From Tannerella sp. (GTDB taxonomy: Bacteria > Bacteroidota > Bacteroidia > Bacteroidales > Tannerellaceae): a DNA stretch of 24,151 bases. The notes under the pieces are model-generated. The model was not told the DNA's origin. It was given only the letters and a program-made list of their open reading frames with translations, and made no database searches. The position numbers and the translations under genes are program-made. Where the stretch lies: positions 1 to 24,151 of the forward strand of contig JAIRXI010000236.1 of assembly GCA_031268395.1 (NCBI GenBank), written 5' to 3'. Shown one piece after another: positions 1 to 24,151 of this stretch (positions are counted from its first letter, which is position 1; every line of letters starts with the position of its first letter).

Positions 1-194
1 GTCGAAACACCCGCTCCTCCAGTCACCCCTTCGGTCGATTTCGGTCGCCCCCCGTCGACTTCGGTCGAAGCGCCCCCGACCGCAACAGCGCCCGCCGTTC
101 TCGAATCGTCGCCGTCAATCCGAAGCCACTGCTCCGAATCCCGTTGCGTAATAGTCCCGATTATATCCTCCGGGTTATTGTAAACTCCATTCAT
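1..194 (-). CDS. Partial phage-block protein, C-terminus beyond the left edge
   Basis: An open frame starts at an ATG at 192-194 and runs leftward out of the window, so only about 64 N-terminal residues are visible (MNGVYNNPEDIIGTITQRDS at the start). The ATG overlaps the stop codon of the upstream 222-aa gene in an ATGA arrangement. This translationally coupled layout is typical of phage structural operons and is the main reason to call it real. After about residue 30 the sequence becomes rich in Gly, Thr, Ser and Val, and its DNA carries repeated TTCGGTCG words. I do not recognise the family. Its position after a probable internal virion protein suggests another virion or tail-associated protein, but that is inference only. 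Confidence 0.5.
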   Translation of the reverse strand, partial: MNGVYNNPEDIIGTITQRDSEQWLRIDGDDSRTAGAVAVGGASTEVDGGRPKSTEGVTGGAGVS

Positions 195-859
195 ACCTTC
201 CCATCATAATAAATACCATAGCTACCGTCATACCGCCGCTTCGACCCAGTCGTCTCTGAAGTCCCAGTCGTCTCTGAAGTCGCCCCGACCCCCGCGCCTC
301 CCGCTCTTCCCGCGGCCACGCCAAGCCCCTGTTGCGTGAGATTATCAAAACTCCGCGCTTCCTGCTGCGTAATCCCAACCCTCATTCTGTCGAGTTCGGA
401 CTGCTGCCTGTTTATCCCATCCTCGCGGGCGAAGAACTGCGCCTCGTTGCGAGCTTTCTTCTGGTCGCCCATAGCCGCGAGGTTACTCAGCGTCGTCGCC
501 ATCGAGCGGGTAGAAGCCGCCTTCGACGCGGCGACGGCCCCCGGAGTAGCCCCCGTCACCGCCGCGCTGTTCGTCGTTATCCTGCGTTCGCGGTCAAGCG
601 CGTCGCGCTGCTGCTTCAACACGCGCTGAGCCTCCGACGTCTGAAGATAATCCTCCGCCTGCGACGACCGGTACCACGCCCTGTTCTCCGCCGCGCGCGC
701 ATCCTGTTTCGACTGCATATCCCCAATCCGGCCCTTCGCCTCGTTATTCTTAATTGCGGAACCCGCCATTCCGGCCGCCGCCACTCCCAGGCCAACCAGC
801 AGCAACGGCAATATCGCCATCTGCACGCCCTCCACTCCAAATATCATTTCGTACCACAT
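191..859 (-). CDS. Probable phage internal virion / core protein (222 aa)
   Basis: The protein opens with a hydrophobic, Gly/Ala-rich stretch (residues about 14-35). A long helical segment rich in Ala, Gln, Arg and Glu follows (about 40-175), then a Gly/Thr tail containing the 6-residue unit TSETTG twice. A membrane-active N-terminus followed by an Ala/Gln/Arg-rich helical rod resembles T7 gp14-like internal virion proteins and other DNA-ejection proteins. That is a composition and layout match, not a motif match. The first ATG (859) has no ribosome-binding site. An internal ATG at 820 (MAILPLLLVG) has GGAG upstream, so the true protein may be 13 residues shorter. It lies downstream of the capsid gene's terminator and couples by ATGA to the next gene. 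Confidence 0.6.
   Translation of the reverse strand: MWYEMIFGVEGVQMAILPLLLVGLGVAAAGMAGSAIKNNEAKGRIGDMQSKQDARAAENRAWYRSSQAEDYLQTSEAQRVLKQQRDALDRERRITTNSAAVTGATPGAVAASKAASTRSMATTLSNLAAMGDQKKARNEAQFFAREDGINRQQSELDRMRVGITQQEARSFDNLTQQGLGVAAGRAGGAGVGATSETTGTSETTGSKRRYDGSYGIYYDGKV
245..280 (-). repeat. Perfect 2 x 18-bp in-frame tandem repeat
   Basis: The word CCCAGTCGTCTCTGAAGT occurs twice back to back (245-262 and 263-280). It encodes the duplicated TSETTG hexapeptide near the C-terminus of the 222-aa phage protein. Because the copies are identical at the DNA level, the duplication is recent or prone to slippage. Confidence 0.9.
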
Positions 860-872
860 ACCATTTTATTTT

Positions 873-942
873 AATTGAGAATTGAGAATTGACAATTGAG
901 AATTTTTAATTGTCAATTATCAATTATCAATTCTCAATTGAT
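873..942. repeat. AATTGAG-type heptanucleotide array (10 units)
   Basis: Ten consecutive 7-bp units, all beginning AATT, are in exact register: AATTGAG x2, AATTGAC, AATTGAG, AATTTTT, AATTGTC, AATTATC x2, AATTCTC and AATTGAT. The left half reads largely as the reverse complement of the right half (for example AATTGACAATT at 887-897 against AATTGTCAATT at 908-918), so the array can also fold as a hairpin. It fills the gap between the terminator of the capsid genes and the 222-aa gene. Two other heptad families occur in this window (7507-7527, and 7544-7565 with 23978-24005). Confidence 0.9.
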
Positions 943-943
943 T

Positions 944-979
944 AAAAAAAGCCGCCGCAGTACTTATCCCTACGGCGGC
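944..979 (-). terminator. Rho-independent terminator after the capsid / 141-aa genes
   Basis: Read on the minus strand, a GCCGCCG/CGGCGGC 7-bp stem (951-957 with 973-979) is followed directly by seven T (944-950). It lies about 45 bp past the stop of the 141-aa gene. It should end the capsid transcript before the 222-aa gene, which then needs readthrough or its own promoter. Confidence 0.85.
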
Positions 980-1023
980 CCCACCCTCATAAACAATCTT
1001 TAAACACAACTCACAGATAAAAC

Positions 1024-1449
1024 CTATGGCTTATTTCCGGAGGACTCAAGCATCCTCTCCAGTTCGGGAAACAAAAGATTCAATTCTTTAGCCGCCTTAA
1101 TGATCGACCTGGGATTAATCATCCTCTTTACCGGTACCCCATAGTCCTTTGCAAGAATTTCTTTCGCCTCCTGAAAGGAGCTTATCGCCGCATATACGGC
1201 GGCATCCTTCGGCGGAACATCTTCCGGTAAGGGTTCGCTATCGTCAAACTCTTCCGACAGATATATCGTACCGTCCTTAAACAGTGCGGTATCTTCGATC
1301 TGCCCCTGCAGCTTCGCGTCATCCGTCACGTACGTCTTGTGCGTCCCCTTAAACTCTACCGAAACCTCCCGTCCGTTACCCACCTGTATAGGCATACACA
1401 GATGCGTATAAGCGTCGCTCACCTTATATATTTTCAGTATCTTTCCCAT
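1024..1449 (-). CDS. Small phage structural-block protein (141 aa), function unknown
   Basis: Encoded 3 bp after the capsid stop and ended by a strong terminator, so it is almost certainly co-transcribed with the capsid gene. The N-terminal half is predicted beta-rich (GREVSVEFKGTHKTYVTDD region, then LQGQIEDTALFKDGTIYL). An acidic proline linker (about residues 70-82) and a helical C-terminal part (about 85-140) follow. Small proteins of this kind next to the capsid gene are common in Bacteroidetes phages, and may be decoration, head-completion or scaffold-related proteins. I cannot place this one in a named family. No signal peptide or membrane segment is seen. The coding sequence looks intact. 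Confidence 0.7.
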   Translation of the reverse strand: MGKILKIYKVSDAYTHLCMPIQVGNGREVSVEFKGTHKTYVTDDAKLQGQIEDTALFKDGTIYLSEEFDDSEPLPEDVPPKDAAVYAAISSFQEAKEILAKDYGVPVKRMINPRSIIKAAKELNLLFPELERMLESSGNKP

Positions 1450-1452
1450 ACG

Positions 1453-3042
1453 CTACACGATTCCCAGTATTGAAGGCGCAACCAGGTCCACAATGCAATG
1501 CGCCTCGTCATTCAGCGAGCTTACCGCAAGGCGCTGGATAAATACGCGAAGCATACTGTCGCTCTCAAGGTCGGCCAGCGCATCTTTCGTCCGCACGCGG
1601 CGGCCGCTGTCATAAACCTGCAAATAGTCAGGGTCTATGATTAACGCGCGGTAATCCCATCCCAGATCCTCAAACGAAGGCTCCTGAATCACATACAGCG
1701 TGCCGAACGAACTGTCAATGCCGTCGAACGTCATGTCAAACAGCTCCTTTTTGCCCGGAAGACGGCGCAGGTGAGTCACATTCATCGCGTCGAACATCTC
1801 AAGCAGATTGCGCCCGCAAAGCATCAGTTTGCGCTTGTTCGTAGCCGTTCCGCCAAAGGAAAAATTCATCATCGTCGCCACGCGCGACTCCGACAGTGTC
1901 GCCGCGCCGATTGATGCCGCCGCAGGGTCTATAACAAAACGCTTCGGTACCTGATAAGCCAGACCCTCCGTAAAATACACATTCTCCTGCTGATCAATAT
2001 GCTTGTTTCTTGTACGGAGAACCGTAGCCGCTCCGTTACCCAGCAAACTGATATTCTGCTCGCGCTTATGCTGGAATACGCCAAGCTCCTGAATATCCTC
2101 CATCGTCCATTCATAACGCTTGTTCGCGTTCTTGAACAGGTTCGACATCTGAATCTGCAGGATAAATTTCTGCATGAACTGCGTTTTCAGTTCGGGAAAC
2201 GCCGAGAAATTCGCCGTCCGAACCTGCGTCTCCGAGCAGGCCACGCCCGATCGCGTCAACTTCGTATTCACCGCTATCGCCGGAATCATCCGAGGCGACG
2301 TTGCGCTCGCCTGACTCCCGTTCACCGCCTTCACGATAGGCTTGTTACTGTTCGAGATGTCCACAACATACAACTGCAGCTGACTGCGGGGATCAACCGT
2401 CGCCGTACCCGGATAATATCCGTTAATACCGCGTACGAGAATTGTACTCTCCGGCTGGAACAGCGCATTATCATTCGTGTCAAGTTCCGTCATCTCATTC
2501 CCGGCGGCGATAGCCGTTTTCAGCGTCGTCGTCATCCCCGGAAGACTGGCCATGGCGTTATCCACGCCCGGACCCGCCTTTATCTTGCGTTTAATAGCCG
2601 GTACTTTCCTGCCGCTTGCATCCGTCACTTCCGCATTCAGTATCGACACGAAGGGATTCGTAAACGGAAAAAGCTTCATCACCTCATTAACCTCATTAAG
2701 AATAAGGTCAATCTGTTCCTCCTCCGCCGTAGTAACCGACGCCCCCCTGTTAGAGCCTTTTGTATACGAATTAGCGTCATACAGCGCATTCCCGTTAGCG
2801 TCGACCGAGGCCGGGATATTAGCTTCGCCATGCATCACCACGCCCTCGGCATGTCCGTCGTTCGTCGCGCCCGACGGCAAAGTCTGACCGGACGCAGGCT
2901 CCGTAATCACTGCGCCCCCCATTGCGCCCCCCGCCGGAGCAGCCGCAGCAAGCAACATCCCGCCTGCCATTGGCAGAACAAGCATAACCGCCACACACAG
3001 CCCCGCCAACAAAATCTGAATAAATAAATCTCTCTTTCTCAT
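1453..3042 (-). CDS. Probable phage major capsid protein (HK97 fold, SU10/DUF5309-like) with hydrophobic N-terminus
   Basis: A 529-aa protein. From about residue 105 it reads like the Bacteroidetes branch of HK97-fold capsids. It has a 'NEVMKLFPFTNPFVSIL' segment near the start of the domain, an 'LVRGINGY' strand, and a 'QFMQKFILQIQMSNLFKNANK' long helix leading to 'EWTMEDIQELGVF'. 'FSFGGTATNKRKLMLCGRNLL' and 'IIDPDYLQVY' follow near the C-terminus. This is recognition by overall pattern; I ran no search. Residues about 6-45 form a signal-peptide or membrane-anchor-like stretch (basic MRKR, then a Leu/Val/Ala/Gly run), which is odd for a cytoplasmic capsid. A shorter start at an internal Met (residue 41 or 70) would remove it. 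The ATG lies inside the first bases of the repeat at 3041-3230, and I see no good promoter upstream. The 141-aa gene follows after 3 bp. Confidence 0.7.
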   Translation of the reverse strand: MRKRDLFIQILLAGLCVAVMLVLPMAGGMLLAAAAPAGGAMGGAVITEPASGQTLPSGATNDGHAEGVVMHGEANIPASVDANGNALYDANSYTKGSNRGASVTTAEEEQIDLILNEVNEVMKLFPFTNPFVSILNAEVTDASGRKVPAIKRKIKAGPGVDNAMASLPGMTTTLKTAIAAGNEMTELDTNDNALFQPESTILVRGINGYYPGTATVDPRSQLQLYVVDISNSNKPIVKAVNGSQASATSPRMIPAIAVNTKLTRSGVACSETQVRTANFSAFPELKTQFMQKFILQIQMSNLFKNANKRYEWTMEDIQELGVFQHKREQNISLLGNGAATVLRTRNKHIDQQENVYFTEGLAYQVPKRFVIDPAAASIGAATLSESRVATMMNFSFGGTATNKRKLMLCGRNLLEMFDAMNVTHLRRLPGKKELFDMTFDGIDSSFGTLYVIQEPSFEDLGWDYRALIIDPDYLQVYDSGRRVRTKDALADLESDSMLRVFIQRLAVSSLNDEAHCIVDLVAPSILGIV

Positions 3043-3230
3043 AAGCCCAAAATGTCCATTAGAACATAATAATCTGATAATACGTATTATAATGTTTTTA
3101 CTTTCTAATGGACACCATTAGAAAATGTAAGATGTAACAAGCATATAATAAGAAATATACAGTGCATTAATTCATGAAAAACAGATACCTTTTTGAGGAA
3201 TTAATGCGCTAATGGACATTTTGGGTTTAT
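3041..3230. repeat. MITE-like palindromic element between rarA and the capsid gene
   Basis: Two 22-bp ends (3041-3062 and 3209-3230) form an inverted repeat with one mismatch, around the perfect 17-mer CCCAAAATGTCCATTAG. Between them lie three more palindromes. The first is ATAATACGTATTAT (3077-3090). The second is TCTAATGG-ACA-CCATTAGA (3104-3122), a copy of the end motif. The third is a 10-bp stem GCATTAATTC/GAATTAATGC (3164-3173 with 3198-3207). No coding sequence is present. The same 17-mer bounds the element at 7479-8050. The large hairpin may also act as a terminator or insulator after rarA. Confidence 0.8.
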
Positions 3231-3241
3231 TTCGCACCCTT

Positions 3242-4564
3242 TCAAGGAGGGATGTGTTTGGATTCCGTATCCCGGTGCGAGTCCGGCTGGCCGTACCGTT
3301 CGCCCCAGAGCTGTTGCATCCGTTCGATCAGTTTGCTTTCGGCCGGATTGGACTGACCTTTCCACAGGCGACGGCGCTGCACTTCGTCCGGCAGGAAATC
3401 CTGGCGGACGAAGTGCCCTTCGTAATCGTGCGCATACTTGTAGTTTTTGCCGTAATTCAAGTCCTTCATCAGCGCGGTGGGCGCATTGCGCAGGTGGAGC
3501 GGCACCGGCAGGTCGCCCGTTTCGCCGACAAGCGCCATCGCTTCGTCGATGGCCAGGTATGCCGAATTGCTTTTCGGGCAGCAGGCCAGGTATACGGTTG
3601 TTTCTGCAAGGATGATGCGCCCTTCGGGCCAGCCGATCTTTTTGAGCGCGTCGAAGCAGGCGTTGGCCAGCAGCAGCGCATTGGGATTGGCCAGGCCGAT
3701 GTCTTCGGCGGCCAGGATCAGCAGCCGGCGGGCAATAAATTCAGGGTCTTCGCCGCCGGCCACCATCCGCGCCAGCCAGTATACGGCCGCGTCCGGATCG
3801 CTGCCCCGGACAGACTTGATGAAGGCCGAGATGATGTCATAGTGCATCTCGCCGCCCTTGTCGTATGCCGCCGGGTTTTCCTGCAGTCGCTCGACTACCT
3901 TTTCATCCGTGATTTCGATCAGCCGGCCGTCTTCTTCCGCGCCGGCAACCAGTTCCAGGATGTTCAGCAGTTTGCGGGCGTCGCCGCCGGCATAGCGGAG
4001 CAGGGCGGCCGTTTCCTTCACCCGGATGTCTTTCCGTTTCAGTACCACGTCTTCCGAAATGGCTTTCCGCAGCAGGGCGAGCAGGTCGTCTCCGTCCAGC
4101 GGTTTGAGGGTGTATACCTGGCAGCGCGACAGGAGGGGGCGGATGATCTCGAACGACGGGTTTTCCGTGGTGGCTCCGATCAGCGTTACAATGCCCGTTT
4201 CCACGGCATGGAGCAGCGAGTCCTGCTGCGACTTGCTGAAGCGGTGGATTTCGTCGATAAAGAGGATGGGCGAGCGGGTTGCCTGGAAGAGGGGATTGCT
4301 TTTGGCCCGGTCAATGACTTCGCGCACGTCTTTTACGCCCGCGCTGATGGCGCTCAGTGTGTGGAAGGGGCATTCCAGCCGGTGGGCGATGATTTGCGCC
4401 AGCGTCGTTTTGCCGACGCCCGGCGGCCCCCACATGATGAACGACGGCACGCGGCCGGCGTCGATCATCCGGCGCAATGCCGCCTGTGTACCCGTCAGGT
4501 GCTTCTGGCCGATGTAGTCGTCCAGTTTTCGGGGTCTCATTCTTTCTGCTAACGGTTGGCTCAT
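3242..4564 (-). CDS. rarA: Replication-associated recombination protein A (MgsA/WRNIP1 family AAA+ ATPase)
   Basis: RarA is a cytoplasmic AAA+ ATPase that acts at stalled replication forks and single-stranded DNA gaps, and is related to clamp-loader ATPases. The 440-aa product has the usual family length. It shows Walker A GPPGVGKT (46-53), Walker B ILFIDEIHRF (100-109), sensor 1 GATTEN (130-135) and an arginine-finger LLSR (about 144-147). The C-terminal tetramerisation region with YAGGDARKLLN and LARMVAGGEDPEFIARRL follows. The start MSQPLAERMRP matches the family and lies 18 bp from a good -7 box. The gene stops 11 bp from the palindromic repeat that separates it from the phage block. Confidence 0.96.
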   Translation of the reverse strand: MSQPLAERMRPRKLDDYIGQKHLTGTQAALRRMIDAGRVPSFIMWGPPGVGKTTLAQIIAHRLECPFHTLSAISAGVKDVREVIDRAKSNPLFQATRSPILFIDEIHRFSKSQQDSLLHAVETGIVTLIGATTENPSFEIIRPLLSRCQVYTLKPLDGDDLLALLRKAISEDVVLKRKDIRVKETAALLRYAGGDARKLLNILELVAGAEEDGRLIEITDEKVVERLQENPAAYDKGGEMHYDIISAFIKSVRGSDPDAAVYWLARMVAGGEDPEFIARRLLILAAEDIGLANPNALLLANACFDALKKIGWPEGRIILAETTVYLACCPKSNSAYLAIDEAMALVGETGDLPVPLHLRNAPTALMKDLNYGKNYKYAHDYEGHFVRQDFLPDEVQRRRLWKGQSNPAESKLIERMQQLWGERYGQPDSHRDTESKHIPP

Positions 4565-4582
4565 TCTTTCGGGTTAGGGATG

Positions 4583-4590
4583 CAAATGTA
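4583..4590 (-). promoter_or_regulatory. rarA promoter, -7 box TACATTTG
   Basis: On the minus strand TACATTTG matches the Bacteroidetes primary sigma factor -7 consensus TAnnTTTG exactly. It lies 18 bp before the rarA ATG, so the 5' leader is very short. No clear -33 TTG is seen at the expected distance. Confidence 0.6.
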
Positions 4591-4615
4591 GCGAATATTT
4601 GAATGGCCGGTTTCT

Positions 4616-7186
4616 TCAGAAGGAAAATTCTATTTTCATCCGCAAGCCACGGCCGGGCGTATGCGGGTGGTTGCGGTACGAAAGACGCCATACATAGTCC
4701 AGGCGCAGGACTTTGAAGATGTTGTCGACGCCGATGCCGGCTTCCATGTAGGGGCCTTCCGTCATCAGGTAGCTGTTTGCCGGAAAGCGGTAAAGTCCCG
4801 CGCCGTTTTCGGCCGGGCTGTTCCTGTCACTCAGGCTGCCATACCAGCCCCGGAAGGAGAAGACCTCGCGCAGTTTCAGGTATTTGACGAGCGGGAGACG
4901 GTTGAGCAGCGAACCGTTTGCGAACCAGGAAAGTTCCCACGATACATGCCGGTCGTTGATAAATTCCATGGGATCCATCAGCGTATACGATTCCGGCTCG
5001 ATGCTGTAGGAAAGGTTGGCATTCGGAATGATCAGCAGCGGCCAGGGCGCCCTGTCCCACACCGCGCCGGCCTGACCGTACAGGTCCACGTATCCGAAGG
5101 GCGACATCCAGAAGCGTTTCCGGATGCCGAGGTCGGTACGGTTGTAACGGTATTCGGAGCCGAGCAGTCCTTTGGGCGAATAGATATGGCTCAGGGTAAA
5201 TATGGGCGCATCCAGCGTAATGGGGTAGCGGTAATTGCGCGACTGGTAAAACTTTTCGTCCGGCGCCCAGCGCACTTTTCCTTCAATCTGGGCGGAGTGA
5301 TAGCCGCCGGCCGGGACGGTGGCGCCGTCGGGCAGGATCTTTTCAAAGGGGATGTCCGGCGTGGCCCATTCCGTCACGTGACGCGCCGAAAGGCCATATC
5401 CCCAGCCGTTGTAGCGCTCGTGCCAGTAGCTCAGTTCGGCGGTCCGCATATACGTAATCAGGTTGTTGCGTCGCCGTTTCAGCATCATGAAAAGATTGTC
5501 GGGATTGGTATAGAGGTAGTGCTGCCCGACCTGGTTGATGTCGTGCTTGAATTCGGCCCGCAGGTAGTGGAAAGGATACTCCTTGCGGAAAGACTTCTTG
5601 TCGTTGAAGGAATACTCCAGGATAAGATCACCCTTGAGTTTCCGGTCTCCGGCGCCCCAGGCCAGGTAGCCGTCCGCGAAGAGGCGGCGGCTGAGGTTGA
5701 CCGTTGTCGTTCCGCCGATGCGGAAGCGGGCGCCTTCCAGCGAATTGCCGCTGATGAACGTGTTCACCGGCCCGAACTCGAACTTGCTGTCTGTTTCGGA
5801 CGTCTGGACATATCCGTTGATCAGCGTACCGGCGACTTTTTCCGTCCAGAAGTAGGCCGGTATGGCCCGCAGGCGTTCCATCATCCTGTCTACGGACGTC
5901 TCCTGTATCTCCTTTTCCCTGACCCGGCGGGCACGCCAGAAAGCGTCCGGCTGCCTGCGGGCCTCGTCCGACTCCACGACCGGCGCCCCCTCTCCGAAGA
6001 CGGCCAACTCTCCGGGCGGTGCAAAGGAATGGTTATGGTAGAGGCATATCCGGCGGGCGTAGAATCCTTTGGACTTTTCGGTGATCCGGAACTCCACGAC
6101 GATGTCGTTTTTGGTCATCAGCCGGGTCCGGCGGTCTCCGGTACGGTCGAAGCGCTGTTCGATCGTCATGTGGCCCACGTAGTTCAGGTTGATAGCCTTC
6201 GGCACGTTCAGGACAGCCCGCTTCACGAAACAGGTCGAGTCGAGCGTGATATAAAGATGCCCGGTGAACCCGAACGATTCCGAATGGTAGGGCACGAAGG
6301 CCAGCTCTGCACACGGTTCGCTGTCGATGTCCAGGGTGTCGAGCAGGTAATATTTGTAGAAATAGGGCGCAAACGAAGCCAGCGGACTGACAAATCGGTT
6401 CAGGAACAGCGGGACGTTGTCCTGGAAAATGTCGACTTCCCGGAATACCTCCTCAATAAACTGCCGGGTACCGTCTTCGGGGAGGATGTCGATCAGGCCG
6501 TTGCGCCGGTGTCCCTGGACGACCTGCTTTTCCGAGCGCGGCGACTTCCGGAAGTATGTTGTCCCGACGATCTCCTCGTCGAAGACGGGCAGTATTGTTT
6601 TGCCGGTGACGGCCGACGTGTCCACATAGTCGAAAATAAAATCAATTCGCTTGTATATCCAGTTGTTTCGGGCCTTTGCCTCGTCGAAATCGTTCCGGGC
6701 CAGGATTTTCTGTTCATAAGTATCGTAGCTGAAATAGTCCCGGCTGCGCGGGTCGTTCAGGTTGCGCCGGTTGATGGCCTGTTCGATCAGTTCCACCGCC
6801 GGGTTGTTTTTCCGGGAATAGCGTTCTTTACCGGGATTCACCACCACATCGGCCAACTGGTAGATGACGGGCTGCAGGCGTATCGCCAGCCGGCTGGCGC
6901 CGGCCGGCACGGGTTGCCGGTATTCCGCGTAGCCTACGGCCGAAGCAACCAGCAGGGCGCTGTCTGACTGTGCCCGGAAGGAAAAATATCCGTCGCCGTC
7001 GGTTGCCGTCCCGAAGGTTGTACCTTTCAGGTAGACCGACACGCCGGGCAGGGCTTCGTCCGTCAGCGAATCCGTGACATGCCCTTCCACCTGAACCGTG
7101 CGCTGTGCATAGCCGTCTGTACCACAGACGGCTAAACAGATGAGCAGTAAAAATAACGCAGTCGCCGGATGATTCCCTGTTTTCAT
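4616..7186 (-). CDS. DUF5686 outer-membrane protein with carboxypeptidase-like regulatory domain
   Basis: An 856-aa exported protein. A signal peptide (about 1-27, ending GYAQ) comes first. A carboxypeptidase D regulatory-like beta-sandwich follows (about 30-115: VEGHVTDSLTDEALPGVSVYLKGT, DGYFSF), then the conserved linker LADVVVNPGKERYSRKNNPAVELI. The rest is the long DUF5686 region. The last half is rich in alternating aromatic strands and ends in IEFSF with a terminal Phe, as outer-membrane beta-barrels do. The architecture resembles SusC/TonB-dependent proteins without a recognisable plug. The family's function is unknown; it is common in Bacteroidetes and presumed to act at the cell envelope. 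It has its own promoter and is followed after 51 bp by rarA on the same strand. Confidence 0.88.
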   Translation of the reverse strand: MKTGNHPATALFLLLICLAVCGTDGYAQRTVQVEGHVTDSLTDEALPGVSVYLKGTTFGTATDGDGYFSFRAQSDSALLVASAVGYAEYRQPVPAGASRLAIRLQPVIYQLADVVVNPGKERYSRKNNPAVELIEQAINRRNLNDPRSRDYFSYDTYEQKILARNDFDEAKARNNWIYKRIDFIFDYVDTSAVTGKTILPVFDEEIVGTTYFRKSPRSEKQVVQGHRRNGLIDILPEDGTRQFIEEVFREVDIFQDNVPLFLNRFVSPLASFAPYFYKYYLLDTLDIDSEPCAELAFVPYHSESFGFTGHLYITLDSTCFVKRAVLNVPKAINLNYVGHMTIEQRFDRTGDRRTRLMTKNDIVVEFRITEKSKGFYARRICLYHNHSFAPPGELAVFGEGAPVVESDEARRQPDAFWRARRVREKEIQETSVDRMMERLRAIPAYFWTEKVAGTLINGYVQTSETDSKFEFGPVNTFISGNSLEGARFRIGGTTTVNLSRRLFADGYLAWGAGDRKLKGDLILEYSFNDKKSFRKEYPFHYLRAEFKHDINQVGQHYLYTNPDNLFMMLKRRRNNLITYMRTAELSYWHERYNGWGYGLSARHVTEWATPDIPFEKILPDGATVPAGGYHSAQIEGKVRWAPDEKFYQSRNYRYPITLDAPIFTLSHIYSPKGLLGSEYRYNRTDLGIRKRFWMSPFGYVDLYGQAGAVWDRAPWPLLIIPNANLSYSIEPESYTLMDPMEFINDRHVSWELSWFANGSLLNRLPLVKYLKLREVFSFRGWYGSLSDRNSPAENGAGLYRFPANSYLMTEGPYMEAGIGVDNIFKVLRLDYVWRLSYRNHPHTPGRGLRMKIEFSF

Positions 7187-7221
7187 TTCCCGTACTTAAT
7201 ACCCCTGTGATTAATGCGTTG

Positions 7222-7251
7222 CAAAAGTCGGATTTATTTTCCGGATGGCAA
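7222..7251 (-). promoter_or_regulatory. Promoter of the DUF5686 gene
   Basis: On the minus strand, -33 TTG (7249-7251) and -7 GACTTTTG (7222-7229; one mismatch to TAnnTTTG) are separated by 19 bp, the usual Bacteroidetes spacing. The start codon lies 35 bp downstream. Confidence 0.5.
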
Positions 7252-7353
7252 TGGTTCTTATCATGGTTAAATTAGTCGGAATATAGCTTTTTAACAGGGT
7301 TTGAAAGGGAGAAATTGGACGTTTTCCTGTCGTGTGCGGAAGACGGAGATTCA

Positions 7354-7401
7354 AACACGGAGGACACAGCGAGGACGGATTTTCTTTGTGTCCTCCGTGT
7401 T
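7354..7401. repeat. 15-bp perfect inverted repeat (hairpin) in intergenic DNA
   Basis: AACACGGAGGACACA (7354-7368) pairs perfectly with TGTGTCCTCCGTGTT (7387-7401) across an 18-base loop. No T-run follows on either strand, so it is not a standard terminator. Just upstream, 7325-7343 is a degraded match to TCCTGTCATGTCCGGAAGA at 7891-7909. This repeat family therefore extends beyond the 7479-8050 element. The rest of 7252-7478 holds no gene that I can support. Confidence 0.75.
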
Positions 7402-7506
7402 CCCATGTTGAAAATAAACGGGAAAGGACACAGAGACGCATCCTGCAAATGCGAGGCAACACTTCTTATGTTATTTATCCCAAAATGTCCATTAGACGCT
7501 TCAGCC

Positions 7507-7527
7507 GTTGAAAGTTGAAAGTAGAAA
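7507..7527. repeat. GTTGAAA heptanucleotide array (3 units)
   Basis: GTTGAAA, GTTGAAA and GTAGAAA follow each other in register. It is the same 7-bp periodicity as the AATTGAG array at 873-942, in a different sequence family. Confidence 0.75.
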
Positions 7528-7543
7528 ATTAAATACACAATGC

Positions 7544-7565
7544 CCCCGTTCATCGTTCATCGTTA
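7544..7565. repeat. GTTCATC heptanucleotide array, copy 1
   Basis: CCCC followed by GTTCATC, GTTCATC and GTTA. The reverse complement of 23978-24005 gives the same motif with three units (CCCC, GTTCATC, GTTTATC, GTTCATC, GTTA). This is therefore a dispersed repeat with variable unit number. Confidence 0.85.
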
Positions 7566-7580
7566 CTGGAAGACGCCCTG

Positions 7581-7719
7581 CCGGGACGGGTTGACGGGCG
7601 GATATTCCGTTTGTGGCCGGCAGGCAGTCTTCTCTTCCGGACATAGTTGGAATAACAGAGACACAGAGACGCAGCGCGCTGCGTCTCTACTCTTCCGGAC
7701 ACGACACGAGAAGCGTCTA
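7581..7719. repeat. Left arm of 81-bp inverted repeat, split by an insert
   Basis: 7581-7643 plus 7702-7719 together match the reverse complement of 7881-7961 at 75 of 81 positions. The intervening bases 7644-7701 have no counterpart in the right arm. The arm includes the words GGCCGGCAGGCAGTCTT and CTTCCGGACA. Confidence 0.9.
7632..7701. mobile_element. 46-bp palindromic insert flanked by a 12-bp direct repeat
   Basis: CTCTTCCGGACA occurs at 7632-7643 and again at 7690-7701. The 46 bp between them (7644-7689) contain a perfect 24-bp palindrome (7665-7688, half-site AGAGACGCAGCG). The right arm of the surrounding inverted repeat has the 12-mer once and lacks the insert. The pattern is that of a tiny hairpin element inserted with a target duplication. 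Confidence 0.75.
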
Positions 7720-7769
7720 ATCAGGTCCGCATACAGCCGGAAAATCCCCGATTTTCCCCCGAAAAAGGC

Positions 7770-7833
7770 CAAATTTCCCTATGGAAATTCCCATTTCCCT
7801 ATGGGGAATTACCGATTTCCATAGGGGAATTTG
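7770..7833. repeat. Central hairpin of the composite element
   Basis: CAAATTTCCCTATGGAAAT (7770-7788) pairs with ATTTCCATAGGGGAATTTG (7815-7833) with one mismatch. A third palindromic copy, TTTCCCTATGGGGAA, lies in the loop. Three related TCCCTATGG words in 50 bp suggest local duplication. Confidence 0.85.
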
Positions 7834-7880
7834 CCCCGTAAAATCTGTTTTTATCCTTAAAATGAGCGTTTTAAAAAAAA

Positions 7881-7961
7881 TAGATGCTTCTCCTGTCATG
7901 TCCGGAAGAAAAGACTGCCTGCCGGCCGCAAACGGAATATCTGCCCGTCAACCCGTCCCGG
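7881..7961. repeat. Right, uninterrupted arm of the 81-bp inverted repeat
   Basis: Reverse-complement partner of 7581-7643 plus 7702-7719 (75 of 81 positions match). It is the intact reference that shows the left arm carries an insertion. Confidence 0.9.
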
Positions 7962-8135
7962 CCGTCCCGGGCCATCGTGCGTTGCGGGCCGTTTTTTCCC
8001 GGCAGGATCTCCCGGACACGACGGAGGAAGTGTCTAATGGACATGTTGGGTTTATTTCGCAGCGATAGAATCCGCGTTTTGGAGAAAGGCGAAACGGGAA
8101 AGAAGCGGTCTCTGGCAGAAAAAACACCCGAAAAG

Positions 8136-8166
8136 TTTTATAATTCAAAGAAAAGTCATACCTTTG
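8136..8166 (+). promoter_or_regulatory. Promoter of the rplM-rpsI cluster
   Basis: The -7 box TACCTTTG (8159-8166, exact TAnnTTTG) and the -33-like TTTT (8136-8139) are 19 bp apart. Transcription would start near 8172, leaving a leader of about 115 nt before rplM. Confidence 0.75.
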
Positions 8167-8171
8167 CAGGC

Positions 8172-8287
8172 CGATTATTATCAGTAAGTTTTAAATAATT
8201 AGTTTTTAGCCCGTTGTTCTGCTCCTGTGTCCGGGTATAATGAGGGCAAAACGTTTTTAGTATGAATAAAAAAAATAGTTTTTAGCA
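8172..8287 (+). promoter_or_regulatory. rplM 5' leader with three GTTTTTAG repeats and a 7-codon ORF
   Basis: GTTTTTAG occurs at 8202-8209, 8253-8260 and 8278-8285. The last copy forms the end of a tiny frame, MNKKNSF (8262-8285), whose stop lies 2 nt before the GTG of rplM. Ribosomal protein operons are often autoregulated through their leaders, and this arrangement is compatible with that, but no clear stem was found. Confidence 0.35.
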
Positions 8288-8743
8288 GTGGATACTTTAA
8301 GTTATAAGACCATTTCTGCAAACAAGGCAACTGTAACCAAAGAGTGGGTGGTTGTAGATGCGACCGACCAGGTGTTGGGGCGTATCTGTTCGAAAGTAGC
8401 CAAACTTTTGCGCGGCAAATATAAACCCAATTTCACTCCGCATGTTGATTGTGGTGATAATGTAATTATTATCAATGCAGATAAAGCCGTTCTGACAGGG
8501 AACAAGTGGAACGGCCGTATTTATTTGAGATACACCGGTTATCCCGGCGGGCAGCGTGAATACACCCCGGCCATGTTGAAGGAAAAGGGAGAAGATCGCC
8601 TGTTCAGGAAAGTAGTCAAGGGCATGTTGCCTAAAAATCGTCTGGGAGACAAGCTGCTCGGCAATTTATATGTATATGCGGGCAGCGAGCACAGGCACGA
8701 GGCACAAACCCCCAAACAGGTAGATATCAACCTACTTAAATAA
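8288..8743 (+). CDS. rplM: 50S ribosomal protein L13 (uL13)
   Basis: A 151-aa large-subunit protein with the typical Bacteroidales opening DTLSYKTISANKATVTKEW and the L13 signatures VVDATDQVLGR, KLLRGK, GDNVIIINADK, YTGYPGG and GMLPKN..G. The C-terminus is HEAQTPKQVDINLLK. The start is a GTG (8288), chosen because the family begins exactly there and the only upstream ATG (8262) hits a stop after seven codons. rpsI follows 4 bp later, the conserved L13-S9 pair. Regulated from the promoter near 8160. Confidence 0.97.
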   Translation: MDTLSYKTISANKATVTKEWVVVDATDQVLGRICSKVAKLLRGKYKPNFTPHVDCGDNVIIINADKAVLTGNKWNGRIYLRYTGYPGGQREYTPAMLKEKGEDRLFRKVVKGMLPKNRLGDKLLGNLYVYAGSEHRHEAQTPKQVDINLLK

Positions 8744-8747
8744 TTAT

Positions 8748-9134
8748 ATGGAAATAATAAATGCAATAGGACGGCGCAAGGCGGCTGTAGCCCGCGTCTA
8801 CGTCAGTGAAGGAAACGGCAGGATAATGATCAACCGGCGCGATCTGTCGGACTACTTTCCCTCTCCAATCCTGCAGTTCGTTGTGAAACAGCCTCTGTCA
8901 ACATTGAATGTGGCTGAACAGTACGACGTCAAGGTAAACCTTTTTGGCGGCGGGTTTAAGGGACAGTCGGAAGCAGCCCGGCTGGCGATTACGCGCGCGC
9001 TGGTCAAAATCAATCCGGAATCGAAACCCGTTTTGAAAGCGGAAGGATTCGTCACGCGCGACCCGCGTGCCGTGGAACGTAAAAAACCGGGAAGACCCAA
9101 GGCACGCAAGAGATTCCAGTTCAGCAAACGTTAA
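8748..9134 (+). CDS. rpsI: 30S ribosomal protein S9 (uS9)
   Basis: A 128-aa small-subunit protein. Signatures are IGRRKAAVARVYVSEGNGRIMINRR at the start, GGGFKGQSEAARLAITRALV in the middle, and the basic tail KKPGRPKARKRFQFSKR. The invariant final Lys-Arg reaches toward the P-site tRNA in known ribosomes. It is co-transcribed with rplM (4-bp gap). A 151-bp gap then separates it from rpsB. Confidence 0.97.
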   Translation: MEIINAIGRRKAAVARVYVSEGNGRIMINRRDLSDYFPSPILQFVVKQPLSTLNVAEQYDVKVNLFGGGFKGQSEAARLAITRALVKINPESKPVLKAEGFVTRDPRAVERKKPGRPKARKRFQFSKR

Positions 9135-9182
9135 TGTTATCTGCGAGTTTCTTGCAAGTCGGAGGCGTTTAGTATCTAAATT

Positions 9183-9242
9183 GTCCGGATTTTTCCATCA
9201 GGCTATATACATCAGATTGTATATGCAGGAAAACTACCGGAC
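9183..9242 (+). ncRNA. Structured rpsB leader (candidate S2 autoregulatory element)
   Basis: Three nested helices stack into one long hairpin. They are GTCCGG/CCGGAC (9183-9188 with 9237-9242), TTTTCC/GGAAAA (9191-9196 with 9228-9233), and GC-T-ATATAC/GTATATGC (9202-9210 with 9219-9226, T bulged). The small internal loops between helices are AT on the left and ACTA on the right, then ATCAG facing A. It ends 43 nt before the rpsB ATG and has no T-run, so it is not a terminator. E. coli S2 is known to repress its own rpsB-tsf mRNA through the leader; an equivalent here is inference. Confidence 0.6.
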
Positions 9243-9285
9243 GGTTGATTGTAAAACAGAATGTAAACGATAAAAAAACAGAAAA

Positions 9286-10134
9286 ATGTCAAGAGTTAGT
9301 TTTGAACAATTATTGGAAGCAGGCGTTCATTTCGGACACTTAAAAAGGAAATGGAACCCTGCCATGGCTCCCTACATCTTTATGGAGCGCAATGGCATAC
9401 ATGTCATTGATTTACATAAAACAGTGGCTAAAATAGACGACGCGGCGGAAGCCCTGAAAAACCTGGCCAGGACAGGAAGGAAAGTCCTTTTCGTCGCAAC
9501 AAAAAAACAGGCAAAGCAAATCGTAGCTGACAGGGCGACCGCCATTGGCATGCCCTACGTGATTGAACGCTGGCCGGGCGGCATGTTGACGAATTTCCCG
9601 ACCATCCGCAAGGCTGTGAAGAAAATGTCCACCATCGACAAGATGAGTAAGGACGGGACCTTTAACAACCTTTCCAAAAGGGAAAAACTCCAGATTACGC
9701 GCCAGCGTGCCAAACTGGAAAAGACGCTAGGTTCGATTGCCGACATGAACCGTCTGCCGGCCGCGCTGTTCGTAATCGACGTGATGAAGGAACATATCGC
9801 CGTGCGTGAAGCCAGACGGCTGGGTATCCCCGTGTTCGCCATGGTGGATACCAATTCCGATCCGACGAATATTGACTTCGTGATTCCGGCCAACGATGAT
9901 GCCACCAAATCGGTCGAACTGATTATGACCGTCCTCAGCGAAGCCATGGACGAAGGCCTTCAGGAAGGCAAGGCGCTTGCTAAGGAAAGCGAAGCGGAAG
10001 TAGAAAGCGAAGCACCCAAAAGAGAGCGCCGCGCAAAATCTTCCGCCAGGAAGGAACGTATCCATAAAAACGACGACGAAGCCATTAACGCAGCCGTGAT
10101 TTCACGCGTGGCAAAGGATTTGGATGAAGAATAA
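9286..10134 (+). CDS. rpsB: 30S ribosomal protein S2 (uS2)
   Basis: A 282-aa S2 protein. Signatures are the start MSRVSFEQLLEAGVHFGHLKRKWNP, then YIFMERNGIHVIDLHKT, VLFVATKKQAK, RWPGGMLTNFPTIRK, PAALFVIDVMKEHIAVREA, and IPVFAMVDTNSDPTNIDFVIPANDDA. After the S2 core (about residue 230) comes a charged tail of about 50 residues, Glu-rich then Lys/Arg-rich, which lengthens it relative to the 230-240-aa proteins of Proteobacteria. It precedes tsf by 26 bp, the conserved rpsB-tsf pair, and has a structured leader. Confidence 0.97.
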   Translation: MSRVSFEQLLEAGVHFGHLKRKWNPAMAPYIFMERNGIHVIDLHKTVAKIDDAAEALKNLARTGRKVLFVATKKQAKQIVADRATAIGMPYVIERWPGGMLTNFPTIRKAVKKMSTIDKMSKDGTFNNLSKREKLQITRQRAKLEKTLGSIADMNRLPAALFVIDVMKEHIAVREARRLGIPVFAMVDTNSDPTNIDFVIPANDDATKSVELIMTVLSEAMDEGLQEGKALAKESEAEVESEAPKRERRAKSSARKERIHKNDDEAINAAVISRVAKDLDEE

Positions 10135-10160
10135 GCATTAAACAAAATAAAGAAAAAGAT

Positions 10161-10985
10161 ATGGCAGTTACAATGGCTGATATAGCTCATTTGCGCAAAA
10201 TGAGTGGAGCGGGAATGATGGATTGCAAGAAAGCGTTGGAAGAAGCAGAAAACGATTTCGAGAAGGCAATGGAAATCATTCGTAAAAAAGGTCAGGCTGT
10301 GGCCGCAAAGCGTTCGGACCGCGAAGCGTCCGAAGGTTGCGTACTGGCCGCACACGACGGAACATTTGCGGCAGTAGTCGCCTTAAAGTGTGAAACCGAT
10401 TTCGTGGCAAAGAATGCAGACTTTATTGCATTGACGAAAACCGTCCTGGACACCGCCATGGAGCGGAAGCCGGCTTCACTGGCCGACCTGCTGGCCGCGC
10501 CGCTGGGCGACGGGCGTCCGGTCGAAAATCATATAGTCGACCGGATCGGTATCACGGGCGAAAAGATGGAACTGGGTTTCTTCGAGTACGTGACAGGTGC
10601 ATCTACTATTTCCTACATCCATCCGGGAAATAAACTGGCGACGGTCGTTGCCTTCAACCGGGAACTTGAATATCAGGTGGCACGCGACGTGGCCATGCAG
10701 GTGGCCGCCATGAATCCGGTGGCCGTGACGCCGGCCGAAGTTTCGCAAAAGGTGATTGACACCGAACTGGAGATTGCGCGTGACAAGGCGCGTCAGAGCG
10801 GTAAGCCGGAAAACCTGATCGAACGTATCGCCGAAGGTGCACTGCAAAAATTCTACAAGGAGAGCACCTTGTTGCAGCAGGACTTTGTGAGGGATTCGAA
10901 ACTTACGATCGAACAATACTTGCAACAACAGGACAAAACGCTTACGGCAACCGCGTTTAAGCGCGTGACGCTGAATCCGGAATAA
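10161..10985 (+). CDS. tsf: Translation elongation factor Ts
   Basis: EF-Ts is the nucleotide exchange factor that recycles EF-Tu from the GDP form. The 274-aa product opens with the UBA-like domain (VTMADIAHLRKMSGAGMMDCKKALEEAENDFEKAMEIIRKKG, about 3-44). It then has the TDFVAKN motif (79-85), whose Asp-Phe contacts EF-Tu in known structures, and the dimerisation and C-terminal regions with HPGNKLATVVAF and VAMQVAAMNP. It ends in KRVTLNPE and is followed by a terminator. Last gene of the translation cluster. Confidence 0.97.
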   Translation: MAVTMADIAHLRKMSGAGMMDCKKALEEAENDFEKAMEIIRKKGQAVAAKRSDREASEGCVLAAHDGTFAAVVALKCETDFVAKNADFIALTKTVLDTAMERKPASLADLLAAPLGDGRPVENHIVDRIGITGEKMELGFFEYVTGASTISYIHPGNKLATVVAFNRELEYQVARDVAMQVAAMNPVAVTPAEVSQKVIDTELEIARDKARQSGKPENLIERIAEGALQKFYKESTLLQQDFVRDSKLTIEQYLQQQDKTLTATAFKRVTLNPE

Positions 10986-11024
10986 ACAAGTCGAGTTCAT
11001 ATTTACACTGTGTTTTGAAAAAGC

Positions 11025-11058
11025 CCGCCTGAACAGTTTGTTTTCGGCGGATTTTTTT
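11025..11058 (+). terminator. Terminator after tsf
   Basis: CCGCC (11025-11029) pairs with GGCGG (11046-11050), followed by A and seven T (11052-11058). It lies about 40 bp after the tsf stop. The stem is short but G+C-only, and the T-run is long. Confidence 0.7.
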
Positions 11059-11669
11059 GAAGGCAATACAGAAAAGAATCGGAATAGACGTAAAAGAGGG
11101 CTATAGCTGCCGTCACACACAGAAACCCTGTAACGGGTTTCACTGTTATTTTAAGGTTAGTCGAAAAAACCAGGATGCATCCCGAAGTCTCTGTAACATG
11201 TTACAGTTTTTTCCATAACATGTTCCGAAGGTTCCGGGAAATCAATCAAACATGGCGGTAAAAGTGACTGTCACTTTTGAAATAAAAAAACATTTCAAAG
11301 AAAGTATTAGCCCCAAAAACGGGTTACCCATAAAACCTTGTGTGCTGAAAAAGCCGTCACACGTTCAGCGTATGGCATGGCTTGTTCCTCTGGCGTATGC
11401 GGCGGGATTTCACCAGTACATCCTAATCTTCGGGCAAAAAAATCTTATTTCCACCTCATTTTAGACTTCATACGGGATATTTTCGTGCATTGTGTTTCCC
11501 CCTCACCAGCGAACGCAGTGAAGCGTAAGCATCGTAAACAACCAAAGGAGGCATAGCGGGTATCATTCTTTCGCACAAGCAAGACGCGGTGGATTTGGGA
11601 TGCTTACCTTGCAATGACGACATATAAGCGACAGATTCTGGCATAATCATAAATACGGTTTGCCTGTCC
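11059..11669. other. Non-coding, palindrome-rich gap between tsf and lipB
   Basis: No credible gene is present. Palindromic items are GAAACCC/GGGTTTC around TGTAAC (11122-11141), the perfect 16-mer CTGTAACATGTTACAG (11191-11206), and AAAAGTGAC-T-GTCACTTTT (11260-11278). The core AACATGTT recurs 22 bp after its first copy (11195-11202 and 11217-11224). GCTGAA/TTCAGC flanks about 11345-11370. A plus-strand terminator follows at 11670. The stretch could hold a small RNA, a pair of operator sites, or remnants; nothing here decides between them. Confidence 0.4.
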
Positions 11670-11701
11670 AAAGCCCGGGCGATTAAATGCCGGCTTTTTT
11701 G
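11670..11701 (+). terminator. Plus-strand terminator-like hairpin upstream of lipB's end
   Basis: AAAGCC (11670-11675) and GGCTTT, with an imperfect G+C extension, enclose GATTAAAT and are followed by six T on the plus strand. No annotated plus-strand gene ends here, so it implies an unseen plus transcript or serves as a weak bidirectional terminator for lipB. Confidence 0.5.
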
Positions 11702-11742
11702 CAAGACGATTTTGTGCCTGATCCAAACCGGTATTTGAGTGG

Positions 11743-12411
11743 TCAACGGAAAAATTTACGGGCGAAAAGTGAGCGCAGGAGGGTTTTTGTTTCCTCGAAA
11801 TCGAGCGGTTCGCCCACTTCCCTGTCCAGTGAAGTGACACCCTTGCCAACAAGTCCGCAGGGATGAATCAAGGCATAGGCCGACAAATCCGTCCGGATGT
11901 TCAGCGCAAAGCCGTGCATCGTCACGTACCGGCTGCTTTTCACGCCGACGGCGCAGATTTTCCGCGCTCCGGGCGTATGGGCATCCAGCCAGACACCGGC
12001 GGCGCCGGCCAGACGCTCGCCTTTCAAACCGTATACCGAAAGGAAAGCGATCACAATTTCTTCCAGGATTTCAATATACTGACGCAACCCCAAACGGAAC
12101 ATTTCCAGGTCGAACACCGGATAACCGGTGATCTGCCCCGGCCCGTGATACGTGATGTCTCCTCCCCGACTGGCAGAATGGAAGGAAAACCCGTTTTCCT
12201 CCAGTTGCGCTTCCGGAATCAGCAGATTCGACTTCCGGCCGTTTTTCCCCAGCGTGAAAACAGGTTCATGTTCACAGAAAAACAGTTTGTTTTCGCCCGG
12301 AAGGTCCTGTGCCTTGGCCTGCAGAAGCGCTTCAAAGGCCGAAGTCTGGACGGCCAGCGCATCCGGATATGCGATCCGTCCCAAATCCTGAAATTCGTAT
12401 GCTTCCTTCAT
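11743..12411 (-). CDS. lipB: Octanoyl-[acyl carrier protein]:protein octanoyltransferase (lipoate biosynthesis)
   Basis: LipB moves octanoate from acyl carrier protein to the lipoyl domains of 2-oxoacid dehydrogenases and the glycine cleavage H protein. LipA then inserts sulfur. The 222-aa product has the usual length and the family motifs: HEPVFTLGKNG (48-58), RGGDITYHGPGQ (82-93), KICAVGV with the conserved Lys151, HGFALNI (166-172), and HPCGL (183-187) with the catalytic Cys185. It starts 9 bp after mtgA and is probably the last gene of the bamD operon. Confidence 0.96.
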   Translation of the reverse strand: MKEAYEFQDLGRIAYPDALAVQTSAFEALLQAKAQDLPGENKLFFCEHEPVFTLGKNGRKSNLLIPEAQLEENGFSFHSASRGGDITYHGPGQITGYPVFDLEMFRLGLRQYIEILEEIVIAFLSVYGLKGERLAGAAGVWLDAHTPGARKICAVGVKSSRYVTMHGFALNIRTDLSAYALIHPCGLVGKGVTSLDREVGEPLDFEETKTLLRSLFARKFFR

Positions 12412-12420
12412 CCCGGGCGG

Positions 12421-13125
12421 TCAGTTGGAGGTTCCCGGATAGCGGTATCCCATGTCGACGGGCGCAATCTTTTTCATCAACGAAAGAATATGGTGTTGCC
12501 TGCCCCGCATATAGGCCGATGCCCGCTTCGGATTCATTTTCCGGGGCGCGGGGAGGATCACTGCCAGCAGGGCGCTTTCTTCCGGTACAAGTTCGCAGGC
12601 CCGTTTTCCAAAATAGGCCTCGGAAGCGGCTTCCACACCATAAATGCCTGTCCCCGCCTCGACGGAATTGAGATATACTTCCATGATGCGCTCTTTGCCC
12701 CAGATCCATTCGATCAGCAGGGTGAAATAGGCTTCCAGTCCCTTCCGGAAATAACTTCTTGCCGGCCACAGGAATACATTTTTAGCCGTCTGCTGCGATA
12801 TGGTACTGGCGCCGCGCAGGCGACGGCCTTTCCGCGCTTCGTCGATGGCTCTGTTGATTTGCTCGCGATCGAAACCGTGATGTTCCATGAAGAGGTTGTC
12901 TTCCGAGGCGACTACGGCCTGGATCATCGACCGGGATATCTGTCCGATGGGCGTCCAGCGATGGTCAATCCCGTCGGCCCCGTCCTTTTCGTACAGACGA
13001 ATGAACATCAGCGGGGTGTAATGAACGGGGACATACTTATATATCACTACCGGGAGGATGCTGGCTGCAACCAGCAAAAGAAACAGGTTCCGGGTCCAGA
13101 CAAAAAGGCGTTTGACGATTCTCAC
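12421..13125 (-). CDS. mtgA: Monofunctional peptidoglycan glycosyltransferase (GT51)
   Basis: Polymerises lipid II into glycan strands at the outer face of the inner membrane and lacks a transpeptidase domain. The 234-aa protein has one N-terminal membrane segment (about 10-32). The GT51 motifs follow: ASEDNLFMEHHGFD (73-86, catalytic Glu75), RGASTISQQTAKN (104-116), WGKERIMEVYLNSVEAG (142-158, second conserved Glu) and the later AASEAYFGK. The length fits MtgA, not a truncated class A penicillin-binding protein. It lies 29 bp after the DUF4293 gene and 9 bp before lipB. Confidence 0.94.
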   Translation of the reverse strand: MRIVKRLFVWTRNLFLLLVAASILPVVIYKYVPVHYTPLMFIRLYEKDGADGIDHRWTPIGQISRSMIQAVVASEDNLFMEHHGFDREQINRAIDEARKGRRLRGASTISQQTAKNVFLWPARSYFRKGLEAYFTLLIEWIWGKERIMEVYLNSVEAGTGIYGVEAASEAYFGKRACELVPEESALLAVILPAPRKMNPKRASAYMRGRQHHILSLMKKIAPVDMGYRYPGTSN

Positions 13126-13154
13126 GGGAACATATTCTTTTCATGGCGCTCCTG

Positions 13155-13613
13155 CTACCTTAGACGGTTCAGCGAACGGACAAGCACTTCGTCTGCTCCG
13201 ATATTGCGAATGGCCAGATAATTGAGGATTAGGCAGACAAGAGGAAGCGACAAGGCAAAACGCACGCTGAAGTGAAAACCTGACTGTGCGGAGATGTTCC
13301 AGAGGAAAAACGCAAACAGCGCATAGAATCCGATTAGCAGTATGGCGTTAAAGATGCAGAGGCGAATCTGGCGCATCCGGTTCCGGTACAGGAAAATGGC
13401 GACCAGTGCAAGCAGTACTACAGCGACTGACAATGCACCCAAGGCCCATGCCGGATAGGTCAACTCAGGAGAGACGGTTGACGTGTGCATGCCCAACACG
13501 TCATAAGTATAGGAAATGCCTCCTGCCTGCACGGTGGCCAGCGGCAGGAAAAGTACGGCTGTCATTGCCGCGACAATCAGTAACAAATAAACGGTCTGTA
13601 TGCGCTGTATCAT
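13155..13613 (-). CDS. DUF4293 integral membrane protein
   Basis: A 152-aa protein with four predicted membrane segments (about 7-28, 54-75, 85-105 and 115-137). It has the characteristic opening MIQRIQTVYLLLI and the C-terminal NYLAIRNIGADEVLVRSLNRLR. Both match the DUF4293 family, which is confined to Bacteroidetes and usually sits beside the omega-like and bamD genes, as here. Function unknown. The basic C-terminal tail probably faces the cytoplasm. Confidence 0.85.
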   Translation of the reverse strand: MIQRIQTVYLLLIVAAMTAVLFLPLATVQAGGISYTYDVLGMHTSTVSPELTYPAWALGALSVAVVLLALVAIFLYRNRMRQIRLCIFNAILLIGFYALFAFFLWNISAQSGFHFSVRFALSLPLVCLILNYLAIRNIGADEVLVRSLNRLR

Positions 13614-13688
13614 AATTATACCTCCCTGCTATGGAGAAAAGGCGATCCGAAGAGACCTGCCTTTCCGCTGCCGTAAGCCATGAGTTGT

Positions 13689-14021
13689 TTATAGACTGCT
13701 TTTTTCCTTTAACGGATTTCGGTAATAAATCTTGCCGTCTTCGTATTCCTGAGATGCAATGAGCGTAGGTTTTGGCAATTTTTCATAATAACGGGAGATT
13801 TCAATCTGTTCCCTGTTTTCAAACACTTCCTCCAGATTGTCGTTATAAAACGCAAATTCCTGCAGTTTCTTCTCCAGGTCGTGTTTTATTTCCGAAGATA
13901 TCTGATTGGCCCGTTTGGCAATAACCATCAAGGTCTCATACACATTGCCCGTATCGTCGCACAACTTTAACATGTCGCGCGTGACCGTGGAGGTCGGCGC
14001 ATTTGATTTGCGATAATCCAT
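13689..14021 (-). CDS. RNA polymerase omega / Rpb6-like subunit
   Basis: A 110-aa protein. The N-terminal half (STVTRDMLKLCDDTGNVYETLMVIAKRANQISSEIKHDLEKKLQEF, about 10-56) fits the Rpb6/omega fold. There, a helix with the conserved 'ANQIS' Ala-Arg region clamps the beta-prime subunit. The C-terminal part is particular to Bacteroidetes. It lies 21 bp after bamD, its usual place in this phylum. The role in RNA polymerase assembly is inferred from the family. Confidence 0.85.
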   Translation of the reverse strand: MDYRKSNAPTSTVTRDMLKLCDDTGNVYETLMVIAKRANQISSEIKHDLEKKLQEFAFYNDNLEEVFENREQIEISRYYEKLPKPTLIASQEYEDGKIYYRNPLKEKSSL

Positions 14022-14042
14022 ACTTAATCCTTACTTTATAGT

Positions 14043-14849
14043 TTAATAGTTTCTATTTATTCGCTTGTTGGCATAATCAAAGTATTTCTTGATCTGCCGG
14101 GTATGTTTCCCTTCCGGAAACTCGTTGACATAGTTGTAATATTCATCTACCACATCGCGGTAACGACCTTGCAGACGGTCTTCCACACTTGCCAGCGCCA
14201 GTTCGTATTTCGCTTTTATTTTTAGCAGGATAAATTCCTCGCGGTATTTGGAATACGGGTAATCCTTCAGTGCATTGTCGGCGGTGATGACGCAGGCGCG
14301 GTAATTGTTTCCCATGTAAGTGCCCAGATTATAGTACAACTGTGTACTTATCAATTCCTTGTAGGCCAGTTTTTCCTGCAGTTCAAAGAGAATTTCCTGC
14401 GCCTGCTTCGCCCGTTCGCTCTGGGGATAGTATTCCATGTAAAGCTCCAGCTGCGCAATGGCTTTATAGGTCTGTCCCTGATCCAGGCGCGGGTCGGCCG
14501 AATCAAGATACAGCCCGTAGCCGGAGTAGAAACGCGCCAATTCCGCATATTCCCCCTTCGGGTAGGTATTGTAGTATGTTTCGAAATAATTCGCGGCGGT
14601 CTGATAGTCCTTCTGCCCATAGTAACTCTGCGCCAGCAGATACTGCGATTCCTCGGCATAGGCCGTACCTCTGAAGAGTAGAACTACCTCCTCCAGCAGC
14701 GTGGCCGACTTGGTATACTTCTTCTGGTTGAAATATTTCTTGGCATACGAATACTTCAATTCATAGTCCGTACTTTTCAAAATTTTATTGTATTCGCCAC
14801 AAGAGGAACACAGCAAAATCACCATCCCTAAAAAGACTACCTTTTTCAT
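14043..14849 (-). CDS. bamD: Outer membrane protein assembly lipoprotein BamD
   Basis: Essential lipoprotein of the BAM complex, which folds beta-barrels into the outer membrane. The 268-aa product has a lipoprotein signal ending LLCSSC, with the lipidated Cys17. TPR-type repeats follow (about 30-250: YAKKYFNQKKYTKSATLLEEVV, YLLAQSYYGQKDYQTAANYFETYYNTYPKG, IAQLELYMEYYPQSERAKQAQ). A basic C-terminus closes it. It starts the gene string bamD, omega-like, DUF4293, mtgA, lipB and has a good promoter just upstream. Confidence 0.95.
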   Translation of the reverse strand: MKKVVFLGMVILLCSSCGEYNKILKSTDYELKYSYAKKYFNQKKYTKSATLLEEVVLLFRGTAYAEESQYLLAQSYYGQKDYQTAANYFETYYNTYPKGEYAELARFYSGYGLYLDSADPRLDQGQTYKAIAQLELYMEYYPQSERAKQAQEILFELQEKLAYKELISTQLYYNLGTYMGNNYRACVITADNALKDYPYSKYREEFILLKIKAKYELALASVEDRLQGRYRDVVDEYYNYVNEFPEGKHTRQIKKYFDYANKRINRNY

Positions 14850-14867
14850 TTATCCGGTTTTAGTCGG

Positions 14868-14875
14868 CAAAGGTA
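14868..14875 (-). promoter_or_regulatory. bamD promoter, -7 box TACCTTTG
   Basis: Exact match to TAnnTTTG on the minus strand, 18 bp before the bamD ATG. It is the same octamer as before rplM and pckA. The -33 box is not clear. Confidence 0.65.
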
Positions 14876-14916
14876 ATGCTTCCCGCCCGAAAAGCCACTA
14901 TGTAAAACGTTAATAA

Positions 14917-15342
14917 TTACAACCTGTACAATTCGCTGGCTGCAATCAATTCCAGTTTGTTATCCATTAATACGTTCGCACACTTTTCCAGATCGTCCGG
15001 ACGGATAATCACGTGCGCGGAATCGCCTTCCGAGAAAGCATACATATATTCAATGAAGATGCCGGCTTCGGTGATGAAGTTCATTACCCGGCCGAGTGCT
15101 CCGGGCTGGTTCGGGCAATGCAGGCAGATAACATCAGCTTCGGTAACGGCATATTTATGGTTGCGAAGCGTCTGGAGCGCCTTGTCCGTATCCGATACTA
15201 TCAGGCGCAAAATCCCGAAATCCGAATTTTCGGAAACGGTAAACGCCGTCATGTTGATGTTTTCCTTTCCCAGCAACTTGGCCACTTCCGTGAAACGGCC
15301 TCTCTTGTTCTCTAAAAAAATAGACAGTTGTTTTACTAACAT
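14917..15342 (-). CDS. Tandem ACT-domain protein
   Basis: A 141-aa protein made of two ACT domains (about 3-66: VKQLSIFLENKRGRFTEVAKLLGKENINMTAFTV; and 70-138: CLHCPNQPGALGRVMNFITEAGIFIEYMYAF). There is no attached enzyme or DNA-binding domain. ACT domains bind amino acids or related small ligands. This form commonly sits directly after a phenylacetate-CoA-ligase-like gene, as here (21-bp gap). The natural inference is a sensor or regulator of aryl-acid or aromatic amino-acid metabolism. Confidence 0.88.
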   Translation of the reverse strand: MLVKQLSIFLENKRGRFTEVAKLLGKENINMTAFTVSENSDFGILRLIVSDTDKALQTLRNHKYAVTEADVICLHCPNQPGALGRVMNFITEAGIFIEYMYAFSEGDSAHVIIRPDDLEKCANVLMDNKLELIAASELYRL

Positions 15343-15363
15343 AGCAGAATCATATTTTATTGA

Positions 15364-16665
15364 TTAAATTAACTTTCGGTTGTCAATCACATGTTTGGCT
15401 TTGCCCTGGCTGCGTTCCAGGCTGCGAGGTTCCACAATCCTGACATTGGGCTGGATCCCCAGTACGCTTTGCATGCGAGCGGTCACCTTACTTTTTATGG
15501 CGAGCATCCGGTTCATTTCGTCGGAATAATATTCCGGACGGAGTTCCACTTGCACCTGGAATGTATCCACGTTGTTCACGCGATCTACGATGATCAGGTA
15601 ATGCGGCTCAAATTCGGGCAGTTCCAGAATGACGGATTCGATTTGGGACGGAAATACGTTTACGCCGCGAATAATCAGCATGTCGTCGCTACGTCCGAGG
15701 ATCCGGCTCATGCGAACGGCCGTCCGTCCACACCGGCATTTTTCGTAGTTCAATGCCGTCAAGTCGCGTGTGCGGTAACGGAGCATGGGCATGCCGTCTT
15801 TCGTCAGCGTGGTGAATACCAACTCACCGGGAGCGCCGGGCGTTACCGGTTCCAGCGTCAGCGGGTCTACGATTTCCGGGTAGAAATGGTCTTCCCACAA
15901 GTGCGTGCCGTCCTGACATTCGCACTCGCCGCCCACGCCCGGTCCGCTGATTTCCGTCAGCCCATAGAGGTCATACGCTCTGATGCGCAGTTTCTCTTCC
16001 AGTTCCTTCCGCATGTTTTCGGTCCACGGCTCAGCGCCGAATGCGCCGATACGCAGTTTAAATTCTTCAATCGGCATATCCGATTCATGGATGGCTTCGG
16101 CAAGGCGCAAGGCATACGACGGTGTGCAGGCCAGTCCGTTAGCGCCAAAATCGTGCATCAGCTGAATTTGTTTCTGCGTGTTCCCGCTGCTCATCGGGAT
16201 CACGGTCCCTCCGATCATCTCCACTCCTCCGTGAGCGCCCAGTCCGCCGGTAAAAAGGCCGTAACCGTAGGACACCTGGATGATGTCGTTGCGGGTCACT
16301 CCGTAGGCCGTCAGACAGCGGGCCACTCCCTCGTACCACACGCTCAAGTCCCTGCGCGTATATCCCACCACGATCGGCTTGCCCGTCGTCCCCGACGAGG
16401 CATGCAAGCGCACGATCTCCGACATGGGAACGGCCATCAGTCCGAAAGGATAGTTGTCGCGCAAATCCTGCTTGGCGGTAAACGGCAATTTTACGATGTC
16501 GTCAATCGACTGGATATCATCGGGCGTAATGCCCATTTCCTGCATTTTCTGCCGGTAAAAAGGCGCATTGTGATAGACGTGCTCCACCACATTTTTCAAC
16601 CGGATAGACTGCAATTTCCGCAACTCTTCCCGGGACATACATTCCATTGTCTCATTCCAAATCAT
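15364..16665 (-). CDS. paaK: Phenylacetate-CoA ligase family enzyme
   Basis: An ATP-dependent acyl-adenylate-forming ligase of 433 aa, the family's usual size. It shows the AMP-binding loop HASSGTTGKP (88-97), the second core motif YDLYGLTEISGPGVG, YRTRDLT, and the hinge region with GRSDDMLIIRGVNVFPSQIE. A C-terminal domain (VQVELRPE onward) follows. The reaction is arylacetate + CoA + ATP to aryl-CoA. No phenylacetate degradation genes are present. In anaerobic Bacteroidetes such ligases usually act with indolepyruvate/aryl-pyruvate ferredoxin oxidoreductases, so the substrate may be phenylacetate or indoleacetate. The ACT-domain gene follows. Confidence 0.93.
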   Translation of the reverse strand: MIWNETMECMSREELRKLQSIRLKNVVEHVYHNAPFYRQKMQEMGITPDDIQSIDDIVKLPFTAKQDLRDNYPFGLMAVPMSEIVRLHASSGTTGKPIVVGYTRRDLSVWYEGVARCLTAYGVTRNDIIQVSYGYGLFTGGLGAHGGVEMIGGTVIPMSSGNTQKQIQLMHDFGANGLACTPSYALRLAEAIHESDMPIEEFKLRIGAFGAEPWTENMRKELEEKLRIRAYDLYGLTEISGPGVGGECECQDGTHLWEDHFYPEIVDPLTLEPVTPGAPGELVFTTLTKDGMPMLRYRTRDLTALNYEKCRCGRTAVRMSRILGRSDDMLIIRGVNVFPSQIESVILELPEFEPHYLIIVDRVNNVDTFQVQVELRPEYYSDEMNRMLAIKSKVTARMQSVLGIQPNVRIVEPRSLERSQGKAKHVIDNRKLI

Positions 16666-16697
16666 ATCTTCTGTTGCTATTGATTGTATTTTGGTGA

Positions 16698-16729
16698 CAA
16701 ATATACATTATTTTATTCGATAACCGCAA
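16698..16729 (-). promoter_or_regulatory. Promoter of the paaK-ACT operon
   Basis: On the minus strand, -7 TATATTTG (16698-16705, exact consensus) and -33 TTG (16727-16729) are 21 bp apart. The paaK ATG lies 32 bp past the -7 box. This indicates that paaK is transcribed separately from the upstream ispF. Confidence 0.7.
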
Positions 16730-16858
16730 CAAAATCTTTTTTTGAAGTGCAAAAAGTTTATTTCGGACAGATGGATGCCGGGTCATGCCTGGTCAGACAA
16801 GGATTTTTCCGCGGTTTACGGGACAGGGATAAAGTGGCCTTTTTTTTCGTCAGAAGCG

Positions 16859-17380
16859 TCATTTGGCAACTTGGGGTGCAATGATGTCGCTGTACGTAGT
16901 GATCCGGTCTGTCAGCAACACGCTCGCATAAGCGGCAATGCCTTCGCCGCGACCGGCAAAGCCCATTTTCTCGGAAGTTGTCGCCTTGATGGAAAGGTCG
17001 TCCGGATCGACCTGCATTACTTCGGCCAGCGTTTGTTGCATGGCTGGGATGTAGGGTTTGAGTTTGGGCTGTTCGGTAACAACCGTCGCATCGACGTTTC
17101 CCAGTTCGTAGCCCGACATGCGGAGCATCTCCATCGTCTTGCCCAGAAGGATTTTGCTGTCGATATCCCTGTATTCGGCCGATGTATCCGGAAAATGTAA
17201 CCCGATGTCGCCCAGGTTGGCGGCGCCCAGCAGGGCGTCGCAGATGGCGTGGACCAGCACGTCGGCGTCGCTGTGTCCTGCCAGACCGAGCGGGTATTCG
17301 ATCCTCACGCCACCCAGCCACAGGGCGCGTCCTCCGGTAAAGGCATGAACGTCGTATCCGAAACCTGTACGTATCTTCAT
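16859..17380 (-). CDS. ispF: 2-C-methyl-D-erythritol 2,4-cyclodiphosphate synthase
   Basis: Fifth enzyme of the non-mevalonate isoprenoid pathway; it cyclises CDP-ME-2-phosphate and releases CMP. The 173-aa product contains FGYDVHAF with metal ligands Asp10 and His12, and HSDADVLVHAICDALLGA with His44 as the third metal ligand. DIGLHFPDT (58-66) and the C-terminal SEKMGFAGRGEGIAA follow. It is slightly longer than the typical 157-160 aa. The ATG overlaps the porV stop (ATGA), so the two are translationally coupled. Confidence 0.97.
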   Translation of the reverse strand: MKIRTGFGYDVHAFTGGRALWLGGVRIEYPLGLAGHSDADVLVHAICDALLGAANLGDIGLHFPDTSAEYRDIDSKILLGKTMEMLRMSGYELGNVDATVVTEQPKLKPYIPAMQQTLAEVMQVDPDDLSIKATTSEKMGFAGRGEGIAAYASVLLTDRITTYSDIIAPQVAK

Positions 17381-18546
17381 TCAAACAAACTTTTAAGTCC
17401 GTCCATATCGAACGTGAGTGAAACGCGCAGTGTCTGATCCAGCGGATTGTTCTGGACGGTACTGATCAGATAGGCCGCATCCAGTTGAAACACGTTCATC
17501 TTGAATCCGGCGCCTACGGAAAAGTACTGCCAGCTTCCTTTCATCGGATTCTCGTAGTGATATCCGCCGCGCACAAAAAACCGGTTGTCGTAGCTGTATT
17601 CCATTCCCAGCGACAGGTTGATTTCCTTTAATTCCTCGCTGAAACCGCCCGGCGCATCCGAAAATGATTTCCAGGCCGCATTGAATATGCCCATGGAATA
17701 GTAGGTATCCCGCCGTTTTCCGAAATCTTCGTCCGATTCATCATCCCTCCGGAGGGGGAAGGTCGGAACCAGATACTTGTTCAAGTCCAGGTAGAGGCCA
17801 ATCTGATTGTATTCGTCAAAGGGATAGAGCAACCCTGTCCCGATTCTCAGGTTGGCCGGCAGGTACTGCTGGGTGGCTCCGCCGTCGTACGACATTTTGG
17901 TGCCGAGGTTGGAGATATTGAAACCGGCACTCCACAGTCCTTCTCCTTCGCCGATATAGACGTATTTTTCGGTATAGCCGGATACGTCGGCGGCATACCC
18001 GTTATCCGACTGCAATTCGTTTTCGGCATCGGCTCCCATGTCGGAACGGACGAAACGAAGCGTAACGGCCAGCGACGAAGACTCCGACAGTTTCATGCTG
18101 TAGCTCGCATCAAACGCCATTTCATACGGGTTCAGGTCGAGATACCGGTTTCCGTCGAAATCGGTCAGCGGGACATAGCCCAGTGTGAAGTAGCGCAGCG
18201 AAGCGCTTACGGCCGACAAATCGTTCGAGCCGAGTTTGTAGTATCCGGCCGCATACGTCATGGCCACATCGTTTACCAGTTTCCGCAGCCAGGGGGTATA
18301 CGAAAGCGATACGCCGGCCTTGCTGGTCGTAAAGGCATACTTGGAGGGGTTCCAGTATTGGGAATTGATGTCCGGCAAGGTAGCCGCACCGTTGTCGCCC
18401 ATCGACCCGCCCCGCGCATCCGGCGCGATGGACAGGGACATGAGGGCCGTATGCAGTGGATTGAACTGTTCCTTTTGGGCGTAAACGGATACGGAAATAA
18501 CCGGGAAAATAAACAGCCAGAGGCTGTTTCTCAATCTTTTGTTCAT
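17377..18546 (-). CDS. porV: Type IX secretion system outer membrane protein PorV
   Basis: PorV is a FadL-like beta-barrel that shuttles T9SS cargo from the translocon to the attachment complex with the sortase PorU. The 389-aa product is close to the roughly 391 aa I recall for the P. gingivalis protein. It has a signal peptide ending VYAQ. The family opening FNPLHTALMSLSIAPDARGGSMGDNGAATLPDINSQYWNPSKYAF follows, then alternating barrel strands and a C-terminal LRVSLTFDMDGLKSLFE. It is followed by ispF, an order also known in P. gingivalis. porU, which lies upstream of porV there, is not present in this window. Confidence 0.92.
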   Translation of the reverse strand: MNKRLRNSLWLFIFPVISVSVYAQKEQFNPLHTALMSLSIAPDARGGSMGDNGAATLPDINSQYWNPSKYAFTTSKAGVSLSYTPWLRKLVNDVAMTYAAGYYKLGSNDLSAVSASLRYFTLGYVPLTDFDGNRYLDLNPYEMAFDASYSMKLSESSSLAVTLRFVRSDMGADAENELQSDNGYAADVSGYTEKYVYIGEGEGLWSAGFNISNLGTKMSYDGGATQQYLPANLRIGTGLLYPFDEYNQIGLYLDLNKYLVPTFPLRRDDESDEDFGKRRDTYYSMGIFNAAWKSFSDAPGGFSEELKEINLSLGMEYSYDNRFFVRGGYHYENPMKGSWQYFSVGAGFKMNVFQLDAAYLISTVQNNPLDQTLRVSLTFDMDGLKSLFE

Positions 18547-18847
18547 AAATACAATTTATCCTTCAAAAATCACGTATTGTATAAACTCATTTGTAACGGG
18601 TTTATTGCATGAGTCATTCTTTTTTCAGAGGATGGCCGCGTTATCGCGGCGGGTGCCCTGCTCCGCACGCGCGCGAATTCATCGCCGCTGCCGGAAAGCG
18701 AACGGGCGACACTTCCCGGCTCGGAACAAAGTCCTGGATATGTCTTGAACGGGGATTTCGCCCGGATCATACATGCGTCCGCTTTGCTGCGATAAATTCA
18801 CTTTCCGGCCCCTAAAGTGTAAATAATGAATAATTCTTTATGTACAA
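18547..18847. other. Intergenic DNA upstream of porV, nothing recognised
   Basis: About 300 bp hold the porV leader and unexplained DNA. A minus-strand GATTTTTG (near 18569-18576; one mismatch to TAnnTTTG) could be the porV -7 box, without a good -33. The open frames here are short and G+C-driven. No repeats or RNA genes were seen. Confidence 0.4.
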
Positions 18848-19261
18848 ATGCAGCAGACGGATCCTTTTTCTCATCTTTCTAATATATTAAAGGGAAAGAT
18901 TATGTGGAAAAGATTGTATCACCGGTTGACCAAAGCCGTCGACTGGTTATGGAAAGGAAACCTGACACAGTCAAGTATAGCAAATTGTCTTGTGCCAGCC
19001 GCGGCAGAGGAATGTGTCGTAACACAGGTTAATTGCACATGCTGCGGAACGAAGTCCGACAGAGCAGACAACCCGCGCCGGGATGTCCGTGCCGGGACGG
19101 ACGCCTGTCCTTCTGCGCCGGAGAAAACACAGCCTCCGGCGATTGAAAATGTGCCGGAGCATTATACCGCTTTACTGGGCGCTTTCCCGTCAAGTGAAGA
19201 ATTTCAGGCTTCCATCTCCGAGCCGGAAAGCGAATCGGAGGCAATGCCTGAAAAAGGATAG
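18848..19261 (+). CDS. Doubtful small ORF (137 aa)
   Basis: An open frame with no family that I recognise. A better start may be the ATG at 18902 (MWKRLYHRLTKAVDWLWKGN), preceded by a purine-rich AAAGGGAAAG. The product would have a basic amphipathic N-terminus, a Cys cluster (VNCTCC, about residues 62-66 of the long form), and an acidic, Pro/Glu/Ser-rich C-terminal half. The composition looks plausible for a small secreted or regulatory protein. However, there is no clear promoter, no coupling to a neighbour, and weak codon structure. It lies upstream of pckA on the same strand. Confidence 0.3.
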   Translation: MQQTDPFSHLSNILKGKIMWKRLYHRLTKAVDWLWKGNLTQSSIANCLVPAAAEECVVTQVNCTCCGTKSDRADNPRRDVRAGTDACPSAPEKTQPPAIENVPEHYTALLGAFPSSEEFQASISEPESESEAMPEKG

Positions 19262-19545
19262 AAACCATTGCCGTTGCCGATTCCGGATTCAGGCAGCCTT
19301 CCGTCTTCAAAAAGAGCAACCAAAGGCCGTCCGTTTTTTTGTCGTCCCCGGACTTTTTGACCGGAATGAAAACCTGATAAGCGCTCCTTTTCAGCCAATA
19401 ACAAAATACAAATACTGAAAAGTTTCGCTAATTGAGGATTCCGTATAAAAAAAAACAGTACCTTTGCAGGGTAAATGAAAATAGCTTTTTCACAAACAGA
19501 AAGAGGCGAAAGTTACAATATTTAATCTTTATAATTTAGAAGAAA
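19262..19545 (+). promoter_or_regulatory. Region upstream of pckA with promoter at 19459-19466
   Basis: The -7 box TACCTTTG (19459-19466) matches TAnnTTTG exactly. The nearest TTG (19432-19434) is 24 bp upstream, longer than usual, so the -33 box is uncertain. The leader is about 75 nt and ends in an A-rich stretch before the ATG. Nothing else is recognised in these 284 bp. Confidence 0.65.
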
Positions 19546-21141
19546 ATGACAAACTTAGATTTGAGTAAGTACGGCATTAACGGCAACATCCCGGTGGTGT
19601 ATAATCCGTCTTATGAAGAGCTTTTCCAGGCTGAAATGGATCCGAAGAACGAAGGACTCGAAAAGGGCGTACTGACAAACACGGGTGCAGTCTCGGTGGA
19701 TACGGGCAAATTTACCGGACGTTCTCCGAAAGACCGCTATATCGTGAAAGATGCCGTTTCCGAAAATACCATCTGGTGGGACGGCAATATCAACAAGCCG
19801 GCGTCTGCCGAAGTGTGGAACGACTTGAAGGCAAACACCCTCAAACAATTGAACTCGGCCGGGAAACTGTATGTTGTGGATACGTATTGCGGCACCAACG
19901 AAGATACCCGCATGAAAGTGCGCTTCATTATGGAAGTGGCCTGGCAGGCCCACTTTGTGACGAACATGTTTATCCGTCCCTCGCACTATGAACTCTCCAA
20001 CTACGGCGAACCCGATTTTGTCGTATTCAACGGCTCCAAAACGACCGACCCGAACTGGAAAGAACACGGGTTGAACTCGGAAGTATATGTACTGTTCAAT
20101 CTGACCGAGAGAGAACAGATCATCGGCGGCACGTGGTATGGCGGCGAAATGAAGAAAGGAATGTTCTCCATGCAGAACTACTACCTGCCGCTGAAAGGGA
20201 TCGCTTCCATGCACTGCTCGGCCAACGTGGGCAAGGACGGCGACGTAGCCATCTTCTTCGGCCTGTCGGGGACAGGTAAGACCACGCTCTCCGCCGACCC
20301 GAAACGCTTCCTGATCGGCGACGACGAACATGGCTGGGACGACAACGGCGTATTCAATTACGAAGGCGGCTGCTATGCAAAAGTAATCGACCTGAGCAGG
20401 GAAAATGAACCGGACATCTGGCGTGCCATCCGTCGCGATGCCTTGCTGGAAAACGTAACGGTGAAAGACGACGGAACACCCGATTTCTCGAAAGCGGCTT
20501 CCAAAACGGAAAATACCCGCGTCTCCTATCCGATCTACCATATCAGCAAAATCGTGCTTCCCTCCCGCGCCGGCCACGCAAAAAAGATCATCTACCTGAG
20601 TGCCGATGCATTTGGCGTGCTTCCCCCGGTCTCTATCCTCGACGAAAAATCGGCACAATACCACTTCCTCTGCGGCTATACTTCCAAGCTGGCCGGCACG
20701 GAACGCGGCATTACCGAACCGCTGCCGTCGTTCTCGCCGGCATTCGGCGAAGCATTCCTGACGCTGCACCCGACACAGTACGCAAGCGTGCTGGCACAAA
20801 AGATGAAGGCGCATAACGCAACCGCCTATCTGGTCAATACCGGCTGGAACGGCACGGGTAAACGTATCTCCATCAAGGATACACGCGCCATTATCGACGC
20901 CATTATCGACGGATCCATTGAAAAGGCGGAAAAAGTACATATCCCGATTTTGAACTTGTATGTCCCGAAGACGCTGAACAACGTGTCGGAAGGCATTCTC
21001 GACCCGCGCGATACCTATGCGAACGTATCCGAATGGGAAGAAAAGGCAAAATCGCTGGCCGCCAAGTATGTCAAGAATTTTGAACAATATTGTGATACGG
21101 AAGCCGGAAAAGCCCTGATTCCTTCAGGTCCGCAACTGTAA
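19546..21141 (+). CDS. pckA: Phosphoenolpyruvate carboxykinase (ATP)
   Basis: Interconverts oxaloacetate + ATP and phosphoenolpyruvate + CO2 + ADP. In anaerobic Bacteroidales it usually runs toward oxaloacetate, conserving energy on the route to succinate and propionate. The 531-aa product has [11 protein letters not shown] (58-67), the metal-binding [17 protein letters not shown] (from 199), P-loop [11 protein letters not shown] (239-249) and kinase-2 [11 protein letters not shown] (256-266). The adenine-binding region lies around [10 protein letters not shown]. It is of the ATP-dependent type. It has a strong promoter box and a strong terminator, and so is probably monocistronic. Confidence 0.98.
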
Positions 21142-21166
21142 TTAACCGGCTGAACAATAACGCGAA

Positions 21167-21198
21167 ATGCGGCGCCCATAAGGTGCCGCATTTTTTTT
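21167..21198 (+). terminator. Terminator after pckA
   Basis: ATGCGGC (21167-21173) pairs with GCCGCAT (21185-21191). The stem extends inward by a wobble pair and CC/GG, giving about 10 bp with a short loop, and a run of T (21191-21198) follows. It lies about 25 bp after the stop. Confidence 0.9.
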
Positions 21199-21290
21199 AA
21201 CATGGGGGACAAACAAATTTATCTTAAAAAATAAAGGTAAGTTAGAGTTTGTTATTATCTTTACGCCAAATTTCGCTTGTATAAAATGAC

Positions 21291-22394
21291 ATGTTAAAAA
21301 AAATACTGATACTGCTTGCCGGAAGCGTCTTCTGCGTGCTCTTTTCCTGCGAAGAAGAAGCGGTTTATTCGGTAAAAGTAAGACTTGACAATCTGGAAGG
21401 AAAAGAAGTTTATGCCGTGTATGAGGCTGACGACATGAAAAAGGTCGACACCCTGTTTTCGCCGGGCGTGAACGAATTTATGCTTACGGAGACGGAAGAA
21501 CATTTCCATTCGCTGACGCTTTATTTCGAGAGTCCGGCGCAGTGGATCACGGTGTATCTGGAACCCGGCCGGCGAATCACCGTGACGGGAGATCTCCTGT
21601 ATCCCCAGCTGATAAAGGTGAAAGGAGGCAGAACCAACGACCTGCTTACCGGATTTCGGGATAAATCGTCCGCCCTGCTGAAAGAACAGACGGATCTCAT
21701 GAACACCATCGATTCCCTTCAAGAAGGGCAAAACCCCGGCAAATACATTTCCCGCCTGACCAATATCCGTCACGAACTCTCCCTCCTGGCAGACGCATTT
21801 ATCAAAAAATATCCCGACGACAGGGCCTCCGCCGTTTTGATCGAAGAATACTTTTCCGATCCGGACACGCCCCTGCTGACAGAAGACTATTTGAACCTGC
21901 TGAATCCGGAACTGGACGGCTTCCATGTCGTCAAGGAATTGAAGGGGAACGTTGAAAAAGCAAAACGGACCGTGGTCGGCGCAAAAGCGCCCGACTTTGC
22001 GGTGACCGGTCTTAACGGGACCTCTTTCCGCCCGGACTCTTTTGCCGGACGTTTCCTTATCCTGGCCTTTGTATCGGCCTGGCCGGAAGCGGACCGGACG
22101 GAAAGGGCGCCGCTCGGCGAAATCCTGTCGGCCTGCCCGGCAGACAGGGTAGACGTCATGGCGGTCAGCCTGGACGAAGACCCGCAGCCGGTGCGCGAAC
22201 AGATTCGCCGGGATTCCATTGCGTGGAACGTCGTGATCGATTCGGCCGGAGAAGCCATCGAACTGATGGACCTGTACAACGTAAACATCCTGCCCTGCTA
22301 TTACCTGATGGACGGCGAGGGAACGATCCGCCTGAAAACGGAGAATGGCGTTGTCCTTAAACAGGCGCTGGAGGAGTGGATGGATAAAAACTGA
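21291..22394 (+). CDS. Thioredoxin-like (TlpA/DUF4369-type) lipoprotein lacking the CxxC active site
   Basis: A 367-aa lipoprotein: signal MLKKILILLAGSVFCVLFSC with lipidated Cys20. A beta-rich N-terminal domain of the DUF4369 kind (about 25-112) and a helical linker (115-220) follow. A thioredoxin-like domain of the TlpA/AhpC group completes it (from VGAKAPDFAVTGLNG, about 229, to the end). The cis-proline loop NILPCYYLMD (Pro335) and the FAGRFLILAFVSAW strand are kept. Where family members carry WCxxC, this one reads AWPEADR (264-269), so it cannot do thiol exchange there. Only scattered cysteines (282, 336) remain. Its role may be structural or chaperone-like. yifB follows after 30 bp. Confidence 0.82.
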   Translation: MLKKILILLAGSVFCVLFSCEEEAVYSVKVRLDNLEGKEVYAVYEADDMKKVDTLFSPGVNEFMLTETEEHFHSLTLYFESPAQWITVYLEPGRRITVTGDLLYPQLIKVKGGRTNDLLTGFRDKSSALLKEQTDLMNTIDSLQEGQNPGKYISRLTNIRHELSLLADAFIKKYPDDRASAVLIEEYFSDPDTPLLTEDYLNLLNPELDGFHVVKELKGNVEKAKRTVVGAKAPDFAVTGLNGTSFRPDSFAGRFLILAFVSAWPEADRTERAPLGEILSACPADRVDVMAVSLDEDPQPVREQIRRDSIAWNVVIDSAGEAIELMDLYNVNILPCYYLMDGEGTIRLKTENGVVLKQALEEWMDKN

Positions 22395-22424
22395 CAGACG
22401 CCGGATGAAAGAAAGGAGAACATT

Positions 22425-23969
22425 ATGCTGATCAAGACGTATGCGGCCGCCGTGCAAGGCATTTCCGCCACCAGGATCACCATCGAAGTAAACTCGACAA
22501 GGGGGATACAGTTTTTTCTGGTCGGCCTGCCCGACGTGGCCGTGCGCGAAAGCCACGAACGGATCATCTCCGCCCTGCAGGTCAACGGCCTGAATTTTCC
22601 GCGCACCCGCATCGTGATCAACATGGCGCCGGCAGACATCCGCAAGGAAGGTTCGGCCTACGACCTGCCGCTGGCCATCGGCATCCTGGCCGCCGCCGGA
22701 GAATCCGGGCTGGATGCCGGCCGGCTGGAAGAATATCTCCTGATGGGCGAGCTTTCGCTCGATGGCGGCCTGCAGCCCGTCAAAGGCGCCCTGCCGATCG
22801 CCATCAAAGCCCGGGAAGAGGGATTCAAGGGTCTGATCCTCCCCAGACAAAACGCGCGTGAAGCGGCCGTAGTCAACAACCTGGACGTGTACGGCGCCGA
22901 AAACATCCTGGAAGTCATTGATTTTTTCCGCGGAAAAGAAACCATGACCCCCACAGTTGTCAACACGCGGGAAGAGTTCTACGCCCGCCAGCAACAGTTC
23001 GACTGCGACTTTTCCGAAGTACGCGGCCAGGAAAGCGTCAAGCGGGCGCTGGAAGTGGCTGCCGCCGGAGGACACAACCTCATCATGATCGGCCCCCCGG
23101 GCAGCGGCAAATCCATGCTGGCCAAACGCCTGCCTTCGATCCTGCCGCCCTTCACGCTCCAGGAAGCGCTCGAAACAACCAAAATCCATTCCGTAGCCGG
23201 AAAAATGGAGAAAAACACGTCCCTGCTGGCGCAGCGCCCTTTCCGCTCGCCGCATCACACCATCTCGGACGTCGCCATGGTGGGCGGCGGCACGTTCCCC
23301 CAGCCGGGCGAAATCAGCCTGGCCCATAACGGCGTCCTTTTCCTGGACGAACTGCCGGAATTTAACCGGAGCGTGCTCGAAGTCCTGCGACAGCCGCTCG
23401 AAGACAGGCGCATCGGCATCTCGCGCGCCCGCTTTACGGTAGACTATCCGGCAAGTTTCATGCTGGTGGCCTCCATGAATCCCTGTCCCTGCGGTTATTA
23501 CAATCACCCCGAACGCCAGTGCCTCTGCCCGCCGGGAAGCGTGCAGAAATACATGAACCGGATATCCGGGCCGCTGCTGGACCGGATCGACATCCAGATC
23601 GAAATCGTGCCCGTCCCCTTCGAAAAAATATCCGAAAGGCAGCCGGCAGAACCCAGTCAGGACGTCCGCGAACGGGTCATACGCGCCCGCGAAATGCAGA
23701 ACCGGCGCTTTGCCTCGAACAAAAACACGTACTGCAATGCACAGATGACTTCGCGCCAGCTCCACCAGTACGCCGTCCCCGACGAAGAGGGACTTGCACG
23801 GCTGAAAAACGCAATGGAACGCCTCAGCCTCTCCGCCCGCGCCTACGACCGGATTCTGAAAGTGTCGCGAACCGTCGCCGATCTGGATGGCTCGGACAGC
23901 ATCCGCCCGCACCACATCGCCGAAGCCATCAACTACCGTAACCTCGACCGCGAAGGATGGGGCACCTGA
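22425..23969 (+). CDS. YifB/ComM family Mg-chelatase-like AAA+ ATPase
   Basis: A 514-aa protein of full family length. It has an N-terminal ChlI/Lon-protease-like domain (about 1-180: GLPDVAVRESHERI, NMAPADIRKEGSAYDLPLAIG). The AAA+ core has Walker A GPPGSGKS (223-230), RSPHHTISD (274-282) and Walker B VLFLDEL (304-310). The Cys motif NPCPCGYYNHPERQCLCPP (352-370) and a C-terminal helical lid follow. ComM is a branch-migration helicase that helps integrate single-stranded DNA during transformation; other YifB members are uncharacterised. A clear AAGGAG lies 7-10 bp before the ATG, uncommon in this phylum. The gene probably shares a transcript with the lipoprotein gene. Confidence 0.95.
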   Translation: MLIKTYAAAVQGISATRITIEVNSTRGIQFFLVGLPDVAVRESHERIISALQVNGLNFPRTRIVINMAPADIRKEGSAYDLPLAIGILAAAGESGLDAGRLEEYLLMGELSLDGGLQPVKGALPIAIKAREEGFKGLILPRQNAREAAVVNNLDVYGAENILEVIDFFRGKETMTPTVVNTREEFYARQQQFDCDFSEVRGQESVKRALEVAAAGGHNLIMIGPPGSGKSMLAKRLPSILPPFTLQEALETTKIHSVAGKMEKNTSLLAQRPFRSPHHTISDVAMVGGGTFPQPGEISLAHNGVLFLDELPEFNRSVLEVLRQPLEDRRIGISRARFTVDYPASFMLVASMNPCPCGYYNHPERQCLCPPGSVQKYMNRISGPLLDRIDIQIEIVPVPFEKISERQPAEPSQDVRERVIRAREMQNRRFASNKNTYCNAQMTSRQLHQYAVPDEEGLARLKNAMERLSLSARAYDRILKVSRTVADLDGSDSIRPHHIAEAINYRNLDREGWGT

Positions 23970-23977
23970 ACTTCATT

Positions 23978-24005
23978 AACGATGAACGATAAACGATGAA
24001 CGGGG
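23978..24005. repeat. GTTCATC heptanucleotide array, copy 2 (inverted)
   Basis: The reverse complement reads CCCC, GTTCATC, GTTTATC, GTTCATC, GTTA. It is the same motif as 7544-7565 with one extra unit, and begins 8 bp after the yifB stop. Confidence 0.85.
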
Positions 24006-24131
24006 TTTGCCCGTCAGGGCATTTATATCCATAGCATACGGATAGCTCTCTACAGGATGGAACTCCGTACGGAGTTCAACCGCCGGTTTAATCGCTTTTT
24101 CTATGGATATGAATGCCCTGACGGGCAAACC
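24004..24131. repeat. 128-bp inverted-repeat element at the right edge
   Basis: 31-bp arms 24004-24034 and 24101-24131 pair with a single mismatch (core TTTGCCCGTCAGGGCATT). The perfect 18-bp palindrome GAACTCCGTACGGAGTTC (24060-24077) lies between them. No coding potential. The layout resembles a REP-like or MITE-like repeat, and the arm could also fold as a long hairpin after yifB, though no T-run follows on the plus strand. The last 20 bp of the window are unassigned. Confidence 0.85.
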
Positions 24132-24151
24132 GGGCGCATTTCAACCTGTCG

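Follow-up and report, generated by a model that had tools for sequence, protein, structure and literature searches.

What kind of event leaves the same 12 bp on both sides of a palindrome inside a larger repeat? The question is raised by the window, the whole 24,151-nucleotide stretch of a Tannerella sp. genome that we analysed (assembly GCA_031268395.1, contig JAIRXI010000236.1, forward strand), in a 1.1-kb gap that separates a DUF5686-family ORF from the one for ribosomal protein L13. Here the left arm of an inverted repeat (7581-7643 joined to 7702-7719, with 58 bp removed) is identical at 75 of 81 positions to the reverse complement of the right arm (7881-7961); a BLAST comparison of the region with the window gave the arm pair as 65 bp, 95% alike (E = 7.7e-25). 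A 46-bp segment, 7644-7689, is bracketed by CTCTTCCGGACA at 7632-7643 and CTCTTCCGGACA at 7690-7701, and contains a perfect 24-bp palindrome (7665-7688, halves AGAGACGCAGCG/CGCTGCGTCTCT). This is the sole perfect palindrome of at least 20 bp in the window (mean of 0.05 over 20 mononucleotide shuffles), and a search of the window against Rfam returned no matches. The first-pass annotation had described the arms, the segment and the palindrome in just these terms, and that description holds. It had gone on to propose that a very small hairpin element had inserted into the repeat and duplicated 12 bp of its target, with the intact arm serving as a control for the sequence before insertion.

Our reading is different. 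With a probability of about 0.8, the interruption is a REP of the GTAG or 'double foot' type at the joint of two copies of a module, C, within a mosaic (BIME-like) composite, and the 12-bp pair arose without target duplication. The 12-bp 'duplication' most likely represents the beginnings of two C copies and not the scar of a fresh insertion. The parts of the composite and its neighbours are as follows.

4616-7186, minus strand: divergent ORF, DUF5686 family.
7581-7643, plus strand: first part of the left arm, a B module and then 12 bp that open a truncated C (C'); supported by the 95% arm pair and by the B modules in the loci of the genome that were examined.
7632-7643, plus strand: first CTCTTCCGGACA, the start of C'; full C modules that follow other upstream modules begin in the same way.
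7644-7657, plus strand: TAGTTGGAATAACA, the 3' tail of C' (C minus the 25 bp between its two GGACA words).
7658-7665, plus strand: 8-bp shoulder GAGACACA, in part a repeat of the REP arm; the shoulder's final base is also the first of the palindrome.
7665-7688, no strand: perfect 24-bp palindrome, the REP hairpin; folds as a hairpin.
7666-7690, minus strand: REP unit GTAGAGACGCAGCGCGCTGCGTCTC; the GTAG foot is retained at this end and the other foot is lost.
7690-7721, plus strand: second C module, beginning CTCTTCCGGACACGACACGAGAAGCGTCTAAT; its first 12 bp are the right 'duplicate'.
7722-7880, no strand: middle of the composite, from CAGGTCCGCATACAGCC to AAAATGAGCGTTTTAAAAAAAA; recurs in other composites.
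7881-7961, minus strand: right arm, uninterrupted B-C.
8008-8050, plus strand: further C module behind a different upstream module, which marks C as a separate unit.
8288-8743, plus strand: ribosomal protein L13 ORF.

Other repeats surround these parts. The composite middle holds an imperfect inverted repeat with 33-bp arms made of ATTTCCCTATGG units (7767-7836), and just upstream of the composite a 15-bp perfect inverted repeat, AACACGGAGGACACA / TGTGTCCTCCGTGTT, encloses an 18-bp loop (7354-7401). Pieces of the C module or its tail are found in both orientations elsewhere in the window, at 7320-7343, 7479-7508, 8008-8050, 3041-3063 and 3209-3236.

The reading depends on C being a unit of its own. 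The genome examined (G000) is a fragmented assembly of 3.13 Mb in 425 contigs, 82% complete, and the B-C'-REP-C structure is nonetheless present on many contigs. B (GACGGGTTGACGGGCGGATATTCCGTTTGCGGCCGGCAGGCAGTCTT) and C (CTCTTCCGGACACGACAGGAGAAGCGTCTAATGGACATGTTGGGATAA) each recur separately in it; C is found at 63 places with three mismatches or fewer, against none for the reversed control, and the module upstream of it may be B but also one of several others. Within C the word GGACA occurs twice, 25 bp apart, and what precedes the palindrome, usually CTCTTCCGGACATATTGGAATAACA, is C minus the 25 bp between these words. C' thus reads CTCTTCCGGACA + TATTGGAATAACA in most copies, and its tail in the window carries one additional base. 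The usual insert tail TATTGGAATAA agrees with the common C tail GGACATGTTGGGATAA at 9 of 11 positions (random frequency 1e-4); for the tail of copy C29, TGTTGGAATAA, agreement is 10 of 11 (random frequency 2.5e-6). The 46-bp segment, taken earlier as one unit, is compound: the tail of C', the 8-bp shoulder (GAGACGTA or GGGACGTA in several sister copies) and the REP. Its left 14 bp belong to a repeat that starts with the very 12 bp that were to have been duplicated. Since the two 12-bp words are the starts of two C copies, C' and C, the same 12 bp come to flank the REP without any target-site duplication.

The other composites bear this out. At the 13 composite REP sites C' lies on the left in 12 (the exception is C20) and C on the right in 12 (the exception is C200), with the start of C trimmed in C46 and C247. 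Nine of the 13 have the 12-bp word on either side with no more than two mismatches, and four have it exactly. The parts are separable, for C29 lacks B, C200 the right C and C20 the shortened C on the left. As B, C' or C can be missing in single copies while C' and C otherwise flank the REP, the 12-bp pair is not tied to the REP. No full-length C ran directly into a whole REP among 79 contexts of the C tail, where one (L067) ran into half a REP, and the deletion within C is for this reason a step that we infer. At another locus of this genome (L061, C409) a C'-like word, CTGCCGGACATGTCGGGATAC, with three mismatches, lies about 28 bp before a single-site REP.

The palindrome itself belongs to a dispersed family of the form GTAGAGACG-core-CGTCTCTAC. 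GAGACG...CGTCTC pairs occur at 27 places in the genome, against two for the reversed pattern; 24 have the standard 22-bp length, 13 of them in the mosaic composite and 11 outside it, at unrelated sites with different flanks. In this respect the first-pass annotation was right, as its hairpin does belong to a dispersed family of mobile type. Counts of the pattern TAGAGACG-N6to14-CGTCTCTA range from 0 to 85 across the 41 genomes of the genus (reversed control 0), and 33 of these genomes, ours among them, have it. In a draw of 395 genomes from the phylum the pattern was found in 65, with the reversed control positive in four. TAGAGACGCGATNNATCGCGTCTCTA was found in at least 116 stretches, assigned by record title to Cyanobacteria, Bacteroidota, gammaproteobacteria, Patescibacteria, Spirochaetia, Calditrichota and others. 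A search of these stretches (844 kb) for perfect palindromes, blind to the arm, gave 60 besides the anchor, of which 33 carry GAGACG in the arm (eight of the 33 from one locus, L164). The outer arm is therefore shared, and the inner core is variable yet self-complementary. With a phage vector in mind, two core patterns were sought in viral contigs and occur there in only 16 and 10 stretches. The arm word CGTCTC, facing outward, is also what the type IIS enzymes BsmBI/Esp3I recognize, and their cuts would fall at the ends of the element; this is probably coincidence. Text searches of the literature for the arm and core words gave nothing related among the matches listed, judged by title.

The hairpin has the fully paired stem of 7-20 bp and small loop of a published rule for REPs (PMC6006769), with a DNA fold of a 10-bp stem and a 4-nt loop. 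Its ends, or feet, vary. In 39 further copies from the named loci both GTA and TAC are present in 23, one of them in 14 and neither in two; the 11 single-site copies in this genome have both in two and one in nine, and the window copy has one.

That modules recur in many combinations in this genome would also suit a purely recombinational mosaic, in which the REP, not itself mobile here, arrived as a piece of the junction between repeats. The presence of the family at 11 unrelated single sites in the genome, and in other phyla, counts against this. Passive carriage at this one locus could still have occurred, and we regard a mosaic of this kind as unlikely.

The interruption is not peculiar to the window. 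Among 45 B modules in 56 loci of the genome, 12 enter the shortened C and are interrupted, and 33 are not (one C variant, and 32 flagged as entering C, among them C115, which keeps to C for only a few bases). The interruption precedes left-arm, right-arm and solo-C contexts alike. The same interruption at 12 of the 45 B modules means that it spreads together with the larger repeat; for the window copy this is the outcome that the first-pass annotation had named as refuting its proposal. Interrupted B modules lie closer to one another (distance 0.106) than to uninterrupted ones (0.137), and the uninterrupted lie 0.103 from each other; these values are from 44 of the 45 (C115 omitted), and the modules are not long enough to give a firm tree. 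In 99 relatives, with at most eight candidates scored per genome, the composite was not found; only palindromes matched, in three congeners. The C module was found in two of 41 genomes of the genus, this genome being one of the two.

These counts bear on the direction of change. Deletion between the two CTCTTCCGGACA copies of an older B-C'-REP-C would produce exactly the uninterrupted B-C, and the occurrence of interrupted copies in left-arm, right-arm and solo contexts is in keeping with such an origin. The continuous arm of the window is accordingly not proven to be ancestral, or to be the pre-insertion control that it was taken for. Against the deletion stand the uninterrupted B modules, about three times as common (33 of 45), and the C modules that lie directly behind other modules. 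Deletion may still apply to single copies; as the general history we consider it distinctly unlikely.

If the family moved with duplication of its target, direct repeats should mark its other sites, and the first-pass annotation had proposed to look for a different one of 10-13 bp at each copy. Outside the composite, none of 221 sites has direct repeats of 10 bp or more at the REP ends, with shifts of two bases allowed (five for the sites in this genome), and within the composite the copies share their flanks. The 221 comprise 138 sites in named loci, 40 in the genus, 32 in viral contigs and the 11 single sites of this genome, for which the longest direct repeats are 8, 4, 5 and 5 bp, respectively. 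From the named, genus and viral sets together, rows with odd cores (eight), imperfect palindromes (eight) or a position near the locus end (seven) were left out, as were ten composite rows (two in the genus set and eight among the loci of this genome) and repeats of the same site. Y1 enzymes (IS200/IS605 and RAYT) insert without target duplication. The result suits these enzymes, and not the pairing of a RAYT with a target duplication that the first-pass annotation had made.

In-gene copies in Nostocaceae (33 genomes, 40 places examined) lie in variable protein loops, and no clean empty allele was found among these places. Some in-gene copies in chlH-like genes of Nostocaceae have similar bases on both sides, by eye, which counts against the reading without duplication. 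The same hairpin or other short repeats are found at one loop of a chlH/cobN-like gene, named from reading its translation, in several genomes of this family (L192, L194, L256 and matches L393-L412).

We also considered insertion at the centre of inverted repeats. An inverted flank of at least 6 bp is present at eight of 138 named sites (shuffle mean 0.8, maximum 4) and at none of 41 sites in the genus set or of 32 in viral contigs; the excess at named sites was thus not confirmed in either of the other sets and the idea was rejected. At L160, L180, L197 and L203 the palindromes are exactly centred in a larger inverted repeat.

Entry of a 46-bp hairpin element into an intact B-C arm, with duplication of 12 bp of target, agrees with the exact 12-bp pair in the window, with the fit of the arm minus 58 bp to the other arm and with the 33 of 45 B modules that lack the interruption, but it is very unlikely given that the insert has the tail of C as its left part, that the interrupted copies have common flanks, that the REP copies C200 and C20 each miss one 12-bp flank and that direct repeats are absent from the 221 outside sites.

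Which enzyme could have placed the REP? 'Double foot' REPs, which open with GT[AG]G and close with C[TC]AC, belong to RAYT subclass 2.4, whose genes are described from Cyanobacteria, Bacteroidetes and scattered phyla and with REPs inside the genes themselves (PMC6006769). The present family appears to resemble these REPs of RAYT group 4 / TnpA_REP subclass 2.4. A motif search for RAYT-like ORFs in the loci numbered 152 and above gave six, with the hairpin inside five and none in the sixth (L459). A profile built from those five and run over all collected loci, which had been chosen for carrying the palindrome and not for carrying it in a RAYT, gave 11 ORF hits in nine loci. The family hairpin, in a loose pattern, lies inside ten of the 11, and the eleventh is a fragment beside one that has it. 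Six hits are outside the profile model (L195, L164 twice, L265, L307 and the L207 fragment), five of them with the hairpin. In other genomes only, RAYT-type ORFs with the hairpin inside are found at L152, L164, L195, L207, L245, L265 and L267 (seven of 116 named loci), and the genus-search loci L292 and L307 hold RAYT-type genes with a GTAGAGACG hairpin within the open frame. The earlier guess of an IS200/RAYT-type transposase therefore named the right enzyme family.

The NCBIfam model REP_Tyr_transpos matches all five of the RAYT-type ORFs tested (E of about 1e-12 to 1e-15), each of them falling short of the model's curated cut-off. The motifs published for subclass 2.4 are NH[IFV]H, WQ and YIxNNP; L207 and L292 have NHVH and YIINNP, and the other model ORFs have NHLH/YIIDNP, DHIH/YIRSNP and NHVH/YILSNP, so that both published motifs are exactly as written in only two of five.

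Within the genome under study the search for a transposase found none. Pfam Y1_Tnp gave no matches in it, with a model that at its cut-off passes one of the five RAYT-type ORFs and misses four, and the RAYT profile had no hit in the stretches searched, a small part of the genome. The transposase expected by the first-pass annotation is thus seen, with its hairpin, in other genomes, and was not seen in this one by an insensitive model and a partial profile search. In the genus, Y1_Tnp is present in 17 of 41 genomes, and no association between its presence and REP number was detected with the same insensitive model (Mann-Whitney p = 0.70). G002 shows the difficulty: Pfam Y1_Tnp reports nothing, yet its locus L292 holds a RAYT-type gene. 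Because the model misses four of five RAYTs of the relevant class, its negatives in this genome and in the genus say little, and we have withdrawn them as evidence against RAYTs. Inspection of 20 of 21 Y1_Tnp places in the genus gave 11 IS200-like frames, one partial frame, two with YIHENP (L458 and L459) and six without a recognizable frame; none of the recognized frames has the hairpin inside. At L448 an IS200-like gene has a copy of a longer mosaic repeat on each side; the hairpin is part of that repeat, so the two flanking hairpins are not independent.

The preferred reading, a REP at the joint of two C copies, would involve three steps. A first copy of C would have lost the 25 bp between its GGACA words to become C', giving the order B, C', REP, C. 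A RAYT, present now or formerly, may have placed the first REP by single-strand transposition, with no duplication of target. The whole B-C'-REP-C segment would then have spread with the composite by recombination or copying.

The REP is of a known kind, and it is the nesting that is unusual. As in the double-foot REPs, the family hairpin can begin with GTAG and finish with CTAC, is found in Bacteroidetes, Cyanobacteria and other phyla and lies inside RAYT genes with the frame kept open; unlike them, the window copy has one foot only and sits inside a composite repeat, in a genome where an insensitive search found no RAYT (comparison with the available part of PMC6006769, in which the arm GTAGAGACG was not found). 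GTAG-tagged REPs are described as hairpins of 20-40 bp in many phyla, including Cyanobacteria, and also inside genes (Di Nocera et al., 2013; PMC3733652). The tagged hairpin, the range of phyla and the in-gene copies are all shared with the present family. The tag of those REPs is unpaired and at one end, whereas 23 of 39 further copies here carry a tag at each end; Bacteroidetes are placed under CGTC repeats in one passage there (PMC3733652).

A looser comparison is with larger mosaics and other small repeats. BIMEs are mosaic elements of REPs plus other motifs. The composite is like them in that a REP is joined to other repeat modules in intergenic DNA, and unlike them in that module C, found in this genome and one other of the 41 in the genus, is almost private to the species. 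The SDRs of heterocystous cyanobacteria, reportedly the subject of work by Elhai and colleagues in 2008, are likewise described as very small mobile repeats. One of them, SDR5, is said to enter HIP1 at a precise point, between its bases 3 and 4 (PMC4390886).

The REP at the composite site may have a history of its own. The 13 composite REPs have three cores, CAGCGCGCTG in three, TAGCGCGCTA in four and the GGGGCGCGCCCC type in six, perfectly self-complementary in 11. All nine copies with the CAGCGCGCTG or GGGGCGCGCCCC-type core are accompanied on one side by part of a REP arm. In C313, C205, C99, C421 and C20 this is GAGAC or GGGAC ahead of the new GTAGAGACG; in C29 and C247 it is GTCTC following CTAC; and in the window copy and C46 it is less regular. 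Of the copies with the TAG core, TAGCGCGCTA, C93 and C204 lack an arm piece, and C272 and C200 have extra arm-like units. GTAG, the word that a RAYT recognizes, lies within this core, so that an older REP would offer its successor a target, and REPs might turn over in place, each replaced from its GTAG onward by the one that follows. We offer this as a speculative and rather unlikely proposal. Slippage of an 8-bp unit in tandem may instead explain the arm pieces, as the extra arm-like units in two of the four TAG-core copies suggest. Were turnover in place to be true, REPs would be landing pads that renew themselves, and the composite would document a series of replacements.

Three points follow for repeats of this kind. 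A convincing 'target-site duplication' can arise without insertion when a repeat adjoins a truncated copy of itself. At its cut-off Pfam Y1_Tnp misses four of the five RAYTs tested, and surveys of presence and absence that use this model can mislead. Finally, the arm GTAGAGACG, common to REPs of several phyla, is tied to RAYT-type genes that carry the same hairpin.
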